Assembly: GCF_014334325.1 (NCBI RefSeq)
Contig: NZ_JACSET010000003.1
Location: forward strand, 124,001-188,000
Length of the DNA: 64,000 bases
Direction: 5' to 3'
Origin: Treponema sp. Marseille-Q4130
GTDB lineage: Bacteria; Spirochaetota; Spirochaetia; Treponematales; Treponemataceae
Shown: positions 1 through 64,000 of the stretch, piece by piece
Position numbering within the stretch: the first letter of the stretch is position 1
Layout of the letters: every line of letters starts with the position of its first letter
Notes under the pieces: model-generated
The model's database searches: none
Told to the model about the DNA's origin: nothing
The model's input: the letters and a program-made list of their open reading frames with translations, nothing else
Program-made: the position numbers and the translations under genes

Positions 1-1
1 T

Positions 2-157
2 GCGCTGCTTGCCCTGCCCGAACGCGGTGAAGATTTTACCGTTGCGCTCGACGATAAAACGACGCTGTTCATAACGAGCGCATCAAGTTATTATGATCGC
101 GAACGAAAAGGTTTTACGCAGTATCAGTATGAAGGCTTTGTTCTCAAAAAACGCTAG
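2..157 (+). CDS. C-terminal end of an unidentified protein
   Basis: An open frame enters from the left edge and stops at a TAG at 155-157, giving the last 51 residues of a protein. The tail is hydrophilic, contains SSYYDRER and ends in FVLKKR. It has no motif I recognise. The codon use (GCG, GAA, CGC) matches the GC-rich genes downstream, so it is probably a real gene end. The function cannot be stated. Confidence 0.6.
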   Translation, partial: ALLALPERGEDFTVALDDKTTLFITSASSYYDRERKGFTQYQYEGFVLKKR

Positions 158-173
158 GCCTTCTTTTTGCTTT

Positions 174-203
174 TTGACAAAGGCCGCCGATTGCGTGTAT
201 AAT
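174..203 (+). promoter_or_regulatory. Sigma-70-type promoter of the YD-repeat gene
   Basis: TTGACA at 174-179 and TATAAT at 198-203 are both perfect consensus hexamers, separated by 18 bp. They sit about 60 bp upstream of the ATG at 263, so a leader of roughly 50 nt is expected. The purine-rich ACGGGGG before the ATG can serve as ribosome binding site. Confidence 0.75.
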
Positions 204-262
204 AATTCGAAGTTTACATTGATAAAAAGCAATCTTAACGATTCGGTAATTACGGGGGCTGT

Positions 263-1096
263 ATGAAAAAGATGTTCGCCGCGCTGATTGCGGCTGTCAT
301 GTGCGTTTCTGTGTTTGCATTCGATGTCATGGAGTATCTTCCGCTTAAGGGTACGGTAAAAAATTATACGCGTACCGATTACGGTATTACGTCGAAATTC
401 GGCGAGTATTTCCGCACGCCGGAGATGAAAATCGTCCGTGCATTAGACAGGGCAGGACGGGAAATCGAATCGTCCGAGATGACGGGACGCGGAACCCTCG
501 TCAATAAAATCAAAAATACCTACGACGCGTCGGGAAAACTTACCGCACAGGAAGGCTACAACGCGGACAACGGGCTTATCTGGAAAAGCGCCCTTACCTA
601 CGGCTCATCAGGAAATAAAGCCGACGAAACCGAATACGGAAAAGACGGCGGTTTAAAAAGCAAAACGATTTACACGTATACCGGTAATCTCCTTACCGAC
701 GAATCGTACTACGGCGCGGGCGGCGAGCTCGTATGGAAGATCGTATATGCGTACGACGATGCGGGCAGGCTTTCGGTCGAATGCCATTACTATGCGGACG
801 GTTCGCTTGACGAAGAAATCGACTACGCGTATACGGACGGCGGCAAAATCGATGCGATTACGTTTATCGACGGGACGGGCGCGGTACAAAAACGCAGTTA
901 CTTCCGCTACGGCAGCGACGGCGTGCTCAACGAAATCACGACGAGCGATGCGGATAACAAAACGATTGCACGAGAAATCTACAAATACGATACCGCCGGC
1001 AATATCGCGCGGATTTCATCGTACGCGGTCGCAAAAAAATTCGGTACAACGGTTACCGAACTCGTCGGCATGTCGGAATTGACGTACGAGTATTAG
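263..1096 (+). CDS. Exported YD-repeat-like protein
   Basis: A 277-residue protein with a clear signal peptide (MKKMFAALIAAVMCVSVFAF, residues 1-20). From about residue 90 it consists of degenerate repeats of some 20-22 residues built on aromatic Tyr and Asp/Gly turns, for example YTYTGNLLTDESYYGAGG, VYAYDDAGRLSVECHYYADG and IYKYDTAGNIARISSYA. This is the pattern of YD/RHS-type repeats that form beta sheet. It lacks an RHS core and a toxin tip, so it is probably a free-standing surface or periplasmic protein rather than an RHS toxin. The start is fixed by the signal peptide and the strong promoter. It ends 8 bp before xylB, perhaps by co-transcription. The function is unknown. Confidence 0.7.
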   Translation: MKKMFAALIAAVMCVSVFAFDVMEYLPLKGTVKNYTRTDYGITSKFGEYFRTPEMKIVRALDRAGREIESSEMTGRGTLVNKIKNTYDASGKLTAQEGYNADNGLIWKSALTYGSSGNKADETEYGKDGGLKSKTIYTYTGNLLTDESYYGAGGELVWKIVYAYDDAGRLSVECHYYADGSLDEEIDYAYTDGGKIDAITFIDGTGAVQKRSYFRYGSDGVLNEITTSDADNKTIAREIYKYDTAGNIARISSYAVAKKFGTTVTELVGMSELTYEY

Positions 1097-1104
1097 GAGA
1101 CTCG

Positions 1105-2583
1105 ATGAGTTTTTACATCGGTGTCGACTGCGGTACGCAGGGTACAAAGGTAATCATTTACGATGCGGAAAAGAAACGGATCGTCGCCGTCGGCAACAGC
1201 GGTCATAAACTGATTTCGGACAACAGCGGACTTCGCGAACAGGATCCCCGGTGGTGGATCGATGCGTTGGACGCTGCGCTACGACAGGCGCTCGCTTCGT
1301 TTTCCGGAGACAGGCATGCAATCGCGGCGATCGGCGTTTCGGGGCAGCAGCACGGGCTTGTCGTTTTGGACAAAGATAAAAACGTTCTGTATAATGCGAA
1401 GCTGTGGAACGACACGGAAACGGCTGCCGACAACGATGACCTCGTCGAAAAAGCGGGCGGCACGGACGGCGTCATACAAAAAATCGGTACGGCGATTCCG
1501 GTCGGTTATACGGCGTCGAAGCTGGTGTGGCTTAAACGCTGCAAGCCCGATATCTTTTCAAAAATCGCATACGTCATAAATCCGAAAGACTATATCAATT
1601 ATTACCTTACGGGCGTTATTTGTACGGACATCGGCAGCGCTTCCGGCCTCGGTTATTTCGATGTGCTGCATAAAGACTGGAATCGCGAAATGATCGATGC
1701 GATCGATTCTTCCGGTGTACTGTTATCGGCGCTCCCGCCTATCGTTTCTGACGATAAGGCTGTCGGAAGCCTCCTTTCCGATATCGCGGAAAAATACGGA
1801 CTTTCGGCAGCGTGCAAAGTTGCCGTCGGAAGCGGCGATAATATGACGGCCGCCGTCGGCACGGGGATCGTCAAAAACGGTGTCGGTACGATCAATCTCG
1901 GAACGTCCGGCGTGCTGAGCGTATACACGGATGCGGTACCGTCACGCTATCCGTCGATCATTCAAATTCAAAATCTGATTTCGAATTCTTGGATCCCGAC
2001 CGTGTGCACGATGAACGCGACATCGACGACGACGGCGATTCAAAATCTCTTTGCCCTCGACTTAAAAACCTTTGATGCAAAACTCGCTGCGTCGCAACCC
2101 GGCGCAGACGGGATAATAATGCTTCCGTTTTTTAACGGGGAACGCATGCCGCCGCTGCCGCACGCGAAAGGCTCGATCACGGGACTGACGATCGCAAATA
2201 TCACGCAGGAAAATATCATACGCGCGGCTGCCGAATCGGTCGCATTCGGTTTGCGCTGGGGATACGATTTGTTAAAGGAAAAAGGAATACGATTGTATCA
2301 AATGGCTGTCGTCGGCGGCGGAAGCAACAGCGAGCCGTGGAGGCAGATCATCGCCGATGTTTTTCAAGTGGAACTCGTTTCGCCGGAAAATAAAGAAGCC
2401 GGTTCTTTGGGCGCCGTCATACTTGCGATGAGCGCGTGCGGCGAAGGCGATATACAATCGCTGTGTGAAGCGCACGTTTCTTTTTCCGATAAAAAAATCA
2501 TTCCGAAAAAAGAAAACGCCGCGCGATACGAAGACGTTTACAATGCCTATCTTGCCGAGCTGAAGGCACACTACACGATATAA
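1105..2583 (+). CDS. xylB: Xylulokinase (FGGY carbohydrate kinase)
   Basis: A 492-residue kinase of the FGGY family, expected to phosphorylate D-xylulose to xylulose 5-phosphate in the cytoplasm. The N-terminal phosphate-binding signature DCGTQGTK (residues 8-15), the substrate-pocket SGQQHG (79-84), WNDTET (101-106) and the SGDN motif with the presumed catalytic Asp245 are all present. A glycine-rich ATP-binding segment GGGSN lies in the C-terminal half. Length is normal for XylB (about 480-500). The ATG is preceded by AGGAGACTCG, a good Shine-Dalgarno. No xylose isomerase or xylose transporter is nearby. The next gene encodes an FSA-type aldolase, suggesting a small pentose/hexose phosphate unit. 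Another FGGY substrate cannot be excluded from sequence alone. Confidence 0.88.
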   Translation: MSFYIGVDCGTQGTKVIIYDAEKKRIVAVGNSGHKLISDNSGLREQDPRWWIDALDAALRQALASFSGDRHAIAAIGVSGQQHGLVVLDKDKNVLYNAKLWNDTETAADNDDLVEKAGGTDGVIQKIGTAIPVGYTASKLVWLKRCKPDIFSKIAYVINPKDYINYYLTGVICTDIGSASGLGYFDVLHKDWNREMIDAIDSSGVLLSALPPIVSDDKAVGSLLSDIAEKYGLSAACKVAVGSGDNMTAAVGTGIVKNGVGTINLGTSGVLSVYTDAVPSRYPSIIQIQNLISNSWIPTVCTMNATSTTTAIQNLFALDLKTFDAKLAASQPGADGIIMLPFFNGERMPPLPHAKGSITGLTIANITQENIIRAAAESVAFGLRWGYDLLKEKGIRLYQMAVVGGGSNSEPWRQIIADVFQVELVSPENKEAGSLGAVILAMSACGEGDIQSLCEAHVSFSDKKIIPKKENAARYEDVYNAYLAELKAHYTI

Positions 2584-2624
2584 TAAACCCGAGTTTCAAC
2601 TACAGCGATGTATGGAGGTATGCA

Positions 2625-3302
2625 ATGGAACTCATGCTCGACACGGCAAACATCGACGAAATTACGGAAGGGATCGGTTGGCTGCCGGTTTCGGGCATCA
2701 CAACGAATCCGACGATCCTAAAACGCGAACGACCTGCGGATTTTTTTGCACATTTGAAAAAAATCAAAAGCGTATGCAAAAACATCTGTCCGCTGCATGT
2801 GCAGGTTTCCAGCGGTCGCTGCGACGAAATGCTCGACGACGCCGAAAGGATTATCCGCGAACTCGGTAGCGACACTTTCATTAAAATACCGGTTACGCAG
2901 GACGGACTCGCTGCGATAAAAGCGCTTTCGGCAACGGGACGGCACGTCACCGCGACGGCTGTGTATTCGACGGTGCAGGGCGCACTTGCAATGATGAGCG
3001 GCGCAAACTATATCGCGGTATACTACAACCGAATGATGAACATAGGCAGCGATCCCGATCGCGTCATCCGCGAACTTTCCGGTTTGACCGCGTCTTCGAA
3101 CGGCGATTGTAAAATTCTCGGAGCAAGCTTTAAAAATACGGGACAGCTTGTCGCCGCGTTCGTAAACGGAGCTGAAAGCTGTACGGCAAGCTACGATATT
3201 TTAAAAGCAGGTGCGAACTTCGCTTCCGTCCGCGATGCCGTGGATGCGTTCAACGGGGATTGGAAATCCATGTACGGCGGCACGACGATCGCAAAATTAT
3301 AA
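2625..3302 (+). CDS. Fructose-6-phosphate aldolase / transaldolase-like (FSA family)
   Basis: A 225-residue class I aldolase of the small transaldolase family (FSA/TalC, usual length 214-220). It opens with the typical MELMLDTANIDEI. The TTNPT motif at residues 26-30 and the Schiff-base lysine Lys87 within FIKIPVT are intact. The enzyme would cleave or form fructose 6-phosphate, or act as a transaldolase; family members do either and the sequence does not decide. A strong ribosome site (TATGGAGGTATGCA) lies directly upstream of the ATG at 2625 and rules out the overlapping frame beginning at 2612. It lies 41 bp after xylB and is probably in the same transcript. Confidence 0.85.
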   Translation: MELMLDTANIDEITEGIGWLPVSGITTNPTILKRERPADFFAHLKKIKSVCKNICPLHVQVSSGRCDEMLDDAERIIRELGSDTFIKIPVTQDGLAAIKALSATGRHVTATAVYSTVQGALAMMSGANYIAVYYNRMMNIGSDPDRVIRELSGLTASSNGDCKILGASFKNTGQLVAAFVNGAESCTASYDILKAGANFASVRDAVDAFNGDWKSMYGGTTIAKL

Positions 3303-3381
3303 ATTCGATTGAATAGTACAAAATCATTCTATGACAAATTTCTCTCTGTGTTGCTCGATTTTTGACTTTTTGTAAATCGCG

Positions 3382-3501
3382 ATCCGGGTCTATATAGCGT
3401 ACCGGGTTGTTTGCCCCGTAGGCATATAAATTGCAATATGGTTGCCGAACCTGCTTGTGTCGAGATGCCCCTATATAACAATCGCGATTTATAGTAAGCA
3501 C
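3382..3501 (-). pseudogene. RHS core-domain remnant
   Basis: On the minus strand, a short frame contains YCNLYAYGANNPVRYIDPD (nt 3385-3438), which closely follows the RHS-repeat-associated core signature (NLYxYxxNNPvxYxDPDG) found at the junction of RHS proteins and their toxin tips. The surrounding residues do not continue either the repeats or a tip, and the frame soon ends. It is therefore a stranded piece of an RHS protein. The small AT-rich genes upstream of it on the same strand could be leftover tip or immunity genes, though none is recognisable. Confidence 0.7.
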
Positions 3502-3503
3502 TT

Positions 3504-3893
3504 TTATTTTGCCGGTTCCTCTGCTTGAATGACTATTCCGTTAGCGAAAAAATCTTTACTGCTGATTATCTGCGGTATATCCGAATATTTTATTGCATAA
3601 ACAATATTTTTACCTTCAATATCGTCTGAGTGTATTACAAATTTATCAGTATCATTTTCATATTTCATCGCATAAGTATTGAAATCATTATCCCGAATGC
3701 TAATGGAACATATTTGCTCATTATTCGAAAGTATATTGTAATGATGATTTTTTATATCGGAAAAAGATAAGCCGCAAAGTTTGTTCCTATCATTATTAAA
3801 GATAAGAAAATTATCTTTTTCATTTTTTATCTCCCGTTTTAAATCGGCATACCCAAGAGTTCCGCTCCCGCTTGTAAAAATATTTACCGATCC
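3504..3893 (-). pseudogene. Start-less AT-rich reading frame, probable gene remnant
   Basis: An uninterrupted 129-codon minus-strand frame runs from just after a TAG at 3894-3896 to a TAA at 3504-3506. It contains no ATG, GTG or TTG in its first 30 codons. The translation is protein-like, for example GSGTLGYADLKREIKNEKDN, then repeated acidic/aromatic stretches such as NDFNTYAMKYENDTDKF, ending in QAEEPAK. It abuts the RHS core scrap on the same strand and overlaps the end of the 73-residue membrane protein gene. I read it as the C-terminal part of a gene that has lost its 5' end. The family is unknown. Confidence 0.45.
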
Positions 3894-4105
3894 CTAAAGA
3901 AGTAATTTGTACTCAATAATACTACAATTTCCGGAATAAATATAAATAAAAACATAAACGAAATTAAAGCATTGGCTTTATCTGGAAAATTTTTTATCAA
4001 CCTATTCAATACATCCCTTAGAAAAGGAAACTTATAAAATAGAAAAATAAAAAGTATAGGATAAACCACAATTATCAAATTTCTTATAAATATTGCTTTT
4101 TTCAT
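3884..4105 (-). CDS. Small two-helix membrane protein
   Basis: A 73-residue protein beginning MKKAIFIRNLIIVVYP, preceded by GGAGATAA at a proper distance. Two hydrophobic segments (about residues 6-26 and 46-66) flank a charged loop containing KNFPDKANAL. It is AT-rich like the rest of this island and belongs to no family I recognise. Its 3' end overlaps the start-less frame downstream by a few codons. That is compatible with both having once been parts of one cluster of RHS-associated cargo genes. Confidence 0.5.
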   Translation of the reverse strand: MKKAIFIRNLIIVVYPILFIFLFYKFPFLRDVLNRLIKNFPDKANALISFMFLFIFIPEIVVLLSTNYFFRDR

Positions 4106-4201
4106 TGATCGTTTATCTCCGCTAGCACAGTAGGATACACTTTGTTCACCTACACTTATACTTGTATCTTTTCGGTGTTTTAAATCGAATAATTATTTAT
4201 C

Positions 4202-4675
4202 CTATAGCGCTTTATTAAAACAAATATAAATAGATTCCTCTTCTGTTATTTTATCATATACAAATAATTTATTATTTATAATTCTGATAATAAAATAATT
4301 ATTTTCGATATTACCGTCTTTATTTACCTCGTAAAAATACTCCCCTTCCACTCCAAGTAAGCTGCTATCAAATATATATTCCTCACTTCCGTCTAAATAC
4401 GTTACACGCCACATAGTGTTGATTACAATAAATTTAAAACCGGAAAGAAATATAAATTCCTTATTTATTTCTATATTTGATTTAGTGTGTTCTAATTCGG
4501 TAAACGGATTTTCTTTAATCCAATAAGTTAAATCTAATGAATTTATATCATCAATTTTAATATCATTGACTTGGTATTTCTCAATAGGAAAAAACGAAAG
4601 ACTTTGTATATTATCTGAGAACATTGGACAGAAAAATAATAATACGAAAAATAAAAAAATATTTCTTTTTATCAT
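4202..4675 (-). CDS. Exported hypothetical protein
   Basis: A 157-residue protein with a hydrophobic signal sequence (MIKRNIFLFFVLLFFCPMFS) and a strong ribosome site (GGAGGAAAACGGATT) before the ATG at 4675. The mature part is rich in Asn, Ile, Glu and aromatic residues (TMWRVTYLDGSEEYIFD, NNYFIIRIINNKLFVYD), suggesting a beta-rich soluble domain. No family is recognised. Its codon use is much more AT-rich than that of xylB or rmuC, which points to recent arrival. It lies between a truncated lipoprotein gene and a small membrane protein gene on the same strand. Confidence 0.6.
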   Translation of the reverse strand: MIKRNIFLFFVLLFFCPMFSDNIQSLSFFPIEKYQVNDIKIDDINSLDLTYWIKENPFTELEHTKSNIEINKEFIFLSGFKFIVINTMWRVTYLDGSEEYIFDSSLLGVEGEYFYEVNKDGNIENNYFIIRIINNKLFVYDKITEEESIYICFNKAL

Positions 4676-4719
4676 AATCCGTTTTCCTCCAAAATGTTAT
4701 TTATGAAAATACATTTCGT

Positions 4720-4887
4720 TTACGGATACTTTATTATATCCGTATTCAATTTAAGCGAAGGTGCGTCAGTTGCGGTTTTGTTTTGTGAGACCGCATCAAT
4801 TTTCCTGCAGCTCATGAAAAATATTGAGCTTATTGAAAGACACGATAAAAATATTTTTCGTAAAATTATAGAATCAATCATTTTCAT
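4720..4887 (-). CDS. Short putative lipoprotein, perhaps truncated
   Basis: A 55-residue minus-strand frame whose N-terminus looks like a lipoprotein signal: MKMIDSIILRKIFLSCL, then ISSIFFMSC with a lipidation Cys at about residue 29. The start at 4887 is chosen because AGAAAG lies just upstream; in-frame ATGs also exist at 4911 and 4950. Only about 26 residues follow the lipobox, ending in TDIIKYP. That is short for a functional lipoprotein, so this may be the 5' remnant of a longer gene. It lies 45 bp upstream of the exported protein gene on the same strand. Confidence 0.4.
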   Translation of the reverse strand: MKMIDSIILRKIFLSCLSISSIFFMSCRKIDAVSQNKTATDAPSLKLNTDIIKYP

Positions 4888-4950
4888 TCTTTCTATCAGA
4901 ATTTCTACCATAATTAAAGGTAGTCTTTGAATCAATAAAAAATATAGCAT

Positions 4951-5826
4951 TTTTTGCCGTTATTTAAAACTCCTATAGTCGAATATCCAAGATGGAAATA
5001 TCTTGCAGAAACTTCTTTCAAATCGTCTTATTATAATGTACCGATGTCGAGTTGTAAAATGTTTTTTGTGATTGTTACGGCGGTTATGATGTAATCCTAA
5101 AAAAAAGAAAGAATTTTTCGTTAGAACCGTATTATATTTATCGAAATCATTATAACATCATATCTTGTAGTAAACATTTTTCATCTCTATTTTTCTTTTG
5201 CTCAATAATCTACGGCTGTCCCGGAGAATACATATCATACAGATGTGAGATACCTGTACATTTGCTATATTTTACTCAAATAGAATTTTGTATTTTATTC
5301 CTTTGAACATATTCATCACCTTTTTTTTCATAAATTATAATAACAGCTTTCATTTTTTTATACCTTAAACCGAAAACGGACGCAGTACCCTTTTCATCAA
5401 CGTCAATGAAAATCAATGATTTTCATAACGCCATTTAGCCTCATACGAGTTATAATAAAATTCAGAGAATACATCATATCTAAAAACGCATTATATTTTC
5501 CGGCATATAGTATTTTTTCATATTTTCCTCGTCTCACAAACTTTACTTTGGTTCGGTTGTTGTACACATACCGTTTCCTTCCTGTTATTATATCCGACCT
5601 TGTTTTACTGTCAACAAATTTTTCCCTTGAGTTAAATCGTGCTTTAAGCCCTATGATAAACTCGTATACTTTCTTTAAGAACGAAAAATCGTCCTCCGTC
5701 CTCTCGCTTTTCGCCTGCCTCGCACCATCCGCCGTCCTCTCGCGTCTCCTGCCCCATACCATCGGCTGTTCCTACATCCTCGTCCGCTCCGTTGTTGCTT
5801 TCCGCACGATACGCTATACTTGCGCT
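4951..5826. other. AT-rich intergenic stretch without a convincing gene
   Basis: About 880 bp with no supported gene. The left 650 bp are strongly AT-rich and hold only scraps, such as a 25-codon minus-strand frame (MKAVIIIYEKKGDEYV, around 5279-5356) without a good ribosome site. The last 150 bp switch abruptly to GC-rich sequence upstream of the Gx-transporter gene. An open frame runs through the right part from 5416 in phase with that gene, but its composition and lack of membrane-protein character argue against it being coding. Confidence 0.5.
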
Positions 5827-6963
5827 ATGACGCATACAGACCGATCTTCGCGCGTTCCGTTTTTTGCGGCGCTCTGTCTTTTTCTTTCCGCAGTCGAATA
5901 CGCGATCCCGAAACCGCTGCCGTTTATGCGGCTCGGACTGGCAAACCTTCCGATCCTCATTTCGCTCGCGATGATGTCCAAACGCGACGTCGCCTTTCTC
6001 ATCGTGCTCAAAGTGCTCGGTCAGGCGCTCATCTCCGGCACGCTTTTTTCATACGTGTTCGTGTTTTCCGCAGCGGGTTCGTTCGCTTCCGGCTTTGCGA
6101 TGCTCCTGCTCTACGCGCTCTTTCACAAAACGAAGCTCATGTCGAACATCGGCTTGAGTCTGGCAGGTGCGCTTGCGAACAATGCGGCACAGGTCGCCGT
6201 TGCCCGCATAATGATTTTCGGCACCCAAACGCGCTACATCGCCCCGCTTCTTTTTGTCACCGGACTCGTGACCGGACTCGTGCTCGGCGTTTTTGTCAAT
6301 ATTTTTTGCGCGAAGTCGTCGTGGTACAAGCGGCTGCTTTCCGAACAGCTTGATTCGAATACGGCAGGGGGGGAAGTCTCCCCCTCGCTCCAAAGTCCTC
6401 GCGCCGAAAGCGCTCCGGTCTTTTCCGCTGCCCCCTCTTCCGGCAGCCCGCTCGATGCCGACGCAAAAACTTCGCGCGTTCAGTTTATCGCCGCAATGAT
6501 TTTGTTCCCGATCTTTTTACTGCACGGGCTGGTCGTTCCGAAAAGCGTATCCGGTATCGCGCGCGTGTGCATCGTGTGGATTTTCGCCGGAGCCTTTTTC
6601 ACAATGGCCGCAATAAAAAAACGCGGCCGCATCAAAGTGCTGCCGTCAATTTTTATGACTATCGGCATTACGTTTTTTGCGCTCCTTGCGCCCTCGGGCA
6701 GAGTGCTCCTTTCGCTCGGTAAATTCCACATCACGCTCGACTCGCTCCTCGTCGGTCTGCATAAAAGCGGCATCCTCTCCGGCATGGTATTCCTTTCGCA
6801 ATTTGCCATATCGCCGCACTTGCATTTGCCGGGCAAAGCGGGCGTATTTCTCGGACAGATGTTTACGACTTTCGACGCGCTTACGGCAAAGCGACTGCAT
6901 TTTTCGCGCGGCCGCGTCATCGCCGCGCTCGACTCGCGCCTCAACGAATTATGGGAAGAGTGA
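5827..6963 (+). CDS. Gx-transporter-like membrane protein with fused C-terminal domain
   Basis: A 378-residue multi-spanning membrane protein. The N-terminal half (about residues 8-165) matches the family annotated as heptaprenyl diphosphate synthase component I / Gx transporter (PF07456-like), with MRLGLANLPILISLA, a helix pair around GTLFSYVFVFSAAGS and LAGALANNAAQVAVARI. A Ser/Pro-rich linker (about 180-215) leads to a second membrane region with GKFHITLDSLLVGLHKSGIL and SGMVFLSQFAIS. That region is reminiscent of the core of ECF-type T proteins (CbiQ/EcfT). The start at 5827 fits homologue N-termini; a 137-codon in-frame extension upstream is rejected. If both halves are as read, this is one polypeptide joining an S-like and a T-like component, with the substrate unknown. 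Confidence 0.7.
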   Translation: MTHTDRSSRVPFFAALCLFLSAVEYAIPKPLPFMRLGLANLPILISLAMMSKRDVAFLIVLKVLGQALISGTLFSYVFVFSAAGSFASGFAMLLLYALFHKTKLMSNIGLSLAGALANNAAQVAVARIMIFGTQTRYIAPLLFVTGLVTGLVLGVFVNIFCAKSSWYKRLLSEQLDSNTAGGEVSPSLQSPRAESAPVFSAAPSSGSPLDADAKTSRVQFIAAMILFPIFLLHGLVVPKSVSGIARVCIVWIFAGAFFTMAAIKKRGRIKVLPSIFMTIGITFFALLAPSGRVLLSLGKFHITLDSLLVGLHKSGILSGMVFLSQFAISPHLHLPGKAGVFLGQMFTTFDALTAKRLHFSRGRVIAALDSRLNELWEE

Positions 6964-7060
6964 GCGCTCAAGCATACCGATATACTGAAAAACAATAGAC
7001 GCATCGACAGAGCCGCTTCGACGGATCGCAGAGCGAAGGGCGGCGAAGGAGTTTTCGATT

Positions 7061-8392
7061 ATGGAATTGCAGTTTTTTATCGCGATCACGGGATTGCTTT
7101 TGCTTGCCGTCATTTTATTGATCGTGCTTATCATTAAAACCGGCGGAACCGATTCACGGACGATTATCAATCGGCTTGAAAATTACGAAAAAAATCTAAA
7201 AGACGAATTCGATCGGAGCAGAAAAGAAAATTCCGAAAGCGACAGAGAATCGCGAAAAGAAAACACCGAAACGCTCGTAAAATTCCAAGAATCGATAAAC
7301 GGAAAACTTGATACGCTGACAAAAAACACGCACGAATCCCTGACTAATAATTTAACAAAATTTATGGCGCTCCTTTCTCAAAAGTTCGACAGCCTGTCGA
7401 GTGCGACGCAGGCAAACCTTTTTAAACAGCAGGAAACCATACAGGCCGGCCTTAAAAATATGCAGGACAACAACGAAAAAAAACTCGAACAGATGCGCAT
7501 GACGGTAGACGAAAAACTGCAATCGACGCTTGAAAAGCGATTGTCGAGTTCGTTCGAAATCGTGAGCAAGCAGCTCGAAGCCGTGCAAAAAGGACTCGGC
7601 GAAATGCAAAATCTTGCAAGCGATGTCGGCGGGCTCAAACGCGCATTGACAAATGTAAAGTCCGCCGGAGGTATGGGCGAAGTGCAGCTCGAAGCCATCC
7701 TCAGCGATTTTTTGTCGGCCGAGCAATACGAAAAAAACGCACATCCGAATCCGTCCAATCCGAAAAAGGTCGTCGAGTTTGCCGTAAAGATTCCGTCGAA
7801 AAGCACGGAACGCGATTATATCTATCTGCCGCTCGATTCGAAATATCCCGTTGCGATTTGGGACAAGCTGACACTGGCGTATGAAAAAGCGGATAAGGTC
7901 GAAATCGAATCGCAAAAAAAAGCGCTTGTTTCCGAGATACGGAGCATGGCAAAAGATATTAAAGAAAAATATATCGAAGTTCCGTATACGACCGATTTCG
8001 GCATACTGTTCGTTCCGTACGAAAGTTTGTATGCGGAGCTGAACCGCATTCCGGGTTTTGTGCAGCAGCTGCAAAACGATTTTAAAGTTACGGTATCGGG
8101 ACCGACGACGCTGACGGCGCTTTTGAACAGTTTGCAGATGGGTTTCCGCACGCTCGCGATCCAAAAAGAGACGAGCAAAGTGTGGGAATTGCTCGGTGCG
8201 GTAAAAACGGAATTCGGAAAATTCGGCACGGTTTTGGCAAAGACAAAAGAAAAGCTGCAGTCGGCAACGAATGAAATCGAAAAAGCGGAAACGCGCAGCC
8301 GCGCCATCGAAAGAAAATTGACGCGGGTCGAATCTCTTCCCCAATCGGATGGCGAAAAAATACTCATCGATACGGCTTTCGACGCGGAATGA
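7061..8392 (+). CDS. rmuC: DNA recombination protein RmuC
   Basis: A 443-residue RmuC-family protein. It has an N-terminal membrane anchor (about residues 4-27, FFIAITGLLLLAVILLIVLI) followed by a long charged coiled coil (about 45-195). The conserved RmuC core lies at about 200-400, with GGMGEVQLEAIL, LPLDSKYPVAIWDKL, a YIEVPYTTDFGILFVPYES block and TVSGPTTLTALLNSLQMGF. RmuC limits recombination at inverted repeats, and its nuclease-like fold is inferred from family knowledge. The length is typical. GAAGGAG precedes the ATG by a suitable gap. It converges with the VanZ gene, the two stops being 12 bp apart. Confidence 0.92.
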   Translation: MELQFFIAITGLLLLAVILLIVLIIKTGGTDSRTIINRLENYEKNLKDEFDRSRKENSESDRESRKENTETLVKFQESINGKLDTLTKNTHESLTNNLTKFMALLSQKFDSLSSATQANLFKQQETIQAGLKNMQDNNEKKLEQMRMTVDEKLQSTLEKRLSSSFEIVSKQLEAVQKGLGEMQNLASDVGGLKRALTNVKSAGGMGEVQLEAILSDFLSAEQYEKNAHPNPSNPKKVVEFAVKIPSKSTERDYIYLPLDSKYPVAIWDKLTLAYEKADKVEIESQKKALVSEIRSMAKDIKEKYIEVPYTTDFGILFVPYESLYAELNRIPGFVQQLQNDFKVTVSGPTTLTALLNSLQMGFRTLAIQKETSKVWELLGAVKTEFGKFGTVLAKTKEKLQSATNEIEKAETRSRAIERKLTRVESLPQSDGEKILIDTAFDAE

Positions 8393-8404
8393 TTTTTCAT
8401 ATTG

Positions 8405-8803
8405 TCAAGCGGCTGCGTCCTTTTTTCGCCGTACGATTGTCGTGCGCAAAAGAGACGCGGCAAACGCGCCGGTACAGTCGGCAATCCAATCGTATACGGA
8501 AGCGTCACGGCCGGGAACGAATATTTGATGGATTTCATCGCTTGCCCCGTAACAGGCGGCGGCGATGCACACGATCAAAACGCATACGGCAAGCTTTGAC
8601 TTCCACATATCTCTGCCGAGCCAATACGAAAAAGCGAACGCAAAGCACCCGAACGCGAGCGCATGCAAAACTTTATCCATGCCTGGAAACAATGCCGAAT
8701 CGGGCAGCGGCAGTTTTGAGCGCGATGAAAGCATAAAAATAGCAAGTGCGACGACAATCGACATACAGCGCATACAATAAACGAAGCGTTTTTCGCTTGG
8801 CAT
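8405..8803 (-). CDS. VanZ-like membrane protein
   Basis: A 132-residue protein of the VanZ-like family with four predicted membrane helices. The diagnostic polar residues are visible: DKVLHALAFGCFAF in the second helix, DEIHQIFVPGRDASVYDW in the loop before the last helix, and a final GAFAASLL helix. The start at 8803 is preferred over an upstream in-frame ATG because GGAGG lies 7 nt before it. VanZ proper gives low-level teicoplanin resistance. The role of these small homologues is unknown, so no resistance phenotype should be assumed. Confidence 0.85.
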   Translation of the reverse strand: MPSEKRFVYCMRCMSIVVALAIFMLSSRSKLPLPDSALFPGMDKVLHALAFGCFAFAFSYWLGRDMWKSKLAVCVLIVCIAAACYGASDEIHQIFVPGRDASVYDWIADCTGAFAASLLRTTIVRRKKDAAA

Positions 8804-8875
8804 TAGAGAACCTCCGTCGTACAACGGTTACAATAACCGCTGCGTTGTACGCGACAGTATAACGGAGGAAAGAGA

Positions 8876-8971
8876 ATGATTACAATATGCCGTCTGAAGT
8901 TTAATAAAAGAGGCCGCTTTGCATATACTGCAAAACAGCCCTTGAGATGTTACATACATCGCTTGACGTAA
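8876..8971 (+). CDS. Possible 31-residue small protein
   Basis: A 31-codon frame (MITICRLKFNKRGRFAYT at its N-terminus) begins at 8876 directly behind a strong ribosome site, GGAGGAAAGAGA. The peptide is basic and Cys-containing, with no membrane segment. Its stop overlaps the putative -35 box of the next gene. Support is only the ribosome site and the open frame, so it could be fortuitous or a leader peptide. Confidence 0.25.
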   Translation: MITICRLKFNKRGRFAYTAKQPLRCYIHRLT

Positions 8972-8989
8972 ATCGAACTTTGTTATACT
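8963..8989 (+). promoter_or_regulatory. Putative promoter of the PNPOx-fold gene
   Basis: TTGACG at 8963-8968 and TATACT at 8984-8989 precede the ATG at 9016. The spacer is only 15 bp, shorter than ideal, so the -35 assignment is uncertain while the -10 is good. Confidence 0.45.
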
Positions 8990-9015
8990 AAAAAGCTGGG
9001 CGTACGGAGGTTCGC

Positions 9016-10230
9016 ATGCGAAGAAAAGACAGAGAAGTGACCGATAGCCGGCAAATCGAAAGCATCATCGAAAAAGCGAAGGTCGTGCATGTCGGCATGA
9101 TCGACGACGGCGTGCCCTACGTCGTACCGATGCAGTACGGTTATGTTTTTACCGACGGAGTGCTGATGCTCTATCTGCACAGCGCACAAGAGGGGCGCAA
9201 AATCGATTGTATTAAAAAAAATCCGAACGTTTTTATCGAACTCGAAACGGACATCGCTCTGATTTCCGGCGGAGACATTCCGTGCAAATACAGTTCCGCG
9301 TATGCGAGTGTTATGGGCGACGGTACGGCCGAAATCGTCGAAGATCCGAAGGAAAAAGTGTTCGGTTTGGAGTTGATTATGAAAACGCAAACCGGCAAAG
9401 CTTTTACCGTATCGGAGCGGATGGCGGCGGCGGTGAGCGTCATAAAGATTTCCGTTCCGCACGTGACGGCAAAGAGCCGGCCGAGCGAAGCGCCGAAAGA
9501 CGTACGGCAGGAAACCGGTGCGATAAAAAGCGGCGATGCGAAAGCCCTCGTGTCCGGAAGCGGGGAAATCGAACGGGCTGCATCTGAAATCGAAAAGCCG
9601 GAAACGGAACGGCAAAACGACAAAAAGCCCGATCCGAAGCAAACGACGTATCTATTGGTTTTCAATCAAAACGGAAATGAAACGCCGTTCGCCCTGTTTG
9701 AAAACATCGACGAAGCGAAAAAGAGTCTTCGATCCGTTCCCGGTTATGCGATGACCGAAGAACGGGACGGCGATTTTTGCGACGTGCGCGAAACGCTGCG
9801 CCCCGAACTGCTTCCCGATTATACGGAAATCGAATACAACGGCAAGTGCATACCGCTCAGCCGTTTTATGTTTCCGGATACGGAAGATGTGGAAATCCTT
9901 TGGCGGGAAATTCCGAATATGGAAAAAGCAAATCGGGGACTTGCTGCCGGATATACGCGTGTGGACGCATACGTCATCGACAATGCGGAAGTGAAAGCGT
10001 ATATCGAAAAGCGGGAGCGCGCATACGAACGCGCAAAAATTTTACTTGAACGGCAAGGCTGCGAAGTTGACAGGTCGTTTTTCGGTTCCGAAGACGGAGA
10101 GGCGATCGTGTATAAAAAAAAGGGAGAAAGCGATTGGCATTTTTTAATGCACATGGATCCCTCTTTCGTCGACGGCGCTCCCGACGATGAAAAGGATTTC
10201 GAACGCTGGCTGGAAGAAGATATGCAATAA
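9016..10230 (+). CDS. Pyridoxamine-oxidase-fold protein with unknown C-terminal domain
   Basis: A 404-residue two-domain protein. Residues 1-150 resemble NimA-like/PNPOx-fold flavin proteins: MRRKDREVTDSRQIESII, then KVVHVGMIDDGVPYVVPMQYGY, a strand DGVLMLYLHSAQEGRKIDCI and a Cys-containing SGGDIPCKYSSAYASVMGDG. This group usually binds flavin and has poorly defined redox roles. A charged low-complexity linker (about 155-205) joins it to a C-terminal domain (about 210-404) starting TTYLLVFNQNGNETPFALFENIDEAKKSL, which I cannot assign. It ends in the acidic DDEKDFERWLEEDMQ. The start has a perfect GGAGG at the right distance. The fusion is unusual, since the family is commonly 140-170 residues. 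Confidence 0.7.
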   Translation: MRRKDREVTDSRQIESIIEKAKVVHVGMIDDGVPYVVPMQYGYVFTDGVLMLYLHSAQEGRKIDCIKKNPNVFIELETDIALISGGDIPCKYSSAYASVMGDGTAEIVEDPKEKVFGLELIMKTQTGKAFTVSERMAAAVSVIKISVPHVTAKSRPSEAPKDVRQETGAIKSGDAKALVSGSGEIERAASEIEKPETERQNDKKPDPKQTTYLLVFNQNGNETPFALFENIDEAKKSLRSVPGYAMTEERDGDFCDVRETLRPELLPDYTEIEYNGKCIPLSRFMFPDTEDVEILWREIPNMEKANRGLAAGYTRVDAYVIDNAEVKAYIEKRERAYERAKILLERQGCEVDRSFFGSEDGEAIVYKKKGESDWHFLMHMDPSFVDGAPDDEKDFERWLEEDMQ

Positions 10231-10280
10231 ACGGTACGGGATCGAAAGGTGCACGCGCTTGTATATCGTTTTTGAAATAT

Positions 10281-10314
10281 CGGCACAACACTGTTGACGA
10301 TTGCCGTTTTTTTT
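10281..10314 (+). terminator. Rho-independent terminator after the PNPOx-fold gene
   Basis: The stem CGGCA/TGCCG (10281-10285 with 10302-10306) encloses an inner CAACA-c-TGTTG hairpin and is followed by eight T residues at 10307-10314. It lies 50 bp past the stop at 10230. Confidence 0.75.
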
Positions 10315-10340
10315 ATTATTTTTAAATGAAGTTAGCGTAG

Positions 10341-10360
10341 TGCAATTTTTTGAAATTGCA
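10341..10360 (+). promoter_or_regulatory. Palindrome upstream of dps, candidate operator
   Basis: TGCAATTT-tttg-AAATTGCA is an inverted repeat with 8-bp arms, 33 bp before the dps start. Its size and place fit an operator for a peroxide or metal sensor such as PerR or Fur, the usual controllers of dps. The regulator cannot be named from the sequence. Confidence 0.45.
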
Positions 10361-10393
10361 TAAAACTCAGACGCTTTCTAATACGAGGTTTAT

Positions 10394-10834
10394 ATGACAA
10401 AAGAATTGGAATCAAAATTAAATCTGTATCTTGCAAATCAGATGATTGATTATGTCAAAAAACATAATCTTCATTGGAACTTAAAGGGTACTCAGTTTTT
10501 TACCCTTCATGCAAAACTCGAAGAATTGTACGACGAAGCGAACGACATCCTCGATGAAGTTGCCGAACGCATTCTCGCACTCGGCGGCAATCCCGTTTCA
10601 AATATGAAAGAAGCGCTTGCAATGGCGACGATCAAAGAATTGGGCGACGGTCCGAAATCCGCCGACGAGACGATCCGCGCCCTCGTTTCCGACACCGACT
10701 ATTGGATCAAAGATTCGAAAGAAATCGTCGAACTTGCGGAAAAAGAAGGCGACGGTGTGACGGCCGACATATTCAACGGTTTTACAAAAGGATATCAAAA
10801 ATTGGCGTGGATGCTGAAAGCTTATAACAGCTGA
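10394..10834 (+). CDS. dps: Dps-family ferritin-like protein
   Basis: A 146-residue Dps/miniferritin. The ferroxidase-centre pattern typical of Dps is present: KKHNLHWNLKGTQFFTLHAKLEELYDEANDILDEVAERI supplies the two His and the downstream Asp and Glu residues shared between subunits. Dps dodecamers oxidise Fe2+ with peroxide, store iron and protect DNA. The length is close to the family norm (150-180), and the N-terminus lacks the Lys-rich tail used for DNA binding in E. coli Dps. A palindrome lies upstream and a strong terminator follows, so it is monocistronic. Confidence 0.9.
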   Translation: MTKELESKLNLYLANQMIDYVKKHNLHWNLKGTQFFTLHAKLEELYDEANDILDEVAERILALGGNPVSNMKEALAMATIKELGDGPKSADETIRALVSDTDYWIKDSKEIVELAEKEGDGVTADIFNGFTKGYQKLAWMLKAYNS

Positions 10835-10866
10835 CAGCTTTCTCCGCTCCTATGCTGACAGTCATA

Positions 10867-10912
10867 AAAAAACGCGGCGTTTTGCTTTACCGAAAGCGAT
10901 GCCGCGTTTTTT
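10867..10912. terminator. Bidirectional terminator between dps and the YbhB gene
   Basis: A 12-bp perfect stem (10867-10878 with 10901-10912) has a GC core CGCGGC/GCCGCG flanked by six A and six T residues, so it can end transcription in both directions. It serves the convergent dps and PEBP genes. Confidence 0.85.
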
Positions 10913-10945
10913 ATTCGTACGGAGGATTTAATATCCCGTCGCTTT
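10910..10945 (+). repeat. Partial copy of dispersed repeat family 2
   Basis: TTATTCGTACGGAGGATTTA and the following ATATCCCGTCGC resemble, with several changes, the end of the 74-bp element found at 48035-48108 (inverted) and 54998-55071 (same orientation as here). It adjoins the terminator. Confidence 0.45.
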
Positions 10946-10982
10946 GCGTCGAAGTATGTCGATTCGTTCGCGCAAGATAACG

Positions 10983-11441
10983 TTATTTTTTGAAATTATC
11001 CAACGCGCCGAACATACCGGTGAGCGATGCGCTTTCGATTTCGTGTCCGGAGATCGCATCTTTGAGCGCTTTGACGTCGCTGCCCGGGCGAAGATCGATC
11101 GTCGCGTCAAGCGCATACAGGTAAAAGATATAACGATGCGTACCGAACGGCGGCTGCGGCCCGTTGTAGCCGCTCGTACCCCAGCTCGTCTTTCCTTCTA
11201 CGGCGCCGCGAGGAACAGCTCCTTCCCCGATCTCCGTCGTCTCGGGCGGAATATTCCACAGCGTCCAATGATAAAATCCTCCCGCACACGGTGCATCGGG
11301 ATCGTGCATGATAAGGGCAAGGCTTTTTGCTCCGTTCGGTACCCCTTTGATTTTCAGCGGCGGAATGCGGTTCGCACCCATTTTTGCAAATTCTTTCGGC
11401 AGTTTTTCGCCGTCGGCAAATGCCGTGCTTGTCAGTTTCAT
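10983..11441 (-). CDS. YbhB/YbcL-type PEBP (Raf kinase inhibitor-like) protein
   Basis: A 152-residue phosphatidylethanolamine-binding-protein-family member of the bacterial YbhB/YbcL type. The ligand-pocket signatures are present: SLALIMHDPDAPCAGGFYHWTLWNIPP (CR1) and YNGPQPPFGTHRYIFYLYAL (CR2), with the His residues of the anion site. The molecular role in bacteria is not established. The start at 11441 has GGGAGG 9 nt upstream and gives the usual N-terminus (MKLTSTAF); an upstream in-frame start is rejected. It is separately transcribed from the promoter at 11464-11491. Confidence 0.9.
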   Translation of the reverse strand: MKLTSTAFADGEKLPKEFAKMGANRIPPLKIKGVPNGAKSLALIMHDPDAPCAGGFYHWTLWNIPPETTEIGEGAVPRGAVEGKTSWGTSGYNGPQPPFGTHRYIFYLYALDATIDLRPGSDVKALKDAISGHEIESASLTGMFGALDNFKK

Positions 11442-11463
11442 AATGAGATGCCTCCCGCTTCTC

Positions 11464-11491
11464 ATTGTATCGCAAGAGCGCGGAAAGTCAA
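11464..11491 (-). promoter_or_regulatory. Promoter of the YbhB-type gene
   Basis: Read on the minus strand, TTGACT (11486-11491) and TACAAT (11464-11469) are 16 bp apart, with the start codon 22 bp downstream of the -10 box. Confidence 0.65.
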
Positions 11492-11636
11492 CACGCGTAC
11501 TGTGCTGCATTGCCGGATCGCATAAAGGACGCTGCCGAAAACGTACATGAAAATGCGCACGCTTGTATAAGGCGCCGATACGCGGTATCTTTTATACAAC
11601 GGGTCGATGTATGTGCGTCGCATTCAGAGGTACGAT

Positions 11637-12236
11637 ATGAATAAAATAAAAATCATCACCGCTTTGGTTTTCGTTTTCGCGGCGGTCGGCGTACAAGCCA
11701 AGCCGAAAGAACGGAAATCGCTCGTCGTCTATTTTTCCCGCGCCGATGAAAATTCCAAAGTCGGTTATATCACCGAAGGCAATACCGCAATCGTCGCAAA
11801 GCTCATTGCGGAAAAGATGCACGCCGACATATTCGAGATCGTGCCGGAAAAACCGTACCCCGCCGATTACGAAAGCTGTGTTGCGTATGTGAAAGAAGAG
11901 CAGCGGAATAAAGCGCGTCCCGCATATACGGGCGATGTCGATATCGCGCCTTACGATACGATCTTTATCGGCTATCCGATTTGGTGGGGCGACTTGCCGC
12001 CGGTCGTGTATACGTTTATCGAAAAGCACGATATGGACGGCAAGACGATCATTCCGTTTTGCACGCACGAGGGGAGCGGTATGTCGGGAACCGCCCGCGT
12101 ATTCCGCCGTATGTTCAAGCATGCGACGGTAAACACCGGCATTTCGGTGCTCGGCCATATCGCGCAAAACGACAGACATAAGGCGGATATCGCGGTGACG
12201 ACGCAGCTCAAATTGATGCTGCGCTTTATTCAATAA
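11637..12236 (+). CDS. Exported flavodoxin-like protein
   Basis: A 199-residue protein with an N-terminal signal segment (MNKIKIITALVFVFAAVGVQA) followed by a flavodoxin fold. LVVYFSRADENSKVGYI is the FMN phosphate-binding region. IFIGYPIWWGDLPPVVYTFIE and IIPFCTHEGSGMSGT are the flavin-flanking loops typical of the flavodoxin_4 (BtrN/YP-type) group. It probably carries FMN and acts as a one- or two-electron carrier, here outside the cytoplasm if the signal works. AGAGG lies 6 nt before the ATG at 11637, so the start of the longer in-frame version is rejected. The partner is unknown. Confidence 0.82.
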   Translation: MNKIKIITALVFVFAAVGVQAKPKERKSLVVYFSRADENSKVGYITEGNTAIVAKLIAEKMHADIFEIVPEKPYPADYESCVAYVKEEQRNKARPAYTGDVDIAPYDTIFIGYPIWWGDLPPVVYTFIEKHDMDGKTIIPFCTHEGSGMSGTARVFRRMFKHATVNTGISVLGHIAQNDRHKADIAVTTQLKLMLRFIQ

Positions 12237-12423
12237 ATTGTTAATTTTTTATCTGCGGGGCGATTTAAAACCGGCAGCAGGCGCATCGCATTCCGTTAAG
12301 GTTTGTGCCGATACGGTACAGCAACTGACGAAACGATAACGGTACCTGTCGAACGGTATGCCGAATTCAAATTTGGAGGTATGATAAAAAGCGCCGTCTG
12401 AAATAGCGTCGTCGCTTTTTATT
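12237..12423. other. Intergenic segment with a terminator-like hairpin
   Basis: No gene. AAAAAGCG at 12386-12393 pairs with CGCTTTTT at 12413-12420, giving a stem ending in a T run. It could end the flavodoxin transcript or be the first element of the long leader that follows. A GGAGGT followed at once by ATG (12375-12383) opens a six-codon frame but is too close to act as its ribosome site. Confidence 0.45.
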
Positions 12424-12516
12424 TCGAGTTTGCGCGGATGTTTGCGGAAGATATGTACGCATATCGTTTTTATGAATATCGAATGAATACGATACAGTAG
12501 ATTTTCGCAAACTCGA
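12424..12516 (+). promoter_or_regulatory. Candidate structured leader RNA upstream of alsE
   Basis: TCGAGTTTGCG (12424-12434) and CGCAAACTCGA (12506-12516) form an 11-bp perfect closing stem. Inside it are GATATG-TACG-CATATC (12450-12465) and TATCG-aatgaata-CGATA (12477-12494), so the 93 nt can fold as a three-way junction. It lies 83 bp upstream of the alsE start. This is the layout of a riboswitch-like leader, but it matches no class I know. Folding is by eye. Confidence 0.4.
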
Positions 12517-12524
12517 TTATTGAA

Positions 12525-12590
12525 CGTGTGCGCTCGCGCGCACGGCTAAAAACTTTTCGGAAGTTGCAACTTCCTGCAAAGTTTTTATTG
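12525..12590 (+). promoter_or_regulatory. Tandem hairpins just before alsE (attenuator or operator)
   Basis: Two stem-loops follow the putative junction. CGTGTGCGC and GCGCGCACG (12525-12544) form a very GC-rich hairpin. GGAAGTTGCAACTTCC (12559-12574) is a perfect 16-bp palindrome flanked by outer arms AAAAACTTT (12549-12557) and AAAGTTTTT (12578-12586), ending in a T-rich tract 6 bp before GGAGG of alsE. This could be an intrinsic attenuator; as DNA, the palindrome could be a regulator site. Confidence 0.5.
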
Positions 12591-12598
12591 GAGGAAAT

Positions 12599-13282
12599 AT
12601 GAAAGTCTTATTCAATCCGTCGCTCATGTGTATGAATCTCATGGAATTGAAAGCGCAGCTTGAAATCATCAACGAAAAAGCTGATTTGGTTCATGTCGAT
12701 ATCATGGACGGACACTACGTAAAAAATATTACGCTCTCTCCCTTTTTCGTGGAATCGATCCGTGCAGCGTGCAAACTGCCGATCGACTGTCATCTCATGG
12801 TAACGAACCCCGAAGACTTCGTCGCCGCTCTTGCAAAAGCCGGAGCCGACTACATCGTGCCGCATGCGGAAACGATTAACGCTCAGGCGTTTCGAATCCT
12901 CGACATGATTCATTCGCATAAGTGCAAGGCGGGTGTTGCGATCAATCCCGCGACTCCCGTTTCCGTGCTGCTGCCCTACATTCACCGGCTCGATAAAATC
13001 ACGGTGATGAGCGTCGATCCGGGATTTGCCGGACAGCCGTTTATTCCCGAAGTGCTTCCCAAAATAACGGAACTTAAAAATTTAAAAGCCGAAAAAGGAT
13101 ATTCGTATCTCATAGAAGTGGACGGTTCGTGCAATGCAAAAACTTTTAAACGGCTGTACGACGCGGGTGCGGAAGTGTACATCGTCGGCTCATCGGGGCT
13201 TTTCAACAACGATCCCGATTTGGCAAAAGCGTGGGATATCATGACGGATGCTTTTTATAAAGAGACGGGGTGCAAAGCGTAA
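12599..13282 (+). CDS. alsE: D-allulose-6-phosphate 3-epimerase
   Basis: A 227-residue TIM-barrel epimerase of the ribulose-phosphate-3-epimerase family, closer to E. coli AlsE than to Rpe. It carries SLMCMNLMELKAQ, HVDIMDGHYVKNITLSPFFV and CHLMVTNPEDFV, followed by DPGFAGQPFIPEVL and IEVDGSCN. The divalent-metal ligands His32, Asp34 and His65 and the catalytic Asp175 are in place. AlsE interconverts allulose 6-phosphate and fructose 6-phosphate. The TAA is followed immediately by the ATG of alsK, so the two are translationally linked. No allose transporter or AlsI isomerase is in the window, so the sugar source is unclear. Confidence 0.87.
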   Translation: MKVLFNPSLMCMNLMELKAQLEIINEKADLVHVDIMDGHYVKNITLSPFFVESIRAACKLPIDCHLMVTNPEDFVAALAKAGADYIVPHAETINAQAFRILDMIHSHKCKAGVAINPATPVSVLLPYIHRLDKITVMSVDPGFAGQPFIPEVLPKITELKNLKAEKGYSYLIEVDGSCNAKTFKRLYDAGAEVYIVGSSGLFNNDPDLAKAWDIMTDAFYKETGCKA

Positions 13283-14197
13283 ATGGATACGGTCATCGGC
13301 ATCGATATAGGCGGAACGAATTTACGGATCGGGTACGTCGATGAAGCGGGAACGATTTTCGGATTCGAAAAAAAATTCATCGGTGCGGTCGTAAAAGAAG
13401 ATATCGTTTCCGATTTGGAACAAAAAATCGCCGCATATATACGGCAGCACGATTTGCAAAAAAGCTGCCGCGCCGTCGCGATCGGCGTACCGTCTTCGGT
13501 CAGCAAAAACAAAAGCTTTATCTATTCGACGCCGAATTTACCGGGCTTAAACAATATCGATTTGGGCGGGATTCTGCACGAGCGTTTACGGCTTCCCGTG
13601 TTTATCGACAGGGACGTAAATTACCTCTTGAACAACGACATCCGGGAATACAAGCTCGATGAAGCAAAAGAAAAAAATATTATCGGTATCTATGTCGGAA
13701 CCGGCATCGGAAACGCGCTGTATATCAACGGCGGATTTTACACGGGGAAAAACGGCGTCGCGGGAGAATTGGGACATATTCCGATGCTCGGATCGCAGGC
13801 CGTTTGCGGCTGTGGAAATATCGGCTGTTCGGAAACGGTCGCGTCGGGACGATACCTTGAAAAAATGTGCAAAGAGAATTTTTCCGAAATCGATATAAAA
13901 GAAATTTTTGTTAAGAAGTGCGATCACCCTCTCGTGCAGGATTTTCTAAAAACACTTGCGTATGTCATCGCAACGGAAATCAATATCATCGATCCCGATT
14001 ACGTGATCCTTTCGGGCGGTGTGCTTGCGATGCGGGGGTTTCCGACGGAAACGCTCATGACCTTTATGCGCCGGCACATACGCGCCCCGTATCCGCATGA
14101 CAATATCGAATTTATTTACCCTGAGCATACGCAGGAAAGCGGCGTAAGAGGAGGCGCGCTGCTTGCGTTTGAAAAAATTGCGGAAAGAAAATTATAA
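13283..14197 (+). CDS. alsK: ROK-family allokinase-like sugar kinase
   Basis: A 304-residue ROK kinase. It has the N-terminal ATP loop DIGGTNLRIG (residues 8-17), a catalytic-region DRDVN (109-113), GVAGELGHIP (158-167) and the zinc site CGCGNIGCSE with His165, Cys175, Cys177 and Cys182. IYSTPNLPGLN, FPTETLMTFMRRHIR and the overall layout resemble E. coli AlsK. Together with AlsE in the same operon this supports D-allose or a related hexose as substrate, although AlsK specificity is debated in E. coli itself. It lacks the HTH of ROK repressors. It starts directly after the alsE stop. Confidence 0.82.
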   Translation: MDTVIGIDIGGTNLRIGYVDEAGTIFGFEKKFIGAVVKEDIVSDLEQKIAAYIRQHDLQKSCRAVAIGVPSSVSKNKSFIYSTPNLPGLNNIDLGGILHERLRLPVFIDRDVNYLLNNDIREYKLDEAKEKNIIGIYVGTGIGNALYINGGFYTGKNGVAGELGHIPMLGSQAVCGCGNIGCSETVASGRYLEKMCKENFSEIDIKEIFVKKCDHPLVQDFLKTLAYVIATEINIIDPDYVILSGGVLAMRGFPTETLMTFMRRHIRAPYPHDNIEFIYPEHTQESGVRGGALLAFEKIAERKL

Positions 14198-14205
14198 TCG
14201 CATCG

Positions 14206-15252
14206 ATGGCTGACGTAAAAATCGTTCCTGAAGTAAAAAAACTTTTGTGCGAACTCGCGGACACATACGAAACCCGTGATTTTTCATCCGGCGATCCGAG
14301 CCTCATATTGCGGCGGTATCGTTCCGCGCGCGATACGGAAGTCGCCGCATTCATCACGGCGATGCTGTCGTTCGGAAAGCGCGAACAGTTTCTGCAAAAA
14401 GTGCAGACGATTTTCGCTTCGGCGGGAAAGCATCCCGCATCGTGGATACAAAGCGGGGTGTGGCAAAACGATTTTCCGCGCGGCAGTCGGAAATTTTATA
14501 GATTCTTTTCATACGATGATATGTGCGATCTCTTTGCCGCGCTGCAAAACATATTGGCGGAGCACGCGTCGTTCGGCGTTTACGTAAAAAAAGCATACAA
14601 AGCGGAATGTGCGGTATGGCGGGAAGTATACCGGTCGGAAGCTGTACCTGACGTGATCGCGGGCACAAAAGATATCGATCGCACAGAAAGCAAGCGTACC
14701 GTATTCGCTGTAGGCGGCATAAAAAGTGCAAATTGCACGGAAAGCGAACATAACGTATCCGCTGCCGGTATAAAACTTGCCTCTTGTAAACTTAACAAAA
14801 AAAGCGAAAGCGGTAAGCCGAGCGTTACCGGCATAAAAGCCGCAAATCGTAAAACCCGTCAAACCGAGTCCTTTGACGCGTCTTCCGCGATTTTGCACGT
14901 TATCGCGAGCGCGTTTCCGCAGTGCCGTGTCGTTCCGCAAAACGCGGGTTCGGCGAATAAGCGCATGAATATGTTTTTGCGCTGGATGGTGCGTACCGGC
15001 TCTCCCGTCGATATCGGTCTGTGGACGTGGTTTTCTCCTGCGGACTTAGTTATGCCGCTCGACACACACGTCCTCAAGCAAGCGAAAAAGCTCCGTCTCA
15101 TATCCGAGCGAAGTGCGGGAACGGAAAAGACGGCGCGCGAACTGACCCGCGCGCTCAAGCAGATTTGGCCGGACGATCCGTGCCGCGGCGATTTTGCGCT
15201 GTTCGGACTCGGTGTTTTACCGGAATACGCGAGCACTACATTTTCCGAATAA
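14206..15252 (+). CDS. TIGR02757/DUF2400 family protein with an internal insert
   Basis: A 348-residue protein of the uncharacterised TIGR02757 (DUF2400) family, helical and distantly related to helix-hairpin-helix DNA glycosylases. Conserved blocks are ITAMLSFGKREQFLQKV near the N-terminus, NAGSANKRMNMFLRWMVR, GLWTWFSPADLVMPLDTHV and RALKQIWPDDPCRGDFALFGLG. Between residues about 145 and 225 it carries a low-complexity insert of three imperfect units, each holding GIK and Ala/Ser-Asn/Cys (GIKSANCTES, GIKLASCKLN, GIKAANRKTR). The insert is absent from the family core as I know it. It lies 8 bp after alsK and is probably read with it. Confidence 0.8.
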   Translation: MADVKIVPEVKKLLCELADTYETRDFSSGDPSLILRRYRSARDTEVAAFITAMLSFGKREQFLQKVQTIFASAGKHPASWIQSGVWQNDFPRGSRKFYRFFSYDDMCDLFAALQNILAEHASFGVYVKKAYKAECAVWREVYRSEAVPDVIAGTKDIDRTESKRTVFAVGGIKSANCTESEHNVSAAGIKLASCKLNKKSESGKPSVTGIKAANRKTRQTESFDASSAILHVIASAFPQCRVVPQNAGSANKRMNMFLRWMVRTGSPVDIGLWTWFSPADLVMPLDTHVLKQAKKLRLISERSAGTEKTARELTRALKQIWPDDPCRGDFALFGLGVLPEYASTTFSE

Positions 15253-15305
15253 GCGTCATTGCCTTTTTTATAAATTTCAATCGTGTTTCAAGTATGCCGG
15301 ATATA

Positions 15306-15424
15306 TCTTTGAACAATCACAGCAACCGCGCATCGTTCATGTTGCGAAGCGAGGCGGTCGGTTTTTATCTTCGGGATGCACGTTTATCGGGGAGCGATTT
15401 GCATTGAGGTGATTTCGTCTTTTT
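15306..15424 (+). repeat. Direct repeat copy 1 (copy of the hicB 3' region)
   Basis: 119 bp that match 16702-16819 at roughly 90%, beginning TCTTTGAACAATCACAGCAA and ending at TCGTCTTTT. The second copy comprises the last 40 bp of hicB and the 78 bp following it, so this is a truncated duplicate. The pair brackets the SH3b gene. Confidence 0.85.
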
Positions 15425-16637
15425 ATGGTCTGAAAACGGAATATTCTTTTAACCCGACCAAAATAACATTATTCCCGTCAATCTTAAAAAACATTTCAAT
15501 TTGTTCATACTCATTGAATAGATATTCAACCAAAACATTTGCATCTGTATATTCTTTTTCAAATTCTTCCGTTGTCGTTTCAACAAAGTCGTTTATCGTA
15601 GGTTGTATTGAGTCTATAACATTTGCGTGTGTTATTAAATCCGATTTCATAAAATCGAACGCCCTTTTTACATCTTCGGTTTCCGCCAGCAAGTTCTGAT
15701 ATGAAAAATTCGTATTTTCCATATAATCACCGATTTTTAAATTTACAGCGGATTTTTTATTTGCATATTTCGAATACGCTTTTACATCTCCGGTCGCAAG
15801 GGCTTTCAATATTTCATACGGAACGGTTTCGAGCTTTTCGGTAAGTTTTGAAACATCCCGTCTGTATTTAAAAACAGCGTCGTTATAATTTTTTATAAAT
15901 TGCTTTAAAAATCGTTTATAGCAATCGGGGCCGGTAATTTTATAATACGGATTATTATTAATATATAAATATTCGCCGTCAATTTTCCAAGTCTGCGAGT
16001 AATAACGATTTTTCATCAAAAACACAGTCTTATCCGGAGATATCGATTCCAATTCAAATTCTTCCGCTTCTCCGTCTCCGCCGTGAATCCACGTTCCGTT
16101 TTCATATGAAACGGAATGACAACCCAAACCGAAACCGTAATCTTTTCCCCATGGAGTATCTATTTCTTTCGGTTCGGAAATTGTTTTATGCGGACTGCCT
16201 ACAAAATAAAGCCCTGCTAATTTTTCCCATGCGGCGGCATCCGATTCATTTTTAAATTGAATCTTTTCAATCTTAAAATCTCGGTTGCTCGAATCGATAT
16301 AATCAAACCTGCCGACATAATCGGACAAATAACCGCCGAAGCACCAACCTTTTGTCCCTTTTTTTATAACGTCTCCCGACTTTGATTTTCCGTTTAAAAC
16401 TTCTATCTTCACCCAATTACTGCGAATTGAATCGATTATTTCTTCTTTTCCCAATTCCAGTATTTTTACTTTAGAGCCGACCCTCATAACGGCGACAACG
16501 GAACTTGCCGTTGATTCCTCCGAACGCAATCTAAGATTTTCTTTTACATACATTTCTTTATTTATTTGCATATTTGTTTCTGCAAATATAAATAGAGCGA
16601 TAAAAAAGAATCCGGTGCTACAAAATATTTTTTTCAT
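15423..16637 (-). CDS. Exported SH3b-domain protein
   Basis: A 404-residue protein with a signal peptide (MKKIFCSTGFFFIALFIFAE) and GGAGG 7 nt before the ATG. Residues about 28-105 form a bacterial SH3 domain (YVKENLRLRSEESTASSVVAV, VGSKVKILELGKEE, WVKIEVLNGKS, GWCFGGYLSDY), a fold that often binds peptidoglycan or cell-wall peptides. The remaining 300 residues are unassigned and rich in Lys, Asn and Tyr. The gene is clearly more AT-rich than the flanking TIGR02757 and M42 genes. It sits exactly between two copies of a 119-bp direct repeat, as expected of an inserted module. Confidence 0.75.
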   Translation of the reverse strand: MKKIFCSTGFFFIALFIFAETNMQINKEMYVKENLRLRSEESTASSVVAVMRVGSKVKILELGKEEIIDSIRSNWVKIEVLNGKSKSGDVIKKGTKGWCFGGYLSDYVGRFDYIDSSNRDFKIEKIQFKNESDAAAWEKLAGLYFVGSPHKTISEPKEIDTPWGKDYGFGLGCHSVSYENGTWIHGGDGEAEEFELESISPDKTVFLMKNRYYSQTWKIDGEYLYINNNPYYKITGPDCYKRFLKQFIKNYNDAVFKYRRDVSKLTEKLETVPYEILKALATGDVKAYSKYANKKSAVNLKIGDYMENTNFSYQNLLAETEDVKRAFDFMKSDLITHANVIDSIQPTINDFVETTTEEFEKEYTDANVLVEYLFNEYEQIEMFFKIDGNNVILVGLKEYSVFRP

Positions 16638-16701
16638 TTTTTCCTCCGGGAATCATATTGTCGGTGTGTGAGTATAGCAAATTTTCAGTCGCACGACATC
16701 G

Positions 16702-16819
16702 TCTTTGAACAATCACAGCAACCGCGCATCGTTCATGTTGCGAAGCGAAGCAGCAGGGTTTTATCTTCGAGCCGTGCGTTTATCGGGGGGCGATTTGCAT
16801 TGCGGCAATTTCGTCTTTT
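16702..16819 (+). repeat. Direct repeat copy 2 (overlaps the hicB end)
   Basis: 118 bp, about 90% identical to 15306-15424. Its right-hand 40 bp are the end of the hicB coding sequence, so this is presumably the original and the other the duplicate. Confidence 0.85.
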
Positions 16820-17124
16820 AACGACTTCTCTACGAAGCTGTTAAGCGACATATCAAGCTTTTTTGCGGCGACGGCAACTTGACTGTGAAATAACGGCGTG
16901 AGGCGGACATTGAACTTACCGGAATAGGGTTTTTCGGGTTCGATACCGTCTTCTTTGCACCATTCAAGATAATCATCGACCGAAGCACGGAACTCTTTTT
17001 CGATCTCGTCCACTGTAGTACCTTGAAATGTAATAATCGTGCGGGTATTGATTACTTCTCCGGAAAAAATGTGTGCACTATCATCATATTCGACGGTACC
17101 TATAAAGCCTTTATAATTCATCAT
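16780..17124 (-). CDS. hicB: HicB-family antitoxin
   Basis: A 114-residue HicB antitoxin. The N-terminal half is the partial RNase-H-like HicB domain (GFIGTVEYDDSAHIFSGEVI, TFQGTTVDEIEKEFRASVDDYLEWC). The C-terminal half, KFNVRLTPLFHSQVAVAAKKLDMSLNSFVEKSL, is a ribbon-helix-helix DNA-binding domain, so it should both neutralise HicA and repress the operon. Its 5' end overlaps hicA by 14 bp, the usual coupled arrangement. The last codons lie within a 118-bp segment duplicated at 15306-15424. Confidence 0.9.
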   Translation of the reverse strand: MMNYKGFIGTVEYDDSAHIFSGEVINTRTIITFQGTTVDEIEKEFRASVDDYLEWCKEDGIEPEKPYSGKFNVRLTPLFHSQVAVAAKKLDMSLNSFVEKSLKDEIAAMQIAPR

Positions 17125-17374
17125 ATTTTACTCCCGCATTATTTAAAAATTTCCGCATCGATTTTATGGCACCTTTGTCCGTAATTTTTTGCGGGTGCGG
17201 ACGATGAAAAACAGCCCGTTCGCCGTTCAGCTCGATACGCACTCGTGAACCGTGTCCTTCCGATATTTTGGCTCCCAAAGCACGCAAAAGATTTTCTATT
17301 TCCCGCCATGCAATATCCGCCTGTACGGGATCCTTAAATATCGCGTCGTACAATTTTTTTTGCTTCGCGTTCAC
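17111..17374 (-). CDS. hicA: HicA-family mRNA interferase toxin
   Basis: An 87-residue HicA toxin with the double-stranded-RNA-binding-like fold. The family features ENLLRALGAKISEGHGSRVRIELNGERAVFHRPHP are present, including the glycine-preceded segment and the histidines used in RNA cleavage. It is expected to cut mRNAs when HicB is depleted. Length 87 is usual for the longer HicA variants (60-90). It comes first in the operon, upstream of and overlapping hicB. Confidence 0.88.
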   Translation of the reverse strand: MNAKQKKLYDAIFKDPVQADIAWREIENLLRALGAKISEGHGSRVRIELNGERAVFHRPHPQKITDKGAIKSMRKFLNNAGVKYDEL

Positions 17375-17477
17375 AGATAAACAGTACTATAAATCGGTAC
17401 CATTGTAAATATGTGCGTTGTCCGTCCGCCGAATTTTAAATCCTGCCGAATATCGGGATGCGGCGACACGAATAAAA

Positions 17478-17507
17478 AAAACGGAAAAGCGAAAGCCTTT
17501 CCGTTTT
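17478..17507. terminator. Terminator after the M42 peptidase gene
   Basis: AAAACGGAAA (17478-17487) and TTTCCGTTTT (17498-17507) form a 10-bp stem with a 10-nt loop and flanking A and T runs. It lies 12 bp beyond the minus-strand stop and could work in both directions. Confidence 0.75.
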
Positions 17508-17518
17508 CAATCACAGTT

Positions 17519-18583
17519 TCAGTCGATACTCTGTATGTATTTTAAGATAAGATCGACAGCACCTTCCAGGTCGTCGATATGCACCGTGCCGACGGCCGTA
17601 TGCATATAGCGCTGCGGAACGGATATGATGCCGGTGAGCACGCCGCTTCCGCTCGTTGCGAGCGTCCATCCGTCGGTACCGCCGTTGATCAAAACTTCGC
17701 GCTGGAATTCGATGTTGTTTTTTTCGGCGACCGCTTCGAAAGCGCGCGTCATCTTTTTGGAAACGTTGTTTCCCATCGTGGAACCCATATCCCAATCGTA
17801 ATATTTAATGGCAGGGCCTTTTCCGAGTTCGATGCAGCATTCGCTCAGTTCAAGTCCGGACGCTCCGCCTGCAATCGTTACGTCTACGACGATCGCGACA
17901 TCGGGCTTGACCGAAAAACCCGCAACTCCCGCTCCGCGCGCGCCGACTTCTTCCTGCACCGTTCCGATGAGGGTCAATTCGTTTTTTATGCCGGCTTCTT
18001 TCGCGCGCCGCATCACTTCGCAGATGACCGTACAGCCTACACGGTTATCGACGGATTTGCCTGTATAGATTTTACCGCCGTTAATAAATTTTCCCGTTCT
18101 CTGATAGTGACCGTAATCGCCGATACGCACACCGAGCTTTTCGGTTTCCGCTCTCGTAAGCGTGCCGACATCGACATAGATACTGTCGAACGGGATCACT
18201 TTTTCTCCTTCATCGCCTTTGAGCATGTGCGCGGGTTTATAACCGGTGACGCCTTCGATCATGCCGTCTTTGGTTTTGATTTCGACGTCCTGATTTATGA
18301 GCATGCGGTCGTCGTGATATCCCACAGGCGCGATCAAAAGCTGACCGTTGTCGTCGATATAGCGTACGATAAAACCGATTTCATCCATGTGCGCGGCCAA
18401 CGCAATTTTTTTATTGCCGCCCCGCGCGTTTTGCGTAAGGATAATATTGCCGAGCGCATCTTCTCTGCAGCTGTCGTAAAAACCTTCGAGTTCTTTTTTT
18501 ATCTGCGCAGCAACCGCTTCTTCTTCACCCGAAACGCCGAACGTGTTGTCGAGCGCGCTCAATGTTTTTGCCAATCGTTCCAT
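17519..18583 (-). CDS. M42-family metallo-aminopeptidase
   Basis: A 354-residue M42 (FrvX/glutamyl-aminopeptidase-like) enzyme of the dinuclear-zinc tetrahedral peptidase group, which trims N-terminal residues from peptides in the cytoplasm. Zinc ligands and catalytic residues are visible: AAHMDEIGF (His65, Asp67), SVDNRVGC, QEEVGARGA with the paired Glu residues, VVDV and RYMHTAVGTVH. The N-terminal GVSGEEEAVA block is typical. Length is normal. Read alone on the minus strand, between hairpins at 18616-18653 and 17478-17507. Confidence 0.92.
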   Translation of the reverse strand: MERLAKTLSALDNTFGVSGEEEAVAAQIKKELEGFYDSCREDALGNIILTQNARGGNKKIALAAHMDEIGFIVRYIDDNGQLLIAPVGYHDDRMLINQDVEIKTKDGMIEGVTGYKPAHMLKGDEGEKVIPFDSIYVDVGTLTRAETEKLGVRIGDYGHYQRTGKFINGGKIYTGKSVDNRVGCTVICEVMRRAKEAGIKNELTLIGTVQEEVGARGAGVAGFSVKPDVAIVVDVTIAGGASGLELSECCIELGKGPAIKYYDWDMGSTMGNNVSKKMTRAFEAVAEKNNIEFQREVLINGGTDGWTLATSGSGVLTGIISVPQRYMHTAVGTVHIDDLEGAVDLILKYIQSID

Positions 18584-18615
18584 ATATCATACTTCCTCAA
18601 ACTGAATAAAATTAT

Positions 18616-18653
18616 GATACCGCTAAAATTCCAATCGGATTTTTAGCGGTATC
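18616..18653 (-). terminator. Terminator-like hairpin after nhaC
   Basis: GATACCGCTAAAA (18616-18628) pairs perfectly with TTTTAGCGGTATC (18641-18653) around a 12-nt loop. On the minus strand it follows the antiporter stop at 18657 by a few bases and is trailed by ATAATTTTATT, a modest U-rich tail. It separates this gene from the M42 peptidase gene. Confidence 0.65.
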
Positions 18654-18656
18654 CCG

Positions 18657-19994
18657 TTATGCTATAAATCCGAATACCGTATATAAAATCGCCGACACGA
18701 TTACGCCGATGATGCCGTAGGGGAGCGATGAAAAACTCGTTTCCGCAGGCGATATTTCACATGCGCCCGAATTGACGATAACCGCATCGCCGTACATACA
18801 GATTTGGCTTCCCCATGCGGAAGCGGAAAAGATCGCAGCCGAAACCAGATACGGGTTGGCTCCGATCTGCGTCGCAAGCGGAACGGCGATGGGAAGCATA
18901 ACCGCAGCCATATCCCAAAACATTCCCGTAAAATATGCAAACGCCGTCGCCGTCAAAAACACGACGAGAGGGAGCATCTTACCGGACATAAACGGGCGAA
19001 CCAAATCGATGATGTATTCCGCCAAACCGAGTTTTGTATTCGCATCGACGAGGACGAAAGCGATTGCCAAAATACACGCGATCGGCAGCATATTTTTCAT
19101 GCCTTCCAATGCGATATCCATAAAATCTTTTATGTTTAATTTTTTCGTAACGGAATACAAAACGATCGCCGCAATGAGCGCACCGACGATCCCCTTCAAA
19201 ACATCTATGCCGGTAATGATCGTCACCGCAATCAAAACCGCTACCGGTATGATAAAAAACCACACCGGCGAAGATGCGCCTTTATCGTCAGCCTGCGGGA
19301 TATCCGTATCCGAAAAAACACCTTTTTCCGCGTTCGCTTCGTGTTTTTTCATCGGGCCGATGTTGGGTATGACCTGCAGCGCGACGAGCAGCGAAATAGT
19401 GATTGCAATCATCGGATAGAATTGAAACGGGATCGTTTTTATGTAGCCCGCCATCGCGTTTCCGTCGACCGAAAGATTTTGACTCGCGATAAGGCCGGAA
19501 TAAAACACCGCCCACGTCGAAATCGGAATAAGCGATGAAAAGGTTCCTGCCGTCGAATTCGTAAGATAGGCGATTTTCGCGCGCGATATCTTGTGTTCGT
19601 CTCCGACTTTTTTCATCGATGCGCCGATGACCAAATTGTGCAGATAGTCGTCGATGAATATGGCGAGCGACGAAACCCACAACAGCAGCATTGCGCTTCG
19701 TTTCGTTTTTGCGTATCTGCCGATGGTTTTGCTGAAACCGCTGAGCGCTCCCGACTGTTCGATCAGTTGAAGCAAAATTCCGAAAAAGAGCGTTACCAGG
19801 ATGACCCACAAAACGCTGTCGGTTTTCAAAACTTCGATCAGCGAATCCAGCCATGCGCCGATAAAATTCTGCTTTGCCAAAATGATAAATCCGATCAACG
19901 AACCTATCAAAAGCGAATCCAGCGTCTTTTTTGTCGTAATTGCGATAACAAATACGAATACAACGGGGATGAGCGCGATGATACCGTACTCCAT
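18657..19994 (-). CDS. NhaC-family Na+/H+ antiporter
   Basis: A 445-residue membrane protein with about eleven hydrophobic helices, of the NhaC/MleN ion-transporter group. Characteristic stretches are FVFVIAITTKKTLDSLLIGSL, the polar SSLAIFIDDYLHNLVIGASM helix with paired Asp residues, YLTNSTAGTFSSLIPISTWA and AYFTGMFWDMAAVMLPIAVPL. NhaC exports Na+ in exchange for protons; some members exchange organic acids (malate/lactate), which the sequence does not exclude. It has its own promoter and a roughly 100-nt leader ending in a hairpin near the ribosome site GGAGG. Confidence 0.87.
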   Translation of the reverse strand: MEYGIIALIPVVFVFVIAITTKKTLDSLLIGSLIGFIILAKQNFIGAWLDSLIEVLKTDSVLWVILVTLFFGILLQLIEQSGALSGFSKTIGRYAKTKRSAMLLLWVSSLAIFIDDYLHNLVIGASMKKVGDEHKISRAKIAYLTNSTAGTFSSLIPISTWAVFYSGLIASQNLSVDGNAMAGYIKTIPFQFYPMIAITISLLVALQVIPNIGPMKKHEANAEKGVFSDTDIPQADDKGASSPVWFFIIPVAVLIAVTIITGIDVLKGIVGALIAAIVLYSVTKKLNIKDFMDIALEGMKNMLPIACILAIAFVLVDANTKLGLAEYIIDLVRPFMSGKMLPLVVFLTATAFAYFTGMFWDMAAVMLPIAVPLATQIGANPYLVSAAIFSASAWGSQICMYGDAVIVNSGACEISPAETSFSSLPYGIIGVIVSAILYTVFGFIA

Positions 19995-20013
19995 ACCAAA
20001 TCCTCCTTGCGTT

Positions 20014-20132
20014 TAAAGATAAAAATCTTTAGTTGTTTTTGATGATCACATATCATTGTGTAGTACAAGACAGTTTCACCGATTTTACTTTTTTAATTTT
20101 GTTATATTAACACGAGTATTTTTATCTGTCAA
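20014..20132 (-). promoter_or_regulatory. Promoter and leader hairpin of nhaC
   Basis: On the minus strand TTGACA (20127-20132) and TAATAT (20104-20109) are 17 bp apart, a strong promoter. The transcript would begin near 20097 and carry a leader of about 100 nt. Close to the ribosome site is a hairpin TAAAGAT-AAAA-ATCTTTA (20014-20031), which could influence initiation. No known riboswitch motif was recognised. Confidence 0.65.
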
Positions 20133-20236
20133 ATTTTTAGTTTTTAGTTTTTATTGTGTTTTGTTAATTTACACCGCAAGATGTTTATACATTTTTTCCG
20201 TCCGCGTGTCGTTTTCCGAAAAGCCTGCCGCGGCGC

Positions 20237-21196
20237 TTACATTTGACTGCGGGTTTTTTTATTTGACAGCATGAGTCCGCAGATCGTAAGCATAACGCCC
20301 GCTATACCGGGTACGGTGATCCGCTCTCCGAGTGCAAAATACGCGAAAACAATCGTCACGACGGGTATCAAATAGATGCCGACGGTCGCACGGACGGCGC
20401 CGAGCTTATCACATGCGGTGTTCCACGCGGCAAAGCAGAGCGCGGATGCGGCGACGCCGAGAAAAAGCAGGTTTACCCAGTTGAGCGGTTTTGCAAATCG
20501 AACCATGTTGACGGCCGTATCGAAGCTTACAAAAAAATTATTGTTGTTTTTTGCAAGCGGAGAGAATACGCCGAAGAGTACGAGCGGTGCCATAAAGATA
20601 AGCGCATAAAAAAATATGCGCCGTACCGCCGCCAATTTGTTGAGACGCAGCGCGTTGATCTTTGTGACGAAAAGCGTATAAAATCCCCACGAAACGGCCG
20701 AACCGAGCGCGAGCAGATCGCCTTTCGGTTTTAAGTGAAATTCCGCCGCACCGTTAAAGCTTACGAGCGCGACACCTGAAATCGCGATGATAAAACCTGT
20801 AATAAAAAAAGGTGTAACGTGTTTTTCATGTAAAAAAATCTGCGCGGTGATTGCGGCGAAAATCGGACAGATGGAAACGATGACGCTTACGTTGGATGCC
20901 GACGAAAACATGATCGCGATGTTTTCGAGAAATTGATATACGGCGACGCCGCTTAAACCGGCTGCTGCGAAAAGATATTCGTCTTTTTTGCGTTCGAGTC
21001 TGAGTCGATGCGGGCACAAAATCCACAGCATAGCGTATGCGAATAAAAATCGGATAATGAGAATTTCGAGCGCGGAAAAATCTTTTAAAAGCGATTTCGT
21101 GCACACAAAGGTTATGCCCCACACGAAGATCGAAAAAGCGGCAAAGAAAAAACCGGCAAACGATTTTGATTTTTGCCGCTGCGAATTTTCAAGCAT
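20237..21196 (-). CDS. EamA-family (DMT) transporter
   Basis: A 319-residue drug/metabolite-transporter protein with ten predicted helices in two EamA repeats. The first repeat includes FFFAAFSIFVWGITFVCTKSLL and FLENIAIMFSSASNVSVIVSICPIFAAI. The second includes GDLLALGSAVSWGFYTLFV and AAWNTACDKLGAVRATVGIYLIPVVTIVFAYFALGE, the classic end-of-repeat motif. The substrate is unknown; relatives export amino acids or metabolites. The start at 21196 (MLENSQRQ) is chosen because homology begins there. An open frame continues about 217 codons further upstream but runs antisense to the HD gene and is not coding. Confidence 0.87.
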   Translation of the reverse strand: MLENSQRQKSKSFAGFFFAAFSIFVWGITFVCTKSLLKDFSALEILIIRFLFAYAMLWILCPHRLRLERKKDEYLFAAAGLSGVAVYQFLENIAIMFSSASNVSVIVSICPIFAAITAQIFLHEKHVTPFFITGFIIAISGVALVSFNGAAEFHLKPKGDLLALGSAVSWGFYTLFVTKINALRLNKLAAVRRIFFYALIFMAPLVLFGVFSPLAKNNNNFFVSFDTAVNMVRFAKPLNWVNLLFLGVAASALCFAAWNTACDKLGAVRATVGIYLIPVVTIVFAYFALGERITVPGIAGVMLTICGLMLSNKKTRSQM

Positions 21197-21254
21197 GGCA
21201 AAAGTATAACACATTCGCCCGCTTTTTTCACGCGTATGTTTCCGTGCGCAGCCC

Positions 21255-21283
21255 GTGACGTTTTTACGCATTCCGTTTACAAT
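21255..21283 (+). promoter_or_regulatory. Putative promoter of the HD-domain gene
   Basis: GTGACG (21255-21260) and TACAAT (21278-21283) are 17 bp apart and 30 bp before the ATG at 21314, which follows AGGAG. Confidence 0.5.
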
Positions 21284-21313
21284 AGAAGTCGCACTTATAC
21301 ATAGGAGCAAATC

Positions 21314-22159
21314 ATGAAAACCGAACGATCGCCGAAAGAAATTTCGGTCGATAAAAAAATCATATCCGCGCTTGAAAAGCTCATTGCGCTTACTCCGGAA
21401 AAAGACGGCCTGCCGCTCTTCGTTGCAAAAGCGCTTATGCGCGATCAGGAAATCGAAGCGGTGCAAAATTACGCCAACAGCGTTTCCATCGTGCGGCTCG
21501 GCTACAACGATCACGGGCCGGTACACATGCGCACGGTGACGCACAACGCGATCAAAATGACGGAGATATTGTACAAAGCGGGCGTACAGTTGAGTCTGCA
21601 AAAAGAAAAAGCGGGCACCTTTGCCGACAGTTTGACCGCCGTCATATTCGCGTCGTTTTTGCACGACTTCGGCATGTCGATCGGCCGTCAGGATCACGAA
21701 TTGTACAGCGTTTTTCTCGCGCTCCCCGTCATCGAACGGCTGCTCAACAAATTTATTCCCGGAGGCGAAAACCTCGTACGGCGCGTGACGATCCGCTCTC
21801 TTGCGATGGAAGGCATCGTCGGCCACATGGGTACGCGCAAAATCCATGCGCTCGAAGCGGGCATCATCCTCATCGCCGACGGCTGCGATATGACAAAGGG
21901 CAGAGCGCGCATTCCGCTCGGACTCGACAACGCTCCGTCAATTGGCGACATCCATAAATATTCGGCGAACTCGATCGAACGCGTCGAAATCGGAGCAGGC
22001 AGCGAAAAACCCCTGCGCATTCAAATATACATGTCGGGGGAAGTCGGCTTTTTCCAAATCGAAGAAGTGCTGCTGCAAAAAATCAACGCAAGCCCCGCAA
22101 AACCCTACATCGAACTGCTCGCCGGAGTCGAAGGCGAACCGATGAAACAATATTTATAG
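21314..22159 (+). CDS. HD-domain phosphohydrolase-like protein
   Basis: A 281-residue protein of the HD superfamily. The metal-binding pattern is spread along residues about 70-165: GYNDHGPVHMRTVTHNAIKM supplies the first His residues, FLHDFGMSIGRQDHELYS the HD dyad, and VGHMGTRKIHALEAGIILIADGCDMTKGRARIP the later His and Asp. It probably hydrolyses a nucleotide or phosphate ester. No specific substrate or partner domain is visible. The C-terminal 70 residues form a separate mixed alpha/beta segment (RIQIYMSGEVGFFQIEEVLLQKI). It is transcribed alone. Confidence 0.8.
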   Translation: MKTERSPKEISVDKKIISALEKLIALTPEKDGLPLFVAKALMRDQEIEAVQNYANSVSIVRLGYNDHGPVHMRTVTHNAIKMTEILYKAGVQLSLQKEKAGTFADSLTAVIFASFLHDFGMSIGRQDHELYSVFLALPVIERLLNKFIPGGENLVRRVTIRSLAMEGIVGHMGTRKIHALEAGIILIADGCDMTKGRARIPLGLDNAPSIGDIHKYSANSIERVEIGAGSEKPLRIQIYMSGEVGFFQIEEVLLQKINASPAKPYIELLAGVEGEPMKQYL

Positions 22160-22204
22160 CAGTAAGATGTAATTTTATTAATTATTAACTTTCGTGGAGA
22201 AGAA

Positions 22205-22330
22205 TCCGGGACGAACCCCTTTTTGCCATCCGCCCTTCCGCCGCTTGCTTTCGCGCGGCGTCCTCGCTCCGCTCCGGTCGCTGCCTCCGGCACGGCTCCA
22301 CGGCGGCGTAGGCGGTATCGCAGTGCGAAC
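22205..22330 (+). repeat. Dispersed GC-rich repeat family 1, copy A
   Basis: A GC-rich block in an otherwise AT-rich gap. It contains TTTTTGCCATCCGCCCTTCC and, 90 bp on, GGCTCCACGGCGGCGTAGGC. The same two motifs in the same order and orientation occur at 39930-40055, with a different filler between them. No gene is seen in it. Confidence 0.6.
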
Positions 22331-22452
22331 GATTTGTTTGCAGGCGATGATGCCGATTAAGGGTTGTGTTTTTTCGATAAAGAAAATTTAAATTAATAAA
22401 ACGGCATTCGCATAGTAAAATGTGTTAAGCGCAAATAAAATAATAAGTTACT

Positions 22453-22528
22453 TCTAAAAACTGCAGTTTTTAGAGGTTCCCAATTATTTGGTCGAATTTC
22501 GAGTTTTGGAAAATTCGATATTGAACCT
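22453..22528. terminator. Palindrome and nested hairpins after the FGE-like gene
   Basis: TCTAAAAACTGCAGTTTTTA followed by GA (22453-22474) is a perfect 22-bp palindrome. Next to it AGGTTC (22474-22479) and GAACCT (22523-22528) enclose an inner stem TCGAATTT/AAATTCGA (22492-22499 with 22511-22518). The block lies immediately past the minus-strand FGE stop at 22531 and is a plausible terminator region for both neighbours. Confidence 0.5.
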
Positions 22529-22530
22529 AT

Positions 22531-23319
22531 TTATTTTTTCGAGCGGACGACGCGCATACCGATAAAATTATAGCGGGAAGCGGGGCTGCCGCAGTTTCTG
22601 AAATACGGCGAGCAGTCGGACGCTTCGGCATTCCATGCGCCGCCGCGCCCCATGCGGTCGGTGTTATCGATCGTGCGGTCGGCGCCGCGCGGGTTTACGA
22701 ATTCGCCGGGCATATAGCAATCGTACCAGTCCCAGCACCATTCCCACACATTTCCGAAAAGATCGTAAAAGCCGAGCACGGATGGCGATTTTAAGCACAC
22801 GGCATGGGTCATGCAGTCGCTGTTGTTTTTGTTCCACGAGCGGTTTTCTTCGGCGTCTTTGGCGGCTTTTTTTTGTCCGTCGTGAATGCCGCCCCGCGCC
22901 GCATATTCCCATTCGGATTCTGTCGGCAGCCGGTAGCCGTTCGCATCCCAGCGGCATTCGGCGTTGTCCCATGCGTTGTTTTGTTCGTCGGGAACGGTGC
23001 CCCATTTTTTCGGATCGGACTCGCCTTTGATGATGTAGCACGGAGTCAATTTTTCAGCGATACTGCGTTTGTTGCAGTAGACAAATGCGTCGTATTGGCT
23101 GATGTGTTCGACGGGGCGCTTTGTCTGCGATTCGCCTTTTTTCGGACTGCTTGAAAAATATGCGGGATTTACGCCCATAATTTTTTTCCATTCGGCTTGG
23201 GTAACCAAGTGTTCGTCCATATAAAAATCGTCGACGGTGACGGTGTGTATCGGCCGTTCGTCAGCCATGCCGGTCGGAGAACCCATTTGAAATGTGCCGC
23301 CCTTAACTAAAATCATCAT
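22531..23319 (-). CDS. Formylglycine-generating-enzyme-like (SUMF1) protein
   Basis: A 262-residue protein with the FGE/sulfatase-modifying-factor fold over almost its whole length. It shows VKGGTFQMGSPTGMADERPIHTV, a VDDFYMDEHLVTQAEWKKIMG block, DANGYRLPTESEWEYAARGG and a DLFGNVWEWCWDWYD core, ending GRGGAWNAEASDCSPYFRNCG and GMRVVRSKK. True FGE enzymes use two cysteines and copper to make formylglycine; most bacterial relatives are non-catalytic binding modules or act on other substrates. No sulfatase is nearby. There is no signal peptide, so it is cytoplasmic. Spirochaetes often carry several such paralogues. Confidence 0.85.
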   Translation of the reverse strand: MMILVKGGTFQMGSPTGMADERPIHTVTVDDFYMDEHLVTQAEWKKIMGVNPAYFSSSPKKGESQTKRPVEHISQYDAFVYCNKRSIAEKLTPCYIIKGESDPKKWGTVPDEQNNAWDNAECRWDANGYRLPTESEWEYAARGGIHDGQKKAAKDAEENRSWNKNNSDCMTHAVCLKSPSVLGFYDLFGNVWEWCWDWYDCYMPGEFVNPRGADRTIDNTDRMGRGGAWNAEASDCSPYFRNCGSPASRYNFIGMRVVRSKK

Positions 23320-23715
23320 GTTTTAATATTATACCACACCTTTTGAAATTTATCAAAAAAAAGTGAGTTTTCGAAAAATTTCGCCTATCAGCTTGGATTT
23401 CAAGTTTTCTAAAATTCGAAATCTTCCTTACCATTTCGTTTACGAGGTGAAGGGCGAGTCCGGAAAGCACATCAATAACCCCGACGCAGAACATCGGGTA
23501 TAGTGTTCAACGTTTCGCACTGCATGTTCTCGTAAGGCGGTTGATATTTTCCGAACTCGACTTTCCGCCTTTTATATTGCAACCGTTATGCCGACAATAT
23601 AATAAGGTGAAATTTTATCGGCTTGAGAATTTCGGAAAGAATAACGGTACTCGGCGGACGCATTGCGTTATATTCGGTTTCACTGTATCATAACAGTGGC
23701 AGTTGAGGGTGTTTT
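23320..23715. other. Intergenic region, no gene recognised
   Basis: About 400 bp between the FGE-like gene and the LysM gene, which diverge. A 63-codon minus-strand frame overlaps the start of the FGE gene and has no ribosome site. A GATATTTTCCGAACTCGACT and ATTTTATCGGCTTGAGAATT pair of AT/GC-mixed segments shows no clear repeat. A promoter for the LysM gene should lie near the TATCATAAC at about 23687, but no convincing -35 was found. Confidence 0.4.
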
Positions 23716-25488
23716 ATGAAAATGATCGGAATCAAACTTGCAGACGGTTCGTTTTATCCGCTGCTCGAAGAAGGCGTACCTGCAAAAAAAACGCTCGACT
23801 TGACAACGGCGCGCGACAATCAAACTTCCATTATGGTTGATTTATACCGCTCGGAAACCGATTCAATGGAAGATGCGGAGTATGCGGCGACCTTACGGAT
23901 CGACAATCTCGTCGCGCATCCGAACGGAGAACCGGACATATCGTTTACCGTCGCTCTCGACGAACAGAATAAACTTTTTGCGGAAATCAACGACGGCGAA
24001 TCGGGCGGACACAATACGGTTACGGTATCGCTTGTCGAAGGTACCGCGCAGGAGCATCCGAACGGCGACGGGTACGGGCCTGCAATCACGGCAGGAGCCG
24101 CGCTTGCCGCCGGGGGATTGATGCGCGCTGCGGCGGCGCAGCAGGATGCATCGATCGAACCGCCCGATTTCAGCGATCTCGATCTGCCGGAAGAATTGGA
24201 TTTAACAAAACCGGTTTCCGAATCCGCTTCGAACGCTTCCGATACGGCAAACGATGCCGCCGATACTCCGCCGACAGACGATATATTTGCGCCGCCGGAC
24301 GTTTATTCGACGAAAGCGCTTGATGAAAAAAAATCCGACACGGAATTTTTTGATAATGGAACGGGTGATGCGGACTCGGCTGACGATGTTCACTTTGATG
24401 ATATCGATCTTTCGACCTTCGACGCTGCGCCGCAAGACGAGCATACGCTTGACGATATGACCGCGGAAAAGACCTCGCGCGAAAACGATCGTGATGCTTT
24501 TGCCACAACGGAAATTTCCTCAGCAGAGAAATCGCTTGCAGATACGGAATCATCCGCAGCCGACAGTATGGACGACTTCCATTTCGACGCGGCCGATCTT
24601 CCGTCGTTCGACGATACGCCGGCGGAAAAAACGCCGATCGAAAACGAAACGGCCGATTTTTCTACAGTCGATAATGCCGACGACTTCCATTTCGACGCGG
24701 CCGACCTTCCGTCGTTCGACGATACGCCGGCGGAAAAAACGTCGATCGAAAACGAAGCGACCGATTTTTCTACAGCCGATAATACCGACGACTTTCATTT
24801 CGATGAGGCGGATCTTCCGTCGTTCGACGAAGTCCCGCCTGTGCAAAGCGAAACTTCGGATATCGATAGGGCATCCGGCGACCATACCTTTTCGGATGAT
24901 TTTTTTGACGATATCGATATGCCGTCAAACGAAACCGACACTGCGACGCGGAATATCGATTCGCTCGATGATCTGCAATTCGGCGAAACCGATGATACAA
25001 ATATACAAGAGGGGACTACCGCTACGAAATACCAATCGAAAACCGTGATCAAAAAAAAGACGAAGGCGCCGGTACTCATTTGCCTGCTGTGCGCGTTAAT
25101 CTGTGTTATCGCAACGATATTGATTTTGTTTGTGATACCGTCGAAATACAACGTACTCTTATCGCACGCTTCGCATACGGACGATACCGTCGTTCTGCCG
25201 CCGCGCGATACGGCCGCACCTTCACGCGAGGAGCCGGTTATGCCGGCAAAACCCGATGAAATCGTCGTTGCTCCGCGCGCGGAAACGGTTGCACCCGTGC
25301 GCCCTGCCGCCGCTTCGAAATCGACGGGAGACGTCGCATACCGCATCAAATGGGGCGACACGCTGTGGGATATAGCCGACGCGTATTATAAAAATCCGTG
25401 GCGCTATCCGCGGATCGCACGATATAACAATATCAAAAATCCCGATTACATCATTTCGGGAACGACGATACGCATCCCGGTAGAATGA
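23716..25488 (+). CDS. Membrane-anchored LysM protein with HSP70-like N-terminal segment
   Basis: A 590-residue protein. Residues about 1-110 (MKMIGIKLADGSFYPLLEEG, AATLRIDNLVAHPNGEPDISFTVALDEQNKLFAEI) resemble the substrate-binding beta sandwich of DnaK-type proteins. A long acidic, disordered middle (about 150-440) includes 36-residue tandem repeats built on DDFHFDAADLPSFDDTPAEK. One membrane helix (about 450-472, LICLLCALICVIATILILFVI) leads to a Pro/Ala-rich outside segment and a C-terminal LysM domain (542-590, WGDTLWDIADAYYKNPWRYP, IISGTTIRIPVE) that should bind peptidoglycan. The topology implies a cytoplasmic N-terminus tethered across the membrane to the cell wall. The next gene encodes a lytic transglycosylase, so a role in cell-wall handling is likely. 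Confidence 0.78.
   Translation: MKMIGIKLADGSFYPLLEEGVPAKKTLDLTTARDNQTSIMVDLYRSETDSMEDAEYAATLRIDNLVAHPNGEPDISFTVALDEQNKLFAEINDGESGGHNTVTVSLVEGTAQEHPNGDGYGPAITAGAALAAGGLMRAAAAQQDASIEPPDFSDLDLPEELDLTKPVSESASNASDTANDAADTPPTDDIFAPPDVYSTKALDEKKSDTEFFDNGTGDADSADDVHFDDIDLSTFDAAPQDEHTLDDMTAEKTSRENDRDAFATTEISSAEKSLADTESSAADSMDDFHFDAADLPSFDDTPAEKTPIENETADFSTVDNADDFHFDAADLPSFDDTPAEKTSIENEATDFSTADNTDDFHFDEADLPSFDEVPPVQSETSDIDRASGDHTFSDDFFDDIDMPSNETDTATRNIDSLDDLQFGETDDTNIQEGTTATKYQSKTVIKKKTKAPVLICLLCALICVIATILILFVIPSKYNVLLSHASHTDDTVVLPPRDTAAPSREEPVMPAKPDEIVVAPRAETVAPVRPAAASKSTGDVAYRIKWGDTLWDIADAYYKNPWRYPRIARYNNIKNPDYIISGTTIRIPVE
24571..24838 (+). repeat. 108-bp coding tandem repeat in the LysM gene
   Basis: Units start at 24571, 24679 and 24787, exactly 108 bp (36 codons) apart, the third incomplete. 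Each begins GACGACTTCCATTTCGACG or a close variant and encodes D-D-F-H-F-D. Copy number can change without breaking the frame. Confidence 0.85.
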
Positions 25489-25506
25489 TCACCGTCTTGC
25501 CGAGCC

Positions 25507-27603
25507 GTGCGGAATTTACGTTTGTTAAAATTATTAATAAGTTTTGTTCTCTTCGCTTTTGCCGTCGGTTTTTCGGGATGCAACGAAAGCGGTTTTGATT
25601 CGCTTCGCAGACTGTACGGCGAAGATGCGAATTATTATATCGCGCTCAGAAAAAAGTCGGACGGTGACGAAAAAGCCGCACGGCAGCTTTTTTTGCGATG
25701 TGCGAAAAAAGGCTCGTATTATGCGGCCCGCCGAAGCGCGGAAGAGCTCGCCCGATTCGGCTCGGTGCAGGAGCGGCTTTCGGCGTGCGAAAAACTTTCA
25801 GCAAATTATACCGATGAAGACGCGTTTTTGATCGCATTGCACGAATACGAAAACGCCGGCGAATATTCGAAAATCCTTGTTTTGACGGAGCCGATCGATG
25901 TTACGTCGTGCGGCAGCGAAATCGCCCGTATTAAATTGAGCGCACTATTTAAAAGGAGCAGTCAGCGTTTTGAAGATGAAGCGTACAAGTGGTATACGTC
26001 GAGATCGATGACGCCTTCGATGTATCGACTGTATCAGGAAACGGTAACCGAAGGCTTTCAATCGGCGAAAAGTAAAATTATTAATTTCAGAATCGACGTC
26101 TACAACGCAAATTACAATTCCGCGTATGAGCGCTTTTCGGACATTGTCGATATCACGATAAAAAACAAGGCACTGCCGCTTACGGCGCAGATCGTTTCGG
26201 ATATGGGAAAAGCCTGTCTCTACGGCAGTTCGAGCCGTATAAAAAACGCAAAGATTTTCAGCGACATTGCGGCAAACGAAAAAAACGATGCGGACATCGT
26301 CTACAACGCGTATTTTTATGCGGGCAGGCTCTACGATAAAGCCGATTCGGATTACGCGGTGACGGCGGATCGTTTTGCCCGTGCGATGGACTCTGCGCCG
26401 AGCGGAGCGCAATACGACAATGCACTGTGGTATCTCCTGAACGGCAGCCTGCGCGTTTCGATCGATACCGCGATAGACGTGTTTAAAACCCGCCGCGCAA
26501 AAATCGAGGATACTTCGTACTTCGACGATTTTTTCGAACTCTTTGCACCGCTGCTCCTTTCGCAATCGCGCTGGAACGATTTTAAAAAAGTATACGACGC
26601 TGTCGACGGCTATGCGTCGGATGTATCCGTCGGCCGTTTTGCGTATCTCTACGGGCGTCTCGTGCAGGAAGGTTTGGTCGCGTCCGAAGCTCCGAAAACG
26701 GAAGCCGAAAACGCATTCCGCCGCGTGCTTTCGCTCGATTGCGATCTTTACTATAAAGTGCTTGCTGCGGCAAAACTCGATCTCGACGTCGAAGAGGTGA
26801 AAGCCGCTCTGTATCGAACAAAAATTAATAAAAATTTTATAAAGGATGAAGCCGTCGAACGTCTGCTTGCAGGCTACGCACTTTTCGGATTGCCGGAAAA
26901 AATTTATCCGGAATGGCTTTCGTTTACCTCCGGAGGCAAGACGATAAGCGTCGAATGCGCCGCCGTCCTTTCGGATTTTTTAAATAAAGCGGCGTCGGGT
27001 ACGGACGAATATTATACGCAGAGCCTCAGGATCATCGCAAAAGCCGCCGCGTACGGCGACGAAGCGCTCGGCGAGGATGCGTACCGGCTTTTATATCCGC
27101 GCAATTATGCGAAAGAAGTTTCTTCTTCGTGCGAAGCGTTCGGTATCGATGAAGCGATTTTGTACGCGCTTATCCGTACGGAAAGCTTTTTCAGCAATAA
27201 CGTCATAAGCGCCGCCGGTGCGCGCGGTTTAACGCAGCTCATGGATTTGACCGCGGACGAAATCGCGATGCGTTTGAAACGAAGCGATTACGATCTGCTC
27301 GATCCTGCGACGAATATCGAATTCGGCGCGTATTATCTCGCGTACCTTACGAAGCGGCTCGGCGGTTCGCCGCTCACGGCATTTTTCGCATACAACGCCG
27401 GGATCGGGCGCGTACGCCGTTGGATAAACAATTCGCACTTGGAACTCGGCAGACATACCGCAAGCGATCTGTTTCTCGAAACGATCCCGTATTCGGAAAC
27501 GCGCGATTACGGACGCAAACTCATCGCAGCTTCGGCGATGTACGGTATTTTGTACTACGATACGCCGCTTCAAACCGTTGTGAAAAAAATCACAAATCGA
27601 TAA
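25507..27603 (+). CDS. Lytic transglycosylase (Slt70-like)
   Basis: A 698-residue protein starting at a GTG. It has a lipoprotein-type signal (LLISFVLFAFAVGFSGC) and then a long alpha-helical superhelix (about 30-530). The C-terminal SLT domain (about 540-660) holds the catalytic Glu559 in ALIRTESFFS, followed by AAGARGLTQLM, DPATNIEFGAYYLAYL and FFAYNAGIGRVRRWI, all standard for Slt70/MltE-type enzymes. It should cleave the glycan MurNAc-GlcNAc bond with 1,6-anhydro ring formation, in the periplasm as a lipid-anchored enzyme. It follows the LysM gene by 18 bp and is probably in one operon with it. Confidence 0.9.
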   Translation: MRNLRLLKLLISFVLFAFAVGFSGCNESGFDSLRRLYGEDANYYIALRKKSDGDEKAARQLFLRCAKKGSYYAARRSAEELARFGSVQERLSACEKLSANYTDEDAFLIALHEYENAGEYSKILVLTEPIDVTSCGSEIARIKLSALFKRSSQRFEDEAYKWYTSRSMTPSMYRLYQETVTEGFQSAKSKIINFRIDVYNANYNSAYERFSDIVDITIKNKALPLTAQIVSDMGKACLYGSSSRIKNAKIFSDIAANEKNDADIVYNAYFYAGRLYDKADSDYAVTADRFARAMDSAPSGAQYDNALWYLLNGSLRVSIDTAIDVFKTRRAKIEDTSYFDDFFELFAPLLLSQSRWNDFKKVYDAVDGYASDVSVGRFAYLYGRLVQEGLVASEAPKTEAENAFRRVLSLDCDLYYKVLAAAKLDLDVEEVKAALYRTKINKNFIKDEAVERLLAGYALFGLPEKIYPEWLSFTSGGKTISVECAAVLSDFLNKAASGTDEYYTQSLRIIAKAAAYGDEALGEDAYRLLYPRNYAKEVSSSCEAFGIDEAILYALIRTESFFSNNVISAAGARGLTQLMDLTADEIAMRLKRSDYDLLDPATNIEFGAYYLAYLTKRLGGSPLTAFFAYNAGIGRVRRWINNSHLELGRHTASDLFLETIPYSETRDYGRKLIAASAMYGILYYDTPLQTVVKKITNR

Positions 27604-27708
27604 AATTACAGTATATTTATAGTATTAGGTTGAATGACGAAGTTTGAAAGTATCGGTTAATAAACTCATGCTTTCGGTGATAACCCGTCGGCACCGCTAG
27701 GAGATCGT

Positions 27709-27951
27709 ATGGCAAACGAAAGACTTGAAGCTTCGATAAAAGAAGCGCTCGATATGTTCCGCCCGCAGCTGCAGGCTGACGGAGGCGATATGGAATATAT
27801 TTCCTTGGATGAACAAAACCGCGTTCATTTAAAATTGGTAGGCGCATGCGGCAGCTGCCCCATGGCGATGATGACGCTTAAAATGGGTGTCGAACGCTAT
27901 TTGAAAGATGCATGTCCCGAAGTGACGGAAGTCGTTCAGGATATGGATTGA
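27709..27951 (+). CDS. NifU C-terminal-domain Fe-S scaffold protein
   Basis: An 80-residue stand-alone NifU C-terminal domain (Nfu type). It shows FRPQLQADGGDMEYISLDE and the cluster-binding LVGACGSCPMAMMTLKMGVE, whose CxxC cysteines carry a transferable [4Fe-4S] or [2Fe-2S] cluster, and ends in the usual VTEVVQDMD. No SufBCD or IscS is next to it. A ribosome site TAGGAG precedes the ATG. The SlyD gene follows after 10 bp, probably co-transcribed. Confidence 0.92.
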   Translation: MANERLEASIKEALDMFRPQLQADGGDMEYISLDEQNRVHLKLVGACGSCPMAMMTLKMGVERYLKDACPEVTEVVQDMD

Positions 27952-27961
27952 GGAATCGAAT

Positions 27962-28480
27962 ATGTGCATTGCAAAAAACAGAATGGTAAAAATACACTAT
28001 ACGCTCAAAGATACCGACGGCGTGTTGATCGATTCGTCTTCGGGGCTTGCTCCCTTCGAATATCTGCACGGAAACGGCAATCTGATCCCGGGACTCGAAG
28101 CGGAACTTGAAGGCAAAAATCCCGGCGATGCGTTTACGGTAACCGTTTTGCCGAAAGACGGCTACGGCGAATACGATCCGAAGCTGCACATAGAAGTGCC
28201 GCGCGATCAGTTCGATACCGGCTCTCCGCTCGAAGTCGGCATGAAATTTCAAGCACAGACGGCAGGCGGTCCCATGACCGTAACGATCCGGAACATAACC
28301 GATAAAACCGTTATCGTCGACGGCAATCACGAATTGGCGGGAAAGACGCTCGTATTCGATATCAATGTCGTCGACGTGCGCGAAGCGACCGACGAAGAGC
28401 TCATGCCCGAGGTGTCCGGCTGCGGCGGAAGCTGCAACGGCGGATGCGGAGGCTGTAGCGGCGGGTGCGGCTGCAGTTGA
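27962..28480 (+). CDS. slyD: SlyD-type FKBP peptidyl-prolyl isomerase
   Basis: A 172-residue SlyD-like protein. The split FKBP domain surrounds the insert-in-flap (KNRMVKIHYTLKDTDGVLID, FEYLHGNGNLIPGLEAELEG, YGEYDPKLHIEVPRDQF) and continues to GKTLVFDINVVDVREAT. The C-terminal tail SGCGGSCNGGCGGCSGGCGC is an extreme Cys/Gly segment expected to bind nickel or zinc, analogous to the His/Cys tail of E. coli SlyD. Roles: prolyl isomerisation, chaperoning and metal delivery to metalloenzymes. The neighbour is the Fe-S scaffold NifU-like protein, in keeping with a metal/cofactor unit. Confidence 0.92.
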   Translation: MCIAKNRMVKIHYTLKDTDGVLIDSSSGLAPFEYLHGNGNLIPGLEAELEGKNPGDAFTVTVLPKDGYGEYDPKLHIEVPRDQFDTGSPLEVGMKFQAQTAGGPMTVTIRNITDKTVIVDGNHELAGKTLVFDINVVDVREATDEELMPEVSGCGGSCNGGCGGCSGGCGCS

Positions 28481-28507
28481 TCGCAGTGATCGGAGCGCGC
28501 GGCAGCG

Positions 28508-29089
28508 TTACACTATGCCGAGTGCGTTACACAACGTTTTAAAATTTTCTTCTTTGGAAACGTCTTCGAGCGGAACGATCGTATCGACAAAGGATCGATA
28601 TCGTGCAGTCCGCTCGGTAAAGACGTCGTGAAAGACGGCTCTCACTTCTTCTTCGGTTTTCGGTTCTTTGCGAGCGATATATGCGGGTACATTTGCGACC
28701 GAGCCGTCGTCGTTGAACGTTATCTTTTCCAAAATCCTGTTGAATGCGATTTCTTCCGCAACTTCGAGAAAAACAAACATTCCCAAATCGCGCAAGCGCA
28801 TCAGCGCAGGAGCGTTATCGCATATGCCGCCTCCGGTCGCGATGACGATTTTTTTGCCGGAGCATTTTTTTTCGAGCACGCGACAGATTTTCTCTTCCGC
28901 GCTCATAAATTTTTCCGGACCGTAATCGAAGTATATTTGACGCGGCGTAAAGCCCGTCTGCTTCGTGATGATTTCATCGATATCGACAAAGGGAAAGGAA
29001 ATCTTTTTTGAAAGGAGACGGCCTTGCGTCGTTTTTCCCGAGTGTTTTATACCGAAGATAATGTATGCCGGATCAGGAGATACTGTCAT
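28508..29089 (-). CDS. aroK: Shikimate kinase
   Basis: A 193-residue P-loop kinase of the shikimate-kinase family. The Walker A motif GIKHSGKTTQG begins near residue 13. FVDIDEIITKQTG is the shikimate-binding DxD-type region and IVIATGGGICDN is the conserved GGG loop. FLEVAEEIAFNRI and the basic TERTARYRSF (lid/adenine region) follow. It should phosphorylate the 3-OH of shikimate, upstream of AroA at 56770-58164 in chorismate biosynthesis. The start at 29089 is favoured because GGCGG sits 4 nt before it; an in-frame ATG 12 codons upstream has no such site. The gene diverges from the PrsW-like gene. Confidence 0.82.
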   Translation of the reverse strand: MTVSPDPAYIIFGIKHSGKTTQGRLLSKKISFPFVDIDEIITKQTGFTPRQIYFDYGPEKFMSAEEKICRVLEKKCSGKKIVIATGGGICDNAPALMRLRDLGMFVFLEVAEEIAFNRILEKITFNDDGSVANVPAYIARKEPKTEEEVRAVFHDVFTERTARYRSFVDTIVPLEDVSKEENFKTLCNALGIV

Positions 29090-29146
29090 ACCGCCAGTAT
29101 ATTGCTTGTAATTGCAAAAGTCCATAACTTGCAGTATGCTTTTTGT

Positions 29147-29917
29147 ATGAATATCTATGCGGCGCTCGCACTTTGCTTCGCCCCCCTCTTTATTATTTTT
29201 TTACCGATACGCCGCTTCGCTCATGTCGGAATCATCGCGATGCTGTATGCCGCACTGCTCGGTTTGCTGGCCGTAGCCCCGATTTCAATTTTACAATTTT
29301 ACGTAGCCGATATTTCGTTTTTGCAATCGGATCATTGGATCACACAGCTTTTGCGCGCGATTTTATTTAACGGCCTCATCGAAGAAGGTGTTAAAATGGT
29401 CGTTATGCTGCTTTTGCCGTCAAAGCGGCTGTCGCTCGGAAAATTTTTTTTGTGCGCGTGTATCTGCGGCATGAGTTTGGGCTGTTTCGAATCGGCGATT
29501 TATTTTTTACAGCATCTCCAGCAGGCAAATACGATCGGTGCGCACCTCATATACGTCCAAATGTTTGAACGGATGTTTACAAGCGATGCGGTGCACGCTT
29601 TGTGCGCGGGATTGGGCGGTCTGTTTATCCGGTCGGTAAAGCGGATGCGGATCGACATCGCCGCACTTTTATTTACGCCGCTTTTGCACGGTCTGTACGA
29701 TTTTTTCGCGCTTTACGACGACTTCAAACGATTTTCCGTCGCGGCGATTTTGTTTTTGGCTGTTCAGTGCAGAATCAGCTATAGAATGCAATCGGAGGAA
29801 AAAGAAAAAGCGGATATAAGACCGCAGTTGAAAAATACGGCGGAAAAAATATCGAAAAAACCGATAAAAGAAAGTGCCGAAAAAAAAACACAAAACAGAA
29901 TACGAAAAAAAACTTGA
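29147..29917 (+). CDS. PrsW-like intramembrane protease
   Basis: A 256-residue protein with about seven membrane helices. The motifs of the PrsW family of glutamic-type intramembrane proteases are visible: GLIEEGVKMVVMLL with the paired Glu residues, GMSLGCFESAIYF, RMFTSDAVHALCAGLGG and LLHGLYDFFAL with conserved His residues. PrsW cleaves anti-sigma factors in Bacillus; the target here is unknown, and no anti-sigma gene is adjacent. The C-terminal 35 residues are Lys-rich. The ATG at 29147 begins the first helix; a longer in-frame form would overlap the divergent aroK and is rejected. Confidence 0.8.
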   Translation: MNIYAALALCFAPLFIIFLPIRRFAHVGIIAMLYAALLGLLAVAPISILQFYVADISFLQSDHWITQLLRAILFNGLIEEGVKMVVMLLLPSKRLSLGKFFLCACICGMSLGCFESAIYFLQHLQQANTIGAHLIYVQMFERMFTSDAVHALCAGLGGLFIRSVKRMRIDIAALLFTPLLHGLYDFFALYDDFKRFSVAAILFLAVQCRISYRMQSEEKEKADIRPQLKNTAEKISKKPIKESAEKKTQNRIRKKT

Positions 29918-29969
29918 CAACTGCACAAAAATGCCTCACACTGAAATTATATCTTTCAGGAGGCTTATT

Positions 29970-30998
29970 TTGAATAAATTATTAAAAAAAGCGGCAATCG
30001 TATTTTTCGCCGTATGTATCGCATTCCCGATGTTCGCAAACGGTTCGTCGGACGGCAAAGCGGCTGAAACCGAACTCAACGCGTATTCCATCATGCCGGA
30101 AAAATACGCAACGCCGATTTTAGCGGAATTTACAAAAGATACCGGCATCAAAGTCAATTTCGTCCGCCTCTCTTCCGGCGAAGCGCTGTCGCGCATCATA
30201 GCTGAAAAAGGAAATCCGCAAGTGGACTGTCTGTGGGGCGGCCCGTCGGATACCTACGACGCGGGCGTTGCGGAAGGTGTTTTCGAACAGTATAAACCCG
30301 CTGAAGCCGATAAGATTCCCGCAAACTACCGTTCACCGGACAATTATTGGACGGGCATCGGCATCATTCCGCTGTGCTTCCTCACCAATACGAATTTTCT
30401 CAAAAAGAACAATCTTTCGGCTCCGACAAGCTGGTACGATTTATTGGATCCGGCATATAAAAACGGCTTGCAGATGGCGGATGCCCGTACGTCGGGAACC
30501 GCGACGGAGCGCATTTATTCGCTCGTAAAAGCGGTCGGTGAAAAAGAGGCGTTCGATTATCAAAAGAAGCTCAACGCGAACGTTCAGCTTTATACGAAAA
30601 GCGGCGCGGGCGGCGCGCTTCCGATCGCAAACGGTCAGGCGGCAAGCGGCGTATTCTATCTCGTCGATGCGCTCGATATCACACATCAGGGCTACCCGCT
30701 CGTCATCTCATTCCCGAAAGAAGGCATTACCTACGGCGTCGAAGGTTCGGGAATTCTCAAAGGATGCAAACATCCGAACGCTGCGCGGCGTCTTATGGAT
30801 TGGGCATCGACAAAAAAACTCGGCGATTTTATGATGGCGAATAAAATCTGCTATATTCCGACGCGCCCCGATATAAAAGTTGACGATCCCGCACTCGATA
30901 TGAAAAAGATGAATTTGATCAACGCGCCGTCTGCATGGAAAGGTGAAAATCGAAAAGCGTACGTCGAAAAGTGGATCAAGGAAGTTATCCAACAATAA
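29970..30998 (+). CDS. Fe3+/polyamine-type ABC transporter substrate-binding protein
   Basis: A 342-residue extracytoplasmic solute-binding protein (AfuA/FutA-like class, related to ThiB and PotD proteins). It has a signal segment (KAAIVFFAVCIAFPMFANG) and begins at TTG, preceded by a strong CAGGAGG. Diagnostic stretches include ILAEFTKDTGIKVNFVRLSS, VDCLWGGPSDTYDAGVAEG, PTSWYDLLDPAYKNGLQMA and SGAGGALPIANGQAASGVFY. The ligand could be ferric iron or an organic anion; the residues do not fix it. The permease and ATPase follow. Confidence 0.85.
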   Translation: MNKLLKKAAIVFFAVCIAFPMFANGSSDGKAAETELNAYSIMPEKYATPILAEFTKDTGIKVNFVRLSSGEALSRIIAEKGNPQVDCLWGGPSDTYDAGVAEGVFEQYKPAEADKIPANYRSPDNYWTGIGIIPLCFLTNTNFLKKNNLSAPTSWYDLLDPAYKNGLQMADARTSGTATERIYSLVKAVGEKEAFDYQKKLNANVQLYTKSGAGGALPIANGQAASGVFYLVDALDITHQGYPLVISFPKEGITYGVEGSGILKGCKHPNAARRLMDWASTKKLGDFMMANKICYIPTRPDIKVDDPALDMKKMNLINAPSAWKGENRKAYVEKWIKEVIQQ

Positions 30999-31107
30999 AG
31001 CTTTCGTACGATGCGGCAATCGCTGCGCGTTCCTTGCAAAAAGACGTTCCTTTGCGTTTTTTAAGGTCGCGCACGATTCAGATAATTTCGTTCATACATA
31101 AAGCCGT

Positions 31108-31132
31108 ACGGGGCACGCTTTCCGTGTCCCGT
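31108..31132 (+). terminator. Hairpin between binding-protein and permease genes
   Basis: ACGGGGCACG (31108-31117) and CGTGTCCCGT (31123-31132) pair with one wobble around a 5-nt loop. Such an internal hairpin typically dampens readthrough, giving more binding protein than permease. Confidence 0.55.
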
Positions 31133-31182
31133 TGATATTTTAATCGCAAATTTTTATCAATTTTAATAACTAAAGGTCAGCC

Positions 31183-32883
31183 ATGCAGAATAACAATCCG
31201 CTGCAAAACGGGCGGCGCGTACTTTTAATAAAAAAAGATCCCGCGCTTTTTTGTGCGCTCGTCGTCATCTGGACGTGTTTTGCGGTATTTATTTTTTATC
31301 CGGTCATAACGCTTTTATATACGGCGTTTTTTTCAAACGGACGCATTTCATCCGAACTGCTTAAAAAAAATTTCCTCAACGCATATACGCTGAAAGCGCT
31401 GTGGAACAGTCTTGCGCTCGCAGCGGCGGTAAGCGTATGCGGTACGTTTTTGGGTTATGTCTTTGCGCTTGTCGTAAACAGGACAAATCTGCCGAAAATT
31501 TTTAAAACACTCATCAGTGCAATAACGATTTTACCTCTCATCTCGCCGCCGTTTACGAGCAGCATATCGCTCACGCTTGCGCTCGGTCCGAACGGAACAT
31601 TATTAAAATTATTCGGCATCCCCGATGCAAATATCTACGGATTTATAGGCACGTGGATTTCCGAAACGCTCACCTATTTTCCCGTAGCTTATATGGTCAT
31701 CTCCGCGATTTTAAATACGATGAGTTCGAACCTCGACGACGCGGCGTCGAGCTTGGGCGCAAAAAGCGAACGGATATTCCGGACGATCACGGCTCCGCTT
31801 TCGATTCCCGCCGTTGCAAACTCCGTTCTTTTGCTTTTCGGCTCAAGCCTTGCGGACTTCGCGACGCCGCTCATTTTGGGCGGTCACAAATTTCCCATTC
31901 TGCCGACACAGGCATATCTGCAGATCACCGGTATGTTCGATTTGAACGGAGGTTCTTCCCTTTCGTTCTTATTAATAATTCCCGCGCTGCTCGTGTTCTT
32001 TTTCCAGCAAATGCTCGTCGGTCAAAAAAGCTATGTAACCGTTTCCGGAAAGAGCGCGGCGCAATCGAAATTCGTTCCGCTGCCGAAGTGGATGAAAGCG
32101 CTGTGCTGGTGTATCGCTTTTATCGTAATCGTTTTTGTCATCTATCTGTATTTCATCATCCTCGCAGGCTCATTCGTCAAAGTGTGGGGCATCGACAATA
32201 CGCTGACGCTGCAAAACTATCGATATGTTTTTGCAAACGGGAAAAAAGCGGTTTCCGACACGCTGACGATCGCATTCGTTTCGACGCTGCTCGGCGCGCT
32301 TCTGTCGGTCGTCATCGGCTACATCATTCAACGGAAAGAATTCCCGGCAAAACGCCTGCTCGATTTTTCGTCGCTGCTCAATTACGCGCTGCCCGGCACG
32401 GTCGTCGGTATCGCATATATCGCGGCGTTCAACAAACGGCCGATTTTATTAACCGGTACGATGACGATCCTCGTAGCCGCGTATATTTTTCGTTATTATG
32501 CGACGGGCATCCGCTCCGTCATCGCATCGCTGCAGCAAATCGATCCGACACTCGAAGAAGCGTCCGCGAGTCTCGGCGCGGGAGCCGTACGCACATTTAC
32601 GCACGTAACGATTCCGCTCATCATTCCGGCGATCCTTACGGGTATGCGGTATCTGTTCATCCACTGTATGACGGCTATCAGCGCAACGATATTCCTCGTT
32701 TCGGCACGGTGGACGCTTTTGACGACACGCATCCTCGAAAGCATGACGGAATTGCAGTTTCCGCAGGCATCCGCATTTTCGATCGTACTCATCATCATCG
32801 TCTTTGCCGCCGATGCGCTTATCGCGCTGTGCATGAAATTGTACTCGATGCAGTTTGCAAAAGAAGCAAAGCAAAAATCATAA
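31183..32883 (+). CDS. Fe3+/polyamine-type ABC transporter permease (fused halves)
   Basis: A 566-residue permease made of two fused BPD-type transmembrane halves, as in FbpB/AfuB. Each half holds the EAA-like cytoplasmic loop: NLDDAASSLGAKSERIFRTI (about residues 183-202) and PTLEEASASLGAGAVRTF (about 456-473). About twelve hydrophobic helices are visible. It forms the channel energised by the next gene product. The ATG at 31183 is preceded by AAAGGTC, a weak ribosome site. The two-in-one build supports assignment to the iron/2-aminoethylphosphonate/thiamine group rather than the spermidine PotBC pair. Confidence 0.87.
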   Translation: MQNNNPLQNGRRVLLIKKDPALFCALVVIWTCFAVFIFYPVITLLYTAFFSNGRISSELLKKNFLNAYTLKALWNSLALAAAVSVCGTFLGYVFALVVNRTNLPKIFKTLISAITILPLISPPFTSSISLTLALGPNGTLLKLFGIPDANIYGFIGTWISETLTYFPVAYMVISAILNTMSSNLDDAASSLGAKSERIFRTITAPLSIPAVANSVLLLFGSSLADFATPLILGGHKFPILPTQAYLQITGMFDLNGGSSLSFLLIIPALLVFFFQQMLVGQKSYVTVSGKSAAQSKFVPLPKWMKALCWCIAFIVIVFVIYLYFIILAGSFVKVWGIDNTLTLQNYRYVFANGKKAVSDTLTIAFVSTLLGALLSVVIGYIIQRKEFPAKRLLDFSSLLNYALPGTVVGIAYIAAFNKRPILLTGTMTILVAAYIFRYYATGIRSVIASLQQIDPTLEEASASLGAGAVRTFTHVTIPLIIPAILTGMRYLFIHCMTAISATIFLVSARWTLLTTRILESMTELQFPQASAFSIVLIIIVFAADALIALCMKLYSMQFAKEAKQKS

Positions 32884-32904
32884 ACGGAATTTACGGAGAA
32901 TACT

Positions 32905-33996
32905 ATGGCAGATATATCACTTGTTTTAAAAGACGTTACAAAAACATTTCCCGAACGGAACGGCGGCATTTTCAATGCGGTCGACAAAGTCAACATCGAA
33001 GTGGCAAAGGGAGAGATGGTCACGTTTTTAGGACCGTCGGGCTGCGGCAAAACGACGACGCTCCGCATGATCGCGGGCTTTGTGATTCCGACGAGCGGCA
33101 GCATCACCATCGAAGGCAAAGATATGACGAGCGTGCCGGTAAACGAACGCGCCATCGGATTCGTGTTCCAAAACTACGCGCTTTTTCCGCACATGACGAT
33201 TTACAAAAACGTCGGATACGGATTGAAAGCGCGCGGCGAAAAAGATGCGGACATCCACGATAAAATCATCAATGCGCTGAAACTCGTCGGATTGAGCGGA
33301 GATGAAAACCGATATCCGAATCAGCTGTCGGGAGGTGAACAGCAGCGCGTCGCCCTCGCGCGCGTTATCGTTATGGAACCGTCGCTCCTTTTGATGGACG
33401 AACCGCTTTCGAACCTCGACGCAAAGCTTCGGATCCACATGCGTACGGAGATCCGCAGAATTCAAAAAGCGCTCGGAACGACGTGCCTGTACGTCACGCA
33501 CGATCAATCGGAAGCGCTCACCGTTTCCGACAGAATCGTTGTTATGAGTCGCGGTAAAGTCGAACAGATCGGCACTCCGCTTGAAATATACGGCAAACCC
33601 GCATCGACATTCGTCGCCGACTTTATCGGTCAAGCGAATATCGTTCCGGCAAAAGTACAAAAAATCGACGGCGATATGATTACCGCTTCTATCTCTTCCG
33701 TCAATGCGGTAACTGCGCGCCGGGGATTCACAGCAACTCCCGCAGTGAACGCAGATGTATTTTTTGTCGTACGCCCCGAAAATATTTCCGTGCATGATAA
33801 AGATTCAGGCGCCGTCAAAGCCGCGGTTCAGAGTTCCGTTTTCGTCGGCAGCCACGTCGAATACGATCTGCTGTTCAACGAAAAAACGGTCATCAAAGCG
33901 AGCGTCGATTTCAAGCCCGATATGAAGCTCTACAAAAGCGGAGACATCGTATCGCTCGATTTCGACGAAAAGACGACGCTCTTTTTGGATAAATAA
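32905..33996 (+). CDS. ABC transporter ATPase (FbpC/PotA-like)
   Basis: A 363-residue ATPase with Walker A GPSGCGKTT (about residues 43-51), Q-loop VFQNYALFPHMT, signature LSGGEQQRVALAR, Walker B LLMDEPLSNLD and H-loop YVTHDQSEAL. It has a C-terminal TOBE-type domain (about 240-363, QANIVPAKVQKIDGD, FFVVRPENISV) as in the CysA/PotA/FbpC subfamily. It completes the importer with the binding protein and fused permease. A gap of 21 bp from the permease gene indicates an operon. Confidence 0.92.
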   Translation: MADISLVLKDVTKTFPERNGGIFNAVDKVNIEVAKGEMVTFLGPSGCGKTTTLRMIAGFVIPTSGSITIEGKDMTSVPVNERAIGFVFQNYALFPHMTIYKNVGYGLKARGEKDADIHDKIINALKLVGLSGDENRYPNQLSGGEQQRVALARVIVMEPSLLLMDEPLSNLDAKLRIHMRTEIRRIQKALGTTCLYVTHDQSEALTVSDRIVVMSRGKVEQIGTPLEIYGKPASTFVADFIGQANIVPAKVQKIDGDMITASISSVNAVTARRGFTATPAVNADVFFVVRPENISVHDKDSGAVKAAVQSSVFVGSHVEYDLLFNEKTVIKASVDFKPDMKLYKSGDIVSLDFDEKTTLFLDK

Positions 33997-34006
33997 ATAC
34001 GAGGAG

Positions 34007-34029
34007 AATCTCTAAGGGCAGAGATTTTT
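34007..34029 (+). terminator. Terminator of the ABC importer operon
   Basis: AATCTCT (34007-34013) pairs with AGAGATT (34020-34026), followed by TTT. It lies 11 bp past the ATPase stop. Confidence 0.6.
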
Positions 34030-34069
34030 AGCGGTTTTCAAAAATTAAAAATCACTTCACAGAATTTAA

Positions 34070-34108
34070 ACAACCGACGCTCAGCAAAGAGGCCGGTTGT
34101 TTTCTTTC
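34070..34108. terminator. Second terminator between ABC operon and TetR gene
   Basis: ACAACCG (34070-34076) and CGGTTGT (34094-34100), with a following TTTTCTTT on the plus strand and a preceding A-rich run, form a hairpin close to the convergent TetR stop at 34121. Confidence 0.6.
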
Positions 34109-34120
34109 AACGTGTTCTTA

Positions 34121-34870
34121 TTATGTTTCGCACAGGATTTTACGCCAGCCGGCTTCGTAAAACTCGTCGAGCAGGGCGACGTACTTGAGCGCTTCTTCGT
34201 AGGGAACATCCAAGCGGACGGTTTCGAACAGGCAGCTCCAAAAGCTTTTGTCGATTGCCGAATACAGGCGCAGGTCTATGCCGGAGCGCAGTACGCCGCC
34301 GAACTCTTTGGGCGACGCCAAAACGCGCACGTCGGCTTTGTACGTATCTTCCATCATAAGTGAAAAAAAATCGGCATAGCGCGTACCGGCCGAACCGCAC
34401 ACGAGCAGCTTGACCGCGCGGTAATGTTCGTACACGAAGTCCACCGTTTTTTTGCGCCCTTCAAAACGGAAGGCGCGCCGCTTTTTTGTGTCCGGCGGCA
34501 TATTGAAAAAGGTATCGTACATTGCGCGGTGGTTTGCTAAAAGAGAATCGTACACGTCTTTTACGAGCGCGTCGAAAAGCGCTTCCTTATTTTTAAAATG
34601 AAAATATAAAGAGCCGGTCGTAACGCCCGCAAGTTTTGCGACTTCGCGCATCGAACTTTTCGCCCAGCCGTTTTTCAAAAATTCGGAAGCGGCGCATTTC
34701 AGGATGCGCTCTTTGGAATTCGGCGATTTTGTTTTTGCGTGTTTTGCCGGGCGTTTTGATTGTACCGGTGATTTTGTCTTTGCTTGCTCCGATGATGGCT
34801 TCGATTGCGACGGGGATTTTGTATGCGCTTTCTTTTTTTCTCGTTCGGGTTTCGTATCGTTAGCTTTCAT
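34121..34870 (-). CDS. TetR-family regulator with basic repetitive N-terminus
   Basis: A 249-residue TetR-type regulator. The HTH lies at about residues 51-97 (SKERILKCAASEFLKNGWAK, SMREVAKLAGVTTGSLYFHFKNKEALFDAL), followed by an all-helical ligand domain of unknown specificity. Unusually, about 45 residues precede the HTH. They are Lys/Ser/Pro-rich and repetitive (AKTKSPVQSK, AKTKSPNSKE), probably a flexible DNA-contacting tail. It converges with the ABC importer and may or may not control it. The start at 34870 is preferred; a TTG 5 codons upstream is possible. Confidence 0.83.
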   Translation of the reverse strand: MKANDTKPEREKKKAHTKSPSQSKPSSEQAKTKSPVQSKRPAKHAKTKSPNSKERILKCAASEFLKNGWAKSSMREVAKLAGVTTGSLYFHFKNKEALFDALVKDVYDSLLANHRAMYDTFFNMPPDTKKRRAFRFEGRKKTVDFVYEHYRAVKLLVCGSAGTRYADFFSLMMEDTYKADVRVLASPKEFGGVLRSGIDLRLYSAIDKSFWSCLFETVRLDVPYEEALKYVALLDEFYEAGWRKILCET

Positions 34871-35051
34871 ATCGATTGTAAGCAACGCTAATATGTTTTT
34901 ATCGCTTTGTCAATGTTTTGCGTTTCAGCACGCAGACAATCGGCTTTCCATCATTCCGACCCATTCGCCGTCCGCTTTTATCAATCGGTTCTTTTTTAAA
35001 TTTTCCTTTATAATCCATTTAATATGCTTGTTGTCATTTTGCTGCAAATCG

Positions 35052-36509
35052 TTATTCCTTTTGCAAAACATTCAGTATCTTTTCTTTATCGGTTGCAACG
35101 GTGTATTCCGTAAAGGATTTTCCTTTTAGGTGCAGCACGACACTGCAAACTTCCATTAAAAACTCATAGTCGTGAGAAATAACAATGACGATCCGGTCAT
35201 GTTCTTGAAGTTCCCGCATTTTACCGGCTATAAGGCGCATATTCTTCCCGTCCAAACCGCTCGTCGGTTCGTCGAAAATATATACGTCTCTTTTTAATAA
35301 TGAGGCGGCGGCAATCGCCAGCCGTTGCTTTTGTCCGCCGGAGAGGATTTGCGGATGTGTATTCGCAACGCTATCTAAGCAATAATCTTTTAAGATTTCG
35401 GCAGCGTCGGCGGCAGGATCGTTTAATCGCAGTTCTTCCGTAGCAGAGACTTCAAAAAGATTACTGTCAAGGTTATTTGACAAATAGTATATTGTTTTCC
35501 TCCGTGTACGGCAGTTGAGTTTTATGTCATTGCAGCTGTATTTTCCGCACGAAGAAATACTGCCGTGTTTTTCACGCAGCAGTCCGCTCAGTACTTTTGC
35601 GAAGGTGCTTTTACCTGCGCCGTTTCCGCCGATGATTCCGTATATTATACCGCTTGTAAAACAATAGTTTAAATTTTCCAGTAAAGACTGTCTGCTGTAC
35701 GAAAAAGAGAGGTTGTCGATTTTTAAACACTGTGTTCCGGACATTGTTTTTCCGTGCGGTTCAATACGGTCAAGGGAACATAAGCGTAAGCCCTGTTGCC
35801 GAAAAAATTCAATCGGTGAATGTTCAAGCATTTCCTTTGTATAGCAGCGGATAATTTTTCCGTCTTCTATGTAATAATACCGATCGATGATATCTTTAAG
35901 ATAGTAGATTCGATGTTCGGAAACGATAAGCGTTTTTCCTTTCTTTTTTAACAAAGCCATTAATCGTTTTAGCGCTTCCACACTCGCCATATCAAGATTT
36001 GCAGAAGGTTCATCAAATACATAGACCGGCGGATCAAGTGCATTGACCGACGCAATCGCGACTTTCTGTCTTTCGCCGCTTGAAAGCTGAAACAGATTTC
36101 TTGTTCGTAACGTTTCGCCGTTAATCATACGTAGAGAGTCGGTAATACGCTTGACAATTTCGGTACGTTCGAAGCCGTAATTCTCCAATCCGAATGCAAT
36201 CTCATCTTCTACAACTTCTGCAAAAAACTGACTTTTTGGATTTTGAAAAATAGAACCGATCATCCGCCCTATTTCATGTAATTCCTTTTTGCTCGGGTCG
36301 ATGCCGTTAATCGATATGCAGCCGTCCATTTTTCCCGAAAAAAATTTGTAGGCAAGTCCGTTGAGGATTCTCGTTATCGTTGTTTTTCCGCATCCGCTCA
36401 ATCCGATTAAAGCAACGGCCTCTCCGTCTTGTATCTCCATCGTTATATCGTTAAGATTTTCTTTTGACGATTGCGGATATGCATAGCAGATATGATCTAA
36501 TGTAATCAT
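35052..36509 (-). CDS. ECF transporter fused ATPase (two ABC domains)
   Basis: A 485-residue protein of two ABC domains, EcfA1-A2 in one chain. Domain one: Walker A GLSGCGKTT, Q-loop SIFQNPKSQFF, signature LSSGERQKVAIAS and Walker B VYVFDEPSANLD. Domain two: GGNGAGKST, LSGGQKQRLAIAA and VYIFDEPTSGLD. It powers the T and S components encoded just upstream. The start at 36509 gives the canonical MITLDHICYAYP; a longer in-frame version overlaps ecfT and is rejected. The gene nearly abuts ecfT, 2 bp apart. Confidence 0.88.
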   Translation of the reverse strand: MITLDHICYAYPQSSKENLNDITMEIQDGEAVALIGLSGCGKTTITRILNGLAYKFFSGKMDGCISINGIDPSKKELHEIGRMIGSIFQNPKSQFFAEVVEDEIAFGLENYGFERTEIVKRITDSLRMINGETLRTRNLFQLSSGERQKVAIASVNALDPPVYVFDEPSANLDMASVEALKRLMALLKKKGKTLIVSEHRIYYLKDIIDRYYYIEDGKIIRCYTKEMLEHSPIEFFRQQGLRLCSLDRIEPHGKTMSGTQCLKIDNLSFSYSRQSLLENLNYCFTSGIIYGIIGGNGAGKSTFAKVLSGLLREKHGSISSCGKYSCNDIKLNCRTRRKTIYYLSNNLDSNLFEVSATEELRLNDPAADAAEILKDYCLDSVANTHPQILSGGQKQRLAIAAASLLKRDVYIFDEPTSGLDGKNMRLIAGKMRELQEHDRIVIVISHDYEFLMEVCSVVLHLKGKSFTEYTVATDKEKILNVLQKE

Positions 36510-36511
36510 TT

Positions 36512-37171
36512 TTAATGAAGTTCCCAATAATATAATCCCGCGGATATAACAAGAGCGATCAGTGAGATAGCCCAATCGACGGCGGTAAATACGATTGCCC
36601 GCTTAGAGGTGTGTACTCCGGCAGCGGATATGCCTCGTACTTCCGCAGCGGCAGCCAATTCTTCCGCTGTCTTAGAAGCGGAAAACATCATCGGGATAAA
36701 GACATATTCCATGGTTTGCAGCGGTTTTATTAAGGTAAATAATCCGCGCAATTTTAAGGACTCGATAATCTCTTTAAATTCATTTCCGATAATCGGAAAA
36801 AAACGCATCATAAAAATAAAAGACAACGCAATATTTCTATTGATTTTCAATTTGTTTATAACAGCGGTCAGTTCTCCCGGCGGTGTTTTAATGATTGGAA
36901 TAACCGATATAAGAACAGCTATCATTCGGGTGATAATAAATAAAAACATTTCCGGCAGCATTGTGCCTAACCCGTTGCCCTTTGAAATAATCTGTATTAC
37001 TTCGACAATGAGCAAAACAAAAACGCAGCGGAATATACTGCGATAGTGCTTTTGCGAAATTCCATACGCGGTCAATAAACCGATTAAACAGAAAAATACG
37101 GTATTCTTGGAAATAACCGATACCAAAAATACCGTACAAAAGAATACTGTTAATTTAGTACGGAAATCCAT
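36512..37171 (-). CDS. ECF transporter T component (EcfT/CbiQ-type)
   Basis: A 219-residue membrane protein with about five helices. It has the cytoplasmic coupling motifs of the CbiQ/EcfT family: a first Ala-Arg-Gly-type motif is replaced by ESLKLRGLFTL, and the second is clear in AAAAEVRGISA. Family-typical segments include NIALSFIFMMRFFPIIGNEFKEI and VFIPMMFSASKTAEELA. It links the S component to the ATPase. It sits between the S gene (3 bp upstream) and the ATPase gene (2 bp downstream), an operon. Confidence 0.85.
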   Translation of the reverse strand: MDFRTKLTVFFCTVFLVSVISKNTVFFCLIGLLTAYGISQKHYRSIFRCVFVLLIVEVIQIISKGNGLGTMLPEMFLFIITRMIAVLISVIPIIKTPPGELTAVINKLKINRNIALSFIFMMRFFPIIGNEFKEIIESLKLRGLFTLIKPLQTMEYVFIPMMFSASKTAEELAAAAEVRGISAAGVHTSKRAIVFTAVDWAISLIALVISAGLYYWELH

Positions 37172-37173
37172 AC

Positions 37174-37761
37174 CTAATTTAACAACCCTGTTTTTATAAA
37201 ATGTTTTTTTAGCATTTTATTGCCGATATAGCAACCGAGCATTGCAGCAATAACAGTAAGGATTAATGAGATTGCAACCCATTTAGGATCGGTATAGTAT
37301 TGTGTTTGTATATCGATTTGTTCCTTCGAAACACCGGTCTTTACAAAAGCATTATAGAAAAACCAAATTTCGCTCATACCGTGTGTGGCTCGTGTAAGTG
37401 AAGTAATAATCCACGCTATGGTAATTCGCTTGCAGTTCCGGTAGCTGTCCTTACCCCACATAGAAAGTTCGCCGATAATTCCGCCGATAAAAAACCATGG
37501 GAACATAAACGGCCCCATAAAGACGGTTGTTAAAACGGCATGCAGCGTATTATAAATAAGAACTACGCCCGGCTTATTGACCTTCATTGCCATATACACA
37601 AAAAACGGTGCAAGTATAAACGCTGCAAACACGGCATTTAATACCATATTAAAAAATAAGGATACGCCGGTGATCATCGAGAATGCAATAAACACAACGA
37701 TCATTATTGCCGAAAAAATGCCGATCGTTGCCAAATCCTTTACGGATAACCTATTTGACAT
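37174..37761 (-). CDS. ECF S component, Trep_Strep (MptD-like) family
   Basis: A 195-residue membrane protein of the Trep_Strep/TIGR02185 family, the substrate-binding component of a group-II ECF importer. Six hydrophobic helices are visible, starting LATIGIFSAIMIVVFIAFSMI. The family hallmarks LFFNMVLNAVFAAFILAPFFVYMA and GPFMFPWFFIGGIIGELSMWG are present. The ligand of this family is not established. GGAGGTACTACT precedes the ATG. The whole AraC/S/T/A unit is lower in GC than its surroundings and resembles Gram-positive clusters, so lateral acquisition is likely. Confidence 0.83.
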   Translation of the reverse strand: MSNRLSVKDLATIGIFSAIMIVVFIAFSMITGVSLFFNMVLNAVFAAFILAPFFVYMAMKVNKPGVVLIYNTLHAVLTTVFMGPFMFPWFFIGGIIGELSMWGKDSYRNCKRITIAWIITSLTRATHGMSEIWFFYNAFVKTGVSKEQIDIQTQYYTDPKWVAISLILTVIAAMLGCYIGNKMLKKHFIKTGLLN

Positions 37762-37820
37762 AGTAGTACCTCCATGTAGGAAGATATTACCGTCGGTTTA
37801 CATTATTATTCTTTCCGAAT

Positions 37821-37836
37821 CGGACAAATTGTCCCG
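37821..37836 (-). promoter_or_regulatory. Operator-like palindrome upstream of the ECF operon
   Basis: CGGACAAATTGTCCCG contains the odd palindrome GGACAA-A-TTGTCC (37822-37834). It overlaps a possible -35 (TTGTCC on the minus strand) about 60 bp before the S-component start, a fitting place for the AraC regulator encoded just upstream. Confidence 0.45.
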
Positions 37837-37852
37837 AATAAGGCGAACAGTT

Positions 37853-38824
37853 TTATTCGTGCCGGATTATTTTTTTATATTCGCTCGGACACAGATTATA
37901 GGCTTGCTTAAATGCTTCCGAAAATTTTGCGTGGCTTGAGTAGCCTATTTCCAAAGCGATTTCCGTAATACCGGCGGAAGAGTTTTTAAGCAGATCGATC
38001 GCTTTTTGAAGCCGCATTTGTTTGACCGTTTCATGGATGGTTGTTCCATACACCGATTTATAGCAGGTCTTCATCGTTGTCGTTTTAATGTGAAAGACGG
38101 CGGAAAGCTGCGCATAACTGTAGTTTTTATTTGAATTTTTTATGATAAATTGATGGAGGCGTTTGATAATTTCTTTATTGTTTTTTTGCGCATGTTCACG
38201 GTCGGCAAAATCGATGCCGTTTTTCAAGGTACTTAAATACAAAAACAATTCCTGTATTTTTACTTTTAAATACGGAACGGCAATTTCCTCCGGTACGTGA
38301 TACATCTCGTGAAATATATGATCAAGTTCGGGTGTTGCTCTTTTTAAAAAAAGCGTCCCGTTTCCGCACAGGTGTTCTAAAATGTTTCCATAATCGATAC
38401 AAAAATACTGCTGCAAGATGCGGGCTTCTTCTTCTAATTCCGACGGAATAATATAAACGGTAATACCGTGATAATGCCGTATCGGAAAATGCGAATGCTG
38501 CGAACAGTTTTCTAAAGGATTGATTGCAAAGTCGCCTGCAGCCATATTGACCTTTATACCGTCTTTTAATATCGATTCAAATGCGCCTTCTCTGCAATGG
38601 TTCAGTTCGTACTGTTTGATATTATTATTGGGTAGAGCCGATGTGACAGGTGAAGCCAATGTGTCGGTGTGGATATCGTTAAACATAACGTTTACACCGG
38701 GAAAGATACGGTACGATGTAACATAGCACATTCCGTTCGGCGTTTTGACGGTGTGCACTGTTCCGTGTTGTAATTTTTTTACGGCTTTTATGTCTCTGCC
38801 GTAGAGGTGGTTCAGATAATCCAT
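37853..38824 (-). CDS. AraC-family transcriptional regulator
   Basis: A 323-residue regulator with a roughly 200-residue N-terminal sensing domain of no recognised type and a C-terminal AraC double HTH (about 225-323). The second HTH is typical: AIDLLKNSSAGITEIALEIG, YSSHAKFSEAFKQAYNLCPSEYKK. Similar regulators sit next to siderophore and metal ECF or ABC systems. Here the ECF operon lies 91 bp downstream in the same direction, with a palindrome between, so control of that importer is inferred. Low GC, as in the ECF genes. Confidence 0.83.
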   Translation of the reverse strand: MDYLNHLYGRDIKAVKKLQHGTVHTVKTPNGMCYVTSYRIFPGVNVMFNDIHTDTLASPVTSALPNNNIKQYELNHCREGAFESILKDGIKVNMAAGDFAINPLENCSQHSHFPIRHYHGITVYIIPSELEEEARILQQYFCIDYGNILEHLCGNGTLFLKRATPELDHIFHEMYHVPEEIAVPYLKVKIQELFLYLSTLKNGIDFADREHAQKNNKEIIKRLHQFIIKNSNKNYSYAQLSAVFHIKTTTMKTCYKSVYGTTIHETVKQMRLQKAIDLLKNSSAGITEIALEIGYSSHAKFSEAFKQAYNLCPSEYKKIIRHE

Positions 38825-38934
38825 AGCGTTCTATGTTCTTTGCTTACCTCTTTCGGAATAAGAGTTTCCTTTCCTCTATCGCCGATAATCATAATTTCAG
38901 TTCCTTGTACGTTTATTTTCCTGTTCGTCGCCAT
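38812..38934 (-). pseudogene. KilA-N-like N-terminal fragment
   Basis: A 40-codon minus-strand frame with a good ribosome site (GAGGA, 5 nt before ATG at 38934). It starts MATNRKINVQGTEIMIIGD and then loses similarity, stopping inside the first codons of the AraC gene. The opening resembles the start of phage-type KilA-N domain proteins (basic residues, then I-x-V-x-G-T-E-I). It is far too short to be functional, so I call it a remnant, with low certainty on the family. Confidence 0.35.
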
Positions 38935-39120
38935 TTCATCCTCGCTTTCGTGTGTCCCGCATATTTATCCGCCCGGCTTTCACCGTTTTGATCAACAGAC
39001 ACATAAAGAAGACGGGTGTTTTATGGTTCCGACCGAAAACATATCCTACAAAGCGTTGAGCGCCGATAGGTCGTACCGGTATGACGGCTCGCGCATTTGT
39101 ATGACAGAACTCCGCCTGCG

Positions 39121-39870
39121 TTATCGAAAGCGTGAAAGCAGATTTTGTCCCAGAGAACCCGGCGCCTTCGATCCGGCTTTTATCCAAGAAAGCGACTGTT
39201 TTGCACTGCGCTTTTTTATCCCGTCGAGGGAAGTGAGGTAATCGGCGAGCCACGATGCGAGAGAGCCGTCCTTTTCGGCCGTATCGTTTTGGGCGTCGCA
39301 TGAAACGAGTATGACCGAAACGTTTTGCTTGTCTCCGGCATAAGCTGCGATATTTTCGGCAAAGGCGGTAAAGGCGGCTTCGGCGCCGGCGACAAAGGGG
39401 CCTGCGGCGGACGCGGTACTGCTTCGAAGCGCCGACGAGCGTATGACATCGGCCATGTTCGGATGATGACGCACGATATATATGAGTTTGCCGTTTGCTT
39501 TGCGCTGTTCGATGCGGTTTAAAATTTCCATCGTCACATAGCAATAGCCCGAAATCATCGTGTCGATCGCGCGCGTGCATTCTTCGGGTGAAAGCGCCGT
39601 AAACTGCTGCGCATACACGACGGCGTCGAAATAGAGCACCGTTTCGTCGATAACGGTAAATGCGTTTTCCGCCTGCAACACGAGGGAACGGGCGGACACG
39701 GACGAGGGTCTGTTCCATGACGCGATGACGATATCGCCTGCCGTGACGGAAGCGCTGTCGCTTTCGGGATTGCCCGTCACGACGACATTGTATCCTGCGA
39801 GCGCCATACCGTCGGCAAAGTCTCCGCCGTAGGGCAAATCTTTTCCCGCAATCAAAATTGTTTTTTCCAT
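39121..39870 (-). CDS. Conserved hypothetical Rossmann-like protein
   Basis: A 249-residue protein beginning MEKTILIAGKDLPYGGDFADGMALAGYNVV, a beta-alpha-beta opening like NAD-dependent SDR-type folds though without the full TGxxxGIG motif. The core has DIVIASWNRPSSVSARSLVL, YFDAVVYAQQF and a helix IDTMISGYCYVTMEILNRIE where SDR enzymes have Tyr and Lys. It may be a degenerate SDR or an NAD-binding structural protein. The last 100 residues are Ala/Ser-rich. No Shine-Dalgarno is visible before 39870; an upstream in-frame ATG at 39948 lies in repeat DNA and is rejected. Confidence 0.6.
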   Translation of the reverse strand: MEKTILIAGKDLPYGGDFADGMALAGYNVVVTGNPESDSASVTAGDIVIASWNRPSSVSARSLVLQAENAFTVIDETVLYFDAVVYAQQFTALSPEECTRAIDTMISGYCYVTMEILNRIEQRKANGKLIYIVRHHPNMADVIRSSALRSSTASAAGPFVAGAEAAFTAFAENIAAYAGDKQNVSVILVSCDAQNDTAEKDGSLASWLADYLTSLDGIKKRSAKQSLSWIKAGSKAPGSLGQNLLSRFR

Positions 39871-39929
39871 ACACACTACTATAACATAGTCCCGTGCAAA
39901 TAAAAAGTCGTCATTCGGGTTTCGGTTCG

Positions 39930-40055
39930 GACGGCACCGTTTTGCCATCCCGCCTTCCGCGCTTCGGTAACCCTCATTCCCGCCGCCGCTTCCGCTTGCG
40001 GCGGGAACGCTTCGCGGCGCTCCACGCGGGCGTAGGCCGGAACGAAACGTACGGC
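39930..40055 (+). repeat. Dispersed GC-rich repeat family 1, copy B
   Basis: Carries TTTTGCCATCCCGCCTTCC and GGCGCTCCACGCGGGCGTAG, the two motifs shared with 22205-22330, in the same order. Between them is a hairpin CCCGCCGC (39979-39986) with GCGGCGGG (39998-40005). It lies in the gap before the symporter gene. Confidence 0.6.
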
Positions 40056-40101
40056 GTGCGTGCGATTGTACGAAGTGCGGGCGCTGTGCTATACTGGCAC
40101 T

Positions 40102-41331
40102 ATGAAACTTTGGCTCAAATATTTGATCGGAGCGCTGCTCGGCATCGCGCTTTCGTTTGCCGTGCCTGCGGCTTCGGAAGCCGCATCTTCCGCGCTCGCT
40201 TTTATTACGGAAGTGATCGTCCGCTTCGGCAGATATATCGTCGTACCGCTCGTTTTTTTTACCGCGATGACGGCAGTCAACAAACTGCGCGAATCGAAAA
40301 TGATTTTAAAAACCGGCATGTGGACGGCCGGCGTAACGATCGCTTCGGTATTGCTTTTGACTTTTATCGGCCTCGTCGCGATTTTGGCGATCCGCCTACC
40401 GCGCATCCCCATCACTGCGGATAAAGCCGCCGCACCCGTTTCGCTCAACATAAACGATTTGATACGCGCGCTCTTTCCTTCATCCGCATTCGAAACGCTC
40501 ATAAACGGTACGTTTTTATTTCCGGCTTTTTTATTCGCGTGTTTTTCAGGCGGGGCGTGTACCGGTGATCAGGCGGCGTTCCGTCCGATCATAACGATCA
40601 CCGATGCACTTTCAAAACTCTGCTACAATATCGTAACCCTCTTTACCGAAATCCTTTCTATCGGCATGATAGCCGTCATGTGCAGCTGGGCGATACAATT
40701 CCGCACGATCGTCGCAGGCGGCACCTTCGTTCCGCTCATCCTCCTCCTGTTCGGCATATTCATACTCGTTGCGGGCGGCATCTACCCCGTGCTCTTGCAT
40801 TATATTTGTCACGATCCGCATCCGTACCGCGTACTCTATGCAAGTCTGTGTTCGATCATCACCGCATTTTTCAGCGGCGATACGAACTTCGTGCTGCCGA
40901 TCAATATGAGAGCGGGTAAAGAAAGCCTCGGCATCAGGCGCAGGATCAACGGCATCGCGTATCCGCTCTTTTCGATTTTTGCGCGCGGCGGAGCGGCGCT
41001 CATCGTGACGGTGGGCTTCGTTGTCATCTGGCGGTCGTACGCATATCAGAGAATTCCCGTAAGTAATATCCTGTGGATTTACTGCATGTCGATCGGCTTA
41101 TCGTTTTTGCTCGGCGGGCTTCCTTCAGGCGGTCCCTTTATCGCGCTTACGGTGCTGTGTACGCTCTACGGACGCGGCTTTGAAACGGGCTATCTCCTTT
41201 TGCGCCCCGTTGCGCCGATTCTCTGTTCGTTTGCCGCAGCCTTCGACGTTTTGAGCGCGATGTTCGGAAGCTATATCGTCGGTGTAAAAACGCACATGAT
41301 AGAGCACCATTCGGTACAGCATTTTATTTAA
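40102..41331 (+). CDS. Dicarboxylate/amino acid:cation symporter (DAACS)
   Basis: A 409-residue transporter of the SLC1/GltP family. It has eight helices and two re-entrant hairpins: FGRYIVVPLVFFTAMTAVNKLRESK near the N-terminus, an Ile/Ser-rich hairpin region with DTNFVLPINMRAGKESLGI in the substrate-site position, and LSFLLGGLPSGGPFIALTVL in the second hairpin. It should import dicarboxylates or acidic/neutral amino acids with Na+ or H+. The GxxTNxxQ substrate signature is altered here, so specificity is open. A -10 (TATACT) lies at 40090-40095. Confidence 0.8.
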   Translation: MKLWLKYLIGALLGIALSFAVPAASEAASSALAFITEVIVRFGRYIVVPLVFFTAMTAVNKLRESKMILKTGMWTAGVTIASVLLLTFIGLVAILAIRLPRIPITADKAAAPVSLNINDLIRALFPSSAFETLINGTFLFPAFLFACFSGGACTGDQAAFRPIITITDALSKLCYNIVTLFTEILSIGMIAVMCSWAIQFRTIVAGGTFVPLILLLFGIFILVAGGIYPVLLHYICHDPHPYRVLYASLCSIITAFFSGDTNFVLPINMRAGKESLGIRRRINGIAYPLFSIFARGGAALIVTVGFVVIWRSYAYQRIPVSNILWIYCMSIGLSFLLGGLPSGGPFIALTVLCTLYGRGFETGYLLLRPVAPILCSFAAAFDVLSAMFGSYIVGVKTHMIEHHSVQHFI

Positions 41332-41440
41332 CAAAATTTCGAGGCGGGTAAAAAATCTGTAGATTTAATTCGGCGATCATATCGCACTCCAATTTTTCAT
41401 ACGAAAATATCACGTGTCCCCGATAATTTTTTCCCGCTCC

Positions 41441-41501
41441 TTGACAGCATCTCGCGGAATTCGCTAAAATGAGAATCGTTCTCATTTTAGCGAATTCCGC
41501 G
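41441..41501 (+). promoter_or_regulatory. Zur/Fur-type operator with 23-bp arms overlapping the promoter
   Basis: A perfect inverted repeat has 23-bp arms at 41453-41475 and 41479-41501 around a 3-nt centre. At its heart is ATGAGAA-tcg-TTCTCAT, a Fur/Zur-box-like sequence. TTGACA (41441-41446) and TAAAAT (41465-41470), 18 bp apart, form the promoter, so the -10 lies inside the operator. The start codon at 41503 follows at once. This implies direct autorepression of the regulator and the downstream zinc genes by metal-loaded protein. Confidence 0.85.
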
Positions 41502-41502
41502 T

Positions 41503-41940
41503 ATGAATACGAAAAGTCAGTACAAAACAAAACAACACGAAGAACTGCTCGCGTTTTTGGAATCGATGAAAGGTACGCACATTACGGTGCATGCGGTCTG
41601 TTCGTATTTCAAATCGCACGGCAAGGCGATCGGTACGGCGACGGTATACCGCCAGCTCGAACACATGGTAGCAGAAGGCATCGTCAACAAATACATCATC
41701 GACGCCAACAGTCCCGCCTGTTTCGAATATACCGGCGGCAAAAAAAAGCGCGGCACGGAACCGTATTTTCACTGCAAGTGTAAAGACTGCGGCAAACTCA
41801 TCCATGTGCGCTGCTCGAAATTGTCGGCGATGCAAAGCCACCTGTTGAGCTCGCACGGATTTGAAATCGATTCGCACAGAACGGTGCTCTACGGAACCTG
41901 CGGCGAGTGTTCGGGGCGGAAGCGCGCGCGCTGCAGGTAA
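41503..41940 (+). CDS. Fur-family metal regulator (probable Zur)
   Basis: A 145-residue Fur-superfamily repressor. The winged-helix part includes YFKSHGKAIGTATVYRQLEHMVAEGIV. The metal-binding part has HCKCKDCGKLIHV (first CxxC) and YGTCGECSG (second CxxC) with the usual His residues, a structural zinc arrangement. The gene heads a zinc ABC operon, so zinc is the likely co-repressor and Zur the likely identity, by context. The ATG immediately follows its operator and has no Shine-Dalgarno, which suggests weak, tightly governed translation. Confidence 0.85.
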   Translation: MNTKSQYKTKQHEELLAFLESMKGTHITVHAVCSYFKSHGKAIGTATVYRQLEHMVAEGIVNKYIIDANSPACFEYTGGKKKRGTEPYFHCKCKDCGKLIHVRCSKLSAMQSHLLSSHGFEIDSHRTVLYGTCGECSGRKRARCR

Positions 41941-41944
41941 ACGT

Positions 41945-42268
41945 ATGCGAAAATCGAATTGTGTATATGCGCAGACTGCGGCGCAAAATAATCGGGCGGT
42001 ATTCGCCTATGCGGTATTGTTTTTAATAACGATCGTTTCCGTCGGGTACATCGTTCACGAAAGCGTTCACGTTTGCAGCGGAGAGGATTGCCCCGTGTGC
42101 GCGTGTATCCGTTCGGTAAAAAACAATTTATTGCAGCTGAAAATTTATTTGGCCGAAACTGCATATGTCGCTGCTCCCTCGTATGAGCGGGTGGAAGCGG
42201 CAATATATTTTTATGTCTCGGCATTTTGTTTGACGCTCGTCTCGCAAAAGATTAAATTAAATAATTGA
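41945..42268 (+). CDS. Small membrane protein of the zinc operon
   Basis: A 107-residue protein with one strong N-terminal helix (about residues 18-40, RAVFAYAVLFLITIVSVGYIV). It then has a Cys/His patch HESVHVCSGEDCPVCACI, a loop, and a second helix near the C-terminus (EAAIYFYVSAFCLTLVS). The His/Cys pattern, two CxxC-like pairs with flanking His, suggests zinc binding outside the membrane. It starts 4 bp after the regulator stop and shares its transcript. I know no named family for it; it may assist uptake or sense metal. Confidence 0.65.
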   Translation: MRKSNCVYAQTAAQNNRAVFAYAVLFLITIVSVGYIVHESVHVCSGEDCPVCACIRSVKNNLLQLKIYLAETAYVAAPSYERVEAAIYFYVSAFCLTLVSQKIKLNN

Positions 42269-42289
42269 CAAGGACTTTTAATCGATATG

Positions 42290-42318
42290 CCGCACTCGCT
42301 TGTCGATCGTGCGGTTTT
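42290..42318 (+). terminator. Hairpin upstream of znuA
   Basis: CCGCAC (42290-42295) pairs with GTGCGG (42309-42314), followed by TTTT at 42315-42318. This could attenuate readthrough from the regulator gene into znuA. Confidence 0.5.
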
Positions 42319-42358
42319 GTAGAAAGAAAAACAATTTGAAAGAGGTTATAAAATTATT

Positions 42359-43414
42359 ATGAAAAAAAATATTATTAAGATCGCGTCTGCATTGATTTTT
42401 GCGGCGCTCGTTGCAGGCGTCGCTGTTGGCGCGCCCGCTAAAAAAAATGCGTCGGACGGTACGGTAAAAATCGTTACCGATATTTTCCCCGTATACGATT
42501 GGGTCCGCGAAATAACGAAAAACAGCGCGGCGAAAATCGATCTCACACTGCTGCTCGACAACGGTGTCGATCTGCACAGCTATCAGCCGGCGGTTGCCGA
42601 TGTCGCGAAGATCGCCGAATGCAATCTCTTCGTTTATGTCGGCGGCGAATCCGAAGGGTGGATGGATGATGCGTGCAAAGAGATCAAAAATAAAAACAGC
42701 GTCGTGCTGAAACTCCTCGATTCGCTCGGAGATGCGGCGAAGGAAGAGGAAGTGGTCGAAGGCATGGAAGGCGAACACGATCACGATCATGAAAGCGCGG
42801 GCGAGCATCATCACGAACACGAAAGTGCCGGCGAACACCATCACGAACACGGTGAACACGAAGATGAAGAGGGGCCGGAATACGACGAGCACATTTGGCT
42901 GTCCGTGAAAAATGCAAAAATTTTGTGCAATACGATAGCCGAAAAGATTGCGGAAATCGATCCGAAAAATGCGCAAACCTATCGTGCAAACGCCGCCGCT
43001 TACAATGCAAAACTTTCATCGCTCGATGCGCAGTATCAAAAGATCGTCGATGCGGCGTCGAAAAAAACGGTTCTCTTCGGCGACCGTTTTCCGTTCCGCT
43101 ATCTCGTAGACGATTACGGTCTTTCGTATTATGCGGCCTTTGTCGGCTGTTCTGCGGAAACGGAAGCGAGTTTTAAAACGATTTTATTTCTCGCAAAAAA
43201 AGTCGATGAGCTGGGTATTCCCGCCGTGCTGACGATCGAAAAGTCGGACGGAAAAATTGCCAAGACGATTATTAAAAATACGAAAGCGAAAAATCAAAAG
43301 ATTTTAACGCTCGATTCGATGCAGTCGACGACGTCGAATGATGTCAAAAAAGGCGTCACCTATCTTTCGATTATGACGAAAAACGCCGACGTGTTGAAAT
43401 CGGCGCTGCAGTAA
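42359..43414 (+). CDS. znuA: Zinc ABC transporter binding protein (ZnuA-like)
   Basis: A 351-residue cluster-9 metal-binding lipoprotein/periplasmic protein with a signal peptide (KIASALIFAALVAGVAVG). VKIVTDIFPVYDWVREITK opens the first lobe and NGVDLHSYQPAVADVAKIAE follows. A long His/Glu-rich loop (about 140-175, DHDHESAGEHHHEHESAGEH and more) precedes DEHIWLSVKNAKILCNTIAEKI; FGDRFPFRYLVDDYGLSYYAAFVG is the family segment with conserved metal ligands. The flexible histidine loop is typical of ZnuA rather than of the manganese-specific relatives. It captures Zn2+ in the periplasm. Confidence 0.92.
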   Translation: MKKNIIKIASALIFAALVAGVAVGAPAKKNASDGTVKIVTDIFPVYDWVREITKNSAAKIDLTLLLDNGVDLHSYQPAVADVAKIAECNLFVYVGGESEGWMDDACKEIKNKNSVVLKLLDSLGDAAKEEEVVEGMEGEHDHDHESAGEHHHEHESAGEHHHEHGEHEDEEGPEYDEHIWLSVKNAKILCNTIAEKIAEIDPKNAQTYRANAAAYNAKLSSLDAQYQKIVDAASKKTVLFGDRFPFRYLVDDYGLSYYAAFVGCSAETEASFKTILFLAKKVDELGIPAVLTIEKSDGKIAKTIIKNTKAKNQKILTLDSMQSTTSNDVKKGVTYLSIMTKNADVLKSALQ

Positions 43415-43496
43415 AGCGCTTCAGGCGGAATGCCCTGCGGGTGCGTTCCGTCTGCGGGGCGTTTTGCATTTGCAAACGCGCGTTTTTGGAGGCTGT

Positions 43497-44207
43497 ATGG
43501 CATTGCTCGCTTGTCAAAACGTATCGCTGAAATACGATGCGAATGTGATCGTGCGCGATATCACTTTTTCCGTAAACTCAGGCGATTACCTCTGCGTTGT
43601 CGGGGAAAACGGTTCGGGCAAAACGACATTGATAAAAACGCTGCTCGGACTTCACGCTCCTTCAAGCGGTACGATTGTAACGGGCGACGGTTTGAAGCGA
43701 AATGAAATAGGCTACTTGCCGCAGCAGACGCTCGTGCAGCGGGACTTCCCCGCGTCCGTGTATGAGATCGTTCTTTCCGGCTGTCAGGGAAGGTGCGGTA
43801 TGCGCCCGTTTTACAACAAAGCGGAAAAGCGCCTCGCATTAGAAAGTATGGAACGAATGGGCATCGCGCGTTTTGCAGGCCGCTCGTACCGCGATCTTTC
43901 GGGCGGGCAGCAGCAGCGCGTGTTGCTTGCGCGGGCATTTTGCGCTACCCAAAAACTTTTGCTTTTGGACGAACCGGTATCGGGACTCGATCCGAATGCG
44001 ACGGAAGATATGTATCGATTGATACAGGAATTGCACGACGACGGCGTTACGATCATTATGATTTCGCATGATATCCCTTCTGCCTTGCGTTATGCGACGC
44101 ATATCCTGCACATAGGGGGAGAGCGAGCGACGTTTCAAACGAAGGAAGCGTTCGTGCAAAACGGAGCGGGCGGTTTGCCGCCGGAATCAAGGAGCGAAAT
44201 GCGATGA
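43497..44207 (+). CDS. znuC: Zinc ABC transporter ATPase (ZnuC-like)
   Basis: A 236-residue ATPase with Walker A GENGSGKTT (about residues 36-44), GYLPQQTLVQRDFP Q-loop, LSGGQQQRVLLAR signature, LLLDEPVSGLD Walker B and MISHDIPSAL H-loop. ATG at 43497 follows TTGGAGG, the start used here over an upstream in-frame ATG. It lies 82 bp after znuA; that gap holds a GC-rich inverted segment (GCGGAA/TTCCGT) that may modulate readthrough. It overlaps the permease gene by 4 bp. Confidence 0.92.
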   Translation: MALLACQNVSLKYDANVIVRDITFSVNSGDYLCVVGENGSGKTTLIKTLLGLHAPSSGTIVTGDGLKRNEIGYLPQQTLVQRDFPASVYEIVLSGCQGRCGMRPFYNKAEKRLALESMERMGIARFAGRSYRDLSGGQQQRVLLARAFCATQKLLLLDEPVSGLDPNATEDMYRLIQELHDDGVTIIMISHDIPSALRYATHILHIGGERATFQTKEAFVQNGAGGLPPESRSEMR

Positions 44208-45055
44208 ACGGCATCATAGAAGAGATTTCATTTTACGTAGGTTATCCTTTTGTACGCTATGCGTTTATCGTCGGCATTTTGATCGCACTGTGTTCGTCGC
44301 TGCTCGGCGTAACCCTCGTGCTCAAGCGCTTTTCGTTTATCGGAGACGGGCTTTCCCACGTCGCTTTCGGTGCGATGGCCGTTGCAACCGTTTTGCGCTT
44401 TTCAAATAATATGCTCCTTATGCTGCCGGTAACCGTCCTCTGCGCGATTCTTTTGCTGCGCACCGGACAAAACACGAAGATAAAAGGCGATGCCGCGATC
44501 GCTATGGTTTCCGTCGGCGCACTTGCGATCGGCTATCTCTTGATGAATATATTTTCGACGTCGGCAAATTTGACCGGCGACGTATGCAGCACGCTCTTCG
44601 GTTCGACATCGATTTTAACGCTGACAAAATCGGAAGTGATCGTATGCGTCGTGCTGTCGGTTATCGTCGTTGCGCTGTTCATGCTGTTTTATCAAAAGAT
44701 TTTTGCCGTTACCTTCGACGAAAGTTTTGCGCGCGCGGTCGGCACTCGGGCGGGCGTATACAATTTGCTCATCGCAGTCGTTACCGCGATCGTTATCGTG
44801 CTCGCGATGAATCTCGTCGGTTCTTTGCTCATCTCCGCGCTCATCATCTTTCCCGCTCTGTCGGCTATGCGGGTTTTTAAAAGCTTTAAAGCCGTTACGA
44901 TCTGTTCGGTGCTGCTGTCGGTCGGCTGTGCATTTTTCGGGCTTGCGATTTCGATCGTCGCCGGAACTCCCGTCGGCTCGACAATCGTCGCCGGTCACAT
45001 TATAGTATTCATTGTTTTTTCCTGTATCGAAAATCTGAAGCGGAGATGTGCGTAA
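44204..45055 (+). CDS. znuB: Zinc ABC transporter permease (ZnuB-like)
   Basis: A 283-residue ABC-3-family permease with eight to nine helices. It shows the family features FIGDGLSHVAFGAMAVATVLR and VGTRAGVYNLLIAVVTAIVIVLAMN, plus a final SLLISALIIFPALSAMRVFKS region. It completes the ZnuABC importer. Its start overlaps the ATPase end (ATGA type) and its stop overlaps the start of the lipoprotein gene, so all three are translationally coupled. Confidence 0.92.
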   Translation: MNGIIEEISFYVGYPFVRYAFIVGILIALCSSLLGVTLVLKRFSFIGDGLSHVAFGAMAVATVLRFSNNMLLMLPVTVLCAILLLRTGQNTKIKGDAAIAMVSVGALAIGYLLMNIFSTSANLTGDVCSTLFGSTSILTLTKSEVIVCVVLSVIVVALFMLFYQKIFAVTFDESFARAVGTRAGVYNLLIAVVTAIVIVLAMNLVGSLLISALIIFPALSAMRVFKSFKAVTICSVLLSVGCAFFGLAISIVAGTPVGSTIVAGHIIVFIVFSCIENLKRRCA

Positions 45056-45564
45056 TGAAAAAATTAATAAACAGACTCGCCGCGGTACGCCGGTATATTG
45101 AACCCTCCATACGAATAAAATTATGCGTTTTGCTTGCCGTCGGGATGCTCTCAGGCTGTGCAAAAGCTTTGCCGGCTCAGATTAAAAATGCGCTCTTTTC
45201 TCAAAAACGAAACACGGGAGTCGTCGATTTGACGCGCTTGAGCGCGACGATGGTGTATGCCGAAGTGTTCAATATGATGGTCGAGCCGGAAAATTACGTC
45301 GGCAAAACCGTAAAAATGAACGGTATGTTTTACGTGTATCCCGATGAAAAAAAAGGTACGTATACCTTTGCGTGTATCATTATGGATGCGACCGCGTGCT
45401 GCGCACAGGGAATCGAATTCCGATTGCGCGGAGAACATGCGTATCCCGCCGATTATCCCGAACCGAATACGAACATCACCGTGCAGGGGACATTTTACAC
45501 GTATGAAGAAGACGGATTTACGCACACGCTTTTGATCGACGCCGATATGACCGTGCGGAAATAG
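45055..45564 (+). CDS. Zinc-operon lipoprotein resembling the YcgQ/DUF1980 C-terminal domain
   Basis: A 169-residue lipoprotein with a signal and lipobox LLAVGMLSGC (Cys about residue 35). The mature domain contains PENYVGKTVKMNGMFYVYPD, then TFACIIMDATACCAQGIEFRL and a later NITVQGTFYTYEEDGF. The spacing P-x-x-Y-x-G-K, a CC pair and a second beta-barrel-like strand set recall the C-terminal part of TIGR03943/DUF1980 (YcgQ) proteins, which often sit in zinc-repressed loci. Its ATG overlaps the znuB stop (TAATG). Codons 10-20 also match the conserved core of dispersed repeat family 2. The function is unknown; a periplasmic zinc-linked role is inferred from location. Confidence 0.7.
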   Translation: MKKLINRLAAVRRYIEPSIRIKLCVLLAVGMLSGCAKALPAQIKNALFSQKRNTGVVDLTRLSATMVYAEVFNMMVEPENYVGKTVKMNGMFYVYPDEKKGTYTFACIIMDATACCAQGIEFRLRGEHAYPADYPEPNTNITVQGTFYTYEEDGFTHTLLIDADMTVRK

Positions 45565-45614
45565 GCCGAGTGCCGCAAACGAAGCGGCTGCAAAATACAG
45601 CTGTTTTTATCGTA

Positions 45615-45668
45615 CATATTTTCCGTCAGCGCAGCCGTACTTACAATCGACGGAAAATATGCTATACT
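45615..45668 (+). promoter_or_regulatory. Inverted repeat and promoter upstream of the NYN gene
   Basis: CATATTTTCCGTC (45615-45627) and GACGGAAAATATG (45649-45661) form a 13-bp perfect inverted repeat with a 21-nt centre. TATACT (45663-45668) behind it and TTACAA (45641-45646) make a promoter with a 16-bp spacer, so the right arm lies between the boxes. It may be a terminator for the zinc operon, an operator, or both. Confidence 0.55.
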
Positions 45669-45675
45669 CGTTGTC

Positions 45676-46512
45676 ATGGTAGATATAGACGAACAAAAAA
45701 AGATCGCAGTGCTCATAGACGCGGAAAATATTCCGCACAATAAATTGCCGGCCATCCTCGAAGAAATGGCGGTGCACGGACACGTCATCACCAAGCGCGC
45801 ATACGGCGACTTTTCGAGCGACAAGCTGCGCGCCTGGAAAACCGTTTTAAATGAAAACGCCGTTTTGCCGATACAGCAGTTCAGCTATACGCAGGGAAAA
45901 AACTCGAGCGATTCGGCGATGATCATCGACGCGATGGATTTGCTTTATACCGAAAAATACGATACGTTTGTGCTCGTTTCCTCCGACAGCGATTTTACGA
46001 AACTCGCATCGCGCCTTCGTGAATCACAGGAGTATGTGTTCGGCGTCGGCGAAAAGAAAACGCCGGTGTCGTTCGTAAACGCGTGCGACGAATTTATCTA
46101 TATAGAAAATTTGCACGGCGTCGAAGATTCGTCGCTGCCGGAAAAAGTCGATGCCGCACACAAGCGGCGTGCAAAAGTAAAGCGAGCGGCTCCCGCAGGG
46201 GGAACGGCTGCCGCCGGCGCTACGGTCGGCGTCAACGCGGACGGCGACACGATGACCGACAAGCAGTTTCGTCAGATTTACAAGCTGCTTACAAACGCGT
46301 ACGAAAAGTACGCCGACGATACCGGCTGGGCGCCCGTCGCTGCGGCGGGTTCGCTGTTTAAGCGGCAAAACCCCGGTTTCGACACGCGCGATTTCGGATT
46401 TAAAAAGCTGTCGGATTTGATCGCTTACCTCGACGACGATTTTGAAATGAAAGGTTCTGGTTTAGGCGGCCGCGGCGGAAACAAAATATACCGCCCCGTC
46501 GAAAAAGAATAA
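45676..46512 (+). CDS. NYN-domain RNase-like protein with OST-HTH domain
   Basis: A 278-residue protein. The N-terminal NYN/PIN-like domain (about residues 5-140) has the acidic residues of the active site: VLIDAENIPHNKLPAIL, KNSSDSAMIIDAMDLLY and FVLVSSDSDFTKLASRL. After a Lys/Ala-rich linker, the C-terminal OST-HTH/LOTUS domain (about 200-275, FRQIYKLLTNAYEKYADDTGWAPVAAAGS, FDTRDFGFKKLSDLIAYLDDDFEM) should bind RNA. The combination is known in LabA/MARF1-related bacterial proteins of mostly undetermined role, thought to cleave RNA. It is transcribed alone. Confidence 0.88.
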   Translation: MVDIDEQKKIAVLIDAENIPHNKLPAILEEMAVHGHVITKRAYGDFSSDKLRAWKTVLNENAVLPIQQFSYTQGKNSSDSAMIIDAMDLLYTEKYDTFVLVSSDSDFTKLASRLRESQEYVFGVGEKKTPVSFVNACDEFIYIENLHGVEDSSLPEKVDAAHKRRAKVKRAAPAGGTAAAGATVGVNADGDTMTDKQFRQIYKLLTNAYEKYADDTGWAPVAAAGSLFKRQNPGFDTRDFGFKKLSDLIAYLDDDFEMKGSGLGGRGGNKIYRPVEKE

Positions 46513-46550
46513 TTAATAAATCGAGCGGCGAGCTTGGAAAATAAATAATA

Positions 46551-47417
46551 TTACAGTTTTTCGATTTCCGCTTCCGAGAGACCGGTCATAAGGAGAATCT
46601 CAGAGAGCGGGTACTTGCGTTCAGCCATCAGCTTTGCCGTTTCTCGTGCTTTTTGATACGACCCCGCGGCGATGCCGTCACGTCGACCTTGTAAAAGTCC
46701 GTCTCTTCTGCCTTTGCGTATTCCCCGTTCAAAACCGATCTTTTCACCCAGCTGTGAACCCTCTCTTAATAAATCATCTTTCCAAATATTCAACGACATA
46801 TACCAGCTCCTGAACTTTTCGTTCCGTTTCGCTTTTTCGACAAGCGCATCGATGTGCTGCGTAAAACCGCTCGTCGCCCGCCTCTCGCAAAGATACTTCA
46901 ATAAGGCGCTCAATTCAGGCTCATCTTCTTTACCGTAGGCACCCACATTATAAAACACTTTATACGATTTGTCATCAAGAAAAAGCGTGCCGTCGGCGGT
47001 ACATACGTTGCGGAACTCGTAGACGGGTAAGCCTTTGCCGAAGGGATCCTGCGTACAGATAAAGATGACGTAGCTCTCTTTCAGTTCGGCATAGCTTTGT
47101 CCTCTCAAGAGGTTATCGACATCCATAAGGCTTTGGTAATAGCGAGTGCGTTTGGGAAGAGAAGGCGGGATCGATGTTTGTATTTCTATATCGAATACGC
47201 GCTCGGGATCTGAGACATAGACGTCGAGACGTATACCCTTACTTTCGTAAAAGGGAGCAATCGTTTTTTGTAGGGATGGATATTCGATTTTACCTACTTT
47301 GATATGCAGGAGCCGTTCGATGACGCCCTTACAAATCGCTTTGTTTTTCATGACCGTGCCGAACATAAAGTCGTCGGTAAAGGAGAGTTCGTCGACGGGT
47401 TTATGGGTATATTCCAT
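46551..47417 (-). CDS. Rpn-family recombination-promoting nuclease/putative transposase
   Basis: A 288-residue protein of the Rpn (PDDEXK_2/YhgA-like) family. [25 protein letters not shown] opens the domain; [19 protein letters not shown] supplies the PD-(D/E)xK active-site residues, and [20 protein letters not shown] is a family block. The C-terminus has a Gly/Arg-rich repeat region ([13 protein letters not shown]) and ends in a helical tail. Rpn proteins are DNA endonucleases that stimulate RecA-independent transfer between genomes; many paralogues occur in spirochaetes. It is intact and not obviously flanked by terminal repeats. Confidence 0.87.
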
Positions 47418-47615
47418 AGCTGCACCTTCGGTTATTGAGATAGTGCGGCAAGGAAGCCGCTGATCTATATATCGCCGATAAAGTGATAAATTACGCGGTT
47501 TTTAAAGAAATGTATAAGAAATAGGCTCGTTTTTTTCGAAATTTTCCCGTCGTTTCGTATATCAACAGAATGATAAACCTTGAAAATGGGAGCGCCGTAT
47601 CGCTTGACGATGTTT

Positions 47616-47945
47616 TCAGATGCTTTGCTTCGCTTTCGCTTTTTCGAGCGCTTTTTCGTATTTTCTTTCGTCCGCTTTTTCTGCAGGGCGGTACAAAATC
47701 GCTTTGTTGCCGATGACGCGCACGAGAACGGCGGAGCACGCTTTTGACAATGAAGCGGCGAGGTCCCGTTTTTCGTCTTTGAATTCGTTGAAGCTGATTT
47801 TAATAAGTTCGTGAGCGGCGAGCGCGGAGTCGGTCATTTTTTCGACCGCTTCGGTAACGCCGTTTTGTCCGACGATGACGACGCTTTGCAGGGGCTGTGC
47901 ATATTTTTCAAGGATTTTTCTCTGCTTGCTTGAAAGTTCAATCAT
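47616..47945 (-). CDS. yhbY: YhbY-family ribosome-assembly RNA-binding protein
   Basis: A 109-residue CRM-domain (CRS1/YhbY) protein starting MIELSSKQRKILEKYAQPL. It has the RNA-contact GQNGVTEAVEKMTDSALAAHELIKISF and VRVIGNKAILYRPA of the family, which binds 23S rRNA precursors in the 50S subunit. The length is close to the usual 97. The start at 47945 is favoured; a longer in-frame version has no homologous N-terminus. The C-terminus is Lys-rich (KYEKALEKAKAKQSI). Confidence 0.9.
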   Translation of the reverse strand: MIELSSKQRKILEKYAQPLQSVVIVGQNGVTEAVEKMTDSALAAHELIKISFNEFKDEKRDLAASLSKACSAVLVRVIGNKAILYRPAEKADERKYEKALEKAKAKQSI

Positions 47946-48034
47946 GTTTGAAATACTAGCGGTATTCGCCCGATTGCGCAACTGCATAAATACGATGTAT
48001 AAACGCGATGCGGCTCTTATTAATTTTCAGTGAA

Positions 48035-48108
48035 AATCAACAACCCTGGCGCAGCCTCGCAGCGAAGCTTCAAGCGGCGTCGAGGTATTAAACCCTCCGC
48101 ACGAATAA
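48035..48108 (+). repeat. Dispersed repeat family 2 (74 bp), forward copy
   Basis: A 74-bp element, AATCAACAACCC at one end and ATTAAACCCTCCGCACGAAT near the other. It matches 54998-55071 in reverse complement with about 7 differences. It lies in the gap before tolC and has no gene. Confidence 0.8.
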
Positions 48109-48150
48109 CAATTTTTTATTTCAGAATAACGATTTGTTTTTGCAATCCGC

Positions 48151-48180
48151 TTGTAACCTTGTTATAGTTTAATTTATAAT
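48151..48180 (+). promoter_or_regulatory. Promoter of the efflux operon
   Basis: TTGTAA (48151-48156) and TATAAT (48175-48180) are 18 bp apart, 21 bp before the ATG at 48202, with AGAGGATGGCGGT as ribosome site. Confidence 0.65.
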
Positions 48181-48201
48181 AAAGCTGTAGAGGATGGCGG
48201 T

Positions 48202-49473
48202 ATGACTTTGAAAAAAACGGCAGCAGTGATTTTCTGTGCATCTCTTCTTGCCGGTGCTGTATCTGCCGAAGAGCTGACGGTGGACAGCGCGGTGCAATAC
48301 GCGATCGAAAACAATATCTCCGTGAAAAAAGATAAAATCACGCTCGACGCACTCAAACGTGCAAAAAATCATTCGTGGAACGGCGTGAGTCCGAGCGCGT
48401 CCGTCAGCGCCAATATGCTTTTTCCCGCTGCGGGTGATGCGCGTCAATACGATTACAATTTATCGATTCAAGGCTCTCTCAACTTTGCGCTTTCCCCGTC
48501 CCTCTATTCGTCCGTAAAAACCGCCGCTCTCAATTACGAAAACGGACTGCTTACCTACGACGAAGCTCTGCGCTCGATCGAACTCAAAGTTCGCAGCGCG
48601 TTTTATCATCTCCTGTACGAGCTTGAATATATCGAACTGCAGAGGCGCAATCTCGAAACCGCCGGCCGGCAGTACGAGCAAAATATGAAAAAATACAAAA
48701 GCGGTCAGCTTTCGGAACTCGATATGCTGACGAGCCAAGTAAAATACGAACGGTTGAAGCCGGTACTCGAATCCGCCGAGATAACCTTTGCCAACGATTC
48801 GGCATCATTCAAACAGATGCTCGGTCTCGATCAGTCAGCCGAACTCGCGCTTTCCGGTTCTCTCGCCGCCGCTTGTTCTTTCGGCGATATAAGTGTCGAA
48901 GTCGATGCGGAAGATACGCCTGTGATTCGCACCGGAAAAAACAGCGTAAAGATTGCGCAAGCGGCATTGCTCGCGCGGAGATTTGCCGCGTGGGGGCCGA
49001 CGCTGAGCGCGGGATGGACGTACGGCAAATCGAAGACGAATATCGCGGATGATTTTTCGACGACGAATGCGTTTTCGGTCGGCGTTTCGATTCCGCTCGA
49101 CGGATACCTTCCGTGGTCGAAGGGAGCCGATTCCGTTGCTTCGGCAGCGGACAGTCTGAAGACGGCGGAACTTACACTCGAAAACAGCCGTACGACGCTT
49201 GCGGTGCAAATCGATAACAGCGTCAAACAGATACGGCAGATACAGTCGCAGATCGCATCGCTTCAGGCAAATGTCGGCTTGGCGCAAAAGTCGTACAATA
49301 TGACGAAAGACGCATACACTCACGGTTCGCGAGATTTACTTACGCTGCAGACTGCGGCGGATTCGCTTTTGAACGCGCGTACGGATCTTGCGCAGCAGGA
49401 ATATACGCTTATTACGAAGATGCTTGATCTGGAATACACGCTCGGCGTTCCGTTCGGCTCTTTGGGCAAATGA
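48202..49473 (+). CDS. TolC-family outer-membrane efflux protein
   Basis: A 423-residue TolC-family protein with a signal peptide (KKTAAVIFCASLLAGAVSAE). It shows two internally repeated halves of helices and short strands: ELTVDSAVQYAIENNISVKKD and KSYNMTKDAYTHGSRDLLTLQTAADSLL are the helix-turn regions of the two repeats. It forms the trimeric outer-membrane channel of the efflux operon. The counterpart in Borrelia is BesC, and the gene order channel-adaptor-permease is the same as in that genus. Confidence 0.88.
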   Translation: MTLKKTAAVIFCASLLAGAVSAEELTVDSAVQYAIENNISVKKDKITLDALKRAKNHSWNGVSPSASVSANMLFPAAGDARQYDYNLSIQGSLNFALSPSLYSSVKTAALNYENGLLTYDEALRSIELKVRSAFYHLLYELEYIELQRRNLETAGRQYEQNMKKYKSGQLSELDMLTSQVKYERLKPVLESAEITFANDSASFKQMLGLDQSAELALSGSLAAACSFGDISVEVDAEDTPVIRTGKNSVKIAQAALLARRFAAWGPTLSAGWTYGKSKTNIADDFSTTNAFSVGVSIPLDGYLPWSKGADSVASAADSLKTAELTLENSRTTLAVQIDNSVKQIRQIQSQIASLQANVGLAQKSYNMTKDAYTHGSRDLLTLQTAADSLLNARTDLAQQEYTLITKMLDLEYTLGVPFGSLGK

Positions 49474-49509
49474 TTAATAATTATTAATTATCGAAAGGAA
49501 AATGATGCT

Positions 49510-50433
49510 ATGAAAAAATCGACGGTGATCGTAATCGTTGTACTTGCTGCGGCTTTGGGTGTCGGCGGCTATGCTTTCTACAGTACGCGGCATACGGCTG
49601 CGATGCGCGGCAGGGCGCCCTCTCAAACGGTTTTGACGGTACGTACGCAGGTTGCGGAAGTCGTAACGCTGCACGACTATATCAATACGAACGGCGACAT
49701 AGAAGCGGTAAACTCGGTCACCGTGTATCCCGATATCGGCGGAAAAATCGTGAGCACGAACGTAACGCTCGGCTCTCCCGTCCGTCGCGGGGACGTGATT
49801 GCCCGAGTAGATCCGTCCGAGCCGGGCAGCAGTTATACGCTGAGTCCCGTGCTCGCTCCGATCAACGGCAGCATTATTAAAACGCCGCTCAAAGTCGGAA
49901 CGAAGGTTACGACGTCGAGCGCAGTTACGACGATCGGCGATATTGCGAGTTTGCAGATCACCGCGAAGATCCCGGAGCGCTACGTCGCTTCTCTCCGCAC
50001 GGGATTGAAAGCGGAGATATCGCTTGAAGCATATCCCGATGCCGTGTTCGCCGCAACCGTGACGCACGTGTCGCCGGTACTCGATGTCAACGCGCGCACG
50101 AAAGAGATCGTTTTGACATTCGACGAAAACGATATGCGGATCAACGCAGGCATGTTCGGCAAAGTGAAATTGTATACGCTCGACTACGAAGGAGCCGTCG
50201 CCCTGCCGTCGGATGCGGTCGTTACGAAAGGCGATAAGCCGTATCTCTACGTCGTCAAAAGCGACGATACCGTCGAACAGCGGGAAATAACGCTCGGACA
50301 ATCGGTTGACGGCGTCGTGCAGGTTTTGTCGGGCATAGAAGAAGGAGAACGCGTCGTCGTCGAAGGCGGGCAAGTGCTTTCGAACGGTGTGAAAGTGCGC
50401 GACATATCGAGCGCGGTTCGAGGTAAAGAATGA
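49510..50433 (+). CDS. RND efflux periplasmic adaptor (BesA-like, no hairpin)
   Basis: A 307-residue membrane-fusion protein with an N-terminal anchor (KKSTVIVIVVLAAALGVGGYAF). The biotinyl-lipoyl halves (GDIEAVNSVTVYPDIGGKIV and SPVLAPINGSIIKTPLKVGT) are joined by only a few residues, so the long alpha-helical hairpin that usually touches TolC is missing. The beta-barrel domain (SLQITAKIPERYVASLRTGL, KEIVLTFDENDMRINAGMFGKV) and a membrane-proximal domain follow. Such hairpin-less adaptors are known from Borrelia BesA. The gene overlaps the permease start by 4 bp. Confidence 0.87.
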   Translation: MKKSTVIVIVVLAAALGVGGYAFYSTRHTAAMRGRAPSQTVLTVRTQVAEVVTLHDYINTNGDIEAVNSVTVYPDIGGKIVSTNVTLGSPVRRGDVIARVDPSEPGSSYTLSPVLAPINGSIIKTPLKVGTKVTTSSAVTTIGDIASLQITAKIPERYVASLRTGLKAEISLEAYPDAVFAATVTHVSPVLDVNARTKEIVLTFDENDMRINAGMFGKVKLYTLDYEGAVALPSDAVVTKGDKPYLYVVKSDDTVEQREITLGQSVDGVVQVLSGIEEGERVVVEGGQVLSNGVKVRDISSAVRGKE

Positions 50434-53400
50434 GTTTATCGCGGAAAACGCTCGAACATCCCGTTCTCGTACTCATCGTATTTGTGCTGCTCGGCATCAT
50501 CGGCATATCGAGTTTTAATAATATTGCAATCAGCCTCTTTCCCGATATCGACAGTCCCTATGTCATGGTGTTGACGACTTATTCGAACGCCGGCCCGGAG
50601 TCAGTGGAAAAATCGGTGACGAAAGTGCTCGAAAGCAGTCTCATCAGCGTCAACGGACTCAAAGAGCTCACGTCATCGTCATCGGAAGGTTCGAGCATGG
50701 TGTTTCTCGAATTCGATTACGGAACCGATTTGGAATCGGCTGTCAACGACGTGCGCGATAAACTCGACCGTGTCAAACGTTCATTGCCCGACGGTGCATC
50801 GACTCCGAGTATTTTTAAAATGGATGCGTCCGCCATGCCGATCATGCGTATTGCGATGCGGGGAAACCGTTCGACGGACGATCTTCGGCAGATAGCCGAA
50901 GACGACGTTATCGATATCCTCGAACAGACGGACGGCGTCGCCGAAGCGAGCGTTTCCGGCGGACGCGCGAAAATCGTCCGTGTCGAAATCTCAGAAAACA
51001 GGCTTGCCGCTTACGGTCTCAACATATCTGCCGTATCGTCCGCGCTCGCAAAGCAAAACTTCGAACTCGGCGGCGGAAAGATCACCGAAGGAAAAATGAA
51101 TTACGTCGTGCGCACGACAGGCGAATATTCGTCCGTTGCTGAAATAGACGATACCGTTATCACAACGGTGAACGGATACGACGTAAAGCTCAGCGATATC
51201 GGAAACGCGTTTATGGGCTACGAAGACGCATCTTCGACGGTCTACATAAACGGGGAGCCGGGCGTTTACGTTTCGGTTACAAAGCAGTCCGGTACGAATT
51301 CGGTGACCGTTGCAAACGCGACGTATAAAAAAATCGAGCAAGTGCAGGCGCTCCTTCCGTCCGATATTACGCTTGAAATCATCTCGGACGATACGACTGC
51401 GATCCGCGATACGATCAGTACGCTCGTGACTTCCGCGTGGCAAGGCTTGCTGCTCGCGGTTATCATTCTGTTCTTTTTTTTGCAGAATTTTAAAAGCACG
51501 CTTATCATTTCCATATCGATTCCGCTTTCCCTTGTCATTACGATCATGTGTATGTCCTTTGCGGGGATCACGATCAATATCATGACGTTGACCGGTCTCA
51601 TCCTCGGCGTCGGTATGATCGTCGATGCGTCCATCGTTATGATAGAAAACATCTATGCGTACCGATCGCGCGGTGCGAAGCCGAAAATCTCCGCGGCACT
51701 CGGTTCGCAGGAAATGCTCATGTCCGTCGTTTCCGGAAACCTCACGACGATCTGCGTATTCGTTCCGTTTTTGTTTTTTCTCAAAGACCTTGAAATGATG
51801 GGGCAGATGTTCAAGGGGATAATATTTACCGTTGTCATCGCGCTCGTGTCGAGCTTGTTCGTCGCGATTTTTCTCGTACCCGTACTGGCCGGCAAATTTT
51901 TACCGCTTTCAAATAGAGCGGAAAAGCCGGTACGAAACCGCGTTTTAAAAGCGATGTACGCTTCGTTTCAAAATGTCATAGATGCTCTTACGAAAGTGTA
52001 CCGCAGGGGATTGAAGAGCGCTCTCGATCACCGGGCGGTGACGATCGTCGTGAGCGTGAGCGTTCTCTTTATGGCGCTCGCCCTTTTCCCGACGCTCAAA
52101 ATCAATATTATGGGGCGCGGCGGCGGAGACGACAGCGTGACGCTCAACGTGACGATGCCGACAGGAACCTCGCTTGCGGAAACGACGAAAGTCGTGCAAG
52201 CCTTTGAAACGATCACAAAGAATGAAATACAGGGCTATACGACGCTGATCATGAGCGTCGGGACGGGCGGCAGACGGTCGAGCGCGTCGACGTATACGGG
52301 TTCGCTTTCGATCCGCCTTCCCGAAACGAGTAAACAGGTCGATACATCCGAAACGATTCAGAAAAAGCTTCGCGCGCACTTCGACGAATTTGCGGACGCG
52401 CAGCTTTCGTTCGGCGCGGGTTGGCGCGGTCAGATTTCGGGAAGCGATATCGTCATAAAGGTTCGTTCGGACGACCTTGAAACGGCGCTTTCGGTTTCCG
52501 ACAAAATAAAAGACGTGATGGAAAAAATCGATGCCGTAGGGGAAGTGACGATCGACACGAAAAAAGGTTTGCCGCAAGTCGAAGTCGTCATCGATCGACA
52601 GCGGGCATACGCGTTCGGCGTCGACGTTACGACGGTTGCGCGCGAAATCAATTACGCGATGAACGGCGTTACATCGACGGTATACCGTTCGAACGGCAAA
52701 GAATACGATGTCGTTGTCATGTACCGGCCGGAAGACCGCGACAAAGTGTCCGACCTTGAATCGATTTATGTGAGAGGCACGAACGGCATGGTGAGCGTTG
52801 CGAATTTCGCTTCGCTTAAAAAAGGGCTCGGACCTGTCAGCATCAATCGGGAAAATCAAAGCCGCGTCATAGAAGTGTCGGCCGATATCATATCCGATGA
52901 AAATGCGAACGTCGTCGAAGATGAAATCAAGTCTCGTATCGCCGATACCTTTGTCATTCCCGAAAACGTCACCGTAAGCTACGAAGGTTCGTGGAGCGAC
53001 GTGCAAAAACAGGGGCGCGTTTACGGTTTGATCGCTCTTATGGCGCTGCTTCTCGTGTTCGGCGTTATGGCCGCGACTTACGAATCGTTTAAAGCGCCGC
53101 TCATCAATATGATGACGATCCCGTTTTTAATAATCGGAGTCGTCTTTATCTACAAGCTTACCGGACAGACGCTGTTGATGACGTCGATGGTCGGCATCAT
53201 CATGCTCGTAGGTATCGTCGTCAACAACGGTATCATCCTCGTCGACTATACGAACCTTCTCATCGACCGCGGCATGAAGATGAAAGAAGCGTGCCTCGAA
53301 GCGGGTGCGAGCAGGCTTCGTCCCGTGCTCATGACGACGCTTACGACGATCCTCGGTACGCTTCCGATGTGTTTCCAATTCGAAGGAACCGCTCAAATGG

Positions 53401-53852
53401 TACAGCCGATCGGCCTTTCGATCGTCGGCGGTTTGACGTCGAGCACTTTCGTCACGCTCTTTATCATTCCCGTGCTCTATTCTCTTGTCATGAAAGAAAA
53501 AAAATCGATCGATACCGGTGCCGCACAGGCTGTCACGGACTTCGTTCAAAGCGGAGAAGCTGTCGATATCGAAACCGATAACGTGCAGGCCGGCATCGTC
53601 GCAAATCAATCCGTCGAAGACGATATCGTCGAAACGCTCGAACAGCTTATACCGGATATCCGCTATACGATTATTCCGACGGTGAACGGTAGAGGCGGTG
53701 ACAACTATAAGCTCGGAACTACGACGTGGCCCGAACAGAATTTTATGATGATCGCATATATGAAACGAAAAGATGTCGCGACGATTTCGGCGGCTGTTCG
53801 AATGCTGAAGAAAAAATTTCCGAAAGAGGGGATAAAGCTCTTTCTTATGTGA
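50430..53852 (+). CDS. RND efflux permease with fused C-terminal PII-like domain
   Basis: An 1140-residue RND pump of the AcrB/HAE type. It has twelve helices in two halves, each with a large periplasmic loop. The N-terminus SRKTLEHPVLVLIVFVLLGI and TM4 GLILGVGMIVDASIVMIENI, with a single Asp at about 399 where Gram-negative AcrB has two, give the family. PLINMMTIPFLIIGVVFIYKL and GIVVNNGIILVDYTNLLIDR belong to the second half. After the last helix, a tail of 115 residues contains IIPTVNGRGG (about 1081-1090), LGTTTWPEQNF and KKKFPKEGIKLFLM, matching the small PII-like proteins often encoded beside RND genes. So here the sensor domain is fused to the pump, cytoplasmic in location. Confidence 0.9.
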   Translation: MSLSRKTLEHPVLVLIVFVLLGIIGISSFNNIAISLFPDIDSPYVMVLTTYSNAGPESVEKSVTKVLESSLISVNGLKELTSSSSEGSSMVFLEFDYGTDLESAVNDVRDKLDRVKRSLPDGASTPSIFKMDASAMPIMRIAMRGNRSTDDLRQIAEDDVIDILEQTDGVAEASVSGGRAKIVRVEISENRLAAYGLNISAVSSALAKQNFELGGGKITEGKMNYVVRTTGEYSSVAEIDDTVITTVNGYDVKLSDIGNAFMGYEDASSTVYINGEPGVYVSVTKQSGTNSVTVANATYKKIEQVQALLPSDITLEIISDDTTAIRDTISTLVTSAWQGLLLAVIILFFFLQNFKSTLIISISIPLSLVITIMCMSFAGITINIMTLTGLILGVGMIVDASIVMIENIYAYRSRGAKPKISAALGSQEMLMSVVSGNLTTICVFVPFLFFLKDLEMMGQMFKGIIFTVVIALVSSLFVAIFLVPVLAGKFLPLSNRAEKPVRNRVLKAMYASFQNVIDALTKVYRRGLKSALDHRAVTIVVSVSVLFMALALFPTLKINIMGRGGGDDSVTLNVTMPTGTSLAETTKVVQAFETITKNEIQGYTTLIMSVGTGGRRSSASTYTGSLSIRLPETSKQVDTSETIQKKLRAHFDEFADAQLSFGAGWRGQISGSDIVIKVRSDDLETALSVSDKIKDVMEKIDAVGEVTIDTKKGLPQVEVVIDRQRAYAFGVDVTTVAREINYAMNGVTSTVYRSNGKEYDVVVMYRPEDRDKVSDLESIYVRGTNGMVSVANFASLKKGLGPVSINRENQSRVIEVSADIISDENANVVEDEIKSRIADTFVIPENVTVSYEGSWSDVQKQGRVYGLIALMALLLVFGVMAATYESFKAPLINMMTIPFLIIGVVFIYKLTGQTLLMTSMVGIIMLVGIVVNNGIILVDYTNLLIDRGMKMKEACLEAGASRLRPVLMTTLTTILGTLPMCFQFEGTAQMVQPIGLSIVGGLTSSTFVTLFIIPVLYSLVMKEKKSIDTGAAQAVTDFVQSGEAVDIETDNVQAGIVANQSVEDDIVETLEQLIPDIRYTIIPTVNGRGGDNYKLGTTTWPEQNFMMIAYMKRKDVATISAAVRMLKKKFPKEGIKLFLM

Positions 53853-53884
53853 TTGTCCGCGCGGATGTGCATGTATTCGAAGCG

Positions 53885-54955
53885 TCAGCGCACTTTGAAG
53901 AATATGCCGATCAGCGCTACCGTTATGAGCAGCTGCATGATGACGAATTTGATAAGCACTTGCGTCGGCGACCATCCGCGCTTTTTGCGCATTTCGTCGT
54001 GCAGCGGAAAACGGATGTCGTTGAATATGCGTATGTGAAAAAAACGGAGCAGCGCAACTTTTAATAATCCCATGCCGCCGTTTATAGACATGATCGTCGA
54101 TGTCGCCAAAATCAAAAACGGATTGCCGCCGACCATAACGCATACGCCGATAAAAAAACCGAGCGCGCGGCTGCCGGCGTCTCCCATGAGCACTTTGCTC
54201 GGATACGCGTTGTGCCATAAGTAACCCATGAGGGAACCCGCGAGCGCAAAATTTATAACCGCCCAGTTTGCACCTTTCGGCAAATGCGGTACGAGCAGGT
54301 ATTCGGCTATATCGACGTGTCCGAGCACAAAGTAAAAAATCGTTCCCATCGTGATGAGCGCGATGAGCACGAGCGTGCCCGAAAGCCCGTCCACTCCGTC
54401 GGTGCAGTTCGTCGTATTGATCGATGCCCACAGCATGACCGTACACACGATGATATATACGGCGACGTTTACCGCAACCGGATGCGTGACGAAGGGCAGC
54501 CAAAAATGGACGCACCCGTCGGGCGATACGCTTTTGAAACAATAAAAAAGCAAGAGCGCTTCGGCGAGGCTTACGATAAAGTCAAGCAGCGCTTTTCGGT
54601 ATTCACCCCAGCTCGCCGTGCTTTTATCGTCGAAAAATCCCGTGAGCATCATGATCCACGTCAGCATAAGCGTGCCGCCCTGCAGGATCGTAAGCGGTGT
54701 ACATAAAAATGCGATGACGATGAATACCGAAATAAAGACGATACCTGCACCCGTCGGCTTTCCTTTCGAAACTTCCGCGCTGAGCGTAAACTCTCTGCCT
54801 CTGTCGTGCGGCAAACGGTCGTAAAAACGCGGCAAAAGGCGCATCGAAGCGATAAAGCCCGTATAGAGCGCGAGCGTTATGAGCACCGTGTACGATTGGA
54901 GGAGCCTTGCCGGCCCGAAAAATTGCTGCAGGTATGCACCCAAATAATATATCAT
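53885..54955 (-). CDS. mraY: MraY-type phospho-MurNAc-pentapeptide transferase
   Basis: A 356-residue membrane enzyme with about ten helices. It has the MraY/WecA family residues: LTGFFDDKSTAS with the conserved Asp pair, NTTNCTDGVDGLSGTLVLIA (the nucleotide/Mg site), AYPSKVLMGDAGSRALGFFIG, and FPLHDEMRKKRGWSPTQV with the basic residues near the C-terminus. It transfers phospho-MurNAc-pentapeptide to undecaprenyl phosphate to give lipid I in peptidoglycan synthesis. A WecA-type role is possible, but the HDEMRKKRGWSPTQV ending is typical of MraY. It is not in an mra cluster here. Confidence 0.85.
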   Translation of the reverse strand: MIYYLGAYLQQFFGPARLLQSYTVLITLALYTGFIASMRLLPRFYDRLPHDRGREFTLSAEVSKGKPTGAGIVFISVFIVIAFLCTPLTILQGGTLMLTWIMMLTGFFDDKSTASWGEYRKALLDFIVSLAEALLLFYCFKSVSPDGCVHFWLPFVTHPVAVNVAVYIIVCTVMLWASINTTNCTDGVDGLSGTLVLIALITMGTIFYFVLGHVDIAEYLLVPHLPKGANWAVINFALAGSLMGYLWHNAYPSKVLMGDAGSRALGFFIGVCVMVGGNPFLILATSTIMSINGGMGLLKVALLRFFHIRIFNDIRFPLHDEMRKKRGWSPTQVLIKFVIMQLLITVALIGIFFKVR

Positions 54956-54997
54956 TTCAACCTCGATTTTATTAATTAATAAATCTACTCCCGAATT

Positions 54998-55071
54998 TTA
55001 TGCGTGCGGAGGGTTTAATACCCCGACACCGCTTGAAACTTCGCTGCGAGACTGCGTCGGGGTTGTTGATT
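54998..55071 (-). repeat. Dispersed repeat family 2 (74 bp), inverted copy
   Basis: Reverse complement of 48035-48108 with about 7 differences in 74 bp. It contains GTGCGGAGGGTTTAATACCC and ends in GTTGTTGATT. It lies between the convergent or adjacent mraY and purH genes and carries no gene. Confidence 0.8.
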
Positions 55072-55090
55072 AAATTAAACCGCTTCACCG

Positions 55091-56689
55091 TCAACTGTCG
55101 ATTTCAGCGCCCGTAAAAACCATCGCGATACCGTGTTCGTCGCAAAAGGCGATCGATTCGGCGTCGGTGTCGGTACCTCCGGGCTGCAGGATGAGGCGTA
55201 TACCGCTCTTTGCGAAACGGTCGAAACCTCCGTCAAAGGGCAGCGCGCTGCCGCTTACCAAAATTTCGGCACGCCGAGAGCCGTTTGTTGACACGCTTTG
55301 CATATTGTTTGCCGCCCGATTGATTGCGGCAAAACACGCGTCCGCCGGTGCGAGCGCCGCGCAGCACATGCCGACCGTTGTCATGTTTCCGATGACGACC
55401 GCCGCATCGTGTTTTGCACCGAGCATGACGAGCTGCCCGAATGCCGCTTCGTCGGCTTGGATCTGTGTCGGGCGCGCCTTTGTGACGACGTTCCACGAGT
55501 CGAAGAGCGTAAGCTTGTCTTCTTCGACGATGAGGCCGCCGTTGAGCGAGCGGATAGTGTACGATATCGTCGCCGGAGTCGACATCGTGATCAGGCGGAT
55601 ATCTTTCCGTGCGGCCAGCAGCTCCTTTGCTCCCGCCGTAAAGTCCGGTGCGACGACCGCCGCCAAATTCGATTTTAATAATTCGTTTGCGGCGCTTTCG
55701 TCGACGACCGCGCTGAATCCTGCGACGGCGTTGTCGAAAAACGCTTTTCTGCAGCCGGACATCTTTTGAAAAGATTCGGCCGAGTTCGAGCCGAGGGCTG
55801 CGCTGATCGGAATGCCGTGCTTTGACGAACAGGTGAATACCGATTCTGCGGCGGGTGTAAAACGCATTTCCGTTTCGTTTCCGTTGTCACCGTGTTCGGT
55901 CACCGTCGGCGGCTTTTTTAACAACGCGGAAAAATTGCTGAGGCTTTCCCATACCGCATCGATGTTGACGTAGAGGCTGTACAAAAGTTCTCCGCCCTGA
56001 TTTTTCCGCAAACTGTCGAGTGCGCCGCCGTGCAAAAGCGTATAAAGACATGCCGAACGGTGCGACTGCTCTTTGTTTATAAGCTCTTCGGATTTTTTAT
56101 ACGGCAGCATAAAATAGCGCGGATAGGATTTATCTCCCGCCTGTTGTAAAATCGCGTTTCCCGCTGCTGCGGTGCAGGCCGAAACCATATTGAACGCTTT
56201 TGCCGCAAGGTAGAGCCGGAACGCTTCGGAAATACTTTGTGTTTCTATTTTAACGATCGCTTCTTCATAATCGACGGGATCGGTAAGCACGATTATGTTT
56301 TTATAATTTTTGCACGCCGCCTGAACGAACGACAAGGCGCGCATATCGATTTTGTCCGCAACCGAATCGGATGCTTTATAATTTTTACGCGCATGGGATA
56401 CGGGTTCCAAATTTATGCAGACCAAACGGATCGCGTCCGTTTCGTCGGAATGACCGTATTCGTTTTGCCGCCCGCTTGCGGCAAGCGATTGCAGCGTCGC
56501 CCCATAGTCGCCGAAAGTGCGGGGCGAATCGTCGAAAACGGATACCGCCGTGTACGCGATATCGGCGTCCGTGAGCAGCTTTCCGGTTTGTCCTGCCGAC
56601 AGAATTTCCCAATCCCGTTTTACAAGGCATCGAGCAAGGGGCATGAGATTGTCGGTGTCGTCGGTATACAAAAGCGCCCGATTTTTCAT
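55091..56689 (-). CDS. purH: Divergent PurH (AICAR transformylase/IMP cyclohydrolase)
   Basis: A 532-residue protein of PurH layout. The N-terminal IMP cyclohydrolase-like part (RALLYTDDTDNLMPLARCLV, a methylglyoxal-synthase-like fold) is followed by the transformylase part with SKHGIPISAALG in place of the catalytic K-H-x-x-P-C-G, NLAAVVAPDFTAGAKELL, NGGLIVEEDKL and ILQPGGTDTDAESIAFCDEHGIAMVF. The usual GENPHQ block is replaced by INKEQSHRS and the SNAIV block by DAAVVI. So several active-site segments have drifted while the fold persists. It should catalyse the last two steps of IMP synthesis if still active; other roles are possible. Confidence 0.75.
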   Translation of the reverse strand: MKNRALLYTDDTDNLMPLARCLVKRDWEILSAGQTGKLLTDADIAYTAVSVFDDSPRTFGDYGATLQSLAASGRQNEYGHSDETDAIRLVCINLEPVSHARKNYKASDSVADKIDMRALSFVQAACKNYKNIIVLTDPVDYEEAIVKIETQSISEAFRLYLAAKAFNMVSACTAAAGNAILQQAGDKSYPRYFMLPYKKSEELINKEQSHRSACLYTLLHGGALDSLRKNQGGELLYSLYVNIDAVWESLSNFSALLKKPPTVTEHGDNGNETEMRFTPAAESVFTCSSKHGIPISAALGSNSAESFQKMSGCRKAFFDNAVAGFSAVVDESAANELLKSNLAAVVAPDFTAGAKELLAARKDIRLITMSTPATISYTIRSLNGGLIVEEDKLTLFDSWNVVTKARPTQIQADEAAFGQLVMLGAKHDAAVVIGNMTTVGMCCAALAPADACFAAINRAANNMQSVSTNGSRRAEILVSGSALPFDGGFDRFAKSGIRLILQPGGTDTDAESIAFCDEHGIAMVFTGAEIDS

Positions 56690-56769
56690 ATTCGAAATAA
56701 TAACATAAAAAGTACCGGTGCACAACAACGGTATACAATTCGTCCGAACTTGTGTTAAAATAATAAACT

Positions 56770-58164
56770 ATGGATATCGTATCGAGTAAACGAAATCTGC
56801 GCGGATCGATCACCGTTCCCGGTTCGAAAAGCCACACGATACGCGCGCTTTTGCTTGCAGCCCTTGCAGACGGTACGTCGCATATTTTCAATCCGCTTCC
56901 GAGTGCCGACTGCCTGTCGGCGAGCCGTGCGATTCCTCTTATCGGTGCGGATTTTCATTCTGCCGATTCGGTGTGGACGGTTTCCGGCGCGGGGTGCCGC
57001 GCTCATCTTCCCGACGATGTCGTCGATGTCGGGAACTCCGGATCGCTTTTGTATTTTTTATCGCCGATCGCGGCGACCTTTCCCGGCTGGAGCGTTTTTA
57101 CCGGAGACGAGTCCATTCGGAAGCGCCCCGTTTCCCACGTTGTCGATGCGCTGCGGCAGCTCGGCTGCGAAGCCTACGTTTCGCGCCCCGATACCGATGC
57201 TCCTCCCCTTATCATCCGCGGCCCCCTTTCAAAGCGGAAGGTCATCACCGACGGAAGCCTTTCGCAGTATGTGAGCGGCATGATGATGGCGGCTTCTCGC
57301 CTCGAGGGTATGCTCGATATTACGCTTACAAATCCTAAAGAGACGCCCTATCTTTCGATGACGCGCTTGTGGCTCGAAGAGTTCGGTGTGGAAGTGAGCG
57401 TATCGGACGACTTCAAACGCATTTGCGTAAAGGGAGGCGTCACGCTTCCGCATTTCGACAAAACGATTCCGTCGGATTGGGAAGCGCTCGCATTTCCTCT
57501 CGTCGCTTCTCTCATATCCGACAGCGAAATAATAATTAACAATATAGACGATTCGGGCAGTCAGGGTGACGACGCGATCGTGGATGTGCTAGAATCCGTC
57601 GGTGCGGACATCGAACGCGACCGCATACGGCATACGCTTACCGTGCGCGGCGGAAAATGCGCGCGTTCCGTAAAAGGAGAAGTGCCCGGCAGGTTGTCGG
57701 CGGAAAAATTGCCGCGTGGAGAATTGCGCGTGAATATTTCCGGTTTTCCCGATGCGATCTGTGCGCTCGCCGTCGCCGCATCGTTTATCGAAGGGACGAC
57801 GATTATAGAAGACGTCGGCGTGTGCCGTAAAAAAGAAACCGACCGAGTCGAAGTGATGAAAAGCGAATTGACGAAACTCGGCGTCGAAATCGAAGCCGAA
57901 GCTGATTGCCTCGTGATTCACGGACACGCACCGCTCAGCGCGTCCGGCGAAAAAAACGATGCGTTTGCGATTCACGGCGGTACGGTCGAAACATACGGCG
58001 ATCACCGCGTTGCGATGGCGCTTTCGTGTTTCGGTTTCGGACTGCCCGAGGGCGAGGCGATTACCGTAAAAGACGCCGAGTGCTCGGCCGTTTCGTTCCC
58101 CGATTTTATCGATGCGATGAACGGCATCGGTGCGGGTTTCGGTATAAGCGCAGCTTCGTCATAG
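56770..58164 (+). CDS. aroA: EPSP synthase (AroA)
   Basis: A 464-residue enolpyruvylshikimate-phosphate synthase. The PGSKSHTIRALLLAALADG motif (PEP/shikimate phosphate binding), DVGNSGSLLYFLSPIAA, a KRPVSHVVDALRQLGC region, DGSLSQYVSGMMMAASRL, and the C-terminal ETYGDHRVAMALSCFGFG are all present. It makes EPSP from shikimate 3-phosphate and PEP in the cytoplasm, one step beyond AroK at 28508-29089. The length is slightly above the usual 430-450. Resistance-type substitutions at the PEP site cannot be judged by eye. Confidence 0.9.
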   Translation: MDIVSSKRNLRGSITVPGSKSHTIRALLLAALADGTSHIFNPLPSADCLSASRAIPLIGADFHSADSVWTVSGAGCRAHLPDDVVDVGNSGSLLYFLSPIAATFPGWSVFTGDESIRKRPVSHVVDALRQLGCEAYVSRPDTDAPPLIIRGPLSKRKVITDGSLSQYVSGMMMAASRLEGMLDITLTNPKETPYLSMTRLWLEEFGVEVSVSDDFKRICVKGGVTLPHFDKTIPSDWEALAFPLVASLISDSEIIINNIDDSGSQGDDAIVDVLESVGADIERDRIRHTLTVRGGKCARSVKGEVPGRLSAEKLPRGELRVNISGFPDAICALAVAASFIEGTTIIEDVGVCRKKETDRVEVMKSELTKLGVEIEAEADCLVIHGHAPLSASGEKNDAFAIHGGTVETYGDHRVAMALSCFGFGLPEGEAITVKDAECSAVSFPDFIDAMNGIGAGFGISAASS

Positions 58165-58360
58165 GCAAGGCGATTTTCCGCCGCGTCCGTTTTTTAATGT
58201 CCAAGTTGCGTAACGAACATTTTCTGCGGATGCAGGGTATTTGCAGAAAAAAATGTATTGAATCGCATGGAAGAAATTTGTACTGTGCAAAATTTTCTGA
58301 AAGATCGCATATTAAATCAAGAAGACTGTCCGAAAACGAAAGTTTTTGGGCAGGCGCTAT
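58165..58360. other. Intergenic with hairpins, no gene
   Basis: Between aroA and the convergent XRE gene. GGCG-ATTTTC-CGCC shortly after the aroA stop, with TTTTTT 10 bp on, is a weak terminator. CTGTCCGAAAAC-GAAA-GTTTTTGGGCAG (58326-58353) is a stronger hairpin that ends the minus-strand XRE transcript. Confidence 0.5.
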
Positions 58361-58669
58361 TCAATCTGCAACAGGAAATTTATTTTCTATCATCTCTCGG
58401 ACTTTAGGCAACAACTCTTCATCAAAGAATTTCCGCATATCTCTGCGGTTTTTGCTGGCGTTGCGTAGGAACAAGTCTGCCGGATGGATTTCAAGGGCCT
58501 CCGCCAGTCTGCGAATCAAGTCAAAAGAAGGTGTCGTTTTTCCCGCTTCAATTCCGCTTATTGTACTTTTGCCGCACTCGCAAATACCTGATAACTCCAA
58601 CTGCGACAAAGAGTTCCGATTCCTATAGAAAATCAAATTTTCCGCAAATTCCGATTTTATGTTACTCAC
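58361..58669 (-). CDS. XRE-family regulator, possible restriction-system controller
   Basis: A 102-residue protein with one HTH_3 (Xre/Cro) domain at about residues 8-65: NLIFYRNRNSLSQLELSGIC, then GKSTISGIEAGKTTPSFDLIRRLAEAL. The tail is helical. It diverges from the restriction-modification genes, and two 10-bp inverted repeats fill the 133-bp gap between them, as for C (controller) proteins. Control of the mod gene is inferred. Confidence 0.85.
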   Translation of the reverse strand: MSNIKSEFAENLIFYRNRNSLSQLELSGICECGKSTISGIEAGKTTPSFDLIRRLAEALEIHPADLFLRNASKNRRDMRKFFDEELLPKVREMIENKFPVAD

Positions 58670-58730
58670 TGCTCGATAATAATCGACTTTTTATCTAAAT
58701 AATTCTAAATAATAGACCGATTTTGTAATA

Positions 58731-58779
58731 AAGTCTAAAAAATAAACTTTATAGCATTAAAAGACGAAATTTTAGACTT
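58731..58779. promoter_or_regulatory. Inverted operator repeats between xre and mod
   Basis: AAGTCTAAAA (58731-58740) and TTTTAGACTT (58770-58779) are perfect inverted copies, 29 bp apart. The second lies 7 bp upstream of a TATAAA (58786-58791) that could be the mod -10 box. This layout fits a dimeric XRE repressor or activator acting on both directions. Confidence 0.6.
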
Positions 58780-58802
58780 TCAATTATAAAACGGAGTTTT
58801 CA

Positions 58803-60833
58803 ATGCAGACCGACACACAAAAATACAACGAATCAATAAAACCGAACAGCAAAGAAATTGAAATCTTAAAAAAATATTTTCCGCAGTGTTTTTCAAAGCC
58901 GGCGACCGACGAAAACGGCACTGCCACAAAAGAACATTTTGACACGGAAAAACTTGCAGAACTTTTGAACAAAGACGAAGTAGATATAAAAAAAGAAGGT
59001 TTTACGCTGAACTTCCTCGGGAAAAGTTATGCCCGCTATCAGGCAAATCTTGACAGCGAAACGGTGATTGTGCCGGACGAACAGAATGCGCATATTCAAA
59101 GCGAAAATGTGTACATTGTCGGCGACAATCTGGACGCTCTGCAGCACCTTAAATATTCCTACGCCGAAAAAATTAAATGCATTTATATCGACCCTCCCTA
59201 CAACACGGGCAAGGAAGATTTTGTTTACAACGACAAGTTCGGTTTTACGGCAAAAGACTTTGTCGAAAAGCTCGACGTAACGGAAGAGGAAGCGGAGCGT
59301 ATCTGCAGCATGAACGGGAAATGCACCCATTCCGCATGGCTTACTTTTATGTATCCGCGCCTTGCCCTTGCACGTGAACTTTTGCGTGATGACGGCGTGA
59401 TTTTTATCAGCATTGACGACAACGAGCAGGCGAACTTAAAGCGGCTTTGCGATGAAGTTTTCGGGGAAGGGAATTTTGTTGTTTGTTTTCCTAGAGTTAC
59501 AAAGAAAGGTGGGAAGTCGTCTGATTCAACAGCAAAAAATCATGATTATGTTTTGATGTATGTAAAAAATTATCAAAAAGCTAATCTTGTCGGGGTTACA
59601 CATACTGATGATAAATATTGTAATAAAGATGATTTTTTTGAAGAACGAGGTTTTTATAAATTAAACCAAACTTTAGATTATGATTCTTTAGGCTATGTTC
59701 AATCTCTTGATTATCCGATTGAAATTGCTGGAATGACATATTATGCAGGTGGAAGTGAAGACGAATACGAAAAAAGACAGAAAGGACTTCACGGACGTGC
59801 AGACTGGGGATGGAGATGGAGTAAGGACTTGTTTGAATTTGGATACAAAAATGGTTTCATTGTTAGTAAAAATAGCGGTGAACGCCCCAGAATATACACA
59901 AAAACTTATCAAGGTGTAAAAATTCAGAAAATTAACGGACAATATAAAGTTGTAAAAATTGAAAGAACAAAACCTCTTTCTACACTTGAATTGATAGAAA
60001 ATGAATTTTCAAACGATAATGCTACAAAAGCTATTGTTGATGTAATAGGTAAAGGTGTCTTTGAATATACAAAACCTCCGGCATTAATTAAGAGGCTTCT
60101 TAATTTAGTTGGAAAAACAGATATTCCAGAAATATTATTAGAAAACTTAGCCTCATGTTCCACTTCCGACATCATCCTCGACTTTTTCTCCGGCAGTGCG
60201 ACAACCGCCCACGCCGTAATGCAGCTCAATGCTCAAGACGGCGGTAGCCGCAAATTCATCATGGTTCAGCTTGATGAACACGTAAAAAAAGGCAGCGAGG
60301 CGGAAAAAGCCGGATACAAGACAATCGACGAAATCGGTCGCGCGCGTATCCGCCGCGCCGCTGAAAAAATCAAAGCGGAAAATCCGAAGACAAAAGCGGA
60401 CTTAAGCTTTAAAACTTTCTACTTGAAATCAATGCCGCAAAACACGCTCGATAAAATCAAAACATTCAATCCGAACTCTCTTTTTACAAGCGACGGCGAC
60501 ATTGTAAAAACGCTCGGCGAAGATACGCTGTTTCAAACGTGGCAGATAAAAGACGGATTCGGTTTCAACTGTAACCGACAAAAAATCGATATTGCGGGCT
60601 GCGCCGCGTATGTTTCGGAAGATGAAAAAATCGGAAAATATCTGTATTTGCTTACGGGAATGGAAGAAGAATCCGTCAAAGAGCTTATTCGTAAAATCGA
60701 AAGTTTTGAACTGACCGTCGATAAAATTTTCGTCTACGGTTATTCTTTCGATTTTGACGCGCTTAATTCGCTTTCGACAAATCTAAAGACGCTCAAAAAC
60801 CGCAACCCCATTGAGCCGATCATAAGGTACTGA
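58803..60833 (+). CDS. Type III modification DNA methyltransferase (Mod)
   Basis: A 676-residue N6-adenine methyltransferase of the type III beta class. Motif IV DPPYNTGKEDFVYND (residues 130-144) and motif I DFFSGSATTAHAVMQLN (about 459-475) lie in the beta order (IV before I), with a 310-residue stretch between. That stretch holds the target-recognition region. Nucleotides about 59480-60150 are visibly more AT-rich and have other codon use than the two ends, which suggests that the target-recognition region was exchanged. It modifies one strand of an asymmetric site and supplies specificity to the nuclease. No long simple repeat for phase variation is seen. Confidence 0.9.
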   Translation: MQTDTQKYNESIKPNSKEIEILKKYFPQCFSKPATDENGTATKEHFDTEKLAELLNKDEVDIKKEGFTLNFLGKSYARYQANLDSETVIVPDEQNAHIQSENVYIVGDNLDALQHLKYSYAEKIKCIYIDPPYNTGKEDFVYNDKFGFTAKDFVEKLDVTEEEAERICSMNGKCTHSAWLTFMYPRLALARELLRDDGVIFISIDDNEQANLKRLCDEVFGEGNFVVCFPRVTKKGGKSSDSTAKNHDYVLMYVKNYQKANLVGVTHTDDKYCNKDDFFEERGFYKLNQTLDYDSLGYVQSLDYPIEIAGMTYYAGGSEDEYEKRQKGLHGRADWGWRWSKDLFEFGYKNGFIVSKNSGERPRIYTKTYQGVKIQKINGQYKVVKIERTKPLSTLELIENEFSNDNATKAIVDVIGKGVFEYTKPPALIKRLLNLVGKTDIPEILLENLASCSTSDIILDFFSGSATTAHAVMQLNAQDGGSRKFIMVQLDEHVKKGSEAEKAGYKTIDEIGRARIRRAAEKIKAENPKTKADLSFKTFYLKSMPQNTLDKIKTFNPNSLFTSDGDIVKTLGEDTLFQTWQIKDGFGFNCNRQKIDIAGCAAYVSEDEKIGKYLYLLTGMEEESVKELIRKIESFELTVDKIFVYGYSFDFDALNSLSTNLKTLKNRNPIEPIIRY

Positions 60834-60834
60834 A

Positions 60835-63800
60835 ATGAAGCTTGAGCAAAACTTACCGCATCAGATAAACGCAATCAATGCCGTGCTCCGCGTCTTTGAC
60901 AATATCGAGGGGCGGTTTTTCGCCGACCGCACAAAATGTCCTTTTATGACCGGCGATTTAGAAACAATAAAAACCAATATCGTGCAAATCCAAAAAGGTG
61001 AAAAGTTCGGCTGTTTTTCGGACGATTATTCCGTGCCGGAAACGCTCCGTCAAAATTACACGGATTCAAGTCCACACTATCTGAACATTGATATAAAAAT
61101 GGAAACCGGAACCGGAAAAACCTACGTTTACACGCGGACGATGTTCGAGCTTCATCAAAAATACAGCGTAAACAAATTCATCGTGCTTGTGCCGACCGTT
61201 CCGATTAAGGAAGGCGCAAAATCTTTTTTGAAGTCCGCATATATGAAAAGCGATTTGCAGTCGCTCTACGGCGGAACGGAACTGCGCCTTCATGTGCTTG
61301 ACGCTCAAAAGCAAAACACACGGGGACGCAAATCTTTTCCCGCCGCAATTCAGGCTTTTGCGGAAAACACCGATTTGAACGGCAACAAAATCGACGTGCT
61401 TTTGACGAACAGCGGAATGTTGAATTCCGCAAAAACGATGGATGCCGAATACGACCAGACCTTGCTCGGGACGTTTACCAATCCGTACAAGGTGTTGCGG
61501 AATATAAATCCGTTTGTGATTATCGACGAGCCGCACAAATTCAATCGCACAAAGGGAACGTTCAAAACGCTTGTTGAAAAAATTAAGCCGCAGGTGATTA
61601 TCCGGTACGGTGCGACGTTTCCCGAAATGGGAAAAGATAAAATCGACTATGAAAATGTCGTGTATTCATTGAACTCATGCCGGGCGTTTAACGACAATCT
61701 TGTAAAAGGCGTGCAGGTTGAATACATCGCGGACGAGGACAAAATAAAAGACCGCGTAAAAATCAAAGTGCTTGAAATAAACGCTGCAAAAGGCGAAGCA
61801 AAATCCGTGCGTTTTCAAAACGAGCAGACAAAAAAGACGTTCGATTTACAGGAAAACGCTTCCCTTTCGGAAATCGATGCAAGTTTTCAGAATATTCACG
61901 TTGCCGCAATTTCAAAAGCGGAAGTGCAGCTGAGCAACGGTATGATTTTGCACAAAAGCGAATCTTTATATCCCGAAATTTTTTCCGACAGTTTTCAAAC
62001 AACAATGCTGAACCTTGCCATTGATCGTCATTTTGAAAAAGAATACGACAACTTTTGCGGAGATGTAAAAAAAATAAAAACGCTTTCGCTTTTTTTCATT
62101 GATTCGATTCAATCTTTTAGGGATGACGGATTTTTACGGCAGGAGTTTGAGCGTCTTTTAAAGGAAAAACTGAACGCTCTAATTGAAAAATATCAAAAAT
62201 CGGAACGACGGGAAGAAAGAGAATATGCGGATTATCTTTCATTTTCTCTTGCAAATTTAAAGAAAACGATTGCAGGTTATTTTTCCGAAGACAACAACAC
62301 CGACAGCGACGAAGTTCGGGAAGAAGTTGATAAAGTCTTGCGGCAAAAAGATGAAGTTATCAAAATCAAAAAAGAAAACGGCGAATGGGAGCCGACGCGG
62401 TTTATTTTTTCAAAATGGACGCTCAAAGAAGGCTGGGACAATCCCAATATTTTTGTCATTGCAAAACTGCGTTCAAGCGGCAGCGAAACGAGCAAACTGC
62501 AGGAAGTCGGGCGAGGTTTGCGTCTGCCTGTTGACGAACTCGGCGAGCGACAGAGCGAAAGGCAATTTTATCTGCGGTATATAATCGACTATTCGGAAAA
62601 AGACTTTGCTGAAAAATTGCTTTCGGAAATCAACTTCGGAGCAGAGGTAGAATTTAAAATTACAAAATCATTCCTTGAAGAATACGCAAAGAAAAAGCAG
62701 ATTGATATTAAGGCTTTTTTTAAGGATTTGATTGTAAAAGATTATATCGATCCGGAAACTCACGAGCCGATTTCGGACAATCTTTCCGCATTCAAGGAAA
62801 ATTATCCTGATTTGTTCATCGCATTGAATGAAGGAAAAATCGTCAACGTAAATGCATCGGGCGGAAAATTCGGCGAAAAGGTGAAAATCCGCAAAGAAAA
62901 CTACGACAAACTTGCCTCCCTTTGGCGCAGCATAAATCAAAAATTCTATCTTCATATAGATTCTACAAAAGAAGAAGACTTAAAAGCAATGCTCTTTGAG
63001 ATGCTAAAAAAAGGAATCGACGCATCTTCAAATATTTCAACTTCAATACGACAAACGACAAAAAGCGATGACGGCAGCGTAAAGTTCACGAGCGAAATAG
63101 GTTCGGCATTTTCACTAAAAAAAGAGATGCCGTATTCGGATTTCTTAAAAAAAGCGCAAAACGAAACGAATATTCCGATCACGCTTTTGCATGAAGTTTT
63201 TTGTGAATATTTTAAGGAATATCCGCTGCCTGAAAAATTCTTCAGCAAGCAGACTTTGCGGTGTTTAATCGAAGGCTATCGAGACTGGTATATAAAGACC
63301 TTTGCCGAAAAATATTCTTATGAAAAAGTAAACGCGCCCGTAACGGATCTGCTGTGTGATGAAAATAATGCCGTAAAAGAATACGTTGTCCGCAATGACA
63401 TAGGCGTTTTGAACTGCAAAGAAACTCCGCTTGAAAATTATCTTTATGATTCGTGCGTTTATGATTCCGATTTGGAACGAAGCAATATTACGCACGACAT
63501 AAAATCAAATATTGCATCGGTTGAAGTGTACGGGAAGATTCCGCGCAGGACGGTACGAATTCCGACGTATGCGGACGGCACGTACAGTCCGGATTTTATG
63601 TACGTTATTAATAGGAAAAACGGCAAACAACAATTAAATCTTGTCGTTGAAACAAAGGATAAAACCAAAGATCATATTGATCCGGAAGAAAGACGAAAAA
63701 TCACCGCGGCAAAAAAATTATTTGAAAAATTACATCAAGAAGTATCGGACGTATATTATCGCCCTCAAATTTCAAAACAGGACATGACGGAAATAATCGA

Positions 63801-63846
63801 AAGCGTTGTAAAAGGCGATGATATAAACAACGATTTGTATTTGTGA
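60835..63846 (+). CDS. Type III restriction enzyme Res subunit
   Basis: A 1003-residue Res subunit. The SF2 helicase motifs are visible: Walker A ETGTGKTY (residues 90-97), IIDEPHKFNR (about 227-236, a DEAH-like variant), and a C-terminal helicase part with VGRGLRLPVDELGERQSERQ (about 559-578). The endonuclease domain lies near the C-terminus with SPDFMYVI (about 918-925) and LVVETKDK, a PD...ExK site. It cuts DNA between two head-to-head unmodified sites together with Mod. It starts 1 bp after the mod stop, so the two genes are a tight operon. Confidence 0.92.
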   Translation: MKLEQNLPHQINAINAVLRVFDNIEGRFFADRTKCPFMTGDLETIKTNIVQIQKGEKFGCFSDDYSVPETLRQNYTDSSPHYLNIDIKMETGTGKTYVYTRTMFELHQKYSVNKFIVLVPTVPIKEGAKSFLKSAYMKSDLQSLYGGTELRLHVLDAQKQNTRGRKSFPAAIQAFAENTDLNGNKIDVLLTNSGMLNSAKTMDAEYDQTLLGTFTNPYKVLRNINPFVIIDEPHKFNRTKGTFKTLVEKIKPQVIIRYGATFPEMGKDKIDYENVVYSLNSCRAFNDNLVKGVQVEYIADEDKIKDRVKIKVLEINAAKGEAKSVRFQNEQTKKTFDLQENASLSEIDASFQNIHVAAISKAEVQLSNGMILHKSESLYPEIFSDSFQTTMLNLAIDRHFEKEYDNFCGDVKKIKTLSLFFIDSIQSFRDDGFLRQEFERLLKEKLNALIEKYQKSERREEREYADYLSFSLANLKKTIAGYFSEDNNTDSDEVREEVDKVLRQKDEVIKIKKENGEWEPTRFIFSKWTLKEGWDNPNIFVIAKLRSSGSETSKLQEVGRGLRLPVDELGERQSERQFYLRYIIDYSEKDFAEKLLSEINFGAEVEFKITKSFLEEYAKKKQIDIKAFFKDLIVKDYIDPETHEPISDNLSAFKENYPDLFIALNEGKIVNVNASGGKFGEKVKIRKENYDKLASLWRSINQKFYLHIDSTKEEDLKAMLFEMLKKGIDASSNISTSIRQTTKSDDGSVKFTSEIGSAFSLKKEMPYSDFLKKAQNETNIPITLLHEVFCEYFKEYPLPEKFFSKQTLRCLIEGYRDWYIKTFAEKYSYEKVNAPVTDLLCDENNAVKEYVVRNDIGVLNCKETPLENYLYDSCVYDSDLERSNITHDIKSNIASVEVYGKIPRRTVRIPTYADGTYSPDFMYVINRKNGKQQLNLVVETKDKTKDHIDPEERRKITAAKKLFEKLHQEVSDVYYRPQISKQDMTEIIESVVKGDDINNDLYL

Positions 63847-63877
63847 AAAAAGAAACTGGACACCCTTAAAAACATAT

Positions 63878-63906
63878 TTGATTTCTTTTTTATACGTTGA
63901 TATAAT
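63878..63906 (+). promoter_or_regulatory. Promoter of the gene at the right edge
   Basis: TTGATT (63878-63883) and TATAAT (63901-63906), 17 bp apart. ATTTCTTTTTT (63881-63891) and AAAAAAGAAAT (63922-63932) also form an 11-bp inverted repeat, which might be a terminator for res or an operator. Confidence 0.7.
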
Positions 63907-63940
63907 TTTCATACCGACATCAAAAAAGAAATACAAAAAA

Positions 63941-64000
63941 ATGCGATTACGGGATCTGACGATATACGCAAAAGAAAAATATCACATTGTCGAACAGCGC
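63941..64000 (+). CDS. Start of an unidentified protein, possibly MmcQ/YjbR-like
   Basis: The first 20 codons of a gene reach the window edge, starting MRLRDLTIYAKEKYHIVEQR. An N-terminal alpha helix followed by a Lys/Tyr-rich AKEKYHI is reminiscent of MmcQ/YjbR-type small proteins, but 20 residues cannot establish this. It has its own promoter. Confidence 0.5.
   Translation, partial: MRLRDLTIYAKEKYHIVEQR

What the first reader, a model, noticed from the sequence alone, without database searches (positions are those of the whole stretch)
50430..53852. RND efflux pump with a built-in PII-like sensor domain
Seen: after the last transmembrane helix of an otherwise normal AcrB-type pump, 115 extra residues follow, with IIPTVNGRGG, LGTTTWPEQNF and KKKFPKEGIKLFLM in that order. 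Known: small stand-alone PII-like proteins with GRG, LGT-x-x-WP and FP-x-EG signatures are encoded beside many RND genes. Inference: the sensor has been fused to the cytoplasmic end of the pump, so one chain could bind a nucleotide, metal or substrate inside the cell and gate export. I know of no described pump of this kind.
Basis: partly seen in the sequence, partly recalled or inferred. Interest (0 to 1): 0.78.

Follow-up and report, generated by a model that had tools for sequence, protein, structure and literature searches.

The report
Efflux pump with fused PII-like domain
In a Treponema species, an ordinary membrane export pump carries at its inner end a small PII-type sensor domain that in related bacteria is a separate protein made from the neighbouring gene, which suggests these little-studied proteins work by sitting on the pump and controlling it.

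Summary
Confirmed. The 1140-residue ORF at 50430-53852 (+) is one intact RND permease (Pfam ACR_tran, residues 6-1020), a low-confidence linker (about 1021-1050) and a C-terminal domain (1051-1140). The domain belongs to NCBIfam NF045581 (PG0541 family transporter-associated protein), above its cut-off. AlphaFold2 gives it a double beta-alpha-beta fold; the best solved matches are PII-like (TTHA0516, SbtB, CPII, GlnK). Two stand-alone members that I tested pass Pfam's P-II cut-off; the window's own tail does not.

In 105 of 115 separate loci examined the domain is its own gene right behind an RND gene. Twelve further distinct loci, including two T. socranskii culture-collection strains, carry it fused. 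Trees of pump bodies put the fused pumps in three places and reject one clade. The linker changes length only by whole codons and the domain is under purifying selection, so the fusion is real and maintained.

Most likely the domain works like GlnK on AmtB or SbtB on SbtA, docking under the trimer and tuning it. Sensing, ligand and gating are inferred. The nucleotide loop of classical PII is missing and the tail has no His or Cys. Ten literature searches showed me no described RND-PII fusion.

The parts
48202..49473 (+). outer membrane efflux protein (TolC-like), upstream gene of the probable pump operon
   Evidence: Pfam OEP E 7e-42
49510..50433 (+). periplasmic adaptor (membrane fusion protein); its end overlaps the start of the pump gene by 4 bases
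   Evidence: Pfam HlyD_D23 E 2e-20, HlyD_3 E 5.8e-11; coordinates
50430..53852 (+). fused gene: RND permease plus PII-like domain, 1140 aa; the next gene is convergent
50430..53489 (+). RND permease body, residues 1-1020
   Evidence: Pfam ACR_tran 6-1020, E 2.2e-228; full-length model matches AcrD/AcrB structures, Foldseek E 3.1e-64, 22% identity
53490..53579 (+). linker, residues 1021-1050, low model confidence (block pLDDT 49-51); variable in length among relatives but in frame
53580..53849 (+). PII-like domain of the PG0541 family, residues 1051-1140
   Evidence: NF045581 82.2 bits, cut-off 45; model pLDDT 88.8, pTM 0.80; Foldseek and VIA-align matches to PII-like structures
53685..53738 (+). 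T-loop equivalent, residues 1086-1103 (NGRGGDNYKLGTTTWPEQ); 7 of 18 positions invariant in 62 members; low model confidence in its middle
53817..53834 (+). B-loop equivalent, residues 1130-1135 (FPKEGI), short and without the GDG of classical PII

Best explanation
The gene is a translational fusion of an RND efflux permease with the PII-like PG0541-family protein that in relatives is encoded by the next gene. Shown by computation: one open frame, domain families, predicted fold, neighbourhood of the stand-alone form, fused pumps in three places on the tree, purifying selection on the fused domain. Inferred: the domain lies in the cytoplasm because it follows the last transmembrane helix; three copies assemble as a PII trimer under the RND trimer on a shared threefold axis; the conserved T-loop touches the cytoplasmic side of the pump and adjusts its activity according to a cytoplasmic signal that is not yet known, much as GlnK does to AmtB and SbtB to SbtA. 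The flexible linker acts as a tether that keeps the regulator at the pump permanently.
Against: No ligand, trimer, contact or gating was tested. The B-loop equivalent is short and lacks GDG, and the window's tail has no His or Cys, so neither the classical nucleotide site nor a soft-metal site is apparent. The T-loop is conserved but not the most conserved part: strand 1 and the B-loop turn have lower mean entropy (0.91 and 0.75 against 1.05). The window's own tail has no Pfam P-II hit and hhalign against ten spirochaete PII proteins gave probability 2.1%. The full-length model is only moderate (pTM 0.59) and I did not examine where it puts the domain against the pump.
Confidence: 0.6

Rival explanations
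1. The fused PII-like domain is a structural part (trimer clamp, assembly or stability factor) rather than a sensor; it binds no signal.
For: The classical nucleotide-binding B-loop is missing and the window's tail has no His or Cys. Permanent covalent attachment removes regulated dissociation (inference).
Against: Positions N1059, S1061, K1094, E1102, N1104 and E1133 are invariant in 62 members, more than a pure clamp would seem to need (inference). Known PII relatives are mostly ligand sensors (recalled).
Confidence: 0.25
2. The stop codon between the two genes was lost by neutral drift; the long frame is tolerated, and a free PII-like protein is still made from an internal start or by proteolysis.
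For: The genes are adjacent in most relatives examined, so a small mutation could fuse them. Of 12 fused genes, six (window, L036, L037, L042, L079, L118) have a GTG at the domain start, L121 a TTG and L122 an ATG close to it.
Against: The candidate start is not kept: L041 has GTT and L038 and L039 GCA at that place, and by eye I see no strong ribosome-binding site before it in the window. The linker keeps frame through length changes and the fusion is shared by a clade of eight pumps.
Confidence: 0.12
3. The tail is a metal sensor for a metal-efflux RND pump, as proposed for PII-NG beside CzcABC in Geobacter (PMC7726332).
For: The adaptor has CusB/HlyD-type domains; PII-NG genes are said to cluster with CzcABC (PMC7726332, passages read).
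Against: The pump scores below the curated cut-offs of both the CusA/CzcA model (458 of 701 bits) and the AcrB-type models; the best solved folds are AcrD/AcrB-type pumps, though a CusBA entry is among the 50 rows shown; the window's tail has no His or Cys.
Confidence: 0.1

Closest known systems
NCBIfam NF045581, PG0541 family transporter-associated protein (stand-alone)
   Same: same family, above cut-off; usual place behind an RND gene
   Different: elsewhere mostly a separate small gene; here covalently part of the pump
PII-NG proteins beside CzcABC (e.g. GSU2134 of Geobacter, PMC7726332, passages read)
   Same: PII-type protein encoded with an RND pump
   Different: separate protein, first gene of a metal-efflux operon according to that paper; not compared by sequence here
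SbtB-SbtA and GlnK-AmtB complexes
   Same: PII fold on the cytoplasmic face of a transporter; SbtA and SbtB trimers share a threefold axis (PMC8352866)
   Different: separate proteins on an importer and a channel, not an RND exporter
Amt-PII fusions in other Treponema genomes (L192, L196, L198)
   Same: PII domain at the C-terminus of a transporter in the same genus (Pfam for L192)
   Different: PII with a GDGK B-loop, on an ammonium transporter
AcrB/AcrD-type RND permeases
   Same: Pfam ACR_tran over residues 6-1020 and same fold
   Different: about 22% identity to the solved pumps listed and below the curated cut-offs of the AcrB-type models

Membership tests
RND permease (Pfam PF00873) | full-length ACR_tran match | tested here: met
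   E 2.2e-228, profile 4-1020 of 1021
PG0541 family (NF045581) | score above the curated cut-off of 45 bits | tested here: met
   82.2 bits for the tail domain
PG0541 family (NF045581) | encoded with a transporter | tested here: met
   fused to one here; adjacent to an RND frame in 105 of 115 separate loci
PII superfamily | ferredoxin-like double beta-alpha-beta fold | tested here: met
   predicted, not solved:
PII superfamily | Pfam P-II above its cut-off | tested here: inconclusive
   not for the window tail; yes for family members L203 and L021
PII superfamily | homotrimer | not testable with these tools
   only single chains can be predicted here
canonical nucleotide-binding PII (GlnB/GlnK) | B-loop with GDGK | tested here: not met
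   residues 1127-1136 read KKKFPKEGIK; of ten spirochaete PII proteins all have GDG and eight GDGK
DUF3240 (PF11582) | Pfam match above cut-off | tested here: not met
CusA/CzcA metal RND (TIGR00914) | score above 701 bits | tested here: not met
   458.3 bits

The most novel reading that the evidence does not exclude
RND efflux pumps of many spirochaetes, and perhaps of the Bacteroidales in which PG0541 was named, are regulated after translation by a dedicated PII-like trimer that docks under the pump trimer and reads a cytoplasmic signal. Up to three lineages have fixed this partnership by fusing the two genes.
Probability: 0.42. Interest if true: 0.8.

Novelty: new variant of a known kind. 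Interest (0 to 1): 0.62.

Why it matters
Gene fusion, above all repeated fusion, is good evidence that two proteins work together. It points to a direct partnership between RND pumps and PG0541-family proteins, a family named only as 'transporter-associated'. If the domain gates the pump, RND exporters of this type would have a built-in cytoplasmic control, while most known control of such pumps is transcriptional (recalled). The fused protein gives a fixed 1:1 complex that can be purified and imaged.

Tried and rejected
Searches without result: PHROGs gave one weak hit, E 0.024. Solved structures searched by sequence gave no PII. Plasmids: no match. Viral contigs: 64 pattern matches, no relative. 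DUF3240 in 149 Spirochaetota genomes: none, but the control genomes also gave none, so that search shows nothing. hhalign of A2 against ten spirochaete PII proteins was negative.

Apparent fusions rejected: G036 (open frame 723) is an overlapping frame beside a separate RND frame of 1088 aa; L021 and L028 likewise have a separate RND frame. G050 (frame 520) was not examined. L040 is fused but cut by the contig end, so it was left out of the trees.

Tree limits: quick IQ-TREE, first 1015 residues of the pump only. The wide tree has 84 rows: 30 of 63 separate Treponema rows were thinned out, and L173 had no RND frame. In the first wide tree L171 was an antisense frame (shown); I rebuilt it with the right frame. 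The number of changes stayed 3; the one-clade p went from 6.9e-63 to 2.6e-06. Several long branches remain.

Dropped rows: the count leaves out five loci that repeat others (L116, L117, L119, L123, L125); one search found no further identical copies among the 132. RND frames there were recognised by length and a C-terminal motif, not by Pfam. Of the ten separate loci not counted as adjacent, L066, L067, L075 and L173 had no RND frame found in the piece held, L176 was missed by my filter (searches show an RND frame overlapping it), and L074, L078, L106, L114 and L124 lie further off. The first classification mislabelled some fused loci as separate and G036 as fused; one search corrected this.

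Full report
Observation. The ORF 50430-53852 (+) encodes 1140 residues. Residues 6-1020 are an RND permease by Pfam (E 2.2e-228). The rest gave no Pfam hit but matched NCBIfam NF045581, PG0541 family transporter-associated protein, with 81.0 bits against a cut-off of 45. The genes in a row are outer membrane efflux protein, adaptor, fused pump, followed by a convergent glycosyltransferase-4 gene. The nearest pump found is that of Treponema socranskii subsp. socranskii (L036, 99% identity).

Is it PII? By predicted fold yes. By sequence the link is through the family: members L203 and L021 pass both P-II (40.8 and 30.7 bits, cut-off 25) and NF045581. Of 62 members, all 62 match NF045581 and 47 hit P-II at E 1 or less, best 1.4e-05, but the window's own tail does not. 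Against this, hhalign with ten spirochaete PII proteins gave 2.1%.

Neighbourhood. I examined 132 loci (L036-L127, L138-L177), which are not a random sample: 80 are the best matches of one scan, the other 52 were chosen from the matches. Sixteen are fused; four of these repeat others, leaving 12, plus the window. Of 115 distinct separate loci, 105 have an RND-type frame ending between 60 bases inside and 200 bases before the domain on the same strand; the median distance is 2 bases. The family is above cut-off in 172 of 196 genomes of the genus and in 0 of 14 control genomes. With the alignment A1, 118 of 296 genomes of the phylum matched and 8 of these had a frame of 1140 aa or more. The own genome has a second, separate copy behind another RND gene.

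Separate fusions. On trees of the first 1015 residues of the pump, the 12 fused rows fall in three places: the T. socranskii clade (8 rows), L079, and L120-L122, which come from three genera in two families. A tree of 75 rows and a corrected tree of 84 rows both need 3 changes, and holding the fused rows together is rejected (AU p 2.6e-06). Three gains, or fewer gains with losses, are both possible.

Maintenance. Between the window and L037, dN/dS is 0.058 for the body, 0.303 for the linker and 0.099 for the tail; between L038 and L039 0.093, 0.506 and 0.035. Against the close L036 the tail value is 0.172, from only 8 changes. In one pair (L036, L118), with saturated linker dS, the tail value is above the linker's. 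The linker is 23-51 residues in 12 fused genes, with a 19-residue insertion in L118 and a one-residue deletion in L037. No start codon at the domain start is kept in all fused genes.

Mechanism. The T-loop equivalent holds 7 invariant positions of its 18, and strand 1 and the short FPxEG turn are more conserved still; helix 2 is the most variable element. In the SbtA-SbtB structure the SbtB trimer sits on the cytoplasmic face of the SbtA trimer on a shared threefold axis and inserts its T-loop (PMC8352866, section 0 part 1 of 2 read). RND pumps are trimers too (recalled). I therefore infer the same geometry here. The signal is unknown: the tail lacks the GDG of the PII nucleotide loop and has no His or Cys.

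Literature. Ten searches were run. I read passages of PMC7726332 (PII-NG beside CzcABC), PMC10710835 (fused regulatory domains on transporters), PMC6516651 (a membrane protein with a PII-like domain in Borrelia) and PMC10434189. Three papers hold the name PG0541; passages of two, PMC1887533 and PMC4493947, give it only as a conserved hypothetical or hypothetical protein, and the third was not opened. Nothing in these listings or passages describes an RND pump with a PII domain; most subscription papers are not held, so this is not proof of absence.

Noticed in passing
L192:91-1845, L196:100-1845, L198:142-1839: Frames that read as an ammonium transporter with a C-terminal PII domain in one chain, in three other Treponema genomes; Pfam confirms both parts for L192, the other two by P-II match and by eye.
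   Followed up: partly
L002:1480-1791 (-) and L155: Second, stand-alone PG0541-family gene of the same genome, behind a different RND gene.
   Followed up: partly
L178:1156-1803 (+): A 215-residue protein of the own genome passes the P-II cut-off (28.5 bits) and looks by eye like two PII-like halves, next to a multi-pass membrane protein.
   Followed up: no
one search hits in family f7, e.g. L157: PG0541-family gene often at about 137-151 kb of contig 1 in many small genomes of one family; in L157 it lies behind an RND frame.
   Followed up: no
58803-60833 and 58361-58669: ORF that looks like a DNA methyltransferase of a restriction system, next to a small helix-turn-helix ORF on the other strand (by eye only).
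   Followed up: no
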